Positions 1 through 64,000 of a DNA stretch of 64,000 nt are shown piece after piece; the stretch's first letter is position 1; each line of letters starts with the position of its first letter. The notes under the pieces are model-generated. The model was not told the DNA's origin. It did not search any database and worked only from the letters and a program-made list of their open reading frames with translations. This DNA is from Desulfobacterales bacterium (GTDB taxonomy: Bacteria; Desulfobacterota; Desulfobacteria; Desulfobacterales; JANQIE01). Where the stretch lies: the NCBI GenBank assembly GCA_028282295.1, contig JANQIE010000021.1, forward strand, positions 1 to 64,000. The letters run 5' to 3'. A program made the translations under genes and the position numbers.

Positions 1-28
1 TACAACGTCGCCCTTGGCGCCTTGGCTC

Positions 29-170
29 GTGTCCGCCCGGAAATAGCATTTTTGGCCCTTGGCGGCGTTCTTGCGTTTTTACGATCCGCTGCAGTAACGT
101 GCTATTCCTGCGGTTGCCAAAATGCTTGGGCCTTGCCGGGAATCAAAAATTACTATTTCCGGATGGACAC
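29..170. repeat. Palindromic repeat family 1, copy 1
   Basis: About 142 bp bounded by inverted ends of the type GTGTCC-N2-CCGGAAATAG and CTATTTCCGGATGGACAC. The interior carries GGCGGCGTTCTTGCG and a CCTGCGGTTG core that recurs in other copies in this window. It lies in a roughly 800-base stretch (1-809) with no convincing gene; the short open frames across it only read through repeat arms. Confidence 0.8.
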
Positions 171-435
171 GTTTTATATCTTTAATTGCGGCGGCATTGT
201 GATTACGCGTCTGCGCGAGCCTTTGCGTGAATCGCCCCGATGTCCGGCTGTTGTATTTTGGAACATTGATAAATGGTGACCGGTGCAGTTTGTCGGGAGA
301 AGCAAGATTTGCTCGCAGGTAAACCGACTTTACGAGTGAAAAGTTTTTTAAAAAGCACTATCGGCTTTTATCTGCAACTTAAAATGTGCAAAGAGTTGAC
401 TCGAATATTAGGCAATGCGAAATAAACGATCGATA

Positions 436-525
436 GTGTCCATCCGGAAATAGTAGATTTTGGTCCAGGTCGGCGTTCTCACGAATTTGATATGGACCAA
501 AATCTACTATTTCCGGATGGGCACT
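436..525. repeat. Palindromic repeat family 1, short near-perfect hairpin
   Basis: Two arms of about 32 bases are almost perfectly complementary (the outer ends read AGTGTCCATCCGG and CCGGATGGGCACT). They flank a central segment of about 26 bases containing GGCGTTCTC. This is the most compact two-armed copy in the window and would form a long stable hairpin. It has no coding content. Confidence 0.85.
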
Positions 526-614
526 AGCAAAACCGGGAGGGCTCCGGATTTCGCGTTGCCAAGGATTCACGATAGGTTTACTACAGCTTTGTTTTTGGCG
601 CCTTGGCTCTGCTC

Positions 615-780
615 GTGCCCATCCGGATTTAGCATCTTCTGGTCTATAGCGGCGTTCACACCGATTTGCAATAATGGCGTCGCCATTCACGTTCTTACGA
701 CTTAGCCTTGCTACGCCTGCGGTTGCAAATCGGCTGTGGCTTTAACCTGAGTCAAAATATACTATTTTCGGACGGACAAC
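615..780. repeat. Palindromic repeat family 1, diverged copy
   Basis: Begins GTGCCCATCCGG and ends in a diverged CTATTTTCGGACGGACAAC. The middle contains the GCCTGCGGTTGCAAA core in the same orientation as the first copy. Arms are less well paired than at 436-525, so this looks like an older copy. It sits just downstream of the AMMECR1-domain gene, which is on the other strand. Confidence 0.7.
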
Positions 781-809
781 TGCTAGCTCCGGCTTTTGCA
801 ACTTTGGGG

Positions 810-1403
810 TTAACACGCTGAATGGGTTGTGGCGGCGCTGTCTTCAGAAAAATGTTCGGCCTCGTAGACCTTGATGTCGATATTGGCATCCTGCCAGGCA
901 TCGCTGGATAGGCCCGCCTTTTGACACAAACATTCTAAAAATGATTTCTTATTCGGCAGTTGTTCCCATACTTGCGGCAAGAACGTTGAGCGGTGGTGGG
1001 CCCTGGAGATAATGACACCATGTTTTTGCGGTATCAGCTTGTGCAGCAGATCCTGGCTGTCCTCATACTCAAGTGGTTGCGGCAGTGTCAAGACACTGAT
1101 CTCGATAGTGACGTCCTTGAACTCCTCGGGTGTTAGCGGGGAAAAGCGTGGATCACAAAAGGCGGCGTTGACTGCGTTTTCCGCCACGCCGACAATCAGC
1201 GGTTGCAGGGCTTCAATGATGCCGATGCATCCTCTGAGCTTGTTTCTGATATGCAGGGATACAAAGCATCCGCGACTTTCGCGCAATGCTGATGTGGGTT
1301 CGCTTCGAGGTTGTTGGGGCGGTTTCTGCTCCAGCTTGTCGGCAATCGCTGTGCGTGCGACGTTTAGCAAGGTCCGGCGTTCGTTTTCTGTAAGGTGGGG
1401 CAT
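810..1403 (-). CDS. AMMECR1-domain protein (AmmeMemoRadiSam system protein A-like)
   Basis: A 197-residue protein that reads as a single AMMECR1 domain. The family signature around residues 60-80 is visible: FVSLHI, then LRGCIG, then a downstream DPRFSPLTPEE segment. In many prokaryotes this domain is encoded with a MEMO-like protein and a radical SAM protein. Neither partner is nearby, and the molecular role is not established from sequence. The start is the ATG at 1403. An in-frame TTG two codons upstream lies only 2 bases from the AGGAG, whereas the ATG is 8 bases away. It is an isolated gene with repeats on both sides. Confidence 0.85.
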   Translation of the reverse strand: MPHLTENERRTLLNVARTAIADKLEQKPPQQPRSEPTSALRESRGCFVSLHIRNKLRGCIGIIEALQPLIVGVAENAVNAAFCDPRFSPLTPEEFKDVTIEISVLTLPQPLEYEDSQDLLHKLIPQKHGVIISRAHHRSTFLPQVWEQLPNKKSFLECLCQKAGLSSDAWQDANIDIKVYEAEHFSEDSAATTHSAC

Positions 1404-1431
1404 GGCCAAATCTCCTTATCGGCACCTGGCG

Positions 1432-1607
1432 TTAGGGGCTCGCGCAAAAATAATTCACATTTTATGCATCCCGGCTTCAAGTCATCCTGGTCCGATCTTC
1501 GGCTCCAAAATCCTCGCCATAGCTTGCTATAGCTGCGGTTTTGGCACCTCAGATCGAACCAAGATGACCTAAATCCGGGCGCCTAAAATGTGAAATTGAG
1601 CCCTTAG
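1432..1607. repeat. Palindromic repeat family 2, copy 1
   Basis: Ends are GGGCTCGCGCAAAAATAA and an inverted GTGAAATTGAGCCC. Inner arms read GCATCCCGGCTTCA and its diverged complement. The centre holds AATCCTCGCCATAGCTTGC followed by TGCGGTTTTGGC. It lies between the AMMECR1-domain gene and the small zinc-ribbon gene, both on the minus strand, so it is transcribed in the leader of the former or the gap between them. Confidence 0.85.
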
Positions 1608-1622
1608 GAGTGCCGGGCCGAT

Positions 1623-1868
1623 CTATGTTTTTTTGTAAATAAAGGCCCAGTAGACATAGCCGATGAATACTGTCCAGGCGATAATGCAGATGGTGTAGGC
1701 TTTCCAGTCGGTCGGTTTTTTGGCAATACCGTATCGGTCGACTTCGCCCAGTTTTTGCTTGCATTCCAGGCAGACAGTCATGCGTAACGGTAATTCTGTC
1801 GCACAGTTCGGGCAACGCTTGGACGAATAGTTGGGCCTTTTTTTGTCTTTGCGTTTCAGCCACTTCAT
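1623..1868 (-). CDS. Small zinc-ribbon membrane protein
   Basis: An 81-residue protein. Residues 19-38 form a four-cysteine ribbon (CPNC then CLEC) after a basic N-terminus. Residues about 56-76 form one hydrophobic segment rich in I, V, W and Y, ending in a short basic tail. It therefore looks like a cytoplasmic zinc ribbon tethered to the inner membrane. No strong ribosome binding site is seen before the ATG. The function is unknown. The paired cysteines and the transmembrane segment argue that it is a real gene rather than a chance frame. Confidence 0.6.
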   Translation of the reverse strand: MKWLKRKDKKRPNYSSKRCPNCATELPLRMTVCLECKQKLGEVDRYGIAKKPTDWKAYTICIIAWTVFIGYVYWAFIYKKT

Positions 1869-2111
1869 TTTTAGGTCTCACGTTTCATCGTAAATTTGTG
1901 TCAGGGTGGCAACCCAACGGTCGTGTTCGAGATTGGCCTTTGACTACAACCTGCACAATCATCAGTTACCAGCGGCATGGTGCTCATTTGATCCCGCCGT
2001 GCGCTATCTCCTTTTCTTGAACGGCGCGCACAAGTTGATGCACGGTGCGTGCAAGGACGTTTAAAACCTGATTTGTCGGCAACCTAATTTATCGGCATTT
2101 TTTGGTCGTAG

Positions 2112-2300
2112 CTTAAGGGCTCGCGCAGAAATAATTTCGCATTTTAGGCGCCCGGCTTCAGGTCATCTTGGTCCGATCTTCGGTCCCAAAATCCTCGCCA
2201 TAGCTCTTGCTATGGCTGCGGTTCTGGCACCTCAGATCGAACCAACCTGACCTGAAGCCGGGCGCCTAAAATGTGAAATTATTTCTGCGCGAGCCCTAAG
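2112..2300. repeat. Palindromic repeat family 2, best-preserved copy, abutting a family 3 half-site
   Basis: About 189 bp, nearly palindromic end to end: CTTAAGGGCTCGCGCAGAAA at the left and TTTCTGCGCGAGCCCTAAG at the right. The next arms, around GCGCCCGGCTTCAGGTCA, also pair. The centre is the AATCCTCGCCATAGC / GCTATGGCTGCGG module. Immediately after it, 2300-2322 reads GGTCGCGGAAAAAATAAAAT, which matches one arm of repeat family 3. The element ends about 40 bases from the stop of the PpiD-like gene (minus strand), so it lies in that gene's 3' untranslated region. The rest of 1869-2338 shows no gene. Confidence 0.9.
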
Positions 2301-2338
2301 GGTCGCGGAAAAAATAAAATCCCTTCTGTTTTTTGATG

Positions 2339-4231
2339 TTATTCGTTGAAAAAGTCCGCCGATGTTTCCACATCGCTTTTGTCTTTGATTTGTTGAATCC
2401 AGTTTTTAAAGGCGTTGGTCTGTTTTTGCTGCAGCAGGCGTTTGGTGATCTGTTTTTTTTCTTTTTCAAAAGCGTTGGTATCCGGTTTTTTACGCTCCCT
2501 AAAATGCACGATGTAATAGCCCTTGGGGCCTTTGAAAACTTGTTCCGCGAAGGGCGTTTTTTTAGACAGTTTGAACGCATTAGAGGCGATTTCAGGCTCA
2601 AAACCGATATTCGGTATGGATGCATTGCGTTTGAAAAATCCGGTACTGACAATTTTGCGTTTTTTCTTTTCGCTGAGGGCTTTAAGTGTCGCGCCGTTTT
2701 TCAGGGCTTCAAGAAATTCGGTTGCGTTTTGTTTGGCCTTTTCCTCTTGCTGAACCTTGATCAAGTCAGCTTTGACTTTGTCCTGGACATCTTTCAGGGG
2801 GGGGATTTGCCCTTCTTTTTTCTCAATAGGTTGGATGATGAAATACCCGTCCGGCATGTCCTGGATTTCACTGATTTGCATTTCTTCCAGGCCAAAGGCG
2901 ATTTGAGCAAACTGGGAACGGTTTTGAATCCCTTGCGACGGTCCGCTCGTGTCGAAATAATCCGTGGTGACTATCTCTATTTTTAATTGAGTCGCGATTT
3001 TGTTGAGATCGTCTGTATCGAAGGTCGCGTTGAAAGCATTTTCCGCCGCCGCATAGGCCATGTCGTCCGCTTTGCGGTCAACGATTTTCGTGCGAATTTT
3101 TGTTTTGGCGTCTTCGAATGAGGTTGTGGTGGCGGGATTTACTTTTTCAACCTTAATAATATGCCAACCGAACTGAGTTAATACAGGGTCGCTGATTTCC
3201 CCTGGCTTCATCGAGAAGGCGGCGTCGGCAAAGGGTTTGACCATGGTTTCACGTCTAAACGTGCCTAAAAATCCCCCAACGGACGCACTGGGGCCTTCGG
3301 AATGTTTTTTTGCCAGTTCGGCAAAGTCTTTTCCCTCACGCGCGGACTTGAGGACGTCCAGGGCTTTTTGGCGTGCCTGGCTTTTGGTTTTTTCATCGGC
3401 ACTTTTTTCTAGCTTGAACAGGATGTGGCGTGCCTGCACGGTCGCGGGTTTCGCGAATTCTTCGGTATTGGATTCATAATATTCTTTTAGTTGTTCGTCG
3501 GCCAATTCGATCCGGTCTTTGTAGTCCCGGCCTTTAAATTGCAAGTAACGGGCTTTTACCTGGGGTTTGGTTTTATATTGATTCTTGTTTTGTTCATAGT
3601 ATTTGTTCAGTTCATCTTCACTCGGTTGTAGATCTTTGTATTCAGCGCTTTCAAATAAAACAAAATCGATATCCACCGATGTGTTGGACCATTCATACCA
3701 GCTTTGCGCTTCGGTTTCGGAAACATTGATACTCGTTTGCAGAATCGCACCCATTTTTTGCGACATCATCGATTCGCGCTGAGAGGTTTCGAATTGTGCA
3801 GGAGTCATCCGGTTGCGATTCAATAGCTGGATATAAAGGCCGTGATCAAAGATCTCATTGGTTTGGAAGTAATTCATTTCCTTTATCGTTTGTTGCAGTT
3901 CGGCATCGGACACGCGCAACCCTTGCTGGGCGGCTTGCTGCAGGATCAGCTTTTGCGAAATCAGTTGGTCCAGAACCTGTTTTCTTATTTGAGCGTGGTC
4001 CAGGGTGCTCGCATCAAAGTTATTTTTGTAAATGCGGCGCAACAGGTCGATTTGGTTCTGGTAGGCATTATTGAATTCTTCCTCCGACACCTGATCACCA
4101 TTGACCTTGGCGACCCAATTCGCTTCCCGGCGGTTCATATCCGGAATCCACAGGATAAACGCAACGACAATGATTCCTAAAATGAATTTAATAATCCAAC
4201 TACCGGCTTGTCTCCGCATGATGTTTAGCAT
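2339..4231 (-). CDS. ppiD: PpiD-like peptidyl-prolyl isomerase / periplasmic chaperone
   Basis: A 630-residue protein. A single N-terminal transmembrane anchor spans residues 12-31. A SurA-N/PpiD-type helical domain follows to about residue 240. One parvulin (PpiC) domain covers about residues 260-360, with the ARHILF opening, a GGFLG loop and the FGWHIIKV closing strand. A second, degenerate PpiC-like or chaperone region extends to the C-terminus. In the family the protein faces the periplasm from the inner membrane and helps outer-membrane or secreted proteins leave the translocon. The start has GAGG 6 bases upstream of the ATG. The length matches PpiD (about 620). Monocistronic. Confidence 0.9.
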   Translation of the reverse strand: MLNIMRRQAGSWIIKFILGIIVVAFILWIPDMNRREANWVAKVNGDQVSEEEFNNAYQNQIDLLRRIYKNNFDASTLDHAQIRKQVLDQLISQKLILQQAAQQGLRVSDAELQQTIKEMNYFQTNEIFDHGLYIQLLNRNRMTPAQFETSQRESMMSQKMGAILQTSINVSETEAQSWYEWSNTSVDIDFVLFESAEYKDLQPSEDELNKYYEQNKNQYKTKPQVKARYLQFKGRDYKDRIELADEQLKEYYESNTEEFAKPATVQARHILFKLEKSADEKTKSQARQKALDVLKSAREGKDFAELAKKHSEGPSASVGGFLGTFRRETMVKPFADAAFSMKPGEISDPVLTQFGWHIIKVEKVNPATTTSFEDAKTKIRTKIVDRKADDMAYAAAENAFNATFDTDDLNKIATQLKIEIVTTDYFDTSGPSQGIQNRSQFAQIAFGLEEMQISEIQDMPDGYFIIQPIEKKEGQIPPLKDVQDKVKADLIKVQQEEKAKQNATEFLEALKNGATLKALSEKKKRKIVSTGFFKRNASIPNIGFEPEIASNAFKLSKKTPFAEQVFKGPKGYYIVHFRERKKPDTNAFEKEKKQITKRLLQQKQTNAFKNWIQQIKDKSDVETSADFFNE

Positions 4232-4454
4232 CTGAATCCTCTCTTATTCGTGCCTTGCCGAAAAAAAAGTTTTTTAAATCGTCTTGTTGTTTTGGCGCTC
4301 ACTATAAAATTCGCAAACACATCGAAACTATTGTATTTAAAAACATATTAAACTATTTTTTTTGATTTGTTTTGTCAACTCATTAGCGCCCCGCATTTTG
4401 CGGGTGCTACGACAAAAAAGATCTGAAGGATCTGAAATATCTTTAATAAACATA

Positions 4455-4483
4455 TTGACAGGTTTCTCAGATTCTGTTAGTTC
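4455..4483 (+). promoter_or_regulatory. Candidate promoter of tRNA-Ala
   Basis: A perfect -35 hexamer TTGACA (4455-4460) is followed after 17 bases by a poor -10 (TAGTTC, 4478-4483). The tRNA begins about 19 bases further on. The perfect -35 and the position support a stable-RNA promoter; the weak -10 lowers confidence. Confidence 0.4.
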
Positions 4484-4501
4484 GCCCTGTACAAGAATTA
4501 A

Positions 4502-4577
4502 GGGGCTGTAGCTCAGCTGGGAGAGCGCATGACTGGCAGTCATGAGGTCAGGGGTTCGAACCCCCTCAGCTCCACCA
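4502..4577 (+). tRNA. tRNA-Ala (GGC anticodon)
   Basis: A 76-base cloverleaf. The acceptor 5' GGGGCTG pairs with CAGCTCC near the 3' end. The D-arm is GCTCAGCTGGGAGAGC. The anticodon stem-loop CATGA-CTGGCAG-TCATG places GGC at positions 34-36. The T-arm is GGGGTTCGAACCCC. The terminal CCA is encoded in the DNA, unlike the tRNA-Phe at 34.7 kb. Confidence 0.97.
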
Positions 4578-4586
4578 TTTGTAATA

Positions 4587-4618
4587 AAGGCTAATCGTTC
4601 ACGGTTAGCCTTTTTTTT
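4587..4618 (+). terminator. Intrinsic terminator of tRNA-Ala
   Basis: GGCTAATCG and CGGTTAGCC form a 9-bp stem (one G-T pair) around the loop TTCA, followed by eight T residues. It starts 10 bases after the tRNA. Confidence 0.9.
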
Positions 4619-4707
4619 GTCATAAAAATCGACATGAATTACGCCCGTTAAAAAAGAGCAGTTTTTGTTTGGAATCTAGTCGCTTCTGATTTGTCGAATA
4701 TAAGCCC

Positions 4708-4849
4708 GTGTCCATCCGTAAATAGCAGCTTTTGGTTCCTGGCAAGGCCCGAGCATTTTTTTAACCGCAGGCATAGCAGGCTGCTGCCGAGGATAAAAAA
4801 TGCGAGAACGCCGCTAAGGGCCAAAAGATGCTATTTTCGGATGGGCACT
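4708..4849. repeat. Palindromic repeat family 1, copy with inverted core
   Basis: Arms are GTGTCCATCCGTAAATAGC and GCTATTTTCGGATGGGCACT. Compared with the copies at 29 and 49064, the central module is flipped: AACCGCAGGCATAGCAGGC precedes GCGAGAACGCCG. It occupies the gap between tRNA-Ala and the GerMN-domain gene. Apart from this repeat and the tRNA terminator, 4619-5018 shows no gene. Confidence 0.85.
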
Positions 4850-5018
4850 ATCCTTTATCCCTCGCGCCACTAAAATCTACGCGGCCTTAGCTTGACAACG
4901 GCCATGGATTAACCTAAACAACGAATTCGGTGTTGGCTCTGATAAGCTCAACATGGTATTTGATTTGCATTTGTTTGCAGTTATTGGTCAATCAGGTGAT
5001 ATGAGGTGACAGCCCACT

Positions 5019-5597
5019 ATGAGCCGGATACGTCCCACACCGTTAATATGGTCGCTGGTGCTGATTGCCGTTACTGTCGGTGCGTTGTCCATATTGCTGA
5101 AAGCGCAACATTCACGGCCGTCTGCAAACGAGACCACTCAGCCGATTCGAGGCGGTATTTTGGCGCCGATGTCGCACAAAGGCGATGTACATCTTTATTT
5201 CTCGATGGATCACGATAATTTTCTGGTGGCTGAACCACGCCCATTGGCGCAGCCGGACGATGATGCGGCCAAAGCCCTTGTCATTCTCAGGGCCTTGATC
5301 GACGGATCGCGCAAAGGATTTATCAGAACCGTGCCGGCCCAAACCGGCGTCAATGCGGTTTATGTCACGGCCGACAAAACCGCCTACGTTGATTTGAGTG
5401 CTGAAGTCACGGAGCAGCATCCTGGCGGCGTCCAAACCGAGTTGTTGACGGTGTATTCGATAGTCAATTCGCTTGTTTTAAATATTGAGGCGGTCGAACA
5501 GGTGAAAATTCTGATTGACGGTCGCGATACAGAAACCCTTGCGGGTCATTTGAACCTGCGCTCTCCCCTAAAAGCTGACATGTTATTGGTACGATGA
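5019..5597 (+). CDS. GerMN-domain membrane-anchored protein
   Basis: A 192-residue protein. An N-terminal hydrophobic segment (about residues 9-28) acts as a signal anchor. The rest reads as one GerMN domain: HLYFSMD, then the LIDGSRKGF segment, AYVDLS, and a C-terminal [10 protein letters not shown] / VKILIDG unit typical of the fold. GerMN domains occur in spore germination proteins and in many Gram-negative envelope proteins of unknown role. GAGGTGA lies 9 bases ahead of the ATG. The stop overlaps the EF-G start by 4 bases (ATGA), so the two are translationally coupled. Confidence 0.8.
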
Positions 5598-7633
5598 AGC
5601 AAAAATATTCGATTAACAACATTCGCAATATCGGTATTATCGCGCATATTGACGCCGGCAAAACCACGGTTACGGAACGGATTTTATATTACACCGGGCG
5701 GTCGCATAAAATCGGTGAAGTCCATGACGGCGAAGCGGTTATGGATTGGATGCCCGATGAACAGGAACGCGGTATCACGATCACCTCCGCTGTTACGACC
5801 TGCCACTGGCAGGACAGCGAAATTCACATCATCGATACACCGGGGCATGTTGACTTCACCATCGAAGTTGAACGCTCGCTGCGCGTTCTTGACGGCGCTA
5901 TCGGTGTTTTTAGCGCCGTGGAAGGGGTTGAACCGCAATCCGAGACTGTCTGGCGTCAAGCGGATAAGTATGAAGTGCCGAAGATCGCATTCATTAACAA
6001 ACTCGATCGCATTGGCGCGAATTTTTTAGGTACGTTGGATATGATCCGTGACCGCCTAAACGCCAATCCCCTGATTCTGCAAGTACCGATTGGCGAGGAA
6101 GAAACATTTTGCGGTGTGATCGACTTGATCCGGATGAAACAGATCGTCTGGGATGACGACACTCTCGGCGCGACCTATGCGGTGAGCGATGTCGATGCCG
6201 CCCTGACCGAAAAGGCGCTTGAGTATCGCGAGCAGTTGGTCGAGACGGTGGCCGATTTTGACGATGAAATTATGGAATTGTATCTGGCTGAGGAGCCGGT
6301 CGGAGAAGAGGCGCTGGTCAGTGCGGTTCGCCGCGCGGCCATAGATTTGAAAGCTGTTCCGGTGCTGTGCGGCAGTGCTTTGCGCAACAAAGGCATTCAA
6401 CCCCTGTTAGATGGCATTGTCAGTTATTTGCCCAGCCCCAGCGATGTGCCGCCGGTCAAGGCCATGACACCTGAATCCGACGAGCCGGTCCTTTGCAAAG
6501 TCGATGACAAAGCCCCCTTGGTGGCGCTGATTTTTAAAGTGTCGATGATTGAAGGGCGCAAGTTGTCATTTGTTCGCATCTACAGCGGTACATTAAAAGC
6601 CGGCGCCGATGTGTTTAATCCGATTCTGAACAAGAAGGAAAAGATATCCCGGATCCTGGCGATGCACGCCAATAAACGTGAACGTATCGATGCCATCGGC
6701 GCGGGCAATCTGGTGGGAGTGATCGGATTAAAGGATTCGAGCACCGGTGAGACCCTGTGTTCGTCCGATCATCCGGTGCTGCTGGAAAAAATAGATATCT
6801 ATGAACCGGTGATCTCCGTTGCCGTGGAACCCAAAACCCATTCGGATCAGGATAAACTGGATCAGGTGCTCGCCAAGTTCATGGCCGAAGATCCCACTTT
6901 GCGGGTGCGGCAGGACGAAGACACCGGCCAGACGATATTGTCAGGCATGGGCGAACTGCACCTGGAGGTGATCACCAGCCGCATGTTGCGTGAGTTTAAA
7001 ACCAGTGTCAATGTTGGCAAGCCACAAGTCGTGTATCGCGAAACAATCGGTAAGCAGGTCGAAGTGGCGGCTGTGTTTGATAAGGAAATGGCCGGCCAGA
7101 AGCATTTCGCCGAGGTTAAATTTACCCTGACACCACTTAAACGGGGCCGCGGCCTCCTGTTTAAAAACGAATTGCCCGCAGACACGATGCCGGCTGAGCT
7201 GATACCGGTTGTGGAAAAAAGTGTGCTGGACTCCATGGAAAGCGGTGCTTTGATGGGGTATCCGGTGGTGGATGTGCAGGTGTTTCTAACCGGTGCGACT
7301 TTCAATGAATCGTTGAGTTCCGAGCTGGCCTTCAAAGTATGTGCTTCCATGGCATGCCAGGACGGATTGGCCAAGGGCGACCCCTTTCTGCTCGAACCGA
7401 TTATGAGTGTTGAAGTTTTTGTTCCGGAGAACTTCATGGGCGATGTAATCGGCGATCTTAATTCAAGGGGGGGCAAGATCGAGTCGATCGAGGCGCAATT
7501 GGGAACCCAGGCGATAAAAGTTACCGTACCGCTTTCCAAGATGTTCGGCTATTCGACTTCCTTGCGTTCGGCGACCCAGGGGCGTGGAACCTTTACCATG
7601 CAGTTTTCCCATTTTGACCAAAGGAATTCTTAG
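5594..7633 (+). CDS. fusA2: Elongation factor G paralogue
   Basis: A 679-residue EF-G. G1 is AHIDAGKTT, switch I contains [10 protein letters not shown]3 is DTPGHVDF, G4 is [10 protein letters not shown], and a GSA follows for G5. Domains II-V continue to the C-terminal [15 protein letters not shown] segment. The family moves tRNA and mRNA through the ribosome and/or acts in recycling. Its isolation from the rpsL-rpsG-tuf neighbourhood and its coupling to a GerMN gene suggest a second EF-G copy rather than the housekeeping one; this is inference, since the rest of the genome is not visible. All GTPase motifs look intact. Confidence 0.85.
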
Positions 7634-7656
7634 GGCTTTGATATGAAGGAAACTAA

Positions 7657-9093
7657 TTAACGTTTTTGGGACTCTTCATGCTGTTTTTTCCGCCGCTCTT
7701 TCTTTTTTTGTTTCTTTAGTCTTTGCAACAGATCCTGAATGTGCGTCTTGCGAGTTGCGGTGCGCGCCAATGCAAGTGCTTTTTCCAGATGGAAGATCGC
7801 ATTTTTCAGGTGCCTGTTTTTCTCGTAGTGGCGTCCCAAGTAATAATGCGCCTCGGCCATATTGCCGAGTTTTCCATAGGCTTCGCCCAAGAATAAATAG
7901 GTTTGTCGATGCCCGTTTGGTTTGCCGACCGCCAATCGCAGATCGTCCACCGCCTCCTGATAGCGTCCTAAAACCAGTTTGCTGCGTCCTAGAAAAAACA
8001 GGCTTTCCACACTATCCGGGATCATACCCACCGTGTTTTCGAGGGTTTTGATCGCTTCCTCGTACTGGCCGTTCAAAAAATAAATCCGACCGAGATCCTG
8101 TAAAATAAACGGATCGAATGCGCGGTGTTCCAAGGCTTTTTTGATGTGTGCAATCGCCTGGGTATATTCGCCCCCCCGGGCCAGCGCCAACGCATAACCG
8201 TAGTGCCCCATTGGATTTGACGGATCATCACGGGTCGCGTTTTTAAATTCTTGCACGGCGATGGTTTCATCACTGTAGTGTGCCACCAGCCGTATGTGCA
8301 TCCTTTGGAAAGGCAATCGGTTTTTTGTTTTAGGCGCGGTTTGCCGGCTGGACAACCAACTGTCGACATATGCGATGCGATGTTCCGAGGCTGGATGAGT
8401 GCTCAGGTAACCTGGAACCTGATCGGAGCCGTACCACTGTTTGGAGCGGATTTTTTTTAAAATTTCCATCAATCCCCGTCCGTTGTAGCCGGCTTTGACA
8501 AGATACTCCAAACCCAACTGATCGGCCTGGATCTCGTTTTCCCGGCTGTAGGCCAGAGCGGTCGCGCGGCCTGCGGCGATAGACCCGAAGGTAAGGGCGC
8601 TGCTGGCCGTGGCGTCGCCGCCGACTCCTAAGAAAATACCCGCCGCAACACCAGCCAGGGTGGCCATGTTGATTTTCTTGGAAGCGTCGATCCTCTGGGA
8701 AATATGGCGGCAATACACATGGGCAATTTCATGCGCCAGAATACCGGCCAGTTCCTCTTCGCTCTCCATGGCCGCCAAAAGTCCGCTGTGGATAAATACA
8801 TGGCCGGCCGGGATGGCGAATGCGTTGTAAACATCTTCCTTAACGACATAAAAATGATATTCAAACGGTTGGGGCGGCATGACGGCCAGTATTTTTCTGC
8901 CGATACCTTCGACGTAAGTCTGGATGGTCGGATCGTGGATGAATTCGAAGCGTTTCTGGATGATTTTTAAAAACTCGCGCCCCATCTCTTCTTCTTCTTT
9001 GATCGTTATGCCCAAGGCGAGATTTGGAATTGCCACCGCTGTGAAGGTGACCAATATAATTGTCAGGCCGACAATGGCCGATCGAATATTCAT
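7657..9093 (-). CDS. M48-family metalloprotease with TPR repeats (BepA-like)
   Basis: A 478-residue protein. A signal peptide covers residues 1-28. The M48 peptidase core has the zinc motif HEIAH (H121, E122, H125) and a downstream ENEIQAD supplying the third ligand. A string of tetratricopeptide repeats fills about residues 270-460, and the tail is strongly basic. BepA/YfgC proteins of this architecture act in the periplasm in outer-membrane protein assembly and turnover. It is convergent with the EF-G gene, 23 bases apart. Confidence 0.9.
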   Translation of the reverse strand: MNIRSAIVGLTIILVTFTAVAIPNLALGITIKEEEEMGREFLKIIQKRFEFIHDPTIQTYVEGIGRKILAVMPPQPFEYHFYVVKEDVYNAFAIPAGHVFIHSGLLAAMESEEELAGILAHEIAHVYCRHISQRIDASKKINMATLAGVAAGIFLGVGGDATASSALTFGSIAAGRATALAYSRENEIQADQLGLEYLVKAGYNGRGLMEILKKIRSKQWYGSDQVPGYLSTHPASEHRIAYVDSWLSSRQTAPKTKNRLPFQRMHIRLVAHYSDETIAVQEFKNATRDDPSNPMGHYGYALALARGGEYTQAIAHIKKALEHRAFDPFILQDLGRIYFLNGQYEEAIKTLENTVGMIPDSVESLFFLGRSKLVLGRYQEAVDDLRLAVGKPNGHRQTYLFLGEAYGKLGNMAEAHYYLGRHYEKNRHLKNAIFHLEKALALARTATRKTHIQDLLQRLKKQKKKERRKKQHEESQKR

Positions 9094-9198
9094 GGTTTAT
9101 TTCCCGCTAACTTGACGATCAAACAAACTTAAAGGACAATGATGTCCTCATAACAAACGCTTGCAGCATAATATTGATCCCGGGTAAGTGCAAGCCAA

Positions 9199-9220
9199 TT
9201 GTAACTATTTTATATTACAA
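9199..9220. promoter_or_regulatory. Palindrome upstream of parAB, shared with the FapA-like gene
   Basis: A 22-base site with TTGTAA and TTACAA ends and an AT-rich middle (CTATTTTATA). The same sequence with one mismatch recurs at 15241-15262 upstream of the FapA-like gene. It contains a -10-like TATATT. The position 105 bases before the ParA start, and the duplication, suggest a promoter with an operator. Confidence 0.4.
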
Positions 9221-9324
9221 ATAAAAAAAATGTTTGTGCGCTTGTGGCCCATCACGGCCGCCAATTGCGACGACCGGGGTTGTATGCTTTTCAAACCCCA
9301 TATTTTATGTTAAGTTCCCCGATC

Positions 9325-10089
9325 ATGGCAAATATTATATGCATAGCCAACCAAAAGGGCGGGGTCGGCAAGACCACCACGGCGGTTAACCTGTCAGCAG
9401 CCATTGCGGTGTCGGAAAAGCGGACTCTGTTGGTCGACTGTGACCCACAGGCCAATGCGACCACCGGTATCGGCATCGATAAAACCAATCTGGACAGAAC
9501 TCTTTATCATGGTTTGATCGGTGCGGCTTCAGCCCAAAATCTAATCACGGACAGCCCCATCGAAACCCTCAAGGTGATGCCGTCGCGGGTTGAACTGATC
9601 GGCTTCGAAGTTGAGATGATGGATGCTCCCGGCCGTGAAGTCGCCTTGAAAAGACTTTTGGCGCAGGTCGAGGATGATTTTGATTACATCATTTTGGACT
9701 GTCCGCCGTCATTGAGTTTGTTAACTGTCAATGCCATGGTGGCCGCGGATTTTGTTTTGATTCCGCTGCAATGTGAGTTTTATGCCCTGGAGGGCCTTAG
9801 CCAGTTGAACCGGACGATCCAACGGATAAAAAACGGTTTTAATCCAAATCTGGAACTGGCCGGTATTCTTTTGACCATGTTTGATAAACGGACGAATTTG
9901 TCGTTGCAGGTCGCTGAAGATGCTGAACGGGTGTTTCGGGATCTGGTGTTCAAGACCGTGGTGCCCCGCAACATTCGTTTGGGTGAAGCGCCGAGTTTCG
10001 GCAAACCGATTTTGCTTTACGACGCCGCCTCGGCCGGTGCCCGGAGCTATTTCAGTCTGGCTAAAGAGATTATGCAAGCACCTGTTTAG
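9325..10089 (+). CDS. parA: Chromosome-partitioning ATPase ParA (Soj)
   Basis: A 254-residue ParA/MinD-type ATPase. The deviant Walker A is KGGVGKTTTAVNL at the N-terminus. The A' motif is YIILDCPPSL, and LLTMFD follows in the second half. With ParB bound near the origin it drives chromosome segregation. The start is placed at the ATG opening MANIICIANQ; earlier in-frame starts (9244, 9307) add residues absent from typical Soj proteins. No good ribosome binding site is visible for any of them. parB follows immediately. Size and domain content point to the chromosomal rather than a plasmid type. Confidence 0.92.
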   Translation: MANIICIANQKGGVGKTTTAVNLSAAIAVSEKRTLLVDCDPQANATTGIGIDKTNLDRTLYHGLIGAASAQNLITDSPIETLKVMPSRVELIGFEVEMMDAPGREVALKRLLAQVEDDFDYIILDCPPSLSLLTVNAMVAADFVLIPLQCEFYALEGLSQLNRTIQRIKNGFNPNLELAGILLTMFDKRTNLSLQVAEDAERVFRDLVFKTVVPRNIRLGEAPSFGKPILLYDAASAGARSYFSLAKEIMQAPV

Positions 10090-10100
10090 TGAGTGAAAAG

Positions 10101-10982
10101 ATGACAGAACGGCAGACACAACCGCAAAAACGTAAAAGAATGGCTTTGGGGCGAGGCTTGGACGCACTGATCCCCACCTCGGCCGTGGAGGACCTGGAGT
10201 CGCAACGGCTCATTGATTGCGATGTGACGCTGATTCGTCCCAATCGTTATCAACCGCGTTCCCGCTTTGCCGAAGATGAACTGCACGATTTGTGCGAATC
10301 GATCAAGACACAGGGGATCATTCAGCCTTTGGTAGTGCGCAAGGATCATGTCGGTTACGAACTGCTGGCCGGAGAACGGCGTCTCAGGGCAGCCAAGATG
10401 GCCGGTTTGAAGCAAGTACCGGTTGTGATCAAAACGCTTTCCGACGCGGATATGATTGAAATGTCGATTGTTGAAAATATCCAACGGGAGGATTTGAATC
10501 CGATTGAGGAAGCCGAAGCCTACCACCGGTTGATATCCGAATTTGATATCACCCAGGAACAGGTCGCCGAGAGGGTCGGCAAGAGTCGGTCGGCCGTTGC
10601 CAATTTTCTGCGTTTGCGCCAGTTGCCGGCGCCGATAAAAGCAACCATCGAAGAGGGCACGGTAAGCATGGGACATGCCCGTGCACTTTTAGGGATCGAA
10701 TCACCGGCCCAGCAACAAGCCGCTTGGAAAAAAGTTGTCAGCAAGGGGTTGTCGGTCAGAGAGACCGAAGCCTTGGTTAAGAAATTCAAATCAAATCCTG
10801 TCAGACCTCCCCGGCGATCTGCTGCTGATCAGCACTACTATGTTGATTTAGGCGAGCAGTTGACCCGTCATTTCGGCACTAAAGTAATAATCAAAAAAAA
10901 GGGCCGCAAAGGCCGGGTAGAAATCGAATACTACAGCGATGATGATCTGGATCGTCTGATCGAGCGTTTACGGGGGGCGTGA
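10101..10982 (+). CDS. parB: Chromosome-partitioning protein ParB (Spo0J)
   Basis: About 293 residues. It opens with the MALGRGLDALIP segment typical of chromosomal ParB. The CTP-binding N-terminal domain follows with GERRLRAAK and the ENIQRE-LNPIEEA box. A helix-turn-helix (EQVAERVGKSRSAVANFLRL) comes next, and a C-terminal dimerisation region ends in LIERLRG. The family loads at parS as a clamp and partners with ParA. The ATG at 10101 is preferred; a GTG at 10089 that overlaps the parA stop is an alternative start. I saw no parS-like TGTTTCACGTGAAACA site in the window. Confidence 0.92.
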   Translation: MTERQTQPQKRKRMALGRGLDALIPTSAVEDLESQRLIDCDVTLIRPNRYQPRSRFAEDELHDLCESIKTQGIIQPLVVRKDHVGYELLAGERRLRAAKMAGLKQVPVVIKTLSDADMIEMSIVENIQREDLNPIEEAEAYHRLISEFDITQEQVAERVGKSRSAVANFLRLRQLPAPIKATIEEGTVSMGHARALLGIESPAQQQAAWKKVVSKGLSVRETEALVKKFKSNPVRPPRRSAADQHYYVDLGEQLTRHFGTKVIIKKKGRKGRVEIEYYSDDDLDRLIERLRGA

Positions 10983-11021
10983 GGTAGTGTCATTCAAAGC
11001 CTCAAGCTGAAAGTCTAATTA

Positions 11022-11549
11022 ATGTCGCTACATATCATCATCGATGGATACAACCTGATCCGGCAATCCTCTTATTTCAGCACATTTGATATTCAGGACA
11101 TCCAAATGGGCCGGGAGGCGCTCATAGACGCCCTGGCTTGTTACAAACGCTTGAAAAGGCATCGCATAACTGTTGTTTTTGACGGGGGCAATGCGTCTTG
11201 GCCGTCATCCCGTTCTGAACAGCATCAAGGCATTGAGATTCAGTATTCCCGACAGGGGCAGACGGCTGATGAGGTTATCACGAAGTTTGCCGCCCGTTTG
11301 CGTGAAAAGGCGCTGGTGGTAAGTTCGGATCGCGAAGTAATCGAGGCCGCGACCCGTAGTTGTGCCGCGACAATCGATTCAAATTCATTTGAGCACAAGA
11401 TTACTGCGGCCGCCCAAGTGGCCGGGGTGGAAGACTTTGTCGAAAGCTTCGATGCCGATGGCTGGAAACCAACAACGAAAAAAAAGGGGCCGCGTCGCCG
11501 CTTGAGCAAGAGAGCGCGGCGCAACCGGAGTAAGATCGCCAAACTTTAA
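11022..11549 (+). CDS. NYN-domain ribonuclease (YacP-like)
   Basis: A 175-residue protein. The NYN/PIN-like fold is recognisable from IIIDGYNLIR at the N-terminus, VVFDGG in the middle, and ADEVITKFA followed by VVSSDREV. These carry the acidic residues of the metal site. The C-terminal 25 residues are very basic, which suits RNA binding. The Bacillus relative (YacP/Rae1) is a ribosome-associated mRNA endonuclease. It sits just downstream of parAB on the same strand. Confidence 0.85.
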   Translation: MSLHIIIDGYNLIRQSSYFSTFDIQDIQMGREALIDALACYKRLKRHRITVVFDGGNASWPSSRSEQHQGIEIQYSRQGQTADEVITKFAARLREKALVVSSDREVIEAATRSCAATIDSNSFEHKITAAAQVAGVEDFVESFDADGWKPTTKKKGPRRRLSKRARRNRSKIAKL

Positions 11550-11551
11550 TT

Positions 11552-11575
11552 GTTGCTATTTCCGGATGGACACTT
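11552..11575. repeat. Single arm of repeat family 1
   Basis: GCTATTTCCGGATGGACACT occurs a few bases after the stop of the NYN gene, with no partner arm nearby. A family 2 half-end (CACGAGCCCCTAAG) follows near 11640. These look like remnants or solo ends. Confidence 0.6.
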
Positions 11576-11685
11576 ACTAAAAGCTCAATGTCATATTGGA
11601 TTGGACCCCAAGACTTGTTTGAAAAAATTACTATTCTATCACGAGCCCCTAAGCAGCAGATCATGCAGAAGCGGTAAACCACGCC

Positions 11686-12102
11686 ATGAAGCGGATATGT
11701 GTCATTGATGGTCAAGGTGGTGGGATCGGCAGCGCAATTATCAAACGTTTGCAGCAACGATACGGCGATACCGTCGAGATTGTTGCCCTGGGTACTAATG
11801 CCGTTGCGACCGCCAATATGCTCAGGGCACGGGCCAACCGGGGCGCTTCCGGTGAGAACGCCATCGTCTTCACCATTCAGCATGCGGATTTGATCATCGG
11901 TCCCTTGGGTATCGTGCTGGCCAACGCCATGCTGGGCGAGGTATCGCCGGCCATCGCCGCCGCTGTTGCCAGTTGTCAGGCCCCCAAAATACTACTGCCC
12001 CTGCCGCAGGAAAATGTCACCATCGTCGGTGTCGAGTTGATGCCGCTACCGGAGATGGTGGAGGCCATGGTGGCGCAGTACTTGGGGTTCGCGAAAAACT
12101 AA
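11686..12102 (+). CDS. DUF3842 family protein
   Basis: A 138-residue protein matching the DUF3842 pattern. A glycine-rich Rossmann-like start (ICVIDGQGGGIGSAI) is followed by an EIVALGTNAVAT strand-helix and a central GPLGIVLANAMLGE segment. No function is assigned to the family. The small nucleotide-binding-like fold and its occurrence in anaerobes are all that can be said. The last codons and the stop (encoding GFAKN) fall within the left arm of a family 2 repeat, so the repeat has supplied the native C-terminus. Confidence 0.8.
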   Translation: MKRICVIDGQGGGIGSAIIKRLQQRYGDTVEIVALGTNAVATANMLRARANRGASGENAIVFTIQHADLIIGPLGIVLANAMLGEVSPAIAAAVASCQAPKILLPLPQENVTIVGVELMPLPEMVEAMVAQYLGFAKN

Positions 12103-12262
12103 TTTTACATTTTATGCATACCGGCGTTAGATCTCCCGGCCCGATCTTCAGCTCCAAAATCCTCGCCATAGCTTGCTATGGTTGCGGTTCTGGCCCTTCG
12201 GATTGAACTAGGATGACCTAAATCCGGGCGCCTAAAGTGTGAAATTAGTTTTTCGCGAGCCC
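12088..12262. repeat. Palindromic repeat family 2, copy overlapping a gene end
   Basis: The left arm (GTTCGCGAAAAACTAATTTT) contains the stop of the DUF3842 gene. The right arm reads GAAATTAGTTTTTCGCGAGC. The centre is AATCCTCGCCATAGCTTGC then TGGTTGCGGTTCTGGC. A further solo end (CCGCGAGCCCTAG) lies at about 12351-12363. Nothing else is seen between 12103 and 12422. Confidence 0.85.
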
Positions 12263-12422
12263 TCAACCTGAGTTTGTATCCTACCGAAGTCCAGACGCGG
12301 AAAGCAGAATTGCGGATGGGCTCCTTGATTCCGGAATTTGGGATTTTTTTTCCGCGAGCCCTAGATTAACGACATCAACCCCAACGTTGCAAAGTAGACT
12401 GATTTGAAGAGATTTTATCAAA

Positions 12423-14147
12423 ATGAGAATAGTTGTAGCTAAAACAGCGGGTTTTTGCATGGGCGTGAAGCGTGCCGTCGAGTTAGGTCTGGATACAGGC
12501 AACAAACCTTCGGAGTCGATTTATACGTTCGGCCCGCTTATCCACAATCCCCAGGTATTGAACCTGCTAAAGGAAAAGGGAATTACCATTCTCGATACCA
12601 TTCCCGATAAAGCCGGCGGAATCGTACTCATCCGGGCCCATGGTGTCCCACCGCAAGTGCAACGGGAGTTGAAGCAGGTTGGTTTCGAGGTGGTGGATGC
12701 CACCTGCCCAAGAGTAATAAAGGTACAGACGATCATTTGCAAACACGCCCGTAAGGATTATGCAACAATCATTATCGGCGATGCAGACCACCCGGAAGTA
12801 GTCGGGCTGTTGGGCTATACTGCCGGCCGGGGCTATGTGGCCGCCGACATGGAGTCGGTAAGGGCTTTGCCCGCCTTTGATAGAGCGATTATTGTCGCTC
12901 AAACCACCCAAAACATGCAGTTGTTCACCCAAGTAAAAGAATGGGCCGGGCAGCATCATCCCCACTATCTGGTTTTCAATACGATCTGTGACTCAACGGA
13001 AAAACGGCAATCCGAAGTTACCCGTTTGGCCCGGGCCGTGGATGCCATGGTCGTGGTGGGGGGGCACAACAGCGGTAACACCCAACGATTGGCTGATATC
13101 GCGCGCAAAACCGGTAAACCGGTGTATCAGGTGGAAACCGCGGCGGAGTTGGATGAAGCACAGCTTGCCGGATTTCAAAAAGTCGGCATTACTGCCGGTG
13201 CGTCAACTCCCAATTGGATAACCAATGATGTCTGCCGTGTTCTGGAAGAACTACCATATAAAAAAGGAAGGGGGGTGCGCTGTGTTCTTTTTCGCCTTCA
13301 GCGCGTCTTGTTGTTGACGAGTCTCTACGTCTCGGTGGGGGCTTGTGCGTTGAGCTACGCCGGTATGCATTTACAGAACATTCGCCCAAGCTTGGCCCAT
13401 GCAATGATCGCGTTGCTTTACGTATTGTCCATGCATATCCTGAATCATTTGACCGGCGGCAAGGCCGACCGCTACAACGATCCCAAACGCGCCTCTTTCT
13501 ATACGAAATACCGTTATTTGTTAGCCTTTTTAGCGACCGCCGCCGGCGCCGCCGGTCTTGTAATGGCGTATTCCCACGGCTGGCTGCCATTTTCAATATT
13601 GCTCATCATGAGTGTAATGGGGCTCACCTATAATCGGCGCCTGCTGCCGCGCCGTTTGTTTAACGGCAAGGGACGGCTGAAAGACATTCCGGGCTCCAAA
13701 ACCGTCTTGATCGCCTTGGCCTGGGGGGTCGTTACGTCGCTATTGCCCTATATCAGCGAGCATGGGCGGGTGAGCTTGCAAGGTCTAGTGATATTCTTCG
13801 GCGCCACTGCGATGGTTTTTGCGCGTACCGCTTTTTTTGATATTCTTGATATGCAAGGTGACCGTATTGTGGGGCGCGGCACCATTCCTCTGGTGTTCGG
13901 TGCCCGCAAGACATTTAAGACCATTCAGTATACATTACTGATTTTAGCAGGTGTGCTGCTTGCAACGAGCCTGGTGCGTTTTATTTCCAGCCTGGGGGCG
14001 TTATTGGCGTTATGCCCGTTGATTATGTATTTGGTGATGGACCGGCATCGCAAAGGGCTGCTTCTACCGGGGATTCGGCTCGAATTTCTCATCGATACCC
14101 ATTTTATTCTCGCCGGTGGTTTGGCTTGGGTTTGGGCGGTGGTCTAG
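12423..14147 (+). CDS. ispH: IspH fused to a UbiA-family membrane prenyltransferase domain
   Basis: A 574-residue fusion. Residues 1-280 are a complete 4-hydroxy-3-methylbut-2-enyl diphosphate reductase. The 4Fe-4S cysteines C12, C95 and C189 are present. So are the active-site histidines H41, H73 and H123, E125, the TT at 161-162, S217/N219 and S261. Residues about 285-574 form a polytopic UbiA-type domain of 8-9 membrane segments. Its first Asp motif is altered (N341...D349...D353) and its second is well kept (D473, D476, D480, then GRGTIP). IspH makes IPP/DMAPP. UbiA proteins attach polyprenyl groups to aromatic acceptors. The reading frame is continuous through the junction (KKGRGVRCVLF). 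The second domain's acceptor cannot be read from sequence. Confidence 0.9.
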   Translation: MRIVVAKTAGFCMGVKRAVELGLDTGNKPSESIYTFGPLIHNPQVLNLLKEKGITILDTIPDKAGGIVLIRAHGVPPQVQRELKQVGFEVVDATCPRVIKVQTIICKHARKDYATIIIGDADHPEVVGLLGYTAGRGYVAADMESVRALPAFDRAIIVAQTTQNMQLFTQVKEWAGQHHPHYLVFNTICDSTEKRQSEVTRLARAVDAMVVVGGHNSGNTQRLADIARKTGKPVYQVETAAELDEAQLAGFQKVGITAGASTPNWITNDVCRVLEELPYKKGRGVRCVLFRLQRVLLLTSLYVSVGACALSYAGMHLQNIRPSLAHAMIALLYVLSMHILNHLTGGKADRYNDPKRASFYTKYRYLLAFLATAAGAAGLVMAYSHGWLPFSILLIMSVMGLTYNRRLLPRRLFNGKGRLKDIPGSKTVLIALAWGVVTSLLPYISEHGRVSLQGLVIFFGATAMVFARTAFFDILDMQGDRIVGRGTIPLVFGARKTFKTIQYTLLILAGVLLATSLVRFISSLGALLALCPLIMYLVMDRHRKGLLLPGIRLEFLIDTHFILAGGLAWVWAVV

Positions 14148-14148
14148 T

Positions 14149-14760
14149 TCAGCGGCCAATAAGTGGCTCGCGCCCTTTGCGCAATCGCTTCAGATTATCT
14201 TTATGGCGCCACCAAATCAAAAAGGCGGTGACGCCCGCGCATATTGTCAGGGGCAGGGAATTACGGTTCAGCCAAACTGCAACCGGCAGGCAGAGGGTTG
14301 CGGTTAACGAACCGACTGATACCCGTTTGCTCAACCAGACCGCAGTGATAAAGACAAGCAGGGCCAACCCGGTTGCGGCTGGCGCTATACTAAAAAAAGC
14401 ACCGGCGGCAGTTGCAACGCCCTTACCGCCTTTGAATTTCAAGTAAAGCGGGAAAAGGTGGCCGGCGATAGCGCCCAAGGCGATCAGGCCGATGAGAAAA
14501 TTGCGCGTTTCACCGTGGAGAAAAAACATACCGAGCCCCACGGGTAGCGCGCCTTTCAGCATGTCGACGCCAAGCGTGAGCAGGCCGACTTTCAAGCCCA
14601 CAACACGGGCCACATTGGTCGCACCGATATTACCGCTACCGAATTTGCGGATATCGATTTTTCGAAACAATCGCGTAAACAGCAATCCGGTTGGAATGCC
14701 GCCGAGTAAATAGGCGCTCAGCATAATTACTGCCCAGATTATCGTATTGGACTCAGTCAT
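14149..14760 (-). CDS. plsY: Glycerol-3-phosphate acyltransferase PlsY
   Basis: A 203-residue integral membrane enzyme. It transfers acyl from acyl-phosphate to glycerol-3-phosphate, the first step of phospholipid synthesis in the PlsX/PlsY route. Family motifs are present: FGSGNIGATNV in the first cytoplasmic loop, FKGGKGVATAAGA in the second, and a basic third loop near RHKDNLKRL. Length is typical. It is convergent with the ispH-ubiA fusion, ending one base beyond it. A long hairpin repeat lies just upstream of the start. Confidence 0.93.
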   Translation of the reverse strand: MTESNTIIWAVIMLSAYLLGGIPTGLLFTRLFRKIDIRKFGSGNIGATNVARVVGLKVGLLTLGVDMLKGALPVGLGMFFLHGETRNFLIGLIALGAIAGHLFPLYLKFKGGKGVATAAGAFFSIAPAATGLALLVFITAVWLSKRVSVGSLTATLCLPVAVWLNRNSLPLTICAGVTAFLIWWRHKDNLKRLRKGREPLIGR

Positions 14761-14778
14761 GGTTGGTGTTCCCGATAT

Positions 14779-14850
14779 TAGGGCCGCGGAAAAAATAAAA
14801 TGTCCTAAAGTACGTTTGCATTTGGGATATTTTATTTTTTCCGCGGCCCT
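14779..14850. repeat. Palindromic repeat family 3, copy 1
   Basis: A 72-bp perfect-ended hairpin: AGGGCCGCGGAAAAAATAAA pairs with TTTATTTTTTCCGCGGCCCT around a short centre (CCTAAAGTACG...). It lies between the divergent plsY and Smr genes, about 19 bases from the plsY start codon, so it would lie in or next to the plsY leader. Confidence 0.9.
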
Positions 14851-14951
14851 CAGGACGCTTGGCTCGCCCCTGGTGAATCATGAACTGCCAAGTGATGCCG
14901 GTTATCATGAGTCACTTTCAAATTTTTTGCAAGGAGTCTTATAGGTTCGCT

Positions 14952-15230
14952 ATGGAACCGATTGAATTGCCGATCGACGGTGTCCTTGATCTACATACAT
15001 TTAAGCCGTCAGAGTTATCCGATCTGCTGGATGACTATATTACCGCCTGTTTGGCCAAACAAATCTATGATCTTCGTATTATCCATGGCAAGGGGCGAGG
15101 CGTCATCAAAAAGAAAGTCCACATGATTTTGCGTGCCCATAAGGCGGTTGTGTCTTATCGCGATGCGCCATTGGAAGCGGGCGGCTGGGGTGCGACCCTT
15201 GTAAAACTGCGCCGGCAGGACATTCCATGA
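14952..15230 (+). CDS. Smr-domain protein
   Basis: About 92 residues, essentially a solitary Smr domain. It has DLHTF near residue 14 in place of the common DLHG, then RIIHGKGRGVIKKKV around residues 40-55, and a GGWGATLVKL closing strand. Small Smr proteins are nucleic-acid-binding or nicking proteins related to the MutS2 C-terminus. The ATG at 14952 begins the recognisable domain. An AAGGAG lies 15 bases upstream, further than usual, so the exact start is uncertain. Confidence 0.85.
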   Translation: MEPIELPIDGVLDLHTFKPSELSDLLDDYITACLAKQIYDLRIIHGKGRGVIKKKVHMILRAHKAVVSYRDAPLEAGGWGATLVKLRRQDIP

Positions 15231-15231
15231 T

Positions 15232-15276
15232 TTGACATTTTTGTAACTATCTTATATTACAATATAAGATAGTTGC
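15232..15276 (+). promoter_or_regulatory. Promoter with overlapping palindrome, FapA-like gene
   Basis: TTGACA (15232-15237) is followed after 17 bases by TATTAC or after 15 by TATATT. A 14-bp perfect inverted repeat (AACTATCTTATATT, two bases, then its complement; 15245-15274) covers the -10 and the start-site region. Its left part matches the palindrome upstream of parA. Confidence 0.5.
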
Positions 15277-15324
15277 GGAATATGGATGGGCATTAAATAG
15301 CCAGCGATAGCGATGAGGATTTCA

Positions 15325-17541
15325 ATGGCCGAGCAGCAAACGATTATTATCGCCTGTCACGCTTGTCAGGCTAAATATAAGGTACCCGCCACGTTAGTCG
15401 GACAAACGGTGCATTGTAAAAAATGTGAAAACGCCTTTACCGTCGACGCGCCAGCCAAAACACCAGCTCTGCCCATAACCGCCAAACTCGCCTTGAGCTA
15501 TAAATTCCTCACCGAAGCCGAAATCAATGAGATTTTAACGCAACTATCCGCAAACACGGAGTCCATCACTGATGCCGTTTTCGAGCAACATCTAATCGGT
15601 AAGCAGGTGTTGCCGGAAGACAAATTGAATGCATTGCGAGCCGCTAAAAGTTTTTGGCAGGAGCGCCAGCAGGATTTGACATTCGGTGCTATCGCCGTGA
15701 AAAAGGGCCTTGTCAAAAAAGAAGATGTCGATCGCGTGCTGGCGCTGCAAGCTGAAAATTTTCGCAATCATCAAACGTGTATGATTATTGGTGATTTGCT
15801 GGTGGCGAGCAATCTACTTGCACCTGAACATCGTGATATTATTCTTAAGGCTCAGCAACGGTTGCGTGAGCAGGCGATGCAGCCGCCTGCAGCCGAAGAT
15901 GACAACCAACCGGCTACGGCCGATGATACGGCTACGGAACAAGCGACGGTTGATGCGGATACATTGGATAAGCTGTTTGCTTTGCACGTAACCGAAGATG
16001 GTATGCAAGCCTTGCTGACAATTAAGAAGCCGCTGCCCAAGGCCGTTGACGTGTCTTTTGTCAGGGCGTTTTTGGCCCATCATGAGATTGTACAAGGCAT
16101 TCGGGAAGACGATGATATCGCTAAATTTCTTCAGACGGGAAATGTAAACGAGCGTCCGTTTGCGGTTGCCGACGGTGTTGCTCCCAAAGCCGGTAAAGCC
16201 GCTGAGGTAAAATATTTATTTGAAATTGAGCGTGAGCGGGTTGGAACGGAACGAGAAGACGGACATATCGATTTTAGAGATCACGGTGAAATTCCGCACG
16301 TCAAACAAAACGATGTGTTGGCCGAACTTATTCCCGAAGTAGTCGGTGCAAGTGGTCGAGATGTGCATGGCCGGTCGTTGCCGGCGCCTGACAATGAACC
16401 GGTGAAATTAAGATGTGGTGCCGGTGCCGAGATAAGCGAAGATGGTTTGCAAATTGTGGCAAAACTTGACGGGCAGCCCAAATTGACCGTGAGCGGAAAA
16501 GTGTCGGTAATCACGGACCTGAAGATACCCGGAGATGTCGACTTGAAGACCGGCCACATCGATTTTGATGGTAATGTCAATGTGGGTGGCTCCATACGAA
16601 GCGAGTTTCGCGTGAAGGGTTGGAACCTCAGTGCCAAAGAAATACTGGCAGCCGCCATCAACACAGCCGGTGATGTGGACGTTAACGGGGGCATTATTGG
16701 CGGGGTAATACACGCCGAAGGATCGGTGCGGGCGAAATTTATGAAAGGGGCGAAAGTATACGCCTTCGGAGATGTTGTCGTCGAAAAAGAAGTCATGGAT
16801 TGCACCATCGAAACCAGTGGTGCGTGTATCGTGAAAAGTGGAAAAATACTTTCTTCGGAGATTGCGGCCAAGAAGGGGATCGAGGCCTTTGATGTCGGCA
16901 CGGATGTATCCAACCCGTGCCGCCTGCGAGTCGGTGTTGAGGATCATATTCAGAAGGCAATGGATGATTTCAAAAAGTTGATCAAAAAAAATAAAGCTGA
17001 ACTGAAAGAAATCGCCAAACAAAACGACCAGTTGGATGAACAGGAGCGGACAACCCACCGTATAATCGCGGAAATGGCCCAGGTGCAGGACCGTTCAATT
17101 GTTGAAAAGCGCGATTTGCAGGAACAAGTAGCCAAAGCGGAGCAAGATGGTTCACCAGACGCCCTGGCCGATTTGCGCAAAAAAGCGGATGAGCTCGAAG
17201 GGCGTGCCAAACATGCCGAGGAGTCTTTGGCCGCGTTGTTTGCCAAACAAGATCAAATGGAAGAGCAGAAAAACAACAACCTTAATCGCGTAGAGCACCT
17301 GAAACAGGAAATCGCGGAATATCGGGATGAAATGGAGGCCGTCATCAAATGGGCCAAACGTGTAAAAAAAGTACCCACGATTAAAATTAAAGGCACGATC
17401 ATTGCTGGAACTTTTTTGCATGGTGTTCATTCCACGATGGTTTTGAAGGAAAACCGCAAACATACTCAAATTCGTGAAGTGAAAACTACGGATCCCGAAG
17501 CTGAAGCGGAATATGAATTACGCTCCTCCATCCAACGCTAA
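15325..17541 (+). CDS. Zinc-ribbon plus DUF342 (FapA-like) polymerising protein
   Basis: About 738 residues. Residues 8-40 are a four-Cys zinc ribbon (C11, C14, C31, C34) of the kind fused to many deltaproteobacterial regulators. Residues about 45-210 are helical and of unknown type. Residues about 240-550 are the FapA/DUF342 region, with a beta-helix of repeated glycine-bearing strands (DVDVNGGIIGGVIHAEGSV). A coiled coil covers about residues 550-670, and a short beta tail closes the protein. FapA domains bind membranes or self-assemble in several bacteria. GAGG lies about 6 bases before the ATG at 15325, so this is chosen over the ATG at 15313. Confidence 0.85.
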   Translation: MAEQQTIIIACHACQAKYKVPATLVGQTVHCKKCENAFTVDAPAKTPALPITAKLALSYKFLTEAEINEILTQLSANTESITDAVFEQHLIGKQVLPEDKLNALRAAKSFWQERQQDLTFGAIAVKKGLVKKEDVDRVLALQAENFRNHQTCMIIGDLLVASNLLAPEHRDIILKAQQRLREQAMQPPAAEDDNQPATADDTATEQATVDADTLDKLFALHVTEDGMQALLTIKKPLPKAVDVSFVRAFLAHHEIVQGIREDDDIAKFLQTGNVNERPFAVADGVAPKAGKAAEVKYLFEIERERVGTEREDGHIDFRDHGEIPHVKQNDVLAELIPEVVGASGRDVHGRSLPAPDNEPVKLRCGAGAEISEDGLQIVAKLDGQPKLTVSGKVSVITDLKIPGDVDLKTGHIDFDGNVNVGGSIRSEFRVKGWNLSAKEILAAAINTAGDVDVNGGIIGGVIHAEGSVRAKFMKGAKVYAFGDVVVEKEVMDCTIETSGACIVKSGKILSSEIAAKKGIEAFDVGTDVSNPCRLRVGVEDHIQKAMDDFKKLIKKNKAELKEIAKQNDQLDEQERTTHRIIAEMAQVQDRSIVEKRDLQEQVAKAEQDGSPDALADLRKKADELEGRAKHAEESLAALFAKQDQMEEQKNNNLNRVEHLKQEIAEYRDEMEAVIKWAKRVKKVPTIKIKGTIIAGTFLHGVHSTMVLKENRKHTQIREVKTTDPEAEAEYELRSSIQR

Positions 17542-17734
17542 TGGTCGGTTCCACCCCACGTTTATGTCTCCCTTGTACATACCTTCCGTCACTGGATACC
17601 TTAATATTATTAAGACCGGCATCCGGGCGGTAACCCGCTTCATGCCTAACAGATTAATATTACAGCAAAAGCTATAATTTTTCCGTTTTTCCGAAAAAAG
17701 ATAAAAATAAAACGCAAAAATTGCAAAAAAAGAC

Positions 17735-17764
17735 TTGCATTTTTTGCAAACGTTTACTAATTAT
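17735..17764 (+). promoter_or_regulatory. Self-repressed promoter of the LacI-type gene, with operator
   Basis: -35 TTGCAT (17735-17740), an 18-base spacer, and -10 AATTAT (17759-17764). The spacer is filled by TTGCAAACGTTTACT (17744-17758), a CG-centred palindrome of the LacI/GalR type. The identical 15-mer is found ahead of iolM. This arrangement predicts autoregulation. Confidence 0.7.
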
Positions 17765-17793
17765 GAACCATAAACATTGCAAATGTGTGCAAC

Positions 17794-18786
17794 ATGACTG
17801 TAACGATCAAAGACATAGCCAAGAAAGCCAACGTTTCATATGCCACCGTATCACGGGCGCTTAATGCCAAATACGGTGTTCGTGATGAAACACGGGACAA
17901 AATTGTCGCTGTAGCGCAGGCTATGGGGTATACGCCCAATGGCATCGCCAGGGGGCTGGTCAAAAAACAAACCTACTCCATTGGTTTGGTCATTCCGGAT
18001 ATCACTAATCCCTTTTTTCCAGCCGTTGCCCGCGGCGTCGAGGACCATGCCAAACAGTTCGGATACAGTGTCTTTTTGTGCAACACCAATTATGAAAAAT
18101 CACGTGAAGACCATCATATTTCATTGTTGGCCGAAAAACGTGTTGATGGGATCATCCTGGCGCCCATTTTGAATGAGCCCCAGGATGATGCCCTAGGAAC
18201 TGAAAGTAATGTTCCGGTTATTTATGTCACCAAACGTCCTGCTTCGGAAACCCAAAGTTTTGTGGTGATGGATGATGAGCGCGGCGGTTTCCTGGCCACC
18301 AAATACCTTATTGAACAAGGATATAAAACCATCGGTTACATTGGTCCGAGTAAAACCGGGCACGATGCTGGCGAACGTTTGGCCGGGTGTGAGGCCGCCT
18401 TTGACAAGTTCGGGCTGACCATCCAGCCGCGATTCTTTCGCGCGGGTGATTTCAAGCGTGAAACCGGCTACGACACGATTATCGGAATGATCGAGGAAGG
18501 GGACTATCCGCGAGCGATTTTTGCCGGAAATGACCTGTTGGCCATAGGGATCATCCAAGGGATCAAGGAAAAGGGGTTGTCGGTCCCTGATGATATTGCT
18601 GTGGTCGGATTTGACGATATCCCGTTTGCCGCTTTTCCGGAAGTACGGTTGACGACTATTCGGCAGCCTAAATACGAGATGGGGAAGATGGCGGCGGATA
18701 TGTTGATAGAAAAAATCGAAGGTCGGACTCAACAGCCGCGCCGCGTGATTCTTGAGCCGGAGTTGATCGTGCGCTCGAGCGGATGA
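17794..18786 (+). CDS. LacI-family transcriptional regulator of the inositol operon
   Basis: About 330 residues. The N-terminal helix-turn-helix is TIKDIAKKANVSYATVSRAL, with a hinge helix near residue 55 (NGIARGLVKK). The periplasmic-binding-like effector domain follows (IGLVIPDITNPFF, then GFDDIPFAAFPEVRLTTIRQP). It probably represses its own gene and the operon downstream through the shared operator, released by an inositol-derived ligand. The ligand is inference from the neighbours. The ATG at 17794 is used; a GTG at 17785 adds three residues. Confidence 0.9.
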   Translation: MTVTIKDIAKKANVSYATVSRALNAKYGVRDETRDKIVAVAQAMGYTPNGIARGLVKKQTYSIGLVIPDITNPFFPAVARGVEDHAKQFGYSVFLCNTNYEKSREDHHISLLAEKRVDGIILAPILNEPQDDALGTESNVPVIYVTKRPASETQSFVVMDDERGGFLATKYLIEQGYKTIGYIGPSKTGHDAGERLAGCEAAFDKFGLTIQPRFFRAGDFKRETGYDTIIGMIEEGDYPRAIFAGNDLLAIGIIQGIKEKGLSVPDDIAVVGFDDIPFAAFPEVRLTTIRQPKYEMGKMAADMLIEKIEGRTQQPRRVILEPELIVRSSG

Positions 18787-18846
18787 ACGTTAATAGACAC
18801 TTTTTTTTACCGGCAACGGAACGGTCGTTGTCTTTTCGAATCATAA

Positions 18847-18861
18847 TTGCAAACGTTTACT
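18847..18861. promoter_or_regulatory. LacI-type operator ahead of iolM
   Basis: TTGCAAACGTTTACT is identical to the operator in the regulator's own promoter. It lies 16 bases upstream of the iolM start codon and just before the ribosome binding site. A possible -10 (CATAAT, 18842-18847) abuts it; no convincing -35 pairs with it. Confidence 0.75.
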
Positions 18862-18877
18862 GAAAAAGGAGTAAGTC

Positions 18878-20068
18878 ATGGAAAAAATGCGAGCAGTCCG
18901 GTTACATGCCAAATGGGATCCCAAAGACGATTTCGTTTTAGGAGCAAAAGATATCGATGGACGGCAGACTTATCTGGGGAGTAAAGTGTGGCGTCATCCT
19001 GAAATGGTTATCGAGGAAGTTCCCGTTCCCAAACCCGGACCTGGCGAAGTACTGATTAAACTTAAGAATTGTGGTATTTGCGGCAGTGACGTACATATGG
19101 CGCAGCCCGACGACGACGGTTACATTTGGTATCCGGGCCTGACCGGGTTCCCCTGTACTTTGGGTCACGAACTTTCCGGTGTTGTGGTTGAGTCCGGCCC
19201 CGGCGCTTTCGATAAAAACACCAATAAACCGTTCAAAGGCGGCGAGTGGGTATGCGCTGAAGAAATGTTGTGGTGCGGTTCCTGCCAACCTTGCGCCGAC
19301 GGGTGGCCTAATCATTGCGAACGTCTGGATGAAATCGGTTTTAACGTAGACGGCGCTTTCACCGATTATATTGTCCTGCCGGACCGTTGTCTGTGGAGCC
19401 TCGAACCGTTGCGAGGCCAGTATGAAGAAGAAGAAGTTTTTAAACTGGGCAGCTTGGTGGAGCCGACCTGTGTGGCCTACAATGCTGTGATTGAACGTGG
19501 TGGCGGAATTCGTCCGGGCGACAACGTTGTTATTTGCGGCGGTGGCCCGGTTGGCTTGGCTGCCTGCTCTATCTTGAAGCGGCAAGGCGCCGCCAAAGTC
19601 ATTCTCTCCGAGCCGGAAGCCGGTCGTGCTGAATTGGGTAAAAAACTGGGCGCCGACATTGTAATCAATCCGATGCAAGACAATTTTGCGGAAAAAGTAC
19701 TTGAGGTGACCAACGGCATGGGTGCCGCCCTGTACCTGGAAGCCACCGGTCTGCCCACCATTGTCTACCCAGGAATCGAACAAGCCGTCTGGGAGGGCCG
19801 CACCTTGAACAGCACCATCGTTGTTGTTGCCCGCGCGGACGCCAAGATGCCGGTTACCGGTGAAGTTCTGCAAGTACGGCGCGCCCGTATTGTCGGTGCC
19901 CAAGGTCATTCCGGTCACGGTACTTTCCCGCGTGTAATCGAGGCAATGGCCAGTGGTATGAACATGCTGCCACTGATCACCAAGGAAATCACCCTTGATG
20001 AAGTACCTGAGAACATTGTGATGCTGCGCACTGATCGTAAAGAGTGCAAAATCACCTGCAATATTTAA
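18878..20068 (+). CDS. iolM: Scyllo-inosose 3-dehydrogenase (zinc-type, MDR family)
   Basis: A 396-residue zinc-dependent medium-chain dehydrogenase. Catalytic zinc ligands are in CGICGSDVHM and GHELSG. The structural zinc cysteines are in CGSCQPCADGWPNHC. The nucleotide site is ICGGGPVGLAA. The family includes threonine and sorbitol dehydrogenases. The long N-terminal extension (WDPKDDFVLGAKDIDG) and the neighbours match the Thermotoga maritima enzyme TM0412, which oxidises scyllo-inosose to a diketo-inositol. AAGGAG lies 7 bases before the ATG. It is the first structural gene after the operator. The substrate is inferred from operon content, not from active-site residues. Confidence 0.8.
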   Translation: MEKMRAVRLHAKWDPKDDFVLGAKDIDGRQTYLGSKVWRHPEMVIEEVPVPKPGPGEVLIKLKNCGICGSDVHMAQPDDDGYIWYPGLTGFPCTLGHELSGVVVESGPGAFDKNTNKPFKGGEWVCAEEMLWCGSCQPCADGWPNHCERLDEIGFNVDGAFTDYIVLPDRCLWSLEPLRGQYEEEEVFKLGSLVEPTCVAYNAVIERGGGIRPGDNVVICGGGPVGLAACSILKRQGAAKVILSEPEAGRAELGKKLGADIVINPMQDNFAEKVLEVTNGMGAALYLEATGLPTIVYPGIEQAVWEGRTLNSTIVVVARADAKMPVTGEVLQVRRARIVGAQGHSGHGTFPRVIEAMASGMNMLPLITKEITLDEVPENIVMLRTDRKECKITCNI

Positions 20069-20167
20069 ACATTAATTGTGAAATACACCTGCACTCGGCT
20101 GAAATTGCCGGGTGCAGGCAGATTCTTACTCATCAACTAATCAAATATGGATTTGCAGGTAATCTAA

Positions 20168-20986
20168 ATGACGCACCAATTCTGTTTCCCGCTCTCCTTG
20201 CAAACGGTTCTGCCGGAAGACTATGAGCAAAACAAATCGTTTTGCAATCAAATGGAAGTACTGCAGCGGTATGGGTTTAGTGGGGTCGAGTTGAATATGA
20301 CCAAACCCCTTGCCGTTGATTTGGCGCAGCTTACACAATTCTTAAGCCGTTTTGATTTGAAGCTGACCCAATTCGCTTCAGGTTTGACCGCCAAGACATT
20401 GGGGTTATCTTTATCCAGTGCTGATGAAGCGGTTCGCCGGAATTCGGTCGATTTTTGCCGGTCGATTTTTCAATGGCTGACAGGCAGCGAAGCCGGCGTT
20501 ATTATCGGATTTCTGAAAGGGCCTGCGGTTACCGATATTACATTAGCCGCAACCCAATTTTCCCGTTCGTTAAAAGAACTTGCTCCGGAAGCTGAACGCG
20601 CGGGAGTGTCCGTCTTGATCGAGGCGACCAATCGTTACGAATCGGCCATTGCCAATTCGCTTGAGGGTACCGCAGAGCTTTTGCAAAATTCCGGCGGTGC
20701 AACGATGCGGCTTTTACCGGACACGTTTCACATGAATATTGAGGAAGCCGACGCGAACGCGGCCTTGACACGTTATAAGAGCCTATATCAGTCGGTACAC
20801 ATTTCGGATAACAATCGATTCTACCCAGGGCATGGTGCCATTGATTTCGGCCGGGTTGTTCACCATCTCAAGGGTATTGGCTATGCAGGCGGTCTGGCTA
20901 TTGAAGGGAACCTGAAACATGGTTTTGAAAAAGACCTGGAAATTACGATGCGTTATTTGAGTCCAATTTTATCTGAGAACACCTAA
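20168..20986 (+). CDS. iolO: Sugar epimerase, probable 5-keto-L-gluconate epimerase
   Basis: A 272-residue xylose-isomerase-like TIM barrel. Metal-binding residues are plausible in VLIEATNRYE, LLPDTFHMNIEE, VHISDNNRFYPGHG and LAIEGN (two Glu, one Asp, one His). In the Thermotoga route the epimerase IolO converts 5-keto-L-gluconate to D-tagaturonate, the substrate of the next enzyme here. It lies 99 bases after iolM, and tagaturonate reductase follows. A hydroxypyruvate-isomerase-like or other epimerase activity cannot be excluded by sequence. Confidence 0.75.
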   Translation: MTHQFCFPLSLQTVLPEDYEQNKSFCNQMEVLQRYGFSGVELNMTKPLAVDLAQLTQFLSRFDLKLTQFASGLTAKTLGLSLSSADEAVRRNSVDFCRSIFQWLTGSEAGVIIGFLKGPAVTDITLAATQFSRSLKELAPEAERAGVSVLIEATNRYESAIANSLEGTAELLQNSGGATMRLLPDTFHMNIEEADANAALTRYKSLYQSVHISDNNRFYPGHGAIDFGRVVHHLKGIGYAGGLAIEGNLKHGFEKDLEITMRYLSPILSENT

Positions 20987-21061
20987 GCAAGCCGTCCGGT
21001 CGTCCGTGATGTTGCACCTGCTGCATCCTGATGCGGATACCCAGCAAGAGAGCGAGGGGTC

Positions 21062-22597
21062 ATGAAGCTGAATAAAGCATTACTACAAAGGGATTTTGAG
21101 TTTTCGAAGAATCTACAGGTACCCCCAATTGAAGATTTACCTGAAAAGGTTGTCCAGTTCGGTGAAGGTAATTTTTTACGTGCATTTGTCGATTGGATGA
21201 TCCACCTGGCCAACCAACAAGGGCTGTTCCAAGGCAAAGTCGTGTTGGTGCAACCGATTGCCCAAGGGTTGATTGAGCAGATAAATGCGCAAGACGGTCT
21301 GTACACCCTATTTTTACGGGGAATTCAGGGCGGTAGTGTGGTTGAGCGCAAGGAAATTATTTCAGCGATCAGCCGCGGAATCAATCCTTATACCGAGTGG
21401 GGCGCTTACCTGGCGCTTGCTGATAACCCCGAACTGCAGGTGGTGATTTCCAATACCACCGAAGCAGGCATCGCATATTTACAAGAACCTTTTAACCCGA
21501 CCCGGACACCGGCCTCCTTTCCCGGTAAGTTGACCGCCTTTTTGTATCGACGTTACACGACGTTCAAGGGGGCCGGGGATAAAGGCCTTTTAATACTACC
21601 CTGTGAACTGATTGACAAGAACGGGGAGAAACTGAAGGAAACCATTCTGAACTTGTGTGATGATTGGAATCTGGATGAGGCGTTCAAAAAATGGGTGGTT
21701 TCCCATAATCATTTTTGCAACACCCTGGTTGACCGCATCGTCACCGGTTATCCGCGCAACGAGGTCCACGCCCTGCAGGAGGAATTAGGCTACGAAGACG
21801 GCTTAATGAACACGGGCGAGATTTTTCACCTTTGGGTGATCGAGGGCGATGCAAGTCAACAGCATATCTTGCCCTTGACCGAGTTGGGACTCGACGTCCT
21901 GTGGGTCAAGGATTTAAGACCATATCGTGAACGCAAAGTCCGGGTTCTCAATGGCGCCCACACCATGACCGTCGCGGTGGCGCATTTGTGCGGTATTGAT
22001 ACGGTTAAAGATGCGGTTTCCGATCCCCTGGTTGGCCGTTTCATGCATCAGGGAATATTCCAGGAAATCCTGCCGCACGTGCCATTGGCCGAGGATGAAC
22101 GTAAGGCCTTTGCCGAAACCGTGCTGGAGCGTTTTGCCAATCCGTTCATCGACCACCGCTGGATGGATATTTCCCTGAATTCAATTTCAAAATATAAAAC
22201 CCGGTGCCTGCCGACACTCATTGAGTATTGTCAGGCCAATTCAGCCTCACCGGCGGCGATGTCTTTTGCGTTGGCAGCATTAATTGCGTTTTACCGCGGC
22301 AGCAAGATTGAAAGCGGTACGCTTGTATGCCATCGGGATGCCGGAGATTATAATGTGCGCGACGATGAATCGGTATTGACGTTTTTCCAGGATTTGTGGA
22401 AACAAAACATCGCTACTACCGCCGACACGGATTTTGCTGCTGTGGCAAAAAAGGTGTTGGGACATGAACCATTTTGGGGCCGGGACTTGAATGCTTTGCC
22501 TGGTCTCACCGACACTGTCGCGGAGCAACTGCAGACGATTATTCGTCAGGGTATGCGTGCAAGTTTGACCGCTATGCTGGAAAAAACGGCCGCATGA
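21062..22597 (+). CDS. uxaB: Tagaturonate reductase (altronate oxidoreductase)
   Basis: A 511-residue mannitol-dehydrogenase-family polyol oxidoreductase. The N-terminal Rossmann domain begins VVQFGEGNFLRAFVDWMI, followed by ISNTTEAGIAY. The C-terminal helical domain carries the catalytic stretch RKVRVLNGAHTMTVAVAHL. UxaB members reduce D-tagaturonate to D-altronate with NADH. The immediate neighbour uxaA, which uses altronate, supports UxaB over fructuronate reductase. GAGGGG precedes the ATG. Confidence 0.88.
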   Translation: MKLNKALLQRDFEFSKNLQVPPIEDLPEKVVQFGEGNFLRAFVDWMIHLANQQGLFQGKVVLVQPIAQGLIEQINAQDGLYTLFLRGIQGGSVVERKEIISAISRGINPYTEWGAYLALADNPELQVVISNTTEAGIAYLQEPFNPTRTPASFPGKLTAFLYRRYTTFKGAGDKGLLILPCELIDKNGEKLKETILNLCDDWNLDEAFKKWVVSHNHFCNTLVDRIVTGYPRNEVHALQEELGYEDGLMNTGEIFHLWVIEGDASQQHILPLTELGLDVLWVKDLRPYRERKVRVLNGAHTMTVAVAHLCGIDTVKDAVSDPLVGRFMHQGIFQEILPHVPLAEDERKAFAETVLERFANPFIDHRWMDISLNSISKYKTRCLPTLIEYCQANSASPAAMSFALAALIAFYRGSKIESGTLVCHRDAGDYNVRDDESVLTFFQDLWKQNIATTADTDFAAVAKKVLGHEPFWGRDLNALPGLTDTVAEQLQTIIRQGMRASLTAMLEKTAA

Positions 22598-22645
22598 GTT
22601 TTCTGATCGATGCTATTTGGTTGTTGAACTATTGAGGAGGTCATC

Positions 22646-24145
22646 ATGGCCGATCAAGCATATATTCTAAGAATCGACACTGCCGACAATGTGGCTGTCG
22701 CCCTGAAACCGATTGCTTCCGGCCGGCAAATTGAGCTGGACGGAGACAAATTGACTGCCGTCGAACAGATCCCGGCCGGTCACAAGATTGCGCTTACATC
22801 CATTGATCAGGGTAGCGCGGTTGTCAAATACGGACACTCAATTGGCCTTGCGTCCAGCCCAATCAAACCGGGACAGTGGGTGCACAGTCACAATTTGAAG
22901 ACCGGCCTAAGCGGCCAGGTGCAGTACCGTTATTCTCCGCTGCCGGCAAAACTGGAAAACAAAGCAAATGCGAAAACGTTTCTCGGCTTTCAACGGGCGG
23001 ATGGACGGGTCGGGATTCGCAATGAAATATGGGTTATTCCCACCGTCGGCTGCATCAATCCGGTGGCGGAGGACTTAGGCCGAACGGCCAACGCACAATT
23101 TGCCGATAGGCAGATTGACGGCGTTTACTGTTATCCGCACCCTTATGGTTGTTCTCAATTGGGCGGGGATTTGGAAGCGACACAAAAAATACTAGCCGCT
23201 TTGACCAAACATCCCAATGCCGGTGGCGTGCTTGTCCTGGGGCTGGGATGTGAAAACAACCATTTGGAGGCGTTTCAAAAAATTTTAAGCGATTACGATT
23301 CGGATCGGGTTCGGTTTTTAAACATGCAGGACACCGAGGATGAGATGGCGGATAGTTTGGCCGTTATCGCCGAATTGGTTGACGCCGCCGAAAAACAAAA
23401 GCGCCGCCCCGTGCCTCTTTCCAAATTAGTGTTAGGGCTTAAGTGTGGCGGGTCGGATGGCTATTCGGGGATCACGGCGAATCCTCTGCTGGGTGAAGTG
23501 TCGGACCGTGTCATCGGCTCAGGCGGCACGGCCCTGTTATCCGAGGTACCGGAAATGTTTGGCGCCGAAACCATACTCATGGGGCGGGCGGCAAGCGAAA
23601 CTGTTTTTGATCAGACCGTTAGTTTGATCAATGAATTTAAAGCTTATTTTCAGCGTTACGGCCAGCCGATATATGAGAATCCGTCACCGGGCAACATGGA
23701 CGGCGGTATCACCACGTTGGAGGAAAAATCATTGGGGTGCATCCGCAAGGGGGGGCAAGCAACCGTGACGGCGGTGATAGGATACGGTGAGCGGGTTGAT
23801 GTGACAGGATTAAACCTGCTCAATGGACCGGGTAACGACATGGTGTCCACCACCGCCCTGGCTGCCGCCGGTGCGCAGATGGTATTGTTCACCACCGGTC
23901 GCGGCACCCCTTTGGGTGGACCTGTTCCGACGGTGAAAGTCGCCTCAAATTCTTCGCTGGCCGCCAAAAAGCGGGGCTGGATCGATTTTAACGCTGGCCG
24001 CTTGTTAGAGGGCTGTGCCATGGATGTACTGGCGGATGAATTGCTGGCGCACATAATTGCGATTGCTTCCGGTGAAAAACGGACCCATAACGAAAACAAA
24101 AATTATCGGCAAATTGCCATCTTCAAAGATGGCGTTACGCTATAA
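22646..24145 (+). CDS. uxaA: Altronate dehydratase (UxaA, full-length)
   Basis: A 499-residue enzyme with both UxaA parts in one chain. A short N-terminal SAF-like domain covers about residues 1-95, and the large dehydratase domain the rest. The catalytic region shows RADGRVGIRNEIWVIPTVGC, the GGDLEATQKIL segment, LKCGGSDGYSGITANP and GNMDGGITTLEEKSLG, with conserved cysteines for the iron centre. It dehydrates D-altronate to 2-keto-3-deoxy-D-gluconate. GAGGAGG lies 6 bases before the ATG. Confidence 0.92.
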   Translation: MADQAYILRIDTADNVAVALKPIASGRQIELDGDKLTAVEQIPAGHKIALTSIDQGSAVVKYGHSIGLASSPIKPGQWVHSHNLKTGLSGQVQYRYSPLPAKLENKANAKTFLGFQRADGRVGIRNEIWVIPTVGCINPVAEDLGRTANAQFADRQIDGVYCYPHPYGCSQLGGDLEATQKILAALTKHPNAGGVLVLGLGCENNHLEAFQKILSDYDSDRVRFLNMQDTEDEMADSLAVIAELVDAAEKQKRRPVPLSKLVLGLKCGGSDGYSGITANPLLGEVSDRVIGSGGTALLSEVPEMFGAETILMGRAASETVFDQTVSLINEFKAYFQRYGQPIYENPSPGNMDGGITTLEEKSLGCIRKGGQATVTAVIGYGERVDVTGLNLLNGPGNDMVSTTALAAAGAQMVLFTTGRGTPLGGPVPTVKVASNSSLAAKKRGWIDFNAGRLLEGCAMDVLADELLAHIIAIASGEKRTHNENKNYRQIAIFKDGVTL

Positions 24146-24185
24146 ATATTGAAAAGCAGAATTTATCTGCATTGAAAGGTGAATC

Positions 24186-25202
24186 ATGTCAGAACAAATC
24201 GGCATCGGGATAATCGGAGCAGGACGGATCGGACAGTTACACGCCGATAACCTGGTATGCAGGATTCCCCAGGCAAATGTTACGGCCATCGCGGATGTCT
24301 ATATCGATGCAGCTCATAAGTGCGCCAAACAATGTCATATTCCTAATGTGTTTGATGAACCAAGGCGCCTGATTGAAGATCCTCAAGTCGATGCGGTTTT
24401 GATTTGTTCTTCGACCAATACCCATGCGGAGCTGATCATCGAGGCTGCGCAAGCCGGGAAGCACATTTTTTGTGAAAAACCAATCGATTTCCAGATTAAA
24501 ACGATTGATCGTGCCCTGGAAGCCGTCAAAAAGGCAGGTGTGAAATTGCAAATCGGCTTCAATCGAAGGTTTGATCCCGGTTTCAAACATGCCCGTGATA
24601 CCGTCGCCGCTGGTAAAATAGGTGTTCCGCACATGGTAAGAATCACCAGCCGCGATCCGGAACCACCGCCCATCGAATATGTCAAAGTCTCCGGCGGCCT
24701 TTTCTTGGACATGACGATCCACGATTTTGATATGTGCCGCTATCTATTGGGTGAAGAAATCAGCCGGATTTATGCACAAGGCAGCAGCTTGGTTAATCCT
24801 GAGATCGGCCGGGCCGGTGACATCGATACCGCCATCGTTACCCTGACTTACGAGAGCGGCGCATTTTGCACGATTGACAACAGTCGCCAAGCCGTTTACG
24901 GATATGATCAACGTGTTGAGGTTTTCGGCTCCGAAGGTTGTATCATCATTGGCAATCCCACGCCTTATAACGGCACGCTCTGCACCCAGTCACGCGTTGA
25001 GCAACCATTGCCGTTATACTTTTTTATAGAACGCTACAATGTATCATTTTTAGAAGAGATGCGGCATTTTGTTAAATGCGTGCAAGAAGATACGGTACCT
25101 GCGGTCAGTGGCCGCGATGGAAAGATTCCGGTAATGATGGGCATGGCCGCACGCGAGTCACTGGAAACAGGTCTGCCGGTTTCCATTGCAATTGCCGGTT
25201 AA
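24186..25202 (+). CDS. iolG: Myo-inositol 2-dehydrogenase (first copy)
   Basis: A 338-residue Gfo/Idh/MocA oxidoreductase. The NAD site is IGIIGAGRIGQLHADNL. EKPID carries the conserved lysine. The substrate domain has GFNRRFDPGF and a catalytic D...H pair in LFLDMTIHDFDMCR. In this family that motif with GFNRRFD is common in inositol dehydrogenases. It would oxidise myo-inositol to scyllo-inosose, the first step of the pathway. A second, diverged homologue is at 31101-32117, so one of the two may act on another inositol isomer. Confidence 0.85.
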   Translation: MSEQIGIGIIGAGRIGQLHADNLVCRIPQANVTAIADVYIDAAHKCAKQCHIPNVFDEPRRLIEDPQVDAVLICSSTNTHAELIIEAAQAGKHIFCEKPIDFQIKTIDRALEAVKKAGVKLQIGFNRRFDPGFKHARDTVAAGKIGVPHMVRITSRDPEPPPIEYVKVSGGLFLDMTIHDFDMCRYLLGEEISRIYAQGSSLVNPEIGRAGDIDTAIVTLTYESGAFCTIDNSRQAVYGYDQRVEVFGSEGCIIIGNPTPYNGTLCTQSRVEQPLPLYFFIERYNVSFLEEMRHFVKCVQEDTVPAVSGRDGKIPVMMGMAARESLETGLPVSIAIAG

Positions 25203-25269
25203 TAATTGGCACGAATTGCCGTGCCTTTAGAAAACAACAATTACGACACTGTAAAAAAAGGAGAATGAA

Positions 25270-25899
25270 ATGCATGCAAAACTGGCCCCTGTGATGGATC
25301 TGCGAATTGTGCCGGTGGTTGCGATCCATAATGCTGAAGATGCACCGGCTTTGGCCGACGCTCTGATCCGCGGCGGGTTGCCTTGTGCTGAAATTACCTT
25401 TCGGACGGATGCAGCCGAAGCAGCAATCAAATCAATGGCCGAACGCGGTGATATGACAATCGGCGCAGGAACGGTATTGAAAGTGGAACAGGCCCAAAAA
25501 GCGATTGACGCCGGAGCGACATTTATCGTTGCCCCCGGACTTAATCCCAAAGTCGTCAAATTTTGCCAGGATAACGATGTGCCGATTACCCCGGGTATCG
25601 CCACGCCTACTGACATCGAGACCGCCATGGATCTAGGGCTCGAAATCCTGAAATTTTTTCCGGCCGAAACCTTTGGCGGGCTCAAAACGTTGAAAGCGAT
25701 AAGCGCGCCCTACCAGGCCGTAAAATTTGTCCCCACAGGTGGGTTGAATGCGTCCAATGTGGTTGACTACCTGAAACATCCCAAAGTGGCCGCTTGCGGC
25801 GGCAGTTGGATGGTCAAGTCGTCCTACATCGCCGACGGTGAATTTGATAAGATTACTGAATTGACCCGTGAGGCGGTTCAAATCGTCAAAAGCATATAA
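25270..25899 (+). CDS. eda: KDPG/KHG aldolase
   Basis: A 209-residue class I aldolase of the Eda family. It has a catalytic Glu near AEITFRTDAAEAAI, the GAGTVL motif, and the Schiff-base lysine in EILKFFPAETFGG. KFVPTGGLNASN closes the phosphate site. It cleaves 2-keto-3-deoxy-6-phosphogluconate to pyruvate and glyceraldehyde-3-phosphate, the last step of the route. AAGGAGAATGAA precedes the ATG, and the kinase follows 41 bases later. Confidence 0.92.
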   Translation: MHAKLAPVMDLRIVPVVAIHNAEDAPALADALIRGGLPCAEITFRTDAAEAAIKSMAERGDMTIGAGTVLKVEQAQKAIDAGATFIVAPGLNPKVVKFCQDNDVPITPGIATPTDIETAMDLGLEILKFFPAETFGGLKTLKAISAPYQAVKFVPTGGLNASNVVDYLKHPKVAACGGSWMVKSSYIADGEFDKITELTREAVQIVKSI

Positions 25900-25940
25900 T
25901 TGTAAAGTTGTAACGCAAAGTTTCAAAGGAGGAAAATTCA

Positions 25941-27041
25941 ATGGCTGTACTAGATATCAAACCGAAATCTGAATGCTTGTACGATGAAGTATCTTTGGGG
26001 GAAGTTATGTTGCGCCTTGATCCGGGCGATGGCCGCATGCACACAACCCGTGTATTTCAAGCCTGGGAAGGCGGCGGCGAATATAATGTGGCGCGTGGAT
26101 TGCGTCGTTGCTTCGCACTGCGCACTGCTATCGTTACCGCATTGGCCGACAATGGTATTGGCCGTTTGGTAGAAGATTTGATTTTACAGGGCGGAGTAGA
26201 CGCATCTTTGATTAAATGGGCCCCCTATGACGGTATCGGCCGTTCGGTTCGAAATGGTATGAACTTCACAGAACGCGGCTTTGGTATCCGTGGCGCCGTG
26301 GGTGTGTCGGATCGGGGCAATACTGCCGTTTCACAACTTAAAGCCGGTGATATTGATTGGGAAATGATTTTTGGACAAAGAGGCGCACGTTGGTTTCATA
26401 CCGGCGGAATTTTTGCGGCGTTGTCTGAAACCACCCAGGATGTAGTAGAAGAAGCCATGGCTTGCGCCAAGAAGCATGGGACCATCATTTCATATGACTT
26501 GAACTACCGTCCGAGCTTGTGGAAATACATCGGTGGCAAAGAAAAAGCCCAAGAGGTCAATAGGCGTTTGGCAAAGTATGTGGACGTGATGATTGGAAAC
26601 GAAGAAGATTTTACCGCTTGCCTGGGCTTTGAAGTTGAGGGTGTTGACGAGAATCTATCGTCCTTACCGGTAGAAAACTTCAAGAAAATGATCGCCATGG
26701 CTGTTGACGCCTTCCCTAATTTTAAAATGACCGGCACCACGTTGCGCACAGTGAAAACCGCCGGTGTCAACGACTGGGGCGCCATTTGCTGGGCCGACGG
26801 CGAATTCTATGAAGCCACCATGCGCGAGAATCTGGAGATTTTTGACCGTGTAGGTGGTGGTGACAGTTTCGCTTCCGGGTTGATTTACGGCATGATGACC
26901 ACCGGCGATCCGAAAAAAGCCGTGGAGTATGGTGCGGCACACGGTGCCCTGGCCATGACCACACCTGGTGACACCACCATGGCGCGCTTGGCGGAAGTTG
27001 AAAAAATAGTGGGTGGCGGTAGCGCCCGTGTAGACCGATAG
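25941..27041 (+). CDS. kdgK: 2-keto-3-deoxygluconate kinase (PfkB family)
   Basis: A 366-residue ribokinase-fold sugar kinase. GGGEYNVARGL at about residue 45 is the substrate-side motif. SYDLNYRPSLWK is mid-chain. DRVGGGDSFASGLIYGM near residue 300 carries the catalytic Asp. Position between the KDPG aldolase and the operon end fits phosphorylation of 2-keto-3-deoxygluconate. It is longer than E. coli KdgK (about 310) by an insertion near ENFKKMIAMAVDAFPNFK. AAAGGAGG is well placed. Confidence 0.85.
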   Translation: MAVLDIKPKSECLYDEVSLGEVMLRLDPGDGRMHTTRVFQAWEGGGEYNVARGLRRCFALRTAIVTALADNGIGRLVEDLILQGGVDASLIKWAPYDGIGRSVRNGMNFTERGFGIRGAVGVSDRGNTAVSQLKAGDIDWEMIFGQRGARWFHTGGIFAALSETTQDVVEEAMACAKKHGTIISYDLNYRPSLWKYIGGKEKAQEVNRRLAKYVDVMIGNEEDFTACLGFEVEGVDENLSSLPVENFKKMIAMAVDAFPNFKMTGTTLRTVKTAGVNDWGAICWADGEFYEATMRENLEIFDRVGGGDSFASGLIYGMMTTGDPKKAVEYGAAHGALAMTTPGDTTMARLAEVEKIVGGGSARVDR

Positions 27042-27065
27042 AGGTAAAACGACTACATACTATAC

Positions 27066-27154
27066 AGAACCCATCTCGGATAAAGACTTTTTTTGATAAG
27101 GAACAGCATGGCGAACGAACGTTCGGCGTTGCGAACGAGATGGGTTCTTTTTTT
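27066..27154 (+). terminator. Large-loop terminator-like hairpin after kdgK
   Basis: AGAACCCATCTCG (27066-27078) pairs perfectly with CGAGATGGGTTCT (27136-27148), and seven T residues end it. The roughly 57-base loop contains a further palindromic GAACGAACGTTC. The T tract fits an intrinsic terminator ending the plus-strand inositol operon. A 20-codon frame (ATG at 27108, with AAGGAA upstream) runs through it. Confidence 0.6.
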
Positions 27155-27638
27155 AAAACCGATGACATAAAATAGGCCGTGCTTCTCGCATCTCTATCCG
27201 CTTTCTTCCATCTGTCTGCGTCGTTCCAGCCATTTTTTTAGTCAAAAAATATCAATAAAATTTATTCGAATAAACTTGACAGACCTGTAACGTTATGGCA
27301 CTGCTATGCCGCTTCCGGCCATGCGCAGGGCTGCCAAAATTTCAGAACGCTGAAGCTTCCCGCGGTAATCGGCCAACCGTTGTGCGCTTCATATGAATTT
27401 ACGTGTGTCGGAAGGAAATAAAAGGAGAGTTTGGTGCTGTCGGGTCAACGCATATTCGGGGAGGATGTTTTCGCGTGCCTGTTCTCTTCTATTGTTTGCG
27501 GAAACCAGCTTTGGAGGGTGGGCTATCGATTTGTTTTTGGCTTGAAAAGTTTTTTTATCAGAGCCGACGGCTCTGGATGTACCATAATTGACCGAAAAAA
27601 AGCCATTGAAAAATATGGCGCTCATAGAAGGAGATATC
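27155..27638. other. Intergenic region between operon end and small membrane protein
   Basis: About 480 bases without a supported gene. A good -35 (TTGACA, 27276-27281) has no well-spaced -10. Two open frames beginning near 27403 and 27431 overlap one another in different frames and resemble nothing, so they are left out. Confidence 0.4.
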
Positions 27639-27782
27639 ATGAATCGTAAAAAACGTTTTTGTAATCGTAATCGTTTTGTTTCGTGGGCAGCCGCAAGGAA
27701 TCCATGGTTAAAAAGTGCCGTGGTCTTTGTCGGCTGCGTAGTTTTGATGCTTTCAACCCACAATATTTTGTGCATCATTTGA
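27639..27782 (+). CDS. Small single-span membrane protein, uncharacterised
   Basis: A 47-residue frame preceded by a very strong ribosome binding site (AAGGAGATATC directly before the ATG). The first half is basic (NRKKRFCNRNRF). Residues about 27-47 are a hydrophobic segment (SAVVFVGCVVLML). It ends 29 bases before a bidirectional terminator. The strong start signal, the basic-then-hydrophobic layout and the terminator support a real small gene. No function is known. It might relate to the neighbouring importer, but nothing in the sequence shows that. Confidence 0.5.
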   Translation: MNRKKRFCNRNRFVSWAAARNPWLKSAVVFVGCVVLMLSTHNILCII

Positions 27783-27810
27783 TCATAACGAGCAATATTG
27801 AAAACAAAAA

Positions 27811-27842
27811 AAGGGAGCCGCCGTATGGGGCTCCCTTTTTTG
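27811..27842. terminator. Bidirectional terminator
   Basis: GGGAGCC and GGCTCCC form a stem with an A run on the left and a T run on the right. It can end transcription both from the plus-strand small gene and from the convergent minus-strand ABC importer operon. Confidence 0.85.
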
Positions 27843-27847
27843 TTGTT

Positions 27848-28663
27848 TTAAGCGTTGACTGCATTGACTGCATCCGTTCGAGAAAATTCTTCCAGTTCTT
27901 TTTCCAACTCCTGTAATTCCTTGCCGCCGGCCATCATGCCGAGTACGTCTTCACGCGATACATCATTTTTGCTGAACGTACCGTAAGACTGGCCGCGATT
28001 CAGGATAGTGAAACGATCACCCACAGGAAAGGCGTGATGAACATTATGGGTGATAAAGATAACGGCTAGGTTGCGTGCCCTCGCCTGAGCGATATATTTG
28101 AGTACCATTGAGGCTTGGCTAACCCCCAATGCCGATGTCGGTTCGTCCAGGATTAGTACCTTGGCACCGAAATAAACAGCCCGTGCGATTGCCACACATT
28201 GTCGCTCGCCACCTGAGAGGGTGCCAACAGCTTGGCTCGGGTCACGTACATCAATGCCGATTTTCTTCATTTCGCTTTTGGCAGTGGCATTGGCCATCGT
28301 CATGTCGAAGCGTTGTAGAGGCCCGGAACCTTTTATCGGTTCGCGACCCATGAAAAAGTTGCGTGTAATGCTCATCAACGGTACCATGGCAAGGTCTTGG
28401 AACACGGTAGCGATCCCCATATCCAAGGCGTCGCGCGGCGAGTCGAACAGTACATCGCGGCCTTCAAACTTTACGGTGCCTTCATCTGGTTGGTGCACAC
28501 CGGACAGGGTTTTAATCAGGGTCGATTTTCCAGACCCGTTGTCACCCAGCAGACACATCACTTCCCCGGCATGAACCGCCATGGAAACCTTGGAAAGTGC
28601 AATTACGGACCCGAAAAATTTGCTGACGTTTTCAATTTCAATCATTGGCGTTTTCGGACTCAT
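27848..28663 (-). CDS. CUT2-type sugar/inositol ABC importer, ATP-binding protein
   Basis: A 271-residue single-domain ATPase. Walker A is GDNGSGKST, the Q-loop follows in ATVFQD, the signature is [14 protein letters not shown], Walker B is [12 protein letters not shown], and the switch His is in FITHN. Most ribose-type CUT2 importers use a double ATPase (RbsA). This one has a single cassette, as in FrcA-type systems, with an acidic C-terminal tail. Its ATG overlaps the permease stop by one base (TGATG). It is the last gene of the minus-strand operon. Confidence 0.88.
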
Positions 28664-29808
28664 CAGCGGCCTCCTGTCACTATCTTGCGAATGTAGTTAT
28701 TAAAAATCACAGCGATTAGAAGCATGATGCCCAAAAAGACGCGGAACCAGTCTGTGTTGACGCCGGTATAGAAAATACCCATTTGCACAACACCAAATAT
28801 CAAGGCGCCGAAACAGGCACCGATCACTGACCCGTAGCCGCCGGTGAGCAGGGCCCCGCCGATAACTGCAGCGATAATCGCTTCGAATTCCTTCAGTAGA
28901 CCGCGCTGGCTGTCGGCCGACCCAAAATCGATTACCTGACAGGCGGCGAATATAGTCGCGCATGCTGCCGTACCCATGAACAGGAGAATTTTAACTCGAT
29001 TAACCGGCACACCCACATTGCGAGCAGCCAGAGCGTCGCCGCCCGAAGCGAATATCCAATTGCCGAAACGGGTTTTGAGCAGCAGCCAACTGGCCAAAAA
29101 CGCCAGTATCAGCCACCATACGATGACCATTGGGATACCGGTTACGGCGGGCTCACCGTTCGGTAAGGTGTCAATAATTTCCATGCTGGCCAACCAGACA
29201 AATATCGGTTTGCCGATTTCTCCGCCGAAAACCGGCGCCAGCCAATCGCCGGCGGCCGTCTTTTTGACGCCGCCCACCAACGTGCGATTGGTTAATAAAC
29301 GGGAAAGCCCGATGGTCAAACCGCGGAGTATATAGAGAAATGCAAGTGTGACGATAAAAGACGGTAAACCGGTCTTGATTACGATCAGGCCGTTAATGTA
29401 GCCGACCAGCATCGCAAATGCAAAGGCCATCAAAATACTGACCCAGATGGGCCAGCCCCAATGAGTGGTGGGAATGGCAATTACCATGCCGGCGAAGCCA
29501 ATCATTGAACCAATGGATAGATCGAATTCGCCCGCAATCATGAGCAGACAGGCGCCAATGGCGATAATACCTAACTGCGCCGATACCTCCATCCAGTTGA
29601 TCACGCCCTTAGCGCTGAACATACCGGTATCTGAGGCTACAATAATAAAAAATACAAAAACAAGAATAGTACCGGATATGGCGCCCAATTCGGGACGGGC
29701 GAACAAACTTTTCAGGCGAGCTTCTTTGCGAATTCGCTCGTCTGTGGATGCTTTACCGTCATCGACCATCTTGGTTTCTTCGGCGCCCATAGTAACTGCT
29801 TCCGACAT
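28663..29808 (-). CDS. CUT2-type sugar/inositol ABC importer, permease
   Basis: About 381 residues. After a charged N-terminal segment of roughly 40 residues there are about ten membrane spans of the BPD_transp_2 (ribose/branched-chain type) family. ITMGAFDLSIGS-like features are visible as [19 protein letters not shown], the family hallmark, and [17 protein letters not shown] lies near the end. The ATG at 29808 has AGAGGAG upstream; a longer frame from 29853 has no such signal. It forms the inner-membrane channel with the neighbouring ATPase. Confidence 0.9.
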
Positions 29809-29881
29809 TGTTAACTCCTCTGTTATCTTTGTTGGGCGGCGCTGCGAAAGCACCGCCCAACAACCCCAAATGTTTCTATAA

Positions 29882-30811
29882 CTAGCGGACCGAACCCGCC
29901 AACTTTTCTACCTTTTTGATATTTTCCGGCGTGACAAAACCTGGTCCGGAAAGAACGTCGCCACCCGGTAACAATCCGTAACGGGCGTTCAAAGTCAATG
30001 CAACTACCGGCAGGTAACCTTGCAGGTATTGTTGTTGATCAATGGCGAAGTTGATTTGTTTGGCTTTAATGCCTTTGATGATTTCCGGCCCCAGATCGAA
30101 GGTGCCGAAGTGTATTTTTCCGGCTTTGCCCAATTCATTCAGAGCAGCCAATGTGGGATCGGCGCCGGTGGGGCCCAGGGTGAGGATACCGTCTACATCA
30201 GGATTGGCGGCTAAGTAAGCCGTAACTCTGTTGCGGATTTCGGTGGGATCGATACCAACATCGAGCATGTTCAGCGGAATTCCCAAACCGTCGGCATAAC
30301 CTTGGCAGCGTTTTTCCAACGCGGCATTTGCAATTTCGTGGTTTACACAGATTCCCTTGCGCACGCCGGCAGCTTTGGCGCGTTTGCCGCCGCCCATACC
30401 GGCTTCATATTCGGGCTGACCAACATGAAACAGGCAGCCCAAGGATTCGCGCACATCACTTCCCGAGTTGATCGAGACGACCGGGATGCCGGCGTTTACA
30501 GCACCTTGAATCGCGGAACCCAAGGCATCGGGGTCCGGAATGGAAACAATCAGACCGTCAGGTTTGGAAGCTGTTGCAGCATCGATCAGACGAGCCATTT
30601 CGGTAATATCCCCGGAGGAGGGGTTGCGATACTCAACCTTAACGTTCATGTCCTTGGCTGCAGCCATAACCCCGTTTTTAACAACATTCCAAAATGCGTC
30701 GGTGTTGGAACCGTGGGTGACGACCACTACTCTCTCTTTGGCCGCCAAGGGACCTGCGATGAAAAATAATGATACGGCCAGTAGTGCGATAACAGTTTTG
30801 AGCAGCTTCAT
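29882..30811 (-). CDS. CUT2-type sugar/inositol ABC importer, periplasmic binding protein
   Basis: A 309-residue periplasmic-binding-protein type 1 domain. A cleavable signal peptide covers about residues 1-24 (ends LAAK). The mature part starts RVVVVTHGSNTDAFW and contains GLIVSIPDPDALG, VVSINSGSD, GILTLGPTGADPTLAAL and FAIDQQQYLQGY. These are ligand-contact regions of ribose/inositol-type binding proteins. The inositol specificity is inferred from the operon. GAGGAGG precedes the ATG, and a 290-base leader separates it from the upstream iolG-like gene. Confidence 0.87.
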   Translation of the reverse strand: MKLLKTVIALLAVSLFFIAGPLAAKERVVVVTHGSNTDAFWNVVKNGVMAAAKDMNVKVEYRNPSSGDITEMARLIDAATASKPDGLIVSIPDPDALGSAIQGAVNAGIPVVSINSGSDVRESLGCLFHVGQPEYEAGMGGGKRAKAAGVRKGICVNHEIANAALEKRCQGYADGLGIPLNMLDVGIDPTEIRNRVTAYLAANPDVDGILTLGPTGADPTLAALNELGKAGKIHFGTFDLGPEIIKGIKAKQINFAIDQQQYLQGYLPVVALTLNARYGLLPGGDVLSGPGFVTPENIKKVEKLAGSVR

Positions 30812-31100
30812 GTGTCTTTACCTCCTCTGCTTGAATCGATGAGTTTACCAATGGCGGGCCATCCAATACGGCACCGCACCGCACGTTACTAGCGACCGGA
30901 TTTTGTCGCCCAAAAGGTTAGTCGATAAACTGCCGATTGGGTTTGCAAGTCCGATCGCAAACCAAAAAGACGATTACCTCCTTTTCCCCATGCCACCAGG
31001 TTTAACCGGTGGATGATTAAATGCTACTTTAAATTAAAAAGCACTTTAACTCTAAAAAAAGTAGCGTGTTAAATTGTTTTTGTTCGCAATACACAAAAGA
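30812..31100. promoter_or_regulatory. Intergenic leader of the importer genes
   Basis: An AT-rich stretch with ATTAAATGC at 31014-31022, matching motifs upstream of iolN, and an inverted repeat GCTACTTT (31021-31028) / AAAGTAGC (31056-31063). On the minus strand a CCACC...GGTGG hairpin precedes AAAGGAGG, which has no obvious start after it. An internal promoter or processing site is possible. Confidence 0.4.
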
Positions 31101-32117
31101 TTACATGCATATTACTTTGCGTTCTCTTACCGCCTCTGTGGCGGCGTAGCCCCATTGTACGGCTTTGTAACCATCAACCAAACCGACGAGCGGTTGTTTG
31201 TCCTCACGAATGCAGTCGACGAAAGCCTGTATTTCAGATAAAAAGGTCGGCTCCCAATATTCGAAAAACCATTCGGCGCATTGTCGGTTGATGCCTTCTT
31301 TGTTTAGACAGGTGACGCGGTTTTTTGTGGGTTCGGTTCCCACGCGGATACAGCCCTCGCTGCCGTATATTTCCATTTCCGAGTGGTAACCATAGGCGCT
31401 ATTGCGGCTAGTCTCGAATTGACCAATAACACCGTTTTCAAATTCTACCAAAATGGCACAATTGTCAATATCTTTAACGGCTTTCAGACCATCATAAACA
31501 AAAACGCCGCCCAGGCCATAGACACTTCGGGCATCGCTGCCGATCATCCAGCGCGCCAGGTCATAGTCGTGCGTCAGCATGTCCAACACGAGCCCTCCGC
31601 TTTGAGGGCTGAATTTGATAATGAACTCCGCCATAGCAGCCGGGTCCCTGTTTATCATGCGGATTTGAATCGGACGCCCAATATAACCTTCATCCAGCCT
31701 TTTTTTGGCTGCCTGGATCGATTGATCGAATCGTCGGTTGAAACCTACTTGTAAACGCATATCTTCGGCAGCGGTGACGGCGGCTTTAATCTCATCGATT
31801 TCATCGAGCGTCATGCCGATCGGTTTTTCCGTGAAAACATTGCGCACCCCGGCTTTGGCGGCGTCACAAATCATCCGGCAATGCTGCTGGGATGACGAAG
31901 CGATGATCACACCGTCAAGACTATCCATTGCCAGCAGTTCGTGATAGTCTTCGGTTACAAGTTCAGGACTCATTTGAGACGTCATCTCGTTGAGTTCCTC
32001 GGGCACGACACTGCAAATCGCCGCCAACTCGGCTTCCGGAATTACGTGGTGAATATTGACAGCATGTTGCTTGCCCAATCGCCCCAATCCAATAATGCCC
32101 AATCGAATTTTACTCAT
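31101..32117 (-). CDS. iolG: Inositol 2-dehydrogenase-like oxidoreductase (second copy)
   Basis: A 338-residue Gfo/Idh/MocA enzyme of the same length as the first copy but clearly diverged. The NAD site is LGIIGLGRLGKQHAVNI. The lysine is in TEKPIG. GFNRRFDQS and LVLDMLTHDYDLARW supply the catalytic Asp-His region. It may oxidise a different inositol stereoisomer, or a later ring ketone, than the plus-strand IolG. It is transcribed with iolN, 68 bases downstream of it, ahead of the importer genes. Confidence 0.82.
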   Translation of the reverse strand: MSKIRLGIIGLGRLGKQHAVNIHHVIPEAELAAICSVVPEELNEMTSQMSPELVTEDYHELLAMDSLDGVIIASSSQQHCRMICDAAKAGVRNVFTEKPIGMTLDEIDEIKAAVTAAEDMRLQVGFNRRFDQSIQAAKKRLDEGYIGRPIQIRMINRDPAAMAEFIIKFSPQSGGLVLDMLTHDYDLARWMIGSDARSVYGLGGVFVYDGLKAVKDIDNCAILVEFENGVIGQFETSRNSAYGYHSEMEIYGSEGCIRVGTEPTKNRVTCLNKEGINRQCAEWFFEYWEPTFLSEIQAFVDCIREDKQPLVGLVDGYKAVQWGYAATEAVRERKVICM

Positions 32118-32185
32118 TTGACGAATCCTATAATAAATTTATAAAGGATAGCGCCGGTCGCTGTTCACGGCCGGCGCGTACTATA

Positions 32186-33298
32186 CTATAGTTTGTGGAA
32201 AGGTCCGCAATGCGGCAGTTCGTAGACGCTCTTCCAACCTTCGCTCAGCGGTTCCTTCAAGAACGGGGTCAGCTCTTCGGGATCCCGTAAGGTGACTTTT
32301 TCCACCGGCGGCACGGTGCCGGCCGGGAAGGTTTCCAGAACCTGATCATGCAGCAGGGTCAGATATTTAAGGATTGCGGCGATGGGGCGTTTTGCTTTGG
32401 CGGGCGTTGAGACACTTGGTTTACCGACAACCCCTTCGGGAGTGGCGTAGCGTTCAATGGCGAAATGGCCTTCACCTTCGGACCAGCGATGGGGGCGGCG
32501 GAATGGATCGACGGAGGTGTCGAAATGGCCTTCCGGCAGGAAGGTTTCGCCTTCGGCGTCTTCCACGACATCCATGTCGACCATTTCCGGAAACATCAAT
32601 TGAGCGACCGAGGTTTCGCTCTCATCGGCGTGAATAAAATTGGTGGTCAGGTTGTCCGGGCGGTTGACCGGGTAGAAAAACTCCCTGACAGCGCGATGCC
32701 AATCGAGTACCTGGAAGATTCCCGGCAACTGAAAACGTTTCATGAATTCCTGAATCGCGGATTCGAGCATCCACAAGTGACCGTGGTTGTTGATCATGAT
32801 GATTTTACGATAGCCGTCATTCCACAGGCCCAGCATGGTGTAAATAAGGGTTTCCTCAACAACCTCTTTGGGCATGATCACGGTTCCCGGCATACCCATG
32901 TGATGGTAGGGATGGCCGCCGTAGTTCAGTGGGGGAAAAGCCAGGTTGACCTCGTGCCCTTGTTTGGCGGTGTAGCGCCGCACCCCTTCCAGAATTTGAG
33001 TGACCATGAAGGTGTCCAACCCCGAGTTGGCGTGCAGGCCGTGGTTTTCCGTACAGCCAATGGGCAAAAATACGATGTCGTTCTTTTGCCGTTTGGCGAT
33101 ACAATGCGCGCGTGGCGTGTTTTGAATATAGGTGCCGGCTTTGCCCAGCTCGGACGGTGAGGGAATTCCGTAGTCCTCCAAGATGGCGTCAATTTCGGCT
33201 TCCGACGCGTCGAAAACCTGCTTTTTCATCTGGCCGACAGTGTTATCTTCAAACAAAATTTCAGGGTAATCGGTTTTTAACCATTTTTTCGGTTCCAT
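32186..33298 (-). CDS. iolN: Creatininase-family hydrolase, probable 3-dehydro-scyllo-inosose hydrolase
   Basis: About 370 residues. The creatininase fold is recognisable: LPIGCTENHGLHANSGLDT with metal ligands Glu, His and Asp, NYGGHPYHHMGMPGT, MINNHGHL, and HADESETSVAQ with the remaining Glu. In Thermotoga the creatininase-like IolN opens the diketo-inositol ring to 5-keto-L-gluconate. The presence of iolM, iolO and iolG here fits that role rather than creatinine hydrolysis. The ATG at 33298 lies 7 bases from GGAGG; an ATG two codons earlier is only 1 base away. It is the first gene of the minus-strand operon. Confidence 0.78.
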   Translation of the reverse strand: MEPKKWLKTDYPEILFEDNTVGQMKKQVFDASEAEIDAILEDYGIPSPSELGKAGTYIQNTPRAHCIAKRQKNDIVFLPIGCTENHGLHANSGLDTFMVTQILEGVRRYTAKQGHEVNLAFPPLNYGGHPYHHMGMPGTVIMPKEVVEETLIYTMLGLWNDGYRKIIMINNHGHLWMLESAIQEFMKRFQLPGIFQVLDWHRAVREFFYPVNRPDNLTTNFIHADESETSVAQLMFPEMVDMDVVEDAEGETFLPEGHFDTSVDPFRRPHRWSEGEGHFAIERYATPEGVVGKPSVSTPAKAKRPIAAILKYLTLLHDQVLETFPAGTVPPVEKVTLRDPEELTPFLKEPLSEGWKSVYELPHCGPFHKL

Positions 33299-33708
33299 GA
33301 ACATGCCTCCTAAAGTGTTTTGCGTTTTTTAGCGCCTCGCGCTAATCCAGTTCCAAAATGGGAAAAAGGCTGGGATTGTAACGAGTTTTTATTATGTGTT
33401 GTTCGTTAAATCCCATTTAATGAGCAGTATTAAATTATCTGGCTAAAATGTCAATATAAAATTTAATGCAGTTTAATTTTTTTTGTAATATATTAAATGC
33501 ATCAAAGTTGTATTGATACAGACCTTTAATTGGCAAGGAATTGTAACGATTATACGATAAAATACGTAAAATGCAACATAAAGCTAAAAAAAGGCGATAA
33601 AGGGAAAAATACTTGCAACAATTGGATTTATTAAATATGGTTTAAAATATATGTGTTTGCCATATTTGGAATGTCGAATTTGATCTTAACCAAAAAAGGA
33701 ATATACCC
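33299..33708. promoter_or_regulatory. Divergent AT-rich control region with ATTTAAT/ATTAAAT motifs
   Basis: About 410 bases between iolN (minus) and the XRE-cupin regulator (plus). Motifs ATTTAAT at 33415 and 33461, and ATTAAAT at 33429 and 33492, lie within 85 bases in both orientations, with GTTAAAT at 33405. One more ATTAAATGC is upstream of the importer gene. They are candidate operators for the adjacent regulator. No coding frame is supported. Confidence 0.5.
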
Positions 33709-34245
33709 ATGTTAGGTGACAGGATTCGCAAAATTAGGAAACAGAAACAATACACCATCAAAGATGTGGCCCAGCAGGCGGGTGTGACCAGCAGCCTTGT
33801 CAGCCAGATCGAGAAAAACAAAGCCAACCCTTCGATCAATTCGTTGATGGCGATCGCCAAGGTGCTGAATGTGCCAATTGCATCGTTCTTTGAGAAAGAA
33901 GTAGATATGGCGGATCCAGTGGTCCGGCCCGAGACCCGCAAATTTCTGCGCACACAAAACGGAGTAACCTACTATCTGCTCACGCCGGATATCCAAAGCC
34001 ATCGTTTGGGATTTATTTATAACGTTTTTGAGAAAGGGGCTTCGGCCGGTGAAATGTACAGCCATGAAGGTGAGGAGTGCGGCTATGTGTTGCAGGGGCG
34101 TTTACAAGTAACCTGTAACGGGGCGAAGTATATATTGGAAGCAGGGGACAGTATTATCCTGGATTCTACCGTGCCGCACATGTGCACCAACATCTATGAT
34201 GGGTATACCATTGCAATTTGGGCCAATAGCCCGCCGAGTTGGTAG
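33709..34245 (+). CDS. XRE-family regulator with cupin sensor domain
   Basis: A 178-residue protein. Residues about 3-60 are an HTH_3 domain (IRKIRKQKQYTIKDVAQQAGVTSSLVSQIEKNKANPS gives both helices). Residues about 100-175 are a cupin_2 barrel with SHEGEECGYVLQG and GDSIILDSTVPHMCTN, including likely metal ligands. Regulators of this build often sense small carbon compounds. The position divergent from iolN suggests control of the minus-strand inositol/importer operon. Confidence 0.85.
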   Translation: MLGDRIRKIRKQKQYTIKDVAQQAGVTSSLVSQIEKNKANPSINSLMAIAKVLNVPIASFFEKEVDMADPVVRPETRKFLRTQNGVTYYLLTPDIQSHRLGFIYNVFEKGASAGEMYSHEGEECGYVLQGRLQVTCNGAKYILEAGDSIILDSTVPHMCTNIYDGYTIAIWANSPPSW

Positions 34246-34648
34246 TTGCCCGCAGGCGCTTTGGCCGTTGGAAAAGGAAGGGCTCGAGTGTTCATCGGGC
34301 TCCCCGCTGAAGACCGGTTTTCTTCCATCCTCACAACCATCTGTTTTTTAGATTCGTTAGATAGAATACCTAAATGGGTTTGCACCGCATCAATCCGCTC
34401 GCATTTCAGTTATTGCCTGCCTTTACCAAACTGATAGGTCACATTTTTTACAAGTGGATTACAAATCGATTTCGACCAATTCTGGAGCCGGAATCGGCAC
34501 TAGTATTTGTAACGTGTTTTTGACCGGATGACTATCGGTCGCACGTTTAGGAGGGATTCCCGGCCGAACACTAGCTGGTATGGGTGAGCTCTATTTAGGC
34601 GGCGGTGAGCATTTCAAACGGTGGGAATGGGCCGCAAGCACTGCCCAC
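34246..34648. other. Intergenic region, nothing recognised
   Basis: About 400 bases between the XRE-cupin gene and the tRNA-Phe terminator. The short open frames across it show no family resemblance, start signal or repeat match. Confidence 0.4.
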
Positions 34649-34686
34649 AAAAAAAGGACTTACAGTGTTTCGCTGTAAATCCTTAA
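34649..34686 (-). terminator. Intrinsic terminator of tRNA-Phe
   Basis: Read on the minus strand, AGGATTTACAG and CTGTAAGTCCT form a long stem (one mismatch) around CGAAACA, followed by a run of T. It starts about 14 bases after the tRNA. Confidence 0.85.
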
Positions 34687-34698
34687 TTATAAGTAAGA

Positions 34699-34771
34699 TG
34701 CCGAGGGACAGAATCGAACTGCCGACACGGGGATTTTCAGTCCCCTGCTCTACCGACTGAGCTACCTCGGC
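34699..34771 (-). tRNA. tRNA-Phe (GAA anticodon)
   Basis: 73 bases on the minus strand. Acceptor GCCGAGG pairs with CCTCGGC. The D-arm is GCTCAGTCGGTAGAGC. The anticodon arm GGGGA-CTGAAAA-TCCCC has GAA at positions 34-36. The T-arm is GGCAGTTCGATTCTGTC. The discriminator is A. CCA is not encoded (TCT follows), so it must be added enzymatically. Confidence 0.97.
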
Positions 34772-34797
34772 TCGGAAGATTGCCGTTTTTAAGAAAC

Positions 34798-35562
34798 TTA
34801 CCGTTTTTTGTCAAGCCCTTTTTTACCCATGTCGCCAAAAAGGTACTGGCACAATGTGCATGCCGCAATCGTAGCTGTTTCGGCGCGCAGGATCCGTGGT
34901 CCCAGTGATTGCAACATGTAGCCGGCGTCTTGCGCCGTTTGCATTTCCGCTCGGGTAAAACCACCTTCCGGTCCCATCATGATCACCAACTGACCCGACG
35001 GTGCCGAGGTGACCGCGGGGGGGCCGGCAAGGAGCGCTGGGGCTTTTTCCCAGAAGGCCAGTTTGATATTGTATGCGGCGGAATCGGCGATCATTTGATC
35101 GAAGGTCGCCGGCGGTGCAATCTTCATCGGTATATTGCGTCCACATTGCTTTTGCGCTTCAATCGCAAGTTTGCCCCAGCGTTTTATGCGATTTTCAAGA
35201 CGTTGGGGCGTCGGCCGTGGGACCGATCGACCAGCCCAGACTGGCACAAAATACCGGACACCTAATTCGACCAACGGGCGTATGAGGGCATCCATTTTTT
35301 TATCCTTTAAATACCCCTGGGCGACGGTAATTTGGACCCGGGCGTCACATGAATGCTTGTAGCTGCGCAAGATGGATGCAATGACCACTTGGGCCTCGAA
35401 ACGCACTATTTGTGCTTCATAAACCCTAGCTGTCGAGTCGAACAGCTTAAGGGGGTCGCCCGGTTGGAGGCGCAACACGTTTTTGATATGATTGACCTGC
35501 GCGCCGGTAAGTCTGCATTTTTGGCCGTCAATATCCTGGGGGTTGATGAAAAAACGTCGCAT
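34798..35562 (-). CDS. rsmE: 16S rRNA (uracil-1498 N3)-methyltransferase RsmE
   Basis: A 254-residue SPOUT-class enzyme. The N-terminal PUA-like part (RLTGAQVNHIKNVLRLQPGD) is followed by the knotted methyltransferase domain: AQGYLKDKKMDALIRPLVELGV, the serine-arginine region AGRSVP, then the SAM-knot motif IMMGPEGGFTRAEM and LGPRILRAETATIAA. It methylates U1498 of 16S rRNA. Length and motifs are complete. It lies just upstream of tRNA-Phe on the same strand. Confidence 0.95.
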   Translation of the reverse strand: MRRFFINPQDIDGQKCRLTGAQVNHIKNVLRLQPGDPLKLFDSTARVYEAQIVRFEAQVVIASILRSYKHSCDARVQITVAQGYLKDKKMDALIRPLVELGVRYFVPVWAGRSVPRPTPQRLENRIKRWGKLAIEAQKQCGRNIPMKIAPPATFDQMIADSAAYNIKLAFWEKAPALLAGPPAVTSAPSGQLVIMMGPEGGFTRAEMQTAQDAGYMLQSLGPRILRAETATIAACTLCQYLFGDMGKKGLDKKR

Positions 35563-35583
35563 GAACCACTCCTCTTTTGTGTA

Positions 35584-35656
35584 AGGGCCGCGGAAAAAAT
35601 AAAATGTCCCAAATACGGACCGGAATTTGGGATATTTTATTTTTTCCGCGGCTCTA
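35584..35656. repeat. Palindromic repeat family 3, copy 2
   Basis: AGGGCCGCGGAAAAAATAAA and TTTATTTTTTCCGCGGCTCT flank TGTCCCAAATACGGACCGG. It stands 22 bases upstream of the rsmE start, the same relation as the copy upstream of plsY. Confidence 0.9.
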
Positions 35657-35849
35657 AATATTCAAATAATTCAAAATTTTAACAAATGCAACGACCGGCA
35701 AAGCGCTTGACTTTTCGGCGGCTAACATGGTATTTTTTTGTAATTTAACCGGTCGAAAATATTTGATTTTTGATTTATCCGGCGTTGGGGCCATTCGTGC
35801 CCGCCGGGGCACCGAATGAAAAAAATCAGACTCTATCAGCGGGGAAAAC

Positions 35850-36977
35850 ATGACGGATCAAAAAGGTCGTGAAAACCAATCGATGAATACAACCGGTGAG
35901 GACAAAGAAGAGATAATTGAACTGACGGAAATTTTGCAGGAAAAGACGGACAAAGAAGAGACGATTCTTGAGTTGACCGAGGTCGTTGCGGAGCAAAGTG
36001 AAGAACGCGAAACCGAAGCGTCTCTTTTGGATGATTCCGGCAGTCTCGAAGCGCCCGATGCAGTTGAACCCGATGTCATTGAGCCGGATGCCATTGCAAT
36101 TGACGAGGCATTTGGCGATGATCTGACCAAAGAAGTCGAGCAGGCGGTTGAAGAGGAGTTGCTCGATTTTTCCGAAGATGCGCTCCAGCCCGAAGCCGGG
36201 ATCGATACCCCGGTCGAAAATGAGACGGGCAATGATGCGGCCATAATTGATTTGACCGAAGTTTCACCTGAAGCCATCGAGGATGACGTTACATCGGATG
36301 ACGCGGAAAAGTCGCCCATTACCGCGGATGCGGGCGGGCTGGCTTTTGCCGATGCCATTGAAATTGACACGCCGTTAGGCGACGAACTCGCCAAAGAAGT
36401 CGAACAAGCCGTCGAAGATGAATTGGCGGCGCCCGCCAAAGATGAATCACAGGATAATATCGCCGATGATGCCCCGGTGGTCGATATTGATGCACCGCTT
36501 ATTGAAGAACATGAAGAATTGCCGGTTCCTCCGGAAGAAGTTGCAGATACAATCGAATTGTCGGCGGAATCGAACCTGTTTGACGACTCGATCGAAACAT
36601 CCCTTTCGACCGAGAGTACCGAAGCCTCTGAGATTTCGGATACCACAGCGGAGCAGCCGGACGATTCGGTTGGGGTGGAATCTGTTGACGATATGTCCAC
36701 CGACGATGTAATCGCAGCGCCGGTCCCCGAAAAAATCCCTGAACCGACACCGGTTGCGGAAGTTGAACCGGTGCTAACGGATGATGTGGATAAACCTGCG
36801 CCGAGCGATACTGTCGCGATTGCCCCCGAAGAACTCGACGCCGCAGTCGAGCGCGTAATCACGCAAAGGTTTGAGGAAAAAATTGATCGAATCCTGACCG
36901 AGACCGCCGAACGGCTCATTCGCAAGCAGATCGAAAAACTCAAGGCGGCACTGCTGGATGATGAGCCTTTTGCATAA
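35850..36977 (+). CDS. Highly acidic repeat-containing protein, uncharacterised
   Basis: A 375-residue protein dominated by Glu, Asp, Ala, Ser and Thr, probably disordered and strongly negative. Repeated units are visible: ELTEILQEK / ELTEVVAEQ near the start, and a duplicated block of the form (AI or EI) D-x-x-x-GD-(D or E)-L-(T or A)-KEVEQAVE(E or D)EL at about residues 85-110 and 170-195. Only the last 50 residues look folded, as a charged helix (ERVITQRFEEKIDRILTETAERLI) similar to tails of small deltaproteobacterial proteins encoded beside valS. GGGG precedes the ATG. The acidic bias makes opposite-strand frames open; the plus frame has the start signal and the terminator. Confidence 0.65.
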   Translation: MTDQKGRENQSMNTTGEDKEEIIELTEILQEKTDKEETILELTEVVAEQSEERETEASLLDDSGSLEAPDAVEPDVIEPDAIAIDEAFGDDLTKEVEQAVEEELLDFSEDALQPEAGIDTPVENETGNDAAIIDLTEVSPEAIEDDVTSDDAEKSPITADAGGLAFADAIEIDTPLGDELAKEVEQAVEDELAAPAKDESQDNIADDAPVVDIDAPLIEEHEELPVPPEEVADTIELSAESNLFDDSIETSLSTESTEASEISDTTAEQPDDSVGVESVDDMSTDDVIAAPVPEKIPEPTPVAEVEPVLTDDVDKPAPSDTVAIAPEELDAAVERVITQRFEEKIDRILTETAERLIRKQIEKLKAALLDDEPFA

Positions 36978-36997
36978 GTGCTAAGGGAGTAAAAATT

Positions 36998-37031
36998 AAA
37001 AAAACCTCTGCGCGATACTTTGCGGTTTTTT
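36998..37031 (+). terminator. Terminator after the acidic protein gene
   Basis: AAAAAACC and GGTTTTTT form an A/T-rich stem around CTCTGCGCGATACTTTGC-type sequence. It begins 20 bases after the stop codon. The stem is mostly A-T, so efficiency is uncertain. Confidence 0.55.
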
Positions 37032-37160
37032 GATGGCAGGCTTTTCATTCTGAGCACAAACGCAGGGGACACAGAGCATTGCTCGTGCAATTACCCTGTG
37101 CAGCAGCTACAGTATTTAAAACCGGCGGCACTTAAAAATTAAACTGTTTGACGCAAACGC

Positions 37161-37191
37161 GGGGATTAGTTAGGTATTAATCCCCTTTTTG
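37161..37191 (+). terminator. Terminator-like hairpin in the valS leader
   Basis: GGGGATTA and TAATCCCC form a perfect 8-bp stem with a 9-base loop, followed by TTTTTG. It stands about 97 bases before the valS start. It either ends read-through from the acidic gene or attenuates valS. No T-box sequence is recognisable. The rest of 36978-37287 shows no gene. Confidence 0.65.
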
Positions 37192-37287
37192 TATTTATGG
37201 ATGGATCTTAAGTTTTGAGTTGTGAGTATTAAATTGTGAAATCGGAATGTGCCGACTGTAAATTTCGGCAATCAAGGAGAACCGCAA

Positions 37288-39954
37288 ATGGGTGCGAATG
37301 ACCTTGCCAAAGGATATGAACCTCACCAGGTCGAGGAAAAGTGGTATCGGTTTTGGGAGACCAACAAACTGTTTGCCGCGGCTTCGCCGACCGACAAGCC
37401 AACCTATTCGATTGTAATCCCACCTCCCAATGTAACCGGCGTGCTGCATATGGGACACGCGCTGAACGTAACGTTACAGGATATTCTTTGCCGCTATCGC
37501 CGCTTGCGCGGTGACAGCGTTTTGTGGATGCCCGGTACCGATCATGCCGGCATTGCCACCCAGAATGTGGTTGAAAAAAAACTGTCCGCTGAAGGGACCA
37601 CACGGCATGCATTGGGGCGCGACAAGTTTATCGACGCGGTTTGGCAGTGGCGTGAAGAGTACGGTAGCGCCATTATCAACCAATTGAAACGCCTGGGCGC
37701 CTCCTGCGATTGGGACCGTGAACGATTTACCATGGACGACGGATTGTCCCGGGCGGTGCGCACCGTTTTTGTTCATTTATATAAAGAAGGGCTGATCTAC
37801 CGCGGCAACTATATCATCAATTGGTGTCCGCGCTGCAGCACGGCGCTTTCGGACCTGGAAGTGGAACATGAAGAGATCGATGGGCACCTTTATCATATTC
37901 GCTATCCGTTTGTCGGGCAAACTGACGGGCTGGTGGTGGCCACCACCCGGCCGGAGACCATGTTGGGTGATACGGCCGTGGCGGTACACCCCGAGGATGA
38001 GCGCTATCTGAATCTTGCCGTCCAAACCGTGCTGCTGCCGTTGATGCAGCGCGAGATCCCGATTATCAAAGATACGTATGTCGACCGCGAATTCGGCACC
38101 GGCGCCCTCAAAGTTACCCCGGCGCACGATCCGAACGACTTTGAAATTGGTCGGCGGCACCAGCTCCCTGAAATCAAAGTGATTGACGACAACGGCGTGA
38201 TGACCGAAGACGCCGGGCGATTCAAGGGACTGGATCGATTTGTCTGCCGCAAGGCGGTGGTCAAGGAATTGGAACAGCAAGGGCTGTTGGTGCGGGTCGA
38301 GCCGATCAAGCATGGGGTTGGGCATTGTTACCGCTGCAAAGATGTGGTTGAACCGAATTTGTCCAAACAGTGGTTTGTGAAAGTCAAGCCGTTGGCGGAA
38401 AAGGCGATTGAAGCGGTTGAATCCGGTCGCACGCGCATTGTGCCGGAAGTGTGGATCAATACTTACTACGATTGGATGCATAATATCCGCGATTGGTGTA
38501 TTTCCCGTCAGATCTGGTGGGGGCACCGGATACCCGCCTGGACCTGCGACGCTTGCGGTGACGTCATGGTGGCAATGGAGACACCGACCCGTTGCGGAAA
38601 ATGCGGTGGTGAACACCTTGAACGTGAAACCGATGTGCTGGATACCTGGTTCAGCTCCGCCCTGTGGCCGTTTTCAACCATGGGATGGCCGGAGAAAACC
38701 CCCGTGCTTGATGCCTACTATCCCACCGCCACCCTGGTTACCGGTTTTGATATTTTATTTTTTTGGGTTGCCCGTATGATGATGATGGGGTTGCATTTTA
38801 TGGCCGAGGTCCCCTTCAAGGATGTTTACGTCCATGCGCTGGTGCGCGATGAGCATGGGAAGAAAATGAGCAAATCCAAGGGGAACGTCATCGATCCGCT
38901 CAACGTTATCGACGAGTACGGCACCGACGCCTTTCGGTATACCCTGGCGGCCTTTGCCGCTCAAGGACGCGACATCAAGATGTCGGAAAAACGGGTGGAA
39001 GGCTACCGGCATTTTGTCAACAAACTTTGGAATGCCGCCCGCTTTGCGTTGATGCACCTGGACGGAGACAAGGCGCCGATCGCCGGCGATCATTTGGCCC
39101 TGGCCGATCGCTGGGTGCTTTCAAGGTTGAATCAGACCATGACATCGGTTTCCGGGGCATTGGACGGTTACCGGTTTAACGAGGCGGCGGCAATATTGTA
39201 TAAGTTTGTGTGGCATGAGTTCTGTGACTGGTACCTCGAAGCGGCCAAACCGGCCCTGTACGGTTCCGAAGGCGATGACCGCAAAGCCTGCACCAAAGCG
39301 GTGTTGGCGCAAGTTTTGGCGGATACCTTGATTTTACTTCATCCGTTTATGCCGTTTGTGACCGAAGAGATTTGGCATAAATTGCCGTTGACCGATGGGT
39401 CGATCATGAGAAGTACTTATCCGGCGGACCGGGAATATCCGCCGGCCCGGCCGGATGACGAGGCCGAAAACGCCATGGCGGTGGTAATGGCCGCCATCAC
39501 CGGTGTGCGCAACGTGCGCGGCGAAATGAATATTGCACCGGCCATGGCGTTGGATGTCACGGTGCAAACCGAGGACGAAAAGGCGGCGCAAGTCATTGAA
39601 CAGCAACAGGCGTTGATCAAACAGTTGGCCCGGCTCAACACGCTGGCCATCCAACCGGGCGGTAACCGCCGCCCCCAAGGTGCCGCAACGGCGGTCATCC
39701 AAGGGGCGACGTTGTTCGTGTCGCTGGAGGGGATCATCGATTTTGATCAGGAACGCAAGCGTCTGGAAAAGGAAATCGGCAAGCTTGCCAAAGAACTGGC
39801 CGGTGTTAACAAAAAATTGAACAACGAGGATTTTCTGAGCAAGGCGCCGGCCCCGGTCGTTGAAAAGGTCAAAGCGCGCCAAGCCGATTTGCTAACAAAG
39901 CAAAAGAAGCTGGAAAACACCCTTGCGATGGTTCAAACTGCTGAAAAGGGTTGA
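37288..39954 (+). CDS. valS: Valyl-tRNA synthetase
   Basis: An 888-residue class I synthetase. PPPNVTGVLHMGHALN is the HIGH region and KKMSKSKGNVIDP the KMSKS loop. The editing domain has TTRPETMLGDTAVAVHP. Also present are zinc-like CDACGDV...CGKCGG, the anticodon-binding helical domain, and a C-terminal coiled coil (FDQERKRLEKEIGKLAKELAGVNKKL). It charges tRNA-Val and hydrolyses mischarged Thr. The ATG at 37288 has AAGGAGAA upstream; a GTG-started longer frame from 37249 does not. Confidence 0.97.
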   Translation: MGANDLAKGYEPHQVEEKWYRFWETNKLFAAASPTDKPTYSIVIPPPNVTGVLHMGHALNVTLQDILCRYRRLRGDSVLWMPGTDHAGIATQNVVEKKLSAEGTTRHALGRDKFIDAVWQWREEYGSAIINQLKRLGASCDWDRERFTMDDGLSRAVRTVFVHLYKEGLIYRGNYIINWCPRCSTALSDLEVEHEEIDGHLYHIRYPFVGQTDGLVVATTRPETMLGDTAVAVHPEDERYLNLAVQTVLLPLMQREIPIIKDTYVDREFGTGALKVTPAHDPNDFEIGRRHQLPEIKVIDDNGVMTEDAGRFKGLDRFVCRKAVVKELEQQGLLVRVEPIKHGVGHCYRCKDVVEPNLSKQWFVKVKPLAEKAIEAVESGRTRIVPEVWINTYYDWMHNIRDWCISRQIWWGHRIPAWTCDACGDVMVAMETPTRCGKCGGEHLERETDVLDTWFSSALWPFSTMGWPEKTPVLDAYYPTATLVTGFDILFFWVARMMMMGLHFMAEVPFKDVYVHALVRDEHGKKMSKSKGNVIDPLNVIDEYGTDAFRYTLAAFAAQGRDIKMSEKRVEGYRHFVNKLWNAARFALMHLDGDKAPIAGDHLALADRWVLSRLNQTMTSVSGALDGYRFNEAAAILYKFVWHEFCDWYLEAAKPALYGSEGDDRKACTKAVLAQVLADTLILLHPFMPFVTEEIWHKLPLTDGSIMRSTYPADREYPPARPDDEAENAMAVVMAAITGVRNVRGEMNIAPAMALDVTVQTEDEKAAQVIEQQQALIKQLARLNTLAIQPGGNRRPQGAATAVIQGATLFVSLEGIIDFDQERKRLEKEIGKLAKELAGVNKKLNNEDFLSKAPAPVVEKVKARQADLLTKQKKLENTLAMVQTAEKG

Positions 39955-39959
39955 AAACT

Positions 39960-40799
39960 ATGTTCCAAACCGGATTCGACACCCTGCTGGATCTGGCCTT
40001 GTCCGAGGATTTAGGGCCGGGAGATATTACCACCGAGCCGCTGGTGGCGGCCTCCCATGAAGGATATGGTGAAATTGTCGCCAAAGAGGAATTGGTTCTG
40101 GCCGGCCTGGATGTCGCCTGCCGGGTTTTTGAAAAGCTGGACGATGCGGTCCGGCTTTCCAGGCCGCTGGCGGATGGTGTTGTGGTGCAACCGGGGCAAA
40201 CCGTGCTTACCATTGAAGGGGCTTTGCGCGTATTGCTGGCTGGTGAGCGCACAGCGTTGAATTTTTTGCAACATCTGTCCGGAATTGCGACCCAGGCCCG
40301 TCGCTATGTGGACGCCATGGCGCACACCTCTACCCGGCTGGTCGATACCCGCAAAACCACCCCCGGCTTACGTGCCCTGGAAAAATATGCCGTCAGGGTG
40401 GGCGGGGCGGATAACCATCGCATGGGGCTGTATGACGGCGTATTGATCAAGGATAACCACATTGCCGCCGCCGGCGGTGTCGACACCGCGGTAACGCAAG
40501 TGCGTCAACATGTTTCGCATCTGGTGAAAATCGAAGTCGAGGCCGCCGATCTGGATCAGGTCCGGGAGGCATTGGCCGCCGGGGCTGATGTGATCATGCT
40601 CGACAATATGGATCTTGACGCAATCAAGGCCGCCGTGACCCTGATCAAGGGACAGGCACTGGTGGAGGTTTCCGGCGGTGTGGTATATGAAAATCTGGCC
40701 GCTTTGGCCGCCACCGGTGTCGATTTGATCTCCGTCGGCGCATTGACCCATTCGGCCCGTGCGGTGGATCTGAGCATGCGGATCAAGAAATGCGACTGA
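39960..40799 (+). CDS. nadC: Nicotinate-nucleotide pyrophosphorylase (carboxylating)
   Basis: About 279 residues. QPRTase fold with EDLGPGDITTEPL near the N-terminus, GERTALNFLQHLSGIAT, DTRKTTPGLRALEKYAVRVGG, DGVLIKDNHI, and the closing VEVSGGV and SVGALTHSARAVDLSM. It converts quinolinate and PRPP to nicotinate mononucleotide in NAD synthesis. It begins 5 bases after valS ends, so the two are probably cotranscribed. An in-frame TTG at 39951 overlapping the valS stop is an alternative start. Confidence 0.95.
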   Translation: MFQTGFDTLLDLALSEDLGPGDITTEPLVAASHEGYGEIVAKEELVLAGLDVACRVFEKLDDAVRLSRPLADGVVVQPGQTVLTIEGALRVLLAGERTALNFLQHLSGIATQARRYVDAMAHTSTRLVDTRKTTPGLRALEKYAVRVGGADNHRMGLYDGVLIKDNHIAAAGGVDTAVTQVRQHVSHLVKIEVEAADLDQVREALAAGADVIMLDNMDLDAIKAAVTLIKGQALVEVSGGVVYENLAALAATGVDLISVGALTHSARAVDLSMRIKKCD

Positions 40800-40857
40800 A
40801 ATATCATCGCCGCTCGCAATGCTTGTACCATCACTCTTCGTTCGGAATTGATACCTC

Positions 40858-41829
40858 ATGATCCCTATTCGCGACACCTGCCCCTCGCGCAACTATCCGA
40901 TAGCCAATCACTGCCTGATAGGGCTGAACGTCATCGTTTATCTTTATCAATTGATGCAAGGCGCCGACCTGAACCGGTTTATCTATCTGTTCGGTCTGGT
41001 GCCCGCCCGTTATACCGTTGAGTCGGTGAGTGCCTACTTCCCGCCGGGATTGCAGATTTTTTCTTTGCTTTCATTTATGTTCCTGCATGGCGGCTTCTGG
41101 CATCTATTGGGTAACATGTGGTCGCTTTATATCTTCGGCGATAATGTCGAAGACCGGCTGGGGCCGTTTCGTTTCATCTTTTTTTATCTGCTTTGCGGAT
41201 TGACCTCCGGCCTGTTCCATCTTGTTTTGAATGTCTACTCGAACGTGCCGACCATCGGCGCCAGCGGCGCTGTTGCCGGGGTTATGGGCGCCTATATTTT
41301 GATCGCGCCGCGGGCCAAGATTTTGACCCTGGTGCCGATTTTATTCATACCACTCTTTTTTGAAATTCCGGCGCTTTACTATCTGAGCGCCTGGTTTATC
41401 ATCCAATTTATCAATGCCGCCGGCAGTATTGGTGATGCCGGGCAGATTGCCTGGTGGGCCCATGTCGGCGGTTTTCTGGCCGGCCTGTTCTTCCTTAAGT
41501 TTTTTTTCAAACTGCCGTCCATCGGACTGTCCAGGCGTGTGCGGCGCTTGACCACCAAACGGCATTCGCATCGCCTGCAGGTGGTCAAACCGGCGAAAAC
41601 CGGTGGTGATGAACTCGATCTTTTCGGTGTTGTGCAGGTATCGCCCTACGAAGCATTGGTGGGCACATCAAAAATGGTGAGTTTGCCGCTGGGCCGGCAG
41701 AAGCGATTGATCAAAATCGCCGTTCCGGCGGGCATCCAGGACGGCAAGCAATTGCGCTTGCGCGGCCTGGGCCGCCAAATCGCCAGTGGCCGGCAGGGGG
41801 ATTTGTATCTGACCGTTGTTGTGCAATAG
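40858..41829 (+). CDS. Rhomboid-family intramembrane protease with DnaJ-like C-terminal domain
   Basis: A 323-residue protein. Six or seven membrane segments cover residues 15-220 with the rhomboid signatures HGGFWHLLGNMW (loop and L1), GASGAVAGVMG with catalytic Ser136, and AHVGGFLAG with His202. After a basic linker, residues about 240-323 resemble part of the DnaJ C-terminal substrate-binding domain (VSLPLGRQKRLIKIAVPAGIQDGKQLRLRGLG and GDLYLTVVV). Rhomboids cut membrane proteins. The tail may recruit substrates; that is inference. It follows nadC by 58 bases. Confidence 0.85.
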   Translation: MIPIRDTCPSRNYPIANHCLIGLNVIVYLYQLMQGADLNRFIYLFGLVPARYTVESVSAYFPPGLQIFSLLSFMFLHGGFWHLLGNMWSLYIFGDNVEDRLGPFRFIFFYLLCGLTSGLFHLVLNVYSNVPTIGASGAVAGVMGAYILIAPRAKILTLVPILFIPLFFEIPALYYLSAWFIIQFINAAGSIGDAGQIAWWAHVGGFLAGLFFLKFFFKLPSIGLSRRVRRLTTKRHSHRLQVVKPAKTGGDELDLFGVVQVSPYEALVGTSKMVSLPLGRQKRLIKIAVPAGIQDGKQLRLRGLGRQIASGRQGDLYLTVVVQ

Positions 41830-41863
41830 CGATTAAATTTGAAATTTGAAACTGGGACACCGT

Positions 41864-42775
41864 CTACTTCACGGTGAGTTTGTATGAACGGATTTTGCGG
41901 ATCGGGTGGTAGGATTTTTTGGCCTGGATCAGGCCGGCCAGCCCCATGTCGCTTTCCTTGTTGATCAGGTCATATCCTCTGAACAGGCGTTGCGCGCATT
42001 GCTGGTCGAAGTATTGATAGAGACCTTTGACATGGGCAAACGCCTTTTGAAAATGCATCACTCCCATTTTATCCGTGAGCCGGGCCGTGATTGCCATGGC
42101 GCTGATCTTGCCGTCCAGCCGCAGCAGCAGACTGTCCAATTCGAACCGTTCCAAATGGGCCATTGAATTGATGATGGCTTGTCGTTCGCATCCCAGCTCG
42201 TCTTCACTATCGCCTTCGCAAGCGCGTTCTTCACACCAACGATCAAGAAATTCTTCGCATTCAGGTACGGTCGCGGGCGTTATCGGTTCGAGTATAACCT
42301 GCCCCCGGTTTGCAAAGCACCGGTTAAACTGATTGATCAGGTTGCGTTTTTTGGAGTAGCGGTTGCCTTTTAAATAGGCCAGATCTTCGAAGCGATAAAC
42401 ATAATCATGCAGGTGGGGTTGTGCTTCAATCTTGAAAAAGGCTTCGACCTGCCGGACGTCGTGCCGGTCGAGGTAACCGTTCGGTACATACCAGTACTTT
42501 TCAAATCCAAGGTCTAACGCCAGATCCTGCAATTCCAGCGGTGTATATTCGCGGCAAGGTGAGATCGGCAGGATGAGATGACGGTTGTCTTTTGGTTCGG
42601 AAAAATCGACTGCCACGATCAGGCTGTCGGCAGTGACCATGCCGATCGGTTTGAAAACGTCGTTGCGCCAGGCGAGGATGGAGGGCAAAGAATAGGCGCA
42701 CAGATGGTGGCGCTGTCCGGCAAAAAACGGTTTCAGCAGGGCGTAATCGGTTATTTTCAGGGGTTCGAGTTGCAT
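41864..42775 (-). CDS. DUF2156 domain protein (LPG-synthase-C / GNAT-like fold)
   Basis: About 303 residues matching DUF2156, a duplicated acetyltransferase-like fold related to the soluble domain of phosphatidylglycerol lysyltransferases. Visible pieces are CAYSLPSILAWRN, YRFEDLAYLKGNRYSKKRNLINQFNR in the middle, a DGKISAMAITARLTDKMGVMHFQKA segment, and LAGLIQAKKSYHP at the end. Related proteins use aminoacyl-tRNA or acyl-CoA; the substrate here is unknown. The true start is the ATG at 42775, which overlaps the GNAT gene's stop (TGATG); the frame extends upstream to 42874 inside that gene. Confidence 0.8.
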   Translation of the reverse strand: MQLEPLKITDYALLKPFFAGQRHHLCAYSLPSILAWRNDVFKPIGMVTADSLIVAVDFSEPKDNRHLILPISPCREYTPLELQDLALDLGFEKYWYVPNGYLDRHDVRQVEAFFKIEAQPHLHDYVYRFEDLAYLKGNRYSKKRNLINQFNRCFANRGQVILEPITPATVPECEEFLDRWCEERACEGDSEDELGCERQAIINSMAHLERFELDSLLLRLDGKISAMAITARLTDKMGVMHFQKAFAHVKGLYQYFDQQCAQRLFRGYDLINKESDMGLAGLIQAKKSYHPIRKIRSYKLTVK

Positions 42776-43200
42776 CAGTCGGCGATCAACAGGGCTGTGG
42801 CGTGTTCCATGATATGAAAGCCGTTTTTCAGATAAAAGGGGTACGAGTCCTTTTCCGCGACCACTCCAATCCATCCAATGCCGTCGGCGCGCAGTTTCGC
42901 AATAAGTGTCGTGAGGATAAGTTTGCCGACACCTTGTCCCTGATGCCGTGCTGTTACAGCCAGGTCCTGGATGTAGGCGTCGCTGACCCCGTCGCTGATT
43001 GCCCGGCCCATACCGATAATTTGTTTTTTAACGGCGGCCGCTGCAAAACAGTGACTGCCGTTGACAATGCCGCGCAGCAAGTTGGCATCGTCATCCACCG
43101 GCGACCACCATCCTTGTTCCCGGTATAAGGCCAACAGTTGCGCGACTTGATCGTCGGTCGGTCTTTTTAGAAAAACATAGTCGGGGATGATCGTGGGCAA
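42775..43200 (-). CDS. GNAT-family N-acetyltransferase
   Basis: A 141-residue protein. The acetyl-CoA binding motif is visible as IQDLAVTARHQGQGVGKLILTTLIAKL, with IGVVAEKDSYPFYLKNGFHIMEH as the C-terminal strands. The target is unknown. The start appears to be TTG at 43200, two bases after the upstream stop, with GAGGAAA about 10 bases before it inside the response-regulator gene. It forms a coupled string with that gene and the DUF2156 gene. Confidence 0.82.
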   Translation of the reverse strand: MPTIIPDYVFLKRPTDDQVAQLLALYREQGWWSPVDDDANLLRGIVNGSHCFAAAAVKKQIIGMGRAISDGVSDAYIQDLAVTARHQGQGVGKLILTTLIAKLRADGIGWIGVVAEKDSYPFYLKNGFHIMEHATALLIAD

Positions 43201-43202
43201 GA

Positions 43203-44117
43203 TTAGGCGGTTTCCTCGACGAATACCATGGTCACGCGATTGCGGCCGTTTTGCTTGGAGGTATACATCGCTTTGTCTGCGCGGTTGACGAAGGTGGAAA
43301 GTTCTTCAGGCGAATGATATTGCGTCACACCGATACTGATGGATATCTTGATATCCTGGTCGGGTTCCGGATAAAATTTTTCCGCTTCCACCGAGGTTCG
43401 AATCCGTTGCGCCACGATTTCCGCCTCGACTCCATTGGTTTCCGGCAGGATAATGGTGAATTCTTCTCCGCCGTAGCGATAGGCGGTATCCATTTTACGC
43501 AGACAGGATTGAATGATCTGGGCAATCCGGATCAGGACCTTGTCACCTTCCAAGTGTCCGTAAGTATCGTTGTATTCCTTGAAGTGATCGATATCCAGCA
43601 ACAGCAGGGAACACGGGTGACCGTAGCGGTTGTGCCGGTCGATTTCGAGTTCCATCTGGTTATAAAAATGCCGGGAATTATAAAGTTTGGTCAGACCGTC
43701 GGTGATGGCCAGCTTTTGCAGCTTGCCGAGCATCTGGTTGCGTTCTTGGGTCAGTTGGCGTTCACGCAACACGCGTTTGAGCCGCAACAACAATTCTTCG
43801 AATTTAACCGGCTTGAATACGAAATCGCTCGCCCCTTTGCTGATGGCCTCTTCGTAGGAATAGTCACCGCTATAGCCGGTCATGACGATCACATCGACGT
43901 CATGTTTTTTTTTGATCCGGTCGGTGAGTTCCAGACCGTCAAGACCCGGCAGGATGATATCGGTGATCACCACATGAAATTTTCTATCCGCCAGGACGTC
44001 CAGCGCCTCTTCGGCGCAATTGGCGACATGCGCATTGAAACCGGCTGCCTGAATGAATTCATGCATGGCATTGCGAATGGCCTCATCATCGTCGACTATG
44101 AGAACGGCTTTTTCCAT
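43203..44117 (-). CDS. Response regulator with GGDEF domain (diguanylate cyclase)
   Basis: A 304-residue protein. The receiver domain (residues 4-120) has the acidic pair D9-D10, the phosphoacceptor D53 (VVITDIILPG), and the KPVKFEE lysine. The GGDEF domain (about residues 138-300) has the active site YGGEEF and, five residues upstream, an RxxD inhibitory site (RKMD). It should make cyclic di-GMP when phosphorylated, with product inhibition. Its kinase is not adjacent. It is first in a minus-strand set with the GNAT and DUF2156 genes and divergent from lepA. Confidence 0.92.
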   Translation of the reverse strand: MEKAVLIVDDDEAIRNAMHEFIQAAGFNAHVANCAEEALDVLADRKFHVVITDIILPGLDGLELTDRIKKKHDVDVIVMTGYSGDYSYEEAISKGASDFVFKPVKFEELLLRLKRVLRERQLTQERNQMLGKLQKLAITDGLTKLYNSRHFYNQMELEIDRHNRYGHPCSLLLLDIDHFKEYNDTYGHLEGDKVLIRIAQIIQSCLRKMDTAYRYGGEEFTIILPETNGVEAEIVAQRIRTSVEAEKFYPEPDQDIKISISIGVTQYHSPEELSTFVNRADKAMYTSKQNGRNRVTMVFVEETA

Positions 44118-44335
44118 GGGATTAATTTGATAACATCCGATATCATTTAATATGCATAGCTAACTTGACATTTTATACGTCCCTTTGATAAAAAATCAAG
44201 TTCTTTTGATTTAAATTCCAATAACTAATCGGTCATCGGGGGTAGGATTTCAACACGTACTGAACAGCACAAAGTTGACCGGTGCTCATCCGGGACCGGC
44301 ATTTTTTTAACCCTGTGGCCCGTTTAATTCAACCC

Positions 44336-46132
44336 ATGAAACATATACGCAACTTCAGTATCATCGCTCATATCGATCACGGCAAATCAACCCTCTCGGA
44401 CCGGCTGATTCAGGCCACCGAAGTGGTGTCCGACCGGGATTTTCAGGATCAGATCCTCGACTCCATGGATATCGAACGTGAGCGCGGCATCACAATAAAA
44501 AGCCAGACCGTCTGTCTGCCCTACACGGCCAACGACGGCAACACGTATTCCCTGAACCTCATCGACACGCCCGGACACGTTGATTTTACCTATGAAGTCT
44601 CGCGGGCTCTGGCTTCGTGCGAGGGTGCGTTGCTGTTGATCGACGCCAGTCAAGGCGTGGAGGCACAAACGCTGGCCAACCTGTATCTGGCTATGGAGCA
44701 TGACCTGGAAATCATTTCGGTGATCAACAAAATCGATCTGCCCTCGGCGGATATTGACCGGGCCAAACAACAGATCGAAGACGACCTGGGACTCGATCCG
44801 GATGCGGCCATACTGGCCTCGGCCAAGGACGGCACCGGCATCGAGGATGTATTGGAAGGGATTGCCACACGTCTGCCGTCACCCACCGGGGACCCCACAA
44901 AACCGCTCCGAGCCCTGATTTTCGATTCGCATTACGATGCCTATCGCGGCACCATCGTGCATTTCAGGGTATTTGAAGGCGCCATCCGCGCTGGCGATAC
45001 CATTCGTTTCATGTCCAATAACGCCACCTACCGCGTGGAAGAGGTCGGCATTTTCCGTATTGTCCGCCAGCCTCGCAAGAAACTGGCCGCCGGTCAGGTG
45101 GGCTATCTGATCGCCAGCATCAAAACGGTCAGCGACACCCGCTGTGGCGATACCATCACCCTGGACAAACAGCCGTGCGATGCGCCCATGCCCGGTTTCA
45201 AAGAAGCCAAGCCGGTGGTGTTTTCATCCATCTATCCGGTGGCATCGGATGGTTATGAGGATCTGGTGGTTGGTCTGGAAAAACTCAAACTGAACGACGC
45301 TTCCCTGATTTATGAAAAGGATAGCTCGGCGGCGCTCGGTTTCGGGTTCCGTTGCGGGTTCCTGGGACTGTTGCACCTTGAGGTCGTGCAGGAACGGTTG
45401 GAGCGCGAGTTCGACCTGTCTTTGATCCTCACCGCACCTTCGGTCCGCTACCACCTTACGTTAACCGACGGTGAACAACAGATCATCGACAACCCCGCGC
45501 TTTACCCGGATCAGGCCACCATCGAATCGGCCAAGGAACCGTTTATCCGAGCCGCCATTATTATCCCGGACCGTTACATGGGAGCGGTGATGAAGCTGTG
45601 CATGGACCGGCGCGGGATCAATAAAAACTACCAGTACCTGACCAGCGACCGGTTGGAGATGATCTTTGAGCTGCCGCTGGCCGAGGTGATTTACGATTTT
45701 TACGACCGGCTCAAGTCGGTAACCCAGGGGTATGGGTCGTTTGACTACGATCTGCTCGACTACCGCGAGACCGATCTGGTCAAGGTCGATATCCTGATCA
45801 ACGGCGAACGGGTGGACGCCCTTTCCCAACTGGTCCACCGGGACCGGTCCGTGGAGCGGGCGCGCACCGCCTGTGAAAAATTACGTGAGGAAATCCCGCG
45901 TCAGATGTTCAAAATAGCCATTCAGGGCGCCATCGGCAGCCAGATTATCGCGCGCAAGACCGTTTCCGCGTTCCGCAAGGACGTCACGGCCAAGTGCTAC
46001 GGTGGCGACATCACGCGTAAACGCAAGCTGCTGGAGAAGCAGAAAAAAGGCAAAAAACGAATGAAGATGGTCGGCAAGGTGATGATACCGCAGGCGGCCT
46101 TTCTGTCTGTTTTGAAAACCGATGCGGATTAA
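44336..46132 (+). CDS. lepA: Elongation factor 4 (LepA)
   Basis: 598 residues. The GTPase motifs are [27 protein letters not shown] and NKIDLPSAD. LepA-specific C-terminal regions follow, with [28 protein letters not shown] and the basic end region [39 protein letters not shown]. It promotes ribosome back-translocation or assembly under stress. The start at MKHIRNFSI gives the family length; the frame is open 18 codons further upstream without a better signal. It is divergent from the GGDEF regulator. Confidence 0.95.
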
Positions 46133-46202
46133 TGCCGGGGTATGTCCTTCGCAGGAACGATGACCCGAACCGCCCGATGCGATTTGAGGAGACAAAGACA
46201 AG

Positions 46203-47489
46203 ATGGGAAAAACAATTGCTGAGAAAATTTTTGATGCACACTTGGTGGACCGGCCCGCGGGCGATATTCATGTGATCCGGATGGATGCGGTGTTTTGCCA
46301 TGAGATCACGACACCGGTGGCCATCAACGATCTGGTGAGCCGTGGTAAGGACCGGGTGTTCGATCCCGACAAAATTAAGGCGGTGATCGACCACGTCACC
46401 CCGGCCAAGGATTCCAAGACCGCATTGCAGGGCAAGATCCTGCGGGATTGGGCCCGGCGTCATCAGATCAAGGACTTTTTCGATATCGGTCAAAACGGGG
46501 TTTGCCACGCGTTGTTCCCGGAAAAAGGGTTTGTGCGCCCCGGTTACACCGTCATTATGGGTGACTCGCACACCTGCACCCACGGTGCCTTCGGCGCCTT
46601 TGCAGCCGGCGTGGGCACCACCGATCTGGAAGTCGGTATTCTGAAAGGGGTCTGCGCGTTTCACTATCCGGTGACCATGAAGATCGAGGTCAAGGGCCGG
46701 TTGCCGCAAGGGGTGTTCGCCAAGGACGTTATCCTGGCCGTTATCGGAACCATCGGCGTTAACGGCGCCACCAACAAAGTTATCGAATTTTGCGGCGAAG
46801 TTGTGGATCGCATGACCATGGAAGAGCGGATGACGCTGTGCAACATGGCGGTGGAAGCCGGCGCAACCTGCGGCATCTGCAAACCGGATATGACCACCGT
46901 CGATTATTTGTGGCCGTTCATCCAAGACGAATTCGCCGACAAGACGACGGCGATGAACGCCTACGAAGTCTTTTGCCCGGATGCAGACGCCGAATATGAC
47001 GCGGTCATCGAACAGGACGTGTCCGATCTGAAACCGATGACAACGTTCGGGTACAAGCCGGACAACGTCAAGCCGGTGGCCGAAATGAAGGGCACTAAAA
47101 TCGACCAGGTCTATATCGGCTCCTGCACCAATGGGCGCATCGAGGATTTGCGCATCGCCGCCGCGGTTTTGCAAGATCAGCAAATTGCGCCGACCGTGCG
47201 GGGCATTGTTTCACCGGCCACCCCTCAAATCTACGCCCAGGCCCTGGGAGAAGGTCTGCTGAAAGTGTTCATGGATGCCGGTTTTTGTGTCACCAACCCG
47301 ACTTGCGGTGCATGTCTGGGCATGAGCAACGGCGTTTTGGCCGAAGGGGAAGTATGCGCGGCCACCACCAATCGCAACTTCAACGGCCGGATGGGCAAGG
47401 GGGGCATAGTGCATCTGGTCAGCCCGGCCACGGCGGCGGCCTCGGCCATTGCGGGGCACATCGACAATTCGAAACTGTTCAAAGGGTAA
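46203..47489 (+). CDS. leuC: 3-isopropylmalate dehydratase-type large subunit
   Basis: A 428-residue aconitase-superfamily large subunit of the shorter LeuC/HacA group. Key features are MGDSHTCTHGAFGAFAAGVGTTDLE, the 4Fe-4S cysteines in GSCTNGR and NPTCGACLGMSNG, and the NRNFNGRMGKGG arginine region. The archaeal-type group includes isopropylmalate, homoaconitate and dimethylmalate dehydratases. Leucine synthesis is the default guess, but no other leu gene is adjacent. The small subunit follows 3 bases later. Confidence 0.87.
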   Translation: MGKTIAEKIFDAHLVDRPAGDIHVIRMDAVFCHEITTPVAINDLVSRGKDRVFDPDKIKAVIDHVTPAKDSKTALQGKILRDWARRHQIKDFFDIGQNGVCHALFPEKGFVRPGYTVIMGDSHTCTHGAFGAFAAGVGTTDLEVGILKGVCAFHYPVTMKIEVKGRLPQGVFAKDVILAVIGTIGVNGATNKVIEFCGEVVDRMTMEERMTLCNMAVEAGATCGICKPDMTTVDYLWPFIQDEFADKTTAMNAYEVFCPDADAEYDAVIEQDVSDLKPMTTFGYKPDNVKPVAEMKGTKIDQVYIGSCTNGRIEDLRIAAAVLQDQQIAPTVRGIVSPATPQIYAQALGEGLLKVFMDAGFCVTNPTCGACLGMSNGVLAEGEVCAATTNRNFNGRMGKGGIVHLVSPATAAASAIAGHIDNSKLFKG

Positions 47490-47492
47490 GCT

Positions 47493-48017
47493 ATGAAAAA
47501 CTTCAGCGGTAAAGTTCTGTTTCTGGATCGTTCAGATATCAATACGGATGAGATCATCCCGGCCAAATATTTGACTGAAATCTCCAAGGAGGCCCTCAAG
47601 CCCTATCTGCTCGAAGATTTGAAAATGGAGGAGTTCACTCCGGGCAAGGATATTGCCGGCAAGGCCGTGGTGGTGACGCGGGCCAATTTCGGCTGCGGCT
47701 CTTCGCGCGAGCACGCGCCTTGGGCGTTGGAGGTCAACGGCATCAATCTGGTGATCGGCGAAAGCTTTGCGCGAATTTTTCGTCAGAACATGTTCAACTG
47801 CGGCATGATGGCGGTGGAGCTGCCTGCCGAGACCATCGACCAGCTATTCACCCGGTATGCCGGTGGGCAAACCACCATTGAAACCGATTTGCAAAAAGGA
47901 CTGTTTCGTGTTTCCGACGGTGAAACCACCACGCAAATTCCGTTTGAAATTTCGGAATTTGACCGCGCCCTGGTCGACGCTGGCGGCTGGGTGGGATTCG
48001 CGGACAAAAAGTATTGA
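47493..48017 (+). CDS. leuD: 3-isopropylmalate dehydratase-type small subunit
   Basis: A 174-residue swivel-domain subunit of the aconitase superfamily. It has DRSDINTDEIIPAKYL near the start, the substrate-specificity loop TRANFGCGSSREHAPWAL, and ESFARIFRQNMFNCG. It pairs with the large subunit directly upstream. The substrate loop does not by itself settle isopropylmalate versus a related hydroxy-acid. Confidence 0.88.
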   Translation: MKNFSGKVLFLDRSDINTDEIIPAKYLTEISKEALKPYLLEDLKMEEFTPGKDIAGKAVVVTRANFGCGSSREHAPWALEVNGINLVIGESFARIFRQNMFNCGMMAVELPAETIDQLFTRYAGGQTTIETDLQKGLFRVSDGETTTQIPFEISEFDRALVDAGGWVGFADKKY

Positions 48018-48104
48018 AGGGTCAGCCTGCAAGAAACTGGAAATTAAAATTTGAACTTGGAATTATCCAATTTGAACAATTGCCTTATTCCCAGATTTCC
48101 AGTT

Positions 48105-48941
48105 TCAACCTTCAACCACCGTATTTTCGATCGCCCCGATTTTTTCGATCCAGCATTTCACCACATTGCCCGGTTTCAGAACAACCGGCGGATCACGGAA
48201 GAAACCGACGCCTGAAGGGGTGCCCGTTGAGATGATATCGCCGGGCAACAGGGTCATGTCGGCGCTGATGTTTTCGATCAGGGTCGGAATATCAAAAATC
48301 AGGTCGGCGGTGGTGCCATCCTGCATGACCTGACCGTCAACGCTGGCGGTCAAGCGAAGTTGATGGGCATCTCCCACTTCATCCGGGGTGACCAGTGCCG
48401 GTCCCATGGGGGCGAAGGTATCGAACGATTTGCCCCGAAACCATTGCGAGTCGGCAAACTGGGCCTCGCGCCCCGACACATCATTCATCACCATATAGCC
48501 CGCGATGTGCGCCTGGGCATCCGCCTTGGTGATCCGTTTGCCTTTTTTGCCGAGCACCACGGCCAATTCAACCTCCCAATCGACCTGCCCGCTGCTGTGC
48601 GGCATCATAATCGGATCGAACGGGCCGTTGACCGTGTTCGGTGTTTTGTTAAAAATCAGGGGTGATTGGGGGGTGTCGAAACCGCCTTCTTTGGCATGCT
48701 CGGCATAATTCTTCCCAAGGCAGATAATCTTGGACGGTACCGGCACGGGCGGCCCCAAACGCACATCCATCTGCTTACCCTCGGCAGCGACGGTTTTGAG
48801 TTTATCCAGCCAGCCGTGCTCAAAAAACTTCCGGCCGATATCCGGGATGTCGCTGAAAATCACGCGCAGGTCGACGATGCGACCGTCCTTGAGCAGGCCG
48901 GGGCGTTCTTGTCCAATTGGACCGAAGCGAATTATTTGCAT
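48105..48941 (-). CDS. Fumarylacetoacetate hydrolase family protein
   Basis: A 278-residue FAH-fold enzyme. A short N-terminal domain precedes the catalytic core: ICLGKNYAEHAKE, then VDWEVELAVVLGKKGKRI with metal-binding Glu residues, GYMVMNDVSGREAQF, WFRGKSFDTFAPMGP and LLPGDIISTGTPSGVGF. Members hydrolyse or decarboxylate diketo acids (fumarylpyruvate, 2,4-diketo-3-deoxy sugars, oxaloacetate). The substrate is unresolved. It is convergent with the leuCD-type pair and could act on a related keto acid. Confidence 0.85.
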   Translation of the reverse strand: MQIIRFGPIGQERPGLLKDGRIVDLRVIFSDIPDIGRKFFEHGWLDKLKTVAAEGKQMDVRLGPPVPVPSKIICLGKNYAEHAKEGGFDTPQSPLIFNKTPNTVNGPFDPIMMPHSSGQVDWEVELAVVLGKKGKRITKADAQAHIAGYMVMNDVSGREAQFADSQWFRGKSFDTFAPMGPALVTPDEVGDAHQLRLTASVDGQVMQDGTTADLIFDIPTLIENISADMTLLPGDIISTGTPSGVGFFRDPPVVLKPGNVVKCWIEKIGAIENTVVEG

Positions 48942-49063
48942 TGCATATCCTTATAAAAAAACCTGAAATTTTTCTCCAAGTTTCCAGTCAATGTCATTAA
49001 CTTAAACAACCCGATGAGCCAAAGAGATGTGGCGCAGGGCTTTAAGCCCATAGCCGTCAAGCT

Positions 49064-49207
49064 AGTGCCCATCTGGAAATAGCATCTTTTGGCCCCTGGC
49101 GGTGTTCTCGCATTTTTGAAATCCTCGGCAGTAGCTTGCTATGCCTGCGGTTTTAAAAATGCTCGGGCCTTGCCGGGAACCAAAATTTACTATTTCCGGA
49201 TGGGCAC
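49064..49207. repeat. Palindromic repeat family 1, well-preserved copy
   Basis: AGTGCCCATCTGGAAATAGC at the left and CTATTTCCGGATGGGCAC at the right. The inner core TCCTCGGCAGTAGCTTGC then CCTGCGGTTTTAAAAATG closely resembles the core of family 2. It lies in a 580-base gap (48942-49520) that also holds the element at 49290 and no supported gene. Confidence 0.88.
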
Positions 49208-49289
49208 AAGCTAAGAAAAAATGAATAACAATTGAGCACAATTGCATGTTGAAGCCTGATACCAGCACTTAGGCATTTTTGCGATATCT

Positions 49290-49375
49290 CCTGGATCCCC
49301 GCCTGCGCGGGAATGACGTCTAAACACGACGGGGCAAAACCTACGCCGTCATTCCCGCGCAGGCGGGAATCCAGG
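49290..49375. repeat. dRS3-like palindromic repeat pair
   Basis: Two inverted arms (CTGGATCCCCGCCTGCGCGG and CGTCATTCCCGCGCAGGCGG) enclose about 28 bases. The right arm contains ATTCCCGCGCAGGCGGGAAT, which fits the ATTCCC-N8-GGGAAT form of the Neisseria dRS3 element; the left arm is a diverged reverse copy. Similar sequences are dispersed in many proteobacteria. Confidence 0.8.
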
Positions 49376-49520
49376 AAATGTCCCAAGATGCGCAAATTGC
49401 TTGTTCCGGTGGCCCGCCGCAACGTAAGGGCGTTTTACAAATGTCGGCTACAGGCAAAAGCCCTGAACCACTGCCTTAAGTTAATGGCATTGAGTTTCCA
49501 GTTTCAAATTCCCAGTTTCC

Positions 49521-50324
49521 CTAATCCGGCTCGGCCGGATTAGGCCGTGGCGGATTCGACGCACGCCCCTGTCGGCCGTCCTCATAACCATCCTGATAAC
49601 ATTTGCCGGCGTACCAGTTGATCTGACGGTAGATGCCCCGGATGATGGCGACTTCCTTGGCCCTTAATTGCAGTCGCGTCAAAAAATGACGCAGGCGGTT
49701 CATCCAGTAATCCGGATTGTCCGGCAGGAGAAAATTGATGCGCACAAGAATGTCTTTTAGTTGCGCGTACATCCCGTCCAACTCGTGCCGGGCGGCCAGG
49801 CGGGGGGCGAACTCCTGCGTCGGGGGGCGGCTTGCCTGGAACAGGGCGTAGGAGACAATCAGTACGGCCTGGGCCAGATTGAGCGAGGCGAATTGGGCGG
49901 TGGGGATATTGACTAGTTTGTGACACAAGCGCAGATCGTCGTTGGTCAGCCCTTTATCTTCGGGACCGAACAAAAGGGCAATGCGGTTGTGCGGTAGCAA
50001 CGGAATCAGTTCCTGGGCCAGTTTTTCGGGTGAACCGATGACTTGACGCTGCCCCCCCAACCGTGCCGTGGTGCCGATGACATAGGTAAAGGCGGTCAGG
50101 GCGTCTTGCAGGGAGTCGGCGATGGTGATGCCGTCCACTACATCCGCCGCGCCTTTGGTGGCCATCATGCGCACCCGTTTAGGGTCGAAGTCCTCGGGCT
50201 GAACCACGACCAATTGTTCGATACCCATATTTTTGGCTGCACGGGCCGCCGCGCCGATATTTTCCGGAAAGCGGGGCCGGTGCAGCACAATGGCGATATG
50301 ATTCAGCTTGACCGCTACGGGCAT
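49521..50324 (-). CDS. TrmJ/SpoU-family RNA ribose methyltransferase
   Basis: A 267-residue protein of the TrmJ type. HIAIVLHRPRFPENIGAAARAAKNMG opens the SpoU domain. IALLFGPEDKGLTNDDLRLCHKLVNIPT and SLNLAQAVLIVSYALF form the knot. A helical C-terminal extension (about residues 165-255) follows. It is likely to 2'-O-methylate position 32 of tRNAs. The start ATG shares one base with the ndk stop, so the two genes form an operon. Confidence 0.85.
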   Translation of the reverse strand: MPVAVKLNHIAIVLHRPRFPENIGAAARAAKNMGIEQLVVVQPEDFDPKRVRMMATKGAADVVDGITIADSLQDALTAFTYVIGTTARLGGQRQVIGSPEKLAQELIPLLPHNRIALLFGPEDKGLTNDDLRLCHKLVNIPTAQFASLNLAQAVLIVSYALFQASRPPTQEFAPRLAARHELDGMYAQLKDILVRINFLLPDNPDYWMNRLRHFLTRLQLRAKEVAIIRGIYRQINWYAGKCYQDGYEDGRQGRASNPPRPNPAEPD

Positions 50325-50740
50325 TAACCGACCAATTCGAAACTATTGAAAAAGTACCCGATTTCAAAAGCCGCGGTTTCCGGCGCGTCGGAGCCGTGGA
50401 CGACATTTTTCTCAATGTCGGTGGCAAAATCACGCCGGATGGTGCCCTCAGCGGCCTCCTTGTAATTGGTGGCGCCCATCAGTTCGCGGTTTTTGGCGAT
50501 GACCTGGTTGCCTTCCAGCACCATGACCACCACCGGGCCGGAGGTCATGAATTGTGTCAGGCTGCCGAAAAAAGGGCGTTCCTTGTGCACGGCATAAAAT
50601 CCTTCGGCCTGTTTTTGTGTCATGTGCAGCATTTTCATGGCCACAATGCGGATATCGTTTTGTTCAAAGCGTTTGATCACTTCACCAATCAGGCCGCGGG
50701 AAACTCCGTCCGGTTTGATGATTGAGAGGGTTCGTTCCAT
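50324..50740 (-). CDS. ndk: Nucleoside diphosphate kinase
   Basis: 138 residues. The N-terminus is [23 protein letters not shown]. The active-site histidine is in the segment [21 protein letters not shown]. It equilibrates nucleoside tri- and diphosphates. Length and motif are those of bacterial Ndk. Divergent from the FmdB-like gene across about 165 bases. Confidence 0.97.
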
Positions 50741-50906
50741 GATGTGTCCTTTCTAATGTCCATTTTATAATGAATTCGTTTTGCCGGTGGCATACCAAAT
50801 GGCCGGTATGAAGTCAACTGCTGCGGCGAGGGATTTGGGACGTTGACAAACGGCGCACCAGTTTTTATTTAGTGTCATTAAAAATTAAAGGAGGTAGGTG
50901 GATCGT

Positions 50907-51401
50907 ATGCCGATTTACGAATTTTACTGCCAAGCGTGCCACATGATATTCAATTTTTTTTCAAAGACCGTGAATACAACCAAAGTGCCGGTTTGCCCGA
51001 AATGCCGTAAGGAAAAGCTGTCCCGCCAGGTATCGTTGTTTGCTGTTACCGGCAGGGCGAGTGAAGAGGGCGATATGGATGATTTGCCCTTTGATGAGAG
51101 TAAAATGGAGCAGGCGATGAACATGCTGGGCAAAGAAGCTGAGAACATCAACGACGACGACCCGCGGCAGGCGGCCGACTTGATGCGTAAATTTACCGAC
51201 CTGACCGGCGTGCAACTGGGACCGGGCATGCAGGAAGCCCTGCAGCGCATGGAGCAGGGCGAAGATCCGGAACAGGTCGAGGCCGAGATGGGGAATTTGC
51301 TTGAAAGCGAAGACCCCTTTGTCCTGTCGGGTCACAAAGCTGTCCCCAAATCACAACGGCAGGTCGCGCCGCTCAAAGATGAGACGTTGTACGACCTGTA
51401 G
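50907..51401 (+). CDS. FmdB-type zinc-ribbon protein
   Basis: About 164 residues. The N-terminus is an FmdB/Zn-ribbon_8 domain (MPIYEFYCQACHMIF, then VCPKCRKEKLSRQVS). The rest is acidic and helical and seems disordered (DMDDLPFDESKMEQAMNMLGKE). FmdB proteins are often small regulatory or putative regulatory ribbons. AAGGAGGT lies 11 bases before the ATG at 50907. A GTG at 50898 is only 2 bases from it, so it is rejected. Confidence 0.8.
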   Translation: MPIYEFYCQACHMIFNFFSKTVNTTKVPVCPKCRKEKLSRQVSLFAVTGRASEEGDMDDLPFDESKMEQAMNMLGKEAENINDDDPRQAADLMRKFTDLTGVQLGPGMQEALQRMEQGEDPEQVEAEMGNLLESEDPFVLSGHKAVPKSQRQVAPLKDETLYDL

Positions 51402-51435
51402 CCGCAGCCGCAGGGTGTTGAAAAGAGGAGGGGGG

Positions 51436-51966
51436 ATGAACAACGAAGTGCCGAAACGTATCGAGATACATCAAGGCGACATCACCACGCTGGCAGTGGA
51501 TGCAATTGTAAATGCCGCCAATCGGACTTTGCGGGGTGGCGGTGGTGTGGATGGCGCCATTCATCGCAAAGCCGGCCCGCAACTATTGGCTGAATGCAAA
51601 ACCATCGGTGGGTGCCCCACCGGTGAGGCGCGAATCACCAGAGGGTACAATCTGCCGGCTAAATTTGTCATTCACACCGTAGGGCCGATCTATTCCGGCA
51701 AACCCAAGGATGCGCACTTGCTGGAACAATGCTACCGCAACAGCTTGGCGTTGGCTGTGGCCCATCAAGCGGCCAGCGTTGCTTTTCCGGCGATCAGTTG
51801 CGGGGTGTACGGCTATCCGATCGAAGATGCCTGTCAAATTGCGTTAAATACTGCCTGCGATGTGTTGGCGACGGAATCAGGGATCGCGAAAGTTTTGTTT
51901 GTGCTCTTTTCGGACAGCGATTTTCAAGTTTACAGGAAACATTTGAAAGCACTTATTTCTGGATGA
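51436..51966 (+). CDS. Macro-domain ADP-ribose hydrolase
   Basis: About 176 residues, a single macro domain. IHQGDITTLAVDAIVNAANRTLRGGGGVDGAIHRKAG is the ADP-ribose pocket with the catalytic Asn and Asp. CPTGEARITRGYNLPAKFVIHTVGP and SVAFPAISCGVYGYP complete the fold. The MacroD type removes ADP-ribose from proteins or hydrolyses O-acetyl-ADP-ribose. GAGGAGG precedes the ATG. The last codons and stop (ISG, then TGA) lie inside a diverged family 1 repeat arm. Confidence 0.92.
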   Translation: MNNEVPKRIEIHQGDITTLAVDAIVNAANRTLRGGGGVDGAIHRKAGPQLLAECKTIGGCPTGEARITRGYNLPAKFVIHTVGPIYSGKPKDAHLLEQCYRNSLALAVAHQAASVAFPAISCGVYGYPIEDACQIALNTACDVLATESGIAKVLFVLFSDSDFQVYRKHLKALISG

Positions 51967-51969
51967 ACA

Positions 51970-52018
51970 CTAAGGGCTCGCGCCAAAAATGTGAAATTAT
52001 TTTTGCGCGAGCCCTAAA
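51970..52018. repeat. Minimal copy of palindromic repeat family 2
   Basis: A 49-bp element with only the terminal arms: TAAGGGCTCGCGCCAAAAA then TGTGAAATTATTTTTGCGCG and AGCCCTAA. It lacks the 130-base centre of the full copies. It sits next to a diverged family 1 arm (51953-51971). Confidence 0.8.
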
Positions 52019-52206
52019 TAGTGGCCGCTTGATTGCCGAATACATAGTGTAGCAGGTTGATCGGTTGGATGGGGATTCGGACGGGAATTGTCCATTGACA
52101 TTTGCAGCCGGTATAGTTAGCTTGCGGTTGCAGTAAAATGACTGGACGGCTGCCGTACGTTTACCCTTGGGGTTGGCAGTCGCATTTTTTTTAAGGAGGA
52201 ACATAC

Positions 52207-52512
52207 ATGCTGGAAGTCACTGCGTCGGCGACAGAACAAATTGCCGAATACTTTAAGGGCAAAGATGTAAAACCGATTCGCGTCTTTTTAAACGAAGGCG
52301 GATGAGGCGGCCCCGGTTTGGCCATGGCTCTGGACGAGCCTAAAGAAACCGATGAGACATTCGAGATTGAAGGATTTAGTTATATTGTTGACAAAGCACT
52401 TTTAGAAAAAGCCAAACCGATTAAAATCGATTTTTTGATCAATGGCTTCAAGCTGGATTGTGGCATCGATTTTGGTGCCGCCGGCTGTAACAGTTGCACC
52501 AGTTGCGGTTAG
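52207..52512 (+). CDS. HesB/IscA-like selenoprotein (in-frame UGA read as selenocysteine)
   Basis: A 101-residue frame read through one TGA (52303-52305, residue 33) to TAG. The local context is RVFLNEGG-U-GGPGLAMALDEP, the selenocysteine context known for HesB-like selenoproteins of deltaproteobacteria. Downstream sequence is in frame and conserved in type: FSYIVDKALLEKAKPIKIDF, then a cysteine cluster at residues 85, 94, 97 and 100 (CNSCTSCG). AAGGAGGAA lies 6-7 bases before the ATG. A hairpin fitting a bacterial SECIS follows the TGA, and a terminator follows the gene. Automated annotation would likely start at the TTG or ATG after the TGA and lose 37 residues. The function is uncertain; family members resemble iron-sulfur carrier proteins. 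Confidence 0.9.
52315..52340 (+). promoter_or_regulatory. Candidate bacterial SECIS hairpin
   Basis: Hand folding: GGTTTG (52315-52320) pairs with CGAGCC (52335-52340). A one-by-one mismatch follows, then CCA (52322-52324) pairs with TGG (52331-52333). The hexaloop is TGGCTC. The loop begins 20 bases after the UGA and has a G at its second position, consistent with the known bacterial SECIS layout. Confidence 0.65.
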
Positions 52513-52530
52513 ATTCCTGAATTGGATTGA

Positions 52531-52561
52531 AAAAGGCAATGCAAACGCATTGCCTTTTTTA
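52531..52561 (+). terminator. Intrinsic terminator after the selenoprotein gene
   Basis: AAAAGGCAATGC and GCATTGCC form a perfect stem around AAAC, followed by a T run. It starts 19 bases after the stop codon. Confidence 0.93.
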
Positions 52562-52928
52562 CATCTTGCCATCGCTGTGATAGTTTTCCGCGGCCCTAAC
52601 ATCTCTTCGGTGACGAGCCGCCCCTCGTATCCAAGGTACTGCCCGCCGGACAGACTTTTTTTGGGGTTTGATTGGGCGGCACGTAACGGCTTGTTCCTGT
52701 CCTGGTATCCGTGTTGCGTTTGAACGGATTCGTCTTGACGCTCCGTGGGTGACATGTTAACCGTGTTCTATTCGCTGAATGTCTGTTCAGTGAGAAGAAG
52801 CCTCAATATCCGATCGATGATTTCATTCCTTGCGCTGAGCCTGTCAATTCTTCACCGGCTTCCAAGCGACCCATATGCAAGATATATTGGTTGTAGTTTT
52901 ATGTAGCCTGCAAACGATGGAGGTACAG
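52562..52928. other. Intergenic region with a solo family 3 arm
   Basis: TTTTCCGCGGCCCTAA at about 52583-52599 matches one end of repeat family 3 without a partner. No gene, other repeat or clear promoter is seen in the rest of these 370 bases. Confidence 0.5.
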
Positions 52929-53648
52929 ATGGCATTATTGGAGTACGAGATTGATGAGAATGTTGCCATTCTAACCATGAGTAGCGGCGAGAATCGTTTT
53001 AATCCCGATTTTTTGACTGAGTTGATGACGCGGTTCGATGAAATCGAGCAGCAAACCGATGCTCGTGTGCTGGTTGTTAAATCGGCACATGAGAAAATTT
53101 TTTCGAACGGCATCGATTTAGAGTGGCTGCTGCCTTACATTCAAAAACGTGATGCCAAACGCTGCAAGGATTTTTTCTATCAATTGAACGATGTTTTTAA
53201 GCGGGTTTTGACCTATCCCCTGGTTACCATCGCCGCAATCAACGGGCACGTGTTTGCCGGCGGCGCCATTTTGTCGGGGGCCTTTGACTTTCGTTTTATG
53301 CGCGCTGACCGGGGCTATTTTTGTCTGCCGGAAGTCGATTTGGGGATACCTTTCCTGCCGGGAATGAATGCGCTGCTGCAAAAGGCGATTCCGTCTTACA
53401 AGCTCGATGAAATGCAATTGACCGGCAGGCGTTTGACCGCTGATGAATGTGAGGCCCACCATATCGTGGCCAGGGCGTGTCACGTTGATGAATTGATGTC
53501 CGTGGTCATGGAATTTGCCAAGCAATTGAACAAGGAACGTGCGGTTTTAGCGGAATTGAAGCTGCGCAGGGCCAAACCGATTCTGCATGCCATTGATGTT
53601 GAGGACCCCCCTTATATCGAAGGCGGCGCCTTTTACGTAATGGGGTGA
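52929..53648 (+). CDS. Enoyl-CoA hydratase/isomerase family protein
   Basis: 239 residues of the crotonase fold. The oxyanion-hole regions are VVKSAHEKIFSNGIDL and AAINGHVFAGGAILSGAFDFRFM. A glutamate in LPEVDLGIPF aligns with the catalytic position of delta3,delta2-enoyl-CoA isomerases. It would act on unsaturated fatty acyl-CoAs, with isomerase favoured over hydratase. GGAGG lies 5 bases before the ATG at 52929; a longer open frame from 52875 has no signal. Confidence 0.82.
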   Translation: MALLEYEIDENVAILTMSSGENRFNPDFLTELMTRFDEIEQQTDARVLVVKSAHEKIFSNGIDLEWLLPYIQKRDAKRCKDFFYQLNDVFKRVLTYPLVTIAAINGHVFAGGAILSGAFDFRFMRADRGYFCLPEVDLGIPFLPGMNALLQKAIPSYKLDEMQLTGRRLTADECEAHHIVARACHVDELMSVVMEFAKQLNKERAVLAELKLRRAKPILHAIDVEDPPYIEGGAFYVMG

Positions 53649-53747
53649 TGTTGATTCAGTTGCTGCGGGCAGGGTGCACTTGGCCGTATGGCTTCTTTTT
53701 CGGAAAGTGACCATCGCAGACAACCCAAGTCCAAGTTGAGGTGTGCC

Positions 53748-54650
53748 ATGCGGGTAATGATTCTGGGTGGCTCCGGTTTTGTCGGTCAGGCTCTCGCTCT
53801 TTTTTTATTGGACCGTGGTAATATCGTCACAGCCGTGGGTAGACGCGCGCGTGTCGCGTTTCCTGTTCATTCCAATTTTCGATACATATCGGCTGATATG
53901 ACGCAGGGCGGTACTTGGCAGAAAGCTGCAGCGCAAGCCGATATCCTCGTCAATTTCACCGGGCGAAGTATTTTTGGCCGCTGGACGAAGGACTATAAGA
54001 AGCAAATCTACAATTCGCGCATTCTCTCGACACGCAATCTCGTGCAGGCATTACCGGAAAACTGTGGCCAGACTTTGCTCAACGCCTCGGCGGTGGGGTA
54101 TTACGGCGACCGGGGGGACACGGCTCTAACCGAGGACACGGCTAACGGAACAGGTTTTTTGGCTGAAATCGGACGTGACTGGGAGGCCGAGGCCCTGGAG
54201 GCCCAAACCAAAAACGTGCGTGTGGTGTTGATTCGCTTCGGCATTGTTCTCGGCCGGCAGGGCGGGGCGTTTGCAAAAATGGTGACCCCGTTCAAGTTGG
54301 GCCTTGGAGGGCCGCTTGGCACGGGTAAACAGTGGTTTCCATGGATTCATTTAGATGATGTTGCCGCTGCGATTCAATTTCTAATCGACAGCCCTCAAGC
54401 TAAAGGGCCGTTTAATTTTTGCGCGCCCAATTCGGTGCGTAATGCGCAATTTACGCATGCTTTGGGACGTGCTTTGCATCGGCCGGCGTTTATACCACTG
54501 CCGGCCGTGATGATGCGAATCGGCCTGGGCGAATTTGCCTCTGCACTTTTAGCCAGTCACAGGGCAATACCCGCGAAATTGCAAACGGCGGGCTTTGAAT
54601 TTCAATTTGAAACTATTTCGGAAGCCCTTGCGGATCTCGTAAGGCGTTGA
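53748..54650 (+). CDS. TIGR01777-family NAD-dependent epimerase (YfcH-like)
   Basis: About 300 residues of extended SDR type. The NAD site is MILGGSGFVGQALALFLL. NFTGRSIFGRWTKDYKKQIYNSRI and LLNASAVGYYGDRGD are the hallmarks of TIGR01777. IRFGIVLGRQGGAFAKMVTPFKLGLGGPLG, WIHLDDV and NFCAPNSVRNAQFTHALGRALHRP follow. Substrates are unknown in the family. TGAGGTG precedes the ATG at 53748; the frame upstream to 53688 has no start signal. Confidence 0.88.
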   Translation: MRVMILGGSGFVGQALALFLLDRGNIVTAVGRRARVAFPVHSNFRYISADMTQGGTWQKAAAQADILVNFTGRSIFGRWTKDYKKQIYNSRILSTRNLVQALPENCGQTLLNASAVGYYGDRGDTALTEDTANGTGFLAEIGRDWEAEALEAQTKNVRVVLIRFGIVLGRQGGAFAKMVTPFKLGLGGPLGTGKQWFPWIHLDDVAAAIQFLIDSPQAKGPFNFCAPNSVRNAQFTHALGRALHRPAFIPLPAVMMRIGLGEFASALLASHRAIPAKLQTAGFEFQFETISEALADLVRR

Positions 54651-54715
54651 GCGGACGACGTTGAATTCGACAGCCAAGGGCTCGCGCAAAGTAGAAAAGT
54701 ATTGAGGAAACGCTT

Positions 54716-55045
54716 GTGACGCGATGTAAGTTTTGTGGAAAAGACAAGCGTGGCGCCGTGTCATGCTGCCGTTACACGATTGTGATCGATAATCGCAATT
54801 ACGCGCCGATTCCCTTTGGTCCTCAATCACGGCAAATCATCCCCATCGTCAAAAAAGAGATCGCCAGGTGCCCGGATTGCAACGTACAAACCGGTGGCTT
54901 GCACCATGTCGGCTGTGGTTTGGAATTATGTCCTTGTTGTGGCAAACGTTGGATTTATTGTCGTTGCAATGGTAAAAAGGTCAAGCGCGCGGATCTTTTC
55001 TCCGGTAAAAAAATTATCCCTTTCCCTCAACCGTTCCAGCCTTGA
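54716..55045 (+). CDS. Cysteine-rich putative metal-binding protein
   Basis: A 109-residue frame with 13 cysteines in pairs: CKFC, SCC, ARCPDC, HHVGC, LCPCC and YCRC. The arrangement suggests two or three zinc ribbons. GTG start at 54716 with GAGG 9 bases upstream. Residues between the cysteine clusters are basic (KKVKRADLF), compatible with nucleic-acid binding. I do not recognise the family. The spacing of cysteines, the start signal and the lack of overlap argue for a real gene. A solo family 2 end (AAGGGCTCGCGCAAAG) lies about 40 bases upstream. Confidence 0.6.
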   Translation: MTRCKFCGKDKRGAVSCCRYTIVIDNRNYAPIPFGPQSRQIIPIVKKEIARCPDCNVQTGGLHHVGCGLELCPCCGKRWIYCRCNGKKVKRADLFSGKKIIPFPQPFQP

Positions 55046-55052
55046 AATTCGG

Positions 55053-55083
55053 CTTAGGGCTCGCGAATAATTATTTCACATTT
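55053..55083. repeat. Degenerate solo arm of repeat family 2
   Basis: TTAGGGCTCGCGAATAATTA followed by TTTCACATTTC matches the left end of full family 2 copies, without the rest. It follows the Cys-rich gene by about 10 bases. Confidence 0.6.
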
Positions 55084-55233
55084 CAAATTCGTGATGTGTC
55101 TAAAATTCTTGGCGGGGGCCGCTGCCAATATGGTTGAATGCGCATCGCAGAAGGAAAATATTCGATTTTTTTCTGGCCTGATGTTTGCAGAATTTGAGAA
55201 TGCGCGAAGAAAATTTGCCATTGAATCATGTTT

Positions 55234-55310
55234 TTAGGGCCGCGGAAAAAATAAAATGTTCCAAATTCCGGACCGTATTTGGGATACTTTGTTTTTTTCG
55301 CAGCCCTAAA
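55234..55310. repeat. Palindromic repeat family 3, copy 3
   Basis: TTAGGGCCGCGGAAAAAATA pairs with a diverged TTTTTTTCGCAGCCCTAA around GTTCCAAATTCCGGACC. A solo family 1 end (CTTCCGGATGGACAAG) follows at about 55363. The remainder of 55046-55468 shows no gene. Confidence 0.85.
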
Positions 55311-55468
55311 ATAATGTGCCCAATGATAATGGGGCATGATGTATTTCGTTTTTTGCGCATTGTCTTCCGGATGGACAAGATTCAAGTCGGTTGCGGTTTG
55401 GACGTCATTTTTTTGGCGTCAATCTGGCGATCTGCTGCTATAAAGATTCAAACTGACGAAGGTTCAAC

Positions 55469-56266
55469 ATGCAGGTAGTGAAAACTGAAACGAAACCACG
55501 GCTTTTGCTTAAATTGAAGGTGATCCTCTTGATGGGATGTTTCGCCCTTCTAACGGGATGTGGTGGAAAAAGTACCGACGGCGATTTTTTGCTGGGCTCC
55601 TGGCGCATTGAAGATCAGAGCGTCCACCATCTGGTGACCTTCCGCGCCAATCATACCTGGGAGGCGGAAGTCAGGACCGAGGGACAATACTCCAAAATCG
55701 TAAAAAAGCGCGGTGGCGTTAACGGTACCTGGCAAGTCGATCAGGGCCGGCTAAACATGACCACTCTCAAAGCGGCCATCGATATTGGTTGGCAGGAAGG
55801 TCTTACGGAGGTGTTCGCCATCCTGGAAGGCAATAAAACGATTTTAAAACTACAACAAATACATACCGGAAAACTGAAAACCTTTAAGCGTGTGCGCAGT
55901 CGGAAAAAAGACGGACAGAAAGATGTCGCCGCCGCGATCGTCATGCGGCCGATCGTCGTGAATTTGAGTAAGATGCGCGCGCATGCCAAGGATCGATTCT
56001 TGTGTGTGTCGTTGGCGCTCAATATGAACGATCCATCCGTCCCGTCCCGGGTGCATCCGCGCGTCAGGGAAACCACCTTGTTTTATTTGAGTTCCCTGAC
56101 TTACATGGATGTGAACACCAACGCCAAGATTGACGAGGTAAAAGGCCGTTTGTTCAGCTTATTAAAACCGTACATGGGCGATCAGTTCACCGATATCGAT
56201 ATACGGCGTGTTGTCGTGACCACCAACAGTAAAAAAATCGAATCCTTTTTGGCGGCAGACTCTTAA
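55469..56266 (+). CDS. Lipoprotein with FliL-like C-terminal domain
   Basis: A 265-residue protein. A signal peptide ends at the lipobox LLTGCGG (Cys31). Residues about 40-140 read as a small beta domain (LLGSWRIEDQ, FRANHTWEAEV, GTWQVDQGRL) like lipocalin-type lipoprotein domains. Residues about 155-262 resemble the periplasmic domain of FliL: RFLCVSLALNMNDP, RVHPRVRETTLFYLSSLT, LFSLLKPYMG, and a final DIRRVVVTTNS strand. FliL stabilises the flagellar stator, but no flagellar gene is nearby, so the link may be to another motor or envelope system. Confidence 0.65.
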   Translation: MQVVKTETKPRLLLKLKVILLMGCFALLTGCGGKSTDGDFLLGSWRIEDQSVHHLVTFRANHTWEAEVRTEGQYSKIVKKRGGVNGTWQVDQGRLNMTTLKAAIDIGWQEGLTEVFAILEGNKTILKLQQIHTGKLKTFKRVRSRKKDGQKDVAAAIVMRPIVVNLSKMRAHAKDRFLCVSLALNMNDPSVPSRVHPRVRETTLFYLSSLTYMDVNTNAKIDEVKGRLFSLLKPYMGDQFTDIDIRRVVVTTNSKKIESFLAADS

Positions 56267-56668
56267 GGTAAGCGTTTTTCAAGATCAGCGGAGAAGTATT
56301 TTGGAGTCCTTGCAGGAGAGGCAAGTATTTTTAAAAACTGAGTTTTTTTAAGTTTTTAGTTGCAAAAAATATAAAAATCAGGTAATTATCATACGATTGG
56401 ACTTTTATATCGGCTCATTTTTCCAAACCCTAGCGTCATGCTTTGTTTGTTGTAAACGTGCCGATATTTGTTTAGACTGGCGGGCGTTTTTTTTTAGTGG
56501 TTAATCATCTTGTTATCCAAGGCGACAACCGACAGACCAACAGGGTAGACACAATGCGATTCTGGGCCGTGATGCAATCGCATGATTATGTATCGGGTTA
56601 TGCCAAACCCGGCCGATTTGGCGGTCCGCGGGTGTTTGCCGATTAACTCAAATTGGAGGGCGTGACAA
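56267..56668. other. Intergenic region upstream of the roadblock/MglA cluster
   Basis: About 400 bases, AT-rich in the first half. Small hairpins can be drawn: CTTGC-AGGAGAG-GCAAG near 56310, TGCGATT...AATCGCA at about 56562-56590, and GCCAAA...TTTGGC at about 56604-56624. The last two stand in the leader of the roadblock gene. They match no riboswitch I recognise. Confidence 0.35.
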
Positions 56669-57067
56669 TTGTCATATACTTTTGATCACAAACAGCTGGA
56701 TGCATTGGAGGAGGTTTTACAGCAGGGTCTAATTGATTTGGGGGTGCACTGCGTTGTTTTGATCGATATGTCAGGCAATATTATCGTTAATTTAGATAAT
56801 GGCCGTATGAAGCACGACGTATACTCTCTGGCAGCCCTGGCGGCGGGTAATTTTGGTGCCGTAAGCACGATGGCTAAAATTATCGGCGAGGATGAGTTTT
56901 CTTTGCTTTTTCACAAAGGCAAAAAAGAGAATATTCATTTTAGCAAGGTCATGAAGGATTTTCTACTTGTCACAATATTCGGCAAAGACGTCTCATTGGG
57001 CTTTCTACGTTTAAAGGTAACTGAAGCTGTGGAAGAGATTAAGAAGATATTGCAATCGCAGCAATAA
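56669..57067 (+). CDS. Roadblock/LC7-domain protein (MglB-like)
   Basis: 132 residues, one roadblock/LC7 domain: CVVLIDMSGNIIVNLDNG, then SLAALAAGNFGAVSTMAKIIGEDEFSLLFHKG and FLLVTIFGKDVSLGFLRLKV. Such proteins dimerise and serve as GTPase-activating partners of MglA-type GTPases. The start is TTG at 56669 with GGAGGG 9-10 bases ahead. The GTPase follows 69 bases downstream, making a natural pair. Confidence 0.88.
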   Translation: MSYTFDHKQLDALEEVLQQGLIDLGVHCVVLIDMSGNIIVNLDNGRMKHDVYSLAALAAGNFGAVSTMAKIIGEDEFSLLFHKGKKENIHFSKVMKDFLLVTIFGKDVSLGFLRLKVTEAVEEIKKILQSQQ

Positions 57068-57136
57068 ATATCCAGGCCATCAGCTCGATTGTATTGAAAT
57101 AAGTTGAACCGGTAGCAAACAGTTAGGTGTCTTCTT

Positions 57137-57742
57137 ATGGCATTTATTAATGTTAAGCGCAAAGAGGTTCAGGTCAAAATCGTTTATTATGGGCCTGGCC
57201 GCGGCGGCAAAACAACTAATTTAGAGTATATATACAATAAATTCAACGATCGTATTCAAACCGAAATGGTCGCCATCAAGACCCACGGCGACCGCACGCT
57301 CTTTTTTGATTTCATGCCGTTCGATATGGGGCAGATAAAAGGGTATGACGTAAAAATACAGCTATATACGGTCCCCGGCCAGGTTAAATATGATGCAACC
57401 CGGCGTTTGGTGCTGCGTGGCGTGGATGGCATTGTATTCGTGGCCGACTCTTTGGCTGTGCGGCGGGAGAAAAATATTCACTCGCTTAAAAATCTACAGG
57501 ATAATCTGGCGACATACAGCAAAAGTATTCACAAAATTCCGCTGGTCATGCAATACAACAAGAGGGACTTGTCAAAGCAGGGAATCCCGGTGCTATCTCA
57601 AGATACACTCGAAAAGGATCTTAATTCGCGTTTAAAGGCCCCCTCTTTTCTAGCCAGTGCGCTGGAAGGAAAAAATGTGGCCGCGACCATGAAAAAAATT
57701 ATAGTAATGGTGATGGTTTCCTTGCAAAAGGAACTTCAATAG
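57137..57742 (+). CDS. MglA-like small GTPase
   Basis: 201 residues. The P-loop GPGRGGKTT is at residues 19-27, the switch/G3 region LYTVPGQVKYDATRRLVLRGVDGIVFVADS has the MglA-type TVPGQ in place of DxxG, and the G4 motif is NKRD. MglA in Myxococcus sets cell polarity for gliding and pili. Related GTPases in other bacteria act in less well-known signalling. Here it is paired with a roadblock protein and followed by sensors, so it may be the switch of this cluster. Confidence 0.93.
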   Translation: MAFINVKRKEVQVKIVYYGPGRGGKTTNLEYIYNKFNDRIQTEMVAIKTHGDRTLFFDFMPFDMGQIKGYDVKIQLYTVPGQVKYDATRRLVLRGVDGIVFVADSLAVRREKNIHSLKNLQDNLATYSKSIHKIPLVMQYNKRDLSKQGIPVLSQDTLEKDLNSRLKAPSFLASALEGKNVAATMKKIIVMVMVSLQKELQ

Positions 57743-57753
57743 GAGGTGGTCAA

Positions 57754-58416
57754 TTGGTCGACAGCAATGAAAACTTACTCGCATCCGAGGTGGAAAAACG
57801 CTTGGAAGATCTTTTCGGCGAGAGTGGCGAATCAACGGACTTCGTCGAGGAACCGAATGATGCCGAACCGGAAGATTCGCCTTTGAAAGAACTTAAGGCA
57901 ACAATCTTGTCGATTGATTGGGAAATCAGTGATGAGATTATGGACCGGCTCGCCAGTCAGATAGCCTCTTTGAAGGATGAATTCCGGGCGGACAGCATTA
58001 TGGTTCCGTTTTTACTCCTGCTAGACTCGATCGGTCGCTACATAAAGGTTAAAAAAGCACATGCCCATCCCGATGCGGTTAAAGTTTTAAATTCGGTTTA
58101 TTCCGGACTTGAGAAGGTGGCCCTGTCAAAGGGATTGACCAATCAGGAGCGCAAGCGTGTCCTTTCGGCTGAAGTCCAGCGTTTCAAACAACTCAAGGAA
58201 AAAATTGCATCGACCAGGGTTGAACAGGAACGCAAGAAGGGCGCAAAACGATTCAAGGAGCTAAAACAGAAAATCGTAATGAGCAAAACGACATCCGATG
58301 CGGTGGACACTGAAAACGCGCCCGAGGATCTGAACCAACTGCTCGACCAGCTCAAGGCGTTTATACGATCGGAAATCAAAGCCCTGCGTGATGAATTGAT
58401 CGGACAGCGAAGCTGA
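57754..58416 (+). CDS. Coiled-coil protein of the MglA cluster, uncharacterised
   Basis: 220 residues with no recognised domain. An acidic N-terminus (about residues 1-45) is followed by a helical segment with LKATILSIDWEISDEIMDRLASQIASLK, which resembles parts of several deltaproteobacterial signalling proteins. A basic coiled coil covers about residues 130-180 (QRFKQLKEKIAS...KRFKELKQKIVM, an apparent internal duplication), and a last helix follows. TTG start with AGGAGGTGG upstream, 11 bases after the GTPase. It may be an effector or scaffold of the GTPase; this is inferred from position only. Confidence 0.6.
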   Translation: MVDSNENLLASEVEKRLEDLFGESGESTDFVEEPNDAEPEDSPLKELKATILSIDWEISDEIMDRLASQIASLKDEFRADSIMVPFLLLLDSIGRYIKVKKAHAHPDAVKVLNSVYSGLEKVALSKGLTNQERKRVLSAEVQRFKQLKEKIASTRVEQERKKGAKRFKELKQKIVMSKTTSDAVDTENAPEDLNQLLDQLKAFIRSEIKALRDELIGQRS

Positions 58417-58543
58417 CAATAATATCCGTTGTTGTGTCATCCTTCTGAAAGTCAAACGGAAGTGCTTGCAGTGAAAACCGGAGAATCTTGATAACTACTC
58501 GTGTAATCTTAAAGTATTGCAGCGTATAAGCGGAGACAAAGTA

Positions 58544-59014
58544 ATGGATGTTTCTTCGGGTGACATCACCTCAATGGTTTTTAAACGTTCGGTTCGACAG
58601 AATATCGGCGAGGTATCGCTGGACAGTCAGATGTTAGGTGTCCTGATGGAACTGGATGGGCAGAAGAACCTCGGGATAATCGCTCAAAAACTAAATTTGA
58701 GCTTGCCTGCCATTCGGGATGTCGTTTCCCGGCTTTCCAAGCTCGGATTGATCGAGTCGCAAGCGGTTTCGGTACCGACAATCGACAAGGAGTTTTTCGA
58801 TTTTCTAACCGCACAACTTTCATTGGCAATCGGACCGATCGCCGAAGTCATTATTGAAGATGCGGTTGCGGATTTGGGATACGATTTTTCGGAAGTCCCC
58901 TGTCATCAAGCGGCGGAACTGGTCGATTTACTTTCCCGGGAAATTCAAAGGGAAGACAAAAAAAACGCCTTTAAGATGAATATGGTTAATAAAATCAGGG
59001 AGAAAGGATTTTAG
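58544..59014 (+). CDS. Winged-helix-like protein of the MglA cluster
   Basis: About 156 residues. Residues about 30-75 look like a winged helix (NLGIIAQKLNLSLPAIRDVVSRLSKLGLIES). Residues about 85-150 resemble the helical domain found at the C-terminus of some bacterial kinases and regulators (LAIGPIAEVIIEDAVADLGYDFSE). Function unknown; DNA binding is possible but not shown. GGAGA lies about 8 bases before the ATG at 58544. An upstream TTG at 58517 is less likely. Confidence 0.6.
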   Translation: MDVSSGDITSMVFKRSVRQNIGEVSLDSQMLGVLMELDGQKNLGIIAQKLNLSLPAIRDVVSRLSKLGLIESQAVSVPTIDKEFFDFLTAQLSLAIGPIAEVIIEDAVADLGYDFSEVPCHQAAELVDLLSREIQREDKKNAFKMNMVNKIREKGF

Positions 59015-59200
59015 AACGGCAAGGTTGGCAAATGGTGTTGGGCGCTATCAAAAAAAAATCATCCGGTCTGATCTCGACGTTGGGCCCTTGTTGCAACTTT
59101 TCGAAATACGCGGGTATATTTGTGGGTTGAAGCGAGGGCCCGTCGTAATTTTGGGCCGCCATTCTTATCCTACTGATCCTTGTACCTAAGGAGAATTACG

Positions 59201-60550
59201 ATGATCGTAATTTGTGAAGAGTGTGGGAAGAAATTTCGCATCGACAAAAATAGAATAAACGGACCGACAGCCAGTTTTAATTGCAACTCCTGCCAGCACC
59301 TCATCCTTGTGCATAAGCCGGAAAATGGCCAAGCCCCGTTAAACGCCGACGCTGTTGTCGGTGACGGCGATTCGGCCTCTGCTGTGGTGGGTGGGTTGGC
59401 CTCTTTACCCTCAGAGATGTCGACTGTTGACGATTCACCCGCCCCTGCGCCACCTGAGCCCGTGGTTGCGAAACCGCCGGCACAGCGCCGTTTTGGGCTT
59501 GTTGTGCGGATCGTGTTGGTTATGCTTGTGGTCGCGTTGATGCCGTTGATAGGTCTGGGATTTATCAACTTGTACCAGACCGGCCAGCGTTTGGAGGGAA
59601 GCCTTGAAAACCTGGGCACGCAAATAACCACCGGCCTGGCACTGCATGTTGATGAGTGGCTCGATAAAAACATTCGGGCATTGAATGCCGTCGCCAAAAT
59701 GCCGGCGGTGCAATCGATGGATCAGGTCCGGCAGCAGCCGGTCTTCAGAGCGCTGCAAAAGGAGTATAACTGGGCCTATTTGATTTTTTCGACAGATGCC
59801 AAGGGAAATAATGTTGCGCGATCCGACGGTAATGCGTTGCGCAGCTATGCCGACCGTCAATATTATCAAAAAATTATCAACGGGCAGAAAATGGCGTGGC
59901 AGACACTTATCGGAAAAACTTCCAAGAAACCGGCGATCGTGGTTGCCGTACCGATCAAACGCAATGGCCGCACCGTTGGTGTTCTGGCCAGCGCCATGCT
60001 CACGGATACGCTATCTAAACGAATCGTCAATTGGAAGCAGGGGGATACCGGCTTTGCCTTTCTTGTCGACGAGAAAAGTAAAGTCCTGGCCCATCCGCGC
60101 AGAGCTTACGTTCTGAAAGAGAAAAATCTGAAAACACATCCGTTGCTGACGGCGTTTAAAAACGGAAAGCGCGGCATTATTGAATTTGAAGGCGAGGAGC
60201 AACAAGACACCATTGGCTATGCCGCCAAAACAAAACTGGGCTGGACTCTGGCCATTCAACAAGATAAAGCCGAGGCATTCAGAGATTTACGTTGGGCGCA
60301 AACGGTTATGAGCTTGATTCTGGTAGTTGCGGTTTTACTGGTTGTTCTGTGTGCTTTGGCGACAGGACGCACGATCGCGCGGCCGATCACCAAGCTTACC
60401 GAAGCGGCCGACCGGATCAGCGTTGGGGATCTGGATGTTGAAATCGCAAGCCAACGCAATGATGAAATCGGTGATTTGGCGGACGCCATCGGGCGAATGC
60501 AGGAAAGTATCCGCCTGTCGATTGAAAGACTGCGCCGGCGTCACCGTTAG
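59201..60550 (+). CDS. Zinc-ribbon / Cache / HAMP membrane sensor without output domain
   Basis: 449 residues. A four-Cys zinc ribbon occupies residues 1-35 (C5, C8, C28, C31), then a Pro/Ala-rich linker, TM1 at about residues 98-122, and a periplasmic double-Cache-like domain at about residues 130-360 (YLIFSTDAKGNNVARSDG, YYQKIINGQ, VVAVPIKRNGRTVGVLASAM). TM2 follows, then a HAMP domain (RPITKLTEAADRISVGDLDVEI) and a short basic tail. It has neither a methyl-accepting nor a kinase domain, so it probably signals through a partner. AAGGAGAA precedes the ATG at 59201; the frame is open upstream to 59180. Confidence 0.82.
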   Translation: MIVICEECGKKFRIDKNRINGPTASFNCNSCQHLILVHKPENGQAPLNADAVVGDGDSASAVVGGLASLPSEMSTVDDSPAPAPPEPVVAKPPAQRRFGLVVRIVLVMLVVALMPLIGLGFINLYQTGQRLEGSLENLGTQITTGLALHVDEWLDKNIRALNAVAKMPAVQSMDQVRQQPVFRALQKEYNWAYLIFSTDAKGNNVARSDGNALRSYADRQYYQKIINGQKMAWQTLIGKTSKKPAIVVAVPIKRNGRTVGVLASAMLTDTLSKRIVNWKQGDTGFAFLVDEKSKVLAHPRRAYVLKEKNLKTHPLLTAFKNGKRGIIEFEGEEQQDTIGYAAKTKLGWTLAIQQDKAEAFRDLRWAQTVMSLILVVAVLLVVLCALATGRTIARPITKLTEAADRISVGDLDVEIASQRNDEIGDLADAIGRMQESIRLSIERLRRRHR

Positions 60551-60553
60551 CAT

Positions 60554-60696
60554 GTGCCCGTCTGGAAATAGCAGTATTTGCGCGTTATCCGCGCCGGGCG
60601 TCAAGTTTGGATTTTCGAGATATCTTGATATTCCTATGATTCAAACTTACCGCCCGCCTTGAATTCACAAGGATACGACGATATCCGGATGGACAC
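60554..60696. repeat. Palindromic repeat family 1, diverged copy
   Basis: GTGCCCGTCTGGAAATAGCA at the left end and ATCCGGATGGACAC at the right. The interior is unlike other copies, with its own smaller inverted pairs (GATATCTTGATATTC). It sits immediately after the sensor gene and splits the cluster at this gap of about 250 bases (60551-60797). A solo arm (TTCCGGATGGCCACTAG) recurs at 61854-61870. Confidence 0.6.
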
Positions 60697-60797
60697 TCGC
60701 ATATGGGGTTTATGGTTCACCGGAAGATACACCTGTTATCGTTTTGTAATTTTTGTCCGGACCTGAACGTGGCACTTGAAAAAGGGAACAACGAAAG

Positions 60798-61787
60798 ATG
60801 ATCATCATTCCTAGAGAAAAACCCGTTATTGAGGATCTAAACAGCTACTACATCGACATTGAACGACTATTTGAGCACTATCAAGGTGAAATTGGCTACG
60901 GATGTATTCATTTCCGCTCCCCGGTAGCCGAAGCCGCGATTTTTTTCGACAAAGACGAACTTCTGAACGGCTGTTACGAAGACCGCCAACAGCAACTCTC
61001 CGGCAAGAGTACCTACGACTCGATACGGCAAGCCACCCAAAAACAGAATTTCAACATCAATATTTACAAAATTGCGGAGGAGCGCGTCTATTTCTGGGCC
61101 AATTTACCCGATGCCAAAAAGTTATATAAAGACCTGAGTACGGAATTTACCGATCTGAAAGGATTAATCAAAAAAATGGCGGCGGAGAAACTGACCGGAT
61201 ATATTGATGTCGCCATCGGCAATGGTAAGGAATCAGCGCTTGTGTTTTTAAATAACGGCCAGATCATCGGCGGTTCATACTCCTGGGGCGGTGGTGGGCT
61301 CAACCGAACCGCCGAAGCCCAAATCGAGTTGGTTCAGCGGACCAAGCAACATGGCGGCATTTTCCAGGTTTGCCGCATTCCGGTAAGGGAATCTGCCGCA
61401 TCAGACGTGACGGTGGTGCCAAATACGGAGATCAAAGCCGTCGCCAGCATCCTGACGGTTTTGGAAGATTTGCTGAATAGCTTTGGGCAGATTTTTTTAG
61501 CCCACAAAAAATCAGGACACGATTATCAAACCGTACTTAAGAAAAAATTTATCGAAATGGCCGATGAATACCATTTTCTCGATCCCTTTGCTGCCGAATT
61601 TGAGTACCTTGGCCAGAAAATTACTTACCATGGCGATTCGAGTGATGTAGAGCTGGCAAACGGCGTTATTGCATCGATCAAGGCATTGGCCACCGATCTG
61701 AAATTAACGGCGCAACTAGTCGATGTGGCTGCGATATGGTCGGAGAAGTACTCCCGCGAATTAAGCCGCATCGGCGTTAAATTTTAG
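60798..61787 (+). CDS. Uncharacterised signalling-cluster protein
   Basis: 329 residues, soluble by composition. It has two segments of the 'silencing/DUF4388-like' flavour: YGCIHFRSPVAEAAIFFDKDELLNGCYE near residues 35-60, and LTGYIDVAIGNGKESALVFLNNGQIIGGSY near residues 130-160. The C-terminal 110 residues are helical (TVLEDLLNSFGQIFLAHKKSG). These segments recall the DUF4388 pattern seen in the response regulator at 63 kb, but I would not assign it. It lies in the cluster between the Cache sensor and the PAS protein. Confidence 0.6.
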   Translation: MIIIPREKPVIEDLNSYYIDIERLFEHYQGEIGYGCIHFRSPVAEAAIFFDKDELLNGCYEDRQQQLSGKSTYDSIRQATQKQNFNINIYKIAEERVYFWANLPDAKKLYKDLSTEFTDLKGLIKKMAAEKLTGYIDVAIGNGKESALVFLNNGQIIGGSYSWGGGGLNRTAEAQIELVQRTKQHGGIFQVCRIPVRESAASDVTVVPNTEIKAVASILTVLEDLLNSFGQIFLAHKKSGHDYQTVLKKKFIEMADEYHFLDPFAAEFEYLGQKITYHGDSSDVELANGVIASIKALATDLKLTAQLVDVAAIWSEKYSRELSRIGVKF

Positions 61788-61928
61788 GTGTCTGACCGAT
61801 TTGCCGTCTTCGATCTCTGCGATTGTCGATCGCCGTTCAATTAACCTGCCTTTTTCCGGATGGCCACTAGTCAACACCGGGCCGACAGGCCGTTGGTGTT
61901 TTACCCACGCGTTATCAGCTAAGGAGCT

Positions 61929-62963
61929 ATGGCGGAACACGCATCCACCAGGGACCATGATTCTTTAAGCCGCCGCTATGCCGGTTTTATTGAAAACTTA
62001 CCGGTTGGGGTTTATAGTGCCAATTTAACCGGGCGTTTTACCTTCTGTAACCGCAACATGGCGCGAATGTTCGGCTATGAAACGATCAAAGCGTTTTTGC
62101 GCTGTCCGGTGATAAGCCTTTTTCGCAATAAACAAGACCGCGATTTGTTGGTGCAAACGGTTATGAATCGCGGCAGGGTTGTCGATTTGCCCCTGGCGTT
62201 TGAAAAGAAAGACGGATCGGTTTTGTGGGGCGCCGTTACGAGCAATGCCTTTTTTGATGAGGATGGCCGTGTCATCCGGTTTGATGGGGTTGTAAGGGAT
62301 ATTTCCAGTGAAATTGATGATCAGACCGGTATTTCCCAGTTGGATGAAATGGCGGATTCGATCAGCGACATTGTGCTGGTGCTGGATGTGCAATGCGTTA
62401 TTCGGGATATCAATACCGCCGGCATCAGCTTTTTGGGTCAGGCTAAAACGGAACTGATCGGCAAGACATTTTACGACTTTTTGGTTCCCGGTTACAAGGA
62501 CCTTTTTGCGTTGCTCATGGCCGATATCGTGCGATTTGGCCGACAGGAAGGCGTGTTGCTGGCAAAAGGGGGCGATGATCGGAAACACTACGTGCAGTTT
62601 CACGCGTTTTTATCGAAGCACAAGGAACGCGCCCACTCTATCAAACTGATCGTGCGTGATGCCACCGACCGCTGGAAACTGCAACGTGAACGATTGGCCC
62701 AGGAAAAATTTCAGGGTGTGCTGGAAATGGCCGGTGGCGCAGCCCATCGACTAAACCAACCCTTGACAATTTTAAACAATATGATCAAAGAGGTGCTGGC
62801 GGATCTCCAAAGTGACGATCCTTTACAACACAAAATTGCCACCATGCACGACCAACTTGTTCGTGTAAATGATATTGTCCGCAAAATTAGCAGTGTTAAA
62901 AAATATGAAGCCATGGATTATGTTGCGGGGATCAAGATTGTTGATATAGACAAATCGTCCTGA
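61929..62963 (+). CDS. PAS-domain protein with histidine-kinase H-box, no ATPase domain
   Basis: 344 residues. A first PAS at about residues 18-125 (YSANLTGRFTFCNRNMARMFGY, then GVVRDIS), a second at about residues 137-245 (VLVLDVQCVIRDINTAGISFLG, then LIVRDATDRW), and a HisKA-type region at about residues 258-325 in which H273 lies in MAGGAAHRLNQPLTIL. A normal kinase would continue with a HATPase_c domain of about 110 residues. Here the protein ends about 20 residues after the dimerisation helices, with an in-frame stop. It may be a phosphotransfer or dimerising partner. AAGGAG precedes the ATG. Confidence 0.8.
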   Translation: MAEHASTRDHDSLSRRYAGFIENLPVGVYSANLTGRFTFCNRNMARMFGYETIKAFLRCPVISLFRNKQDRDLLVQTVMNRGRVVDLPLAFEKKDGSVLWGAVTSNAFFDEDGRVIRFDGVVRDISSEIDDQTGISQLDEMADSISDIVLVLDVQCVIRDINTAGISFLGQAKTELIGKTFYDFLVPGYKDLFALLMADIVRFGRQEGVLLAKGGDDRKHYVQFHAFLSKHKERAHSIKLIVRDATDRWKLQRERLAQEKFQGVLEMAGGAAHRLNQPLTILNNMIKEVLADLQSDDPLQHKIATMHDQLVRVNDIVRKISSVKKYEAMDYVAGIKIVDIDKSS

Positions 62964-63000
62964 ATGCGGTGAGATCAAAAAAATGAATAAGGTGAACCGA

Positions 63001-64000
63001 TGAAGAAGTTCGTTTTAATTGTTGACGATGATCAGGAAATGTTGTTGGCCGTCAAGGACGGTTTGGAAAAATATGACACGTCGTTGTCCGTGCTGATTGC
63101 TGGCGACGGTCTGATTGCGTTGGAGAAACTCAAGAAAAACACCGTTTCGGTTGTGGTCACGGATTTAAAGATGCCGCGCATGGACGGTATTTCATTGTTG
63201 GCGCACATCATGGAGCATTACCCGGATATTCCGGTCGTCATCATCACCGCGTACAGCACATCGGCGATGGAAAGAATGGCACGTGACGGCGGGGCCATCG
63301 GGTATATTGAAAAGCCGTTTATGATCGAAGGGCTGGCTAAAAAAATCAAGGTGGCCCTGCAGAAGGAATCTGACGGCGGCACCATGCAAAGCGTCTCGTC
63401 CGGTACCTTCCTGCAGATGATTGAAATGGAGCAGCGCACCTGCACCTTGCGAATGATTGACAAGACCACGGGCAGGCAGGGCGTCCTTTTCATCAACAGC
63501 GGGTGCCTGTTGGATGCGCGCATCGACAATCTGCAAGGTGTCGATGCGGCCTACGAAATTTTGTCGTGGGAGGAGGTTGCCCTGTCCATCCAGAATACGT
63601 GCCCCAAAGAAGAAAACCTGATCAATGTCGACTTGCAAGCCCTGCTGCTGGAGGCCATGCGCCGCAAGGATGAAAAAAACGAAGCCCGGCAGGCACCTTC
63701 GCCCCCAGCGGCGCAAAAGCCGGCCCCGGTACAGCCGGCCAAAGCGGCTCCGGCACCGAAAAAAACGGTCTTTTTTGCTAAAACCAAAAAAGAGGCCGGC
63801 CGGGCTGCGAAACAGCTGGCGGTATCGCCGCCGCCGGCATCTGCACCGGTCGACAAGATCGGTGCCATTCGTCGAAGGCTGACGGATCGTTGCGGCGATC
63901 GTTGTGGCCTTGAGGATATCTATCAGGACGCGGCTTGGGATGGCTTTGTCAAGGTTTTGTCCCATTTCGGCTCTTTTTTCGGAAGCGGTGCGCTTAAAGC
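63001..64000 (+). CDS. Response regulator with DUF4388-like domain (runs off window edge)
   Basis: At least 333 residues, open to the last base. The receiver domain occupies about residues 3-120: FVLIVDDD acidic triad, D55 in VVVTDLKMPRMDG, a conserved T/A stretch IITAYS, and EKPF lysine. A DUF4388-like domain covers about residues 130-215 (TFLQMIEMEQRTCTLRMI, then GVLFINSGCLLDARIDN). A Pro/Ala/Lys-rich linker and a further region continue past the edge. ATG at 63001, 37 bases after the PAS protein, which is its likely partner. Confidence 0.85.

Follow-up and report, generated by a model that had tools for sequence, protein, structure and literature searches.

HesB-like selenoproteins and the family of the new gene

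IscA uses three cysteines as ligands. HesB-like selenoproteins have been catalogued in several bacteria, including Syntrophobacter, Syntrophus, Desulfovibrio, and Geobacter, and a change from selenocysteine (Sec) to cysteine has already been described in HesB-like proteins (PMC1794560). For the HesB-like selenoprotein of Methanococcus maripaludis, which mutagenesis combined with 75Se labelling brought to light, the function was described as unclear (PMC11097638). HesB-like proteins are also listed among the selenoproteins without an established biological role (PMC13188914), and we found no measured exact function for the family in the literature.

The gene studied here lies at 52207..52512 on the forward strand of the window, by which we mean the whole stretch of 64,000 nucleotides that was analysed. 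It encodes 101 amino acids followed by UAG, with the start ATG at 52207-52209, an in-frame UGA at 52303-52305 (residue 33), and the stop at 52510-52512. The initial annotation had described a frame open on both sides of a single TGA and a strong ribosome binding site; indeed, there is no further stop between the ATG and the UAG, and a Shine-Dalgarno sequence, AAGGAGG(A), is read on the forward strand directly 5' of the ATG (52194..52200). Translation of 52207-52512 with read-through gives MLEVTASATEQIAEYFKGKDVKPIRVFLNEGG-U-GGPGLAMALDEPKETDETFEIEGFSYIVDKALLEKAKPIKIDFLINGFKLDCGIDFGAAGCNSCTSCG, in which Sec would sit in the context GG-U-GGPG (i.e., UGGP) and be followed by four cysteines, C85, C94, C97, and C100. 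Both the GG-U-GG context of HesB-like selenoproteins and the four downstream cysteines, which had been pointed out in the annotation, are thus present.

In a profile search, the protein matched NF038090 (IscA_HesB_Se) over positions 1-101 of 101 with 112.3 bits, above the curated cut-off of 85 bits. The 86 sequences of a diverse alignment matched this profile without exception. It shares with the family a full-length match above the cut-off and Sec or Cys at the same position, and we found no substantive difference. Compared with the HesB-like selenoproteins of TIGR01911 (HesB_rel_seleno; PMC13188914, PMC1794560), it has in common Sec in a UxGP motif, the HesB fold family, and anaerobic hosts; however, its score of 33.2 bits is below the cut-off of 66.35, so that it represents a related subfamily rather than a member by the TIGR01911 model. 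Likewise, it scored 36.1 bits against the A-type carrier model TIGR00049 (cut-off 58.8) and 27.4 bits against the IscA equivalog model (cut-off 150.6), and its matches to the SufA and ErpA models were weaker and below cut-off. A search of the genome with Pfam PF01521 gave no match, the selenoprotein scoring just below the cut-off. With E. coli IscA, SufA, and ErpA the protein shares the fold and the position of the first Cys ligand, but Sec replaces this Cys, most family members have a C-terminal CxxC where IscA has CxC, and the score is far under the equivalog cut-offs. In the literature, HesB-like selenoproteins are recognized by a UGA in UxGP and by homologues with Cys at that position. Both hold here, as distinct homologous sequences carry UGA (n = 110) or a Cys codon (n = 15) at the position of residue 33, which also agrees with the expectation that the codon before GGPG be Cys or Sec. 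The gene is an additional member of a catalogued selenoprotein family from anaerobic bacteria.

A probable intrinsic terminator, GGCAATGC-AAAC-GCATTGCC, lies at 52530..52560 on the forward strand, preceded by an A-tract and followed by a T-tract (fold -20.4 kcal/mol, z -7.4). It is absent from the output of a simple terminator scan, and it suggests that the transcript ends just 3' of the selenoprotein gene. The flanks (window positions 49521-53648) encode an RNA-methyltransferase-like protein, Ndk, an FmdB-type zinc-ribbon protein, a macro-domain protein, and an enoyl-CoA hydratase-like protein, in an order of which parts recur in close relatives only. A neighbourhood comparison over 81 loci found no conserved functional or operon partner, including for Fe-S biogenesis. 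The commonest neighbours (the FmdB-type zinc-ribbon protein, Ndk, and the macro-domain protein) occur in at most 24 of the 81 loci, a pattern that resembles synteny between closely related genomes. Besides two tRNAs, an Rfam scan of the 64-kb window found nothing.

Predicted fold, candidate ligand site, and role

The AlphaFold model adopts an IscA fold with a mean pLDDT of 82. In Foldseek, the top PDB hits were 1r94 (E. coli IscA, E = 2.8e-6) and 1x0g (IscA carrying a [2Fe-2S] cluster, E = 4.6e-6), and 1s98 was matched as well, all of which places the modelled protein in the IscA fold. The C-terminal tail (residues 91-101) has a pLDDT below 50, and the distance from Sec33 to C94 and C97 in the model is of low confidence. 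In the alignment, the UGA falls at the position of IscA's first conserved Cys. In the family alignment the Sec/Cys33 column and C94 are invariant and C97 is conserved in at least 90% of the sequences, while the tail itself varies, with mostly CxxC and otherwise CxC or spaced cysteines. Sec33 and the C94-x-x-C97 motif (codons at 52486..52497, forward strand), whose cysteines are predicted ligands together with Sec33, may thus form a cluster or iron site. The annotation had called a U-C redox or metal site plausible, and the conservation of these three residues is consistent with it.

In this fold, Sec33 would join C94 and C97 of the tail in a three-ligand site like that of the three cysteines of IscA, and the most likely task of the selenoprotein in its strictly anaerobic host would be to bind and pass on iron or an Fe-S cluster. 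Among 58 genomes sampled from the order, the source genome included, none had a canonical A-type carrier above the TIGR00049 cut-off, while eight control genomes passed. Many of the sub-threshold matches were the NF038090 genes themselves. The selenoprotein is therefore the only A-type-carrier-like protein found in these genomes. The source genome, which is listed as 100% complete, contains a NifU-type scaffold (NifU_N), and a SufB/SufD core was not found in it, although such a core is present in all 14 control genomes. In this genome, Fe-S clusters seem to be assembled on NifU-type scaffolds. Taking together the 58 genomes, the NifU scaffold, and the missing SufB/SufD, the best guess is a selenium-ligated carrier that would be placed downstream of a NifU-type scaffold in a host devoid of a canonical A-type carrier. 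We give a probability of about 0.6 to this explanation as a whole, i.e., a selenoprotein with an IscA fold that would act as a selenium-ligated anaerobic Fe-S carrier. Counting against it are the low confidence of the modelled tail that bears C94 and C97, the unimpaired nitrogen fixation of the M. maripaludis hesB-like disruption mutant (PMC11097638), and the lack of a conserved Fe-S operon partner.

A possibility that we take seriously without favouring it is that the protein is a real selenoprotein but works as a thiol/selenol redox enzyme or binds another metal or metalloid. Sec usually sits in redox sites, the tail is variable, and the HesB-like proteins figure among selenoproteins without an established role (PMC13188914), all of which would fit such a function; the IscA fold, the three-ligand pattern, and the lack of any other A-type carrier above cut-off in the sampled genomes of the order argue against it.

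The candidate bacterial SECIS and selenocysteine insertion

In the available model, a bacterial SECIS has a loop of 3-9 nt, a stem of 4-16 bp, a G in the first two loop positions, a spacing of 16-37 nt, and a minimum free energy of -7.5 kcal/mol or lower (PMC13188914). The hairpin GGCUC-UGGAC-GAGCC at 52326..52340 (forward strand) agrees with this description, with a loop of 5 nt, a stem of 5 bp, a G at loop position 2, and 25 nt between the UGA and the apical loop. Its predicted energy is -8.1 kcal/mol with short flanks and -6.9 kcal/mol for the bare 15-mer. Open frames that span a single UGA are common by chance: for 70 UGAs in the 64-kb window, at least 28 codons are open on the 5' side and at least 60 on the 3' side, and 4 of these 70 are followed by a hairpin of similar stability. 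Moreover, the single-sequence fold at the UGA showed no significant excess of stability over shuffled sequences (z -0.15 to -1.17), and we therefore relied on comparative evidence. A scan of the window for further Sec genes gave no convincing candidate.

The decisive support for the putative hairpin is comparative. All five stem pairs are present in 105 of the 110 Sec genes and in none of the 15 Cys genes, counts that come from related sequences and hence from non-independent events. Three codons of the hairpin are fixed or nearly so in Sec genes: Ala is GCU in 110/110, Leu is CUG in 110/110, and Glu is GAG in 107/110. In the remainder of these genes, GCU, CUG, and GAG account for 19%, 28%, and 34% of the Ala, Leu, and Glu codons, respectively, and codons 3 to 6 after the UGA vary freely. 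At residue 45, the common changes in Sec genes are Pro to Ser or Leu, which replace a G-C pair by G·U without breaking the stem; in Cys genes, this residue is mostly Lys. Kinship alone does not account for the difference that separates the hairpin codons from their neighbours and from the Cys paralogues. The hairpin with a G-bearing loop that the annotation had placed 20 bases after the UGA does begin there and is preserved in Sec genes only. Unlike the Cys HesB-like protein of Desulfitobacterium hafniense, which has a remnant SECIS (PMC1794560), the 15 Cys forms lack the hairpin.

That the hairpin simply follows from conservation of the peptide MALDEPK, and is no recoding signal, is very improbable. 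The peptide motif is indeed conserved, the single-sequence fold is not significant, and five pairs at that place survive in 6.6% of synonymous recodings, yet it is the codons, beyond the residues, that are fixed (GCU in all Sec genes against 19% elsewhere) next to neighbours that vary, and they are relaxed in the Cys genes, where Pro45 is mostly replaced by Lys. At the level of codons, the difference between Sec genes and Cys genes provides a clean natural demonstration of a SECIS.

The host has the machinery that the annotation had implied. In the assembly (5.46 Mb in 326 contigs, 1% contamination), genome searches found a tRNA-Sec with anticodon UCA (72 bits), SelA (602 bits), SelB (359 bits), and SelD (365 bits), the set expected of a host of bacterial selenoproteins. 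The SelD gene is likewise a selenoprotein gene, interrupted by one in-frame UGA; a hairpin with a GG loop, AAGCCC-GGUC-GGGCUU, can be read in it (L018 1528-1560) with the loop 17 nt after the UGA. SelB bearing Sec-tRNA(Sec) would bind the hairpin 3' of the UGA and so deliver Sec at position 33. While an open frame and a hairpin alone are insufficient, homology and the comparative codon evidence are far more than chance would offer, and insertion of Sec at UGA 52303-52305 (forward strand), strongly supported by the comparison of UGA and Cys homologues and by the invariant U/C column, is in our judgement nearly certain. UGA is a stop in the standard code, but a pseudogene whose downstream half is decaying has next to no probability, as invariant residues are retained in that half, the Sec machinery is complete, the hairpin is preserved, and the same UGA in 109 other homologues already contradicts it.

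Sec and Cys forms and Fe-S delivery in the order

A member of NF038090 above cut-off was found in 168 of 194 genomes of the order, and among the matches listed, 14 were without an internal stop and all others had one UGA. Similarly, UGA occupied the same position in nearly all of 80 loci from named genomes, mostly of Desulfobacterales, Desulfosarcina, and Syntrophales, with Krumholzibacteriota and Clostridia also represented. In a tree, two to three changes or more are needed to explain the Cys forms, the majority of which group together as extra paralogues. Sec and Cys forms co-occur in several genomes: in one (G162), a Cys form and a Sec form lie in tandem (L049 1501-1812 and 2015-2317; G162:C16:55359-56163), and in several others they are on different contigs. 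Such pairs could be a selenium-dependent switch. When Cys forms were compared with loss of SelB, this protein was above cut-off in 162 of the 194 genomes, among them most of the genomes that carry a Cys form, and its distribution said little about the Cys forms.

A-type carriers are missing in many delta-proteobacteria, and how Fe-S clusters are delivered in organisms without them was left as an open question (PMC2682760). In this order, where a protein of the HesB-like selenium family is near-universal, mostly in its Sec form, and none of the sampled genomes has a canonical carrier above cut-off, the question can be tested directly. That canonical A-type carriers are missing throughout the order and that a Sec-ligated HesB-like protein does their job is a tentative proposal, which we consider rather unlikely as it stands; if it were true, Fe-S delivery in an order of anaerobes would depend on selenium.
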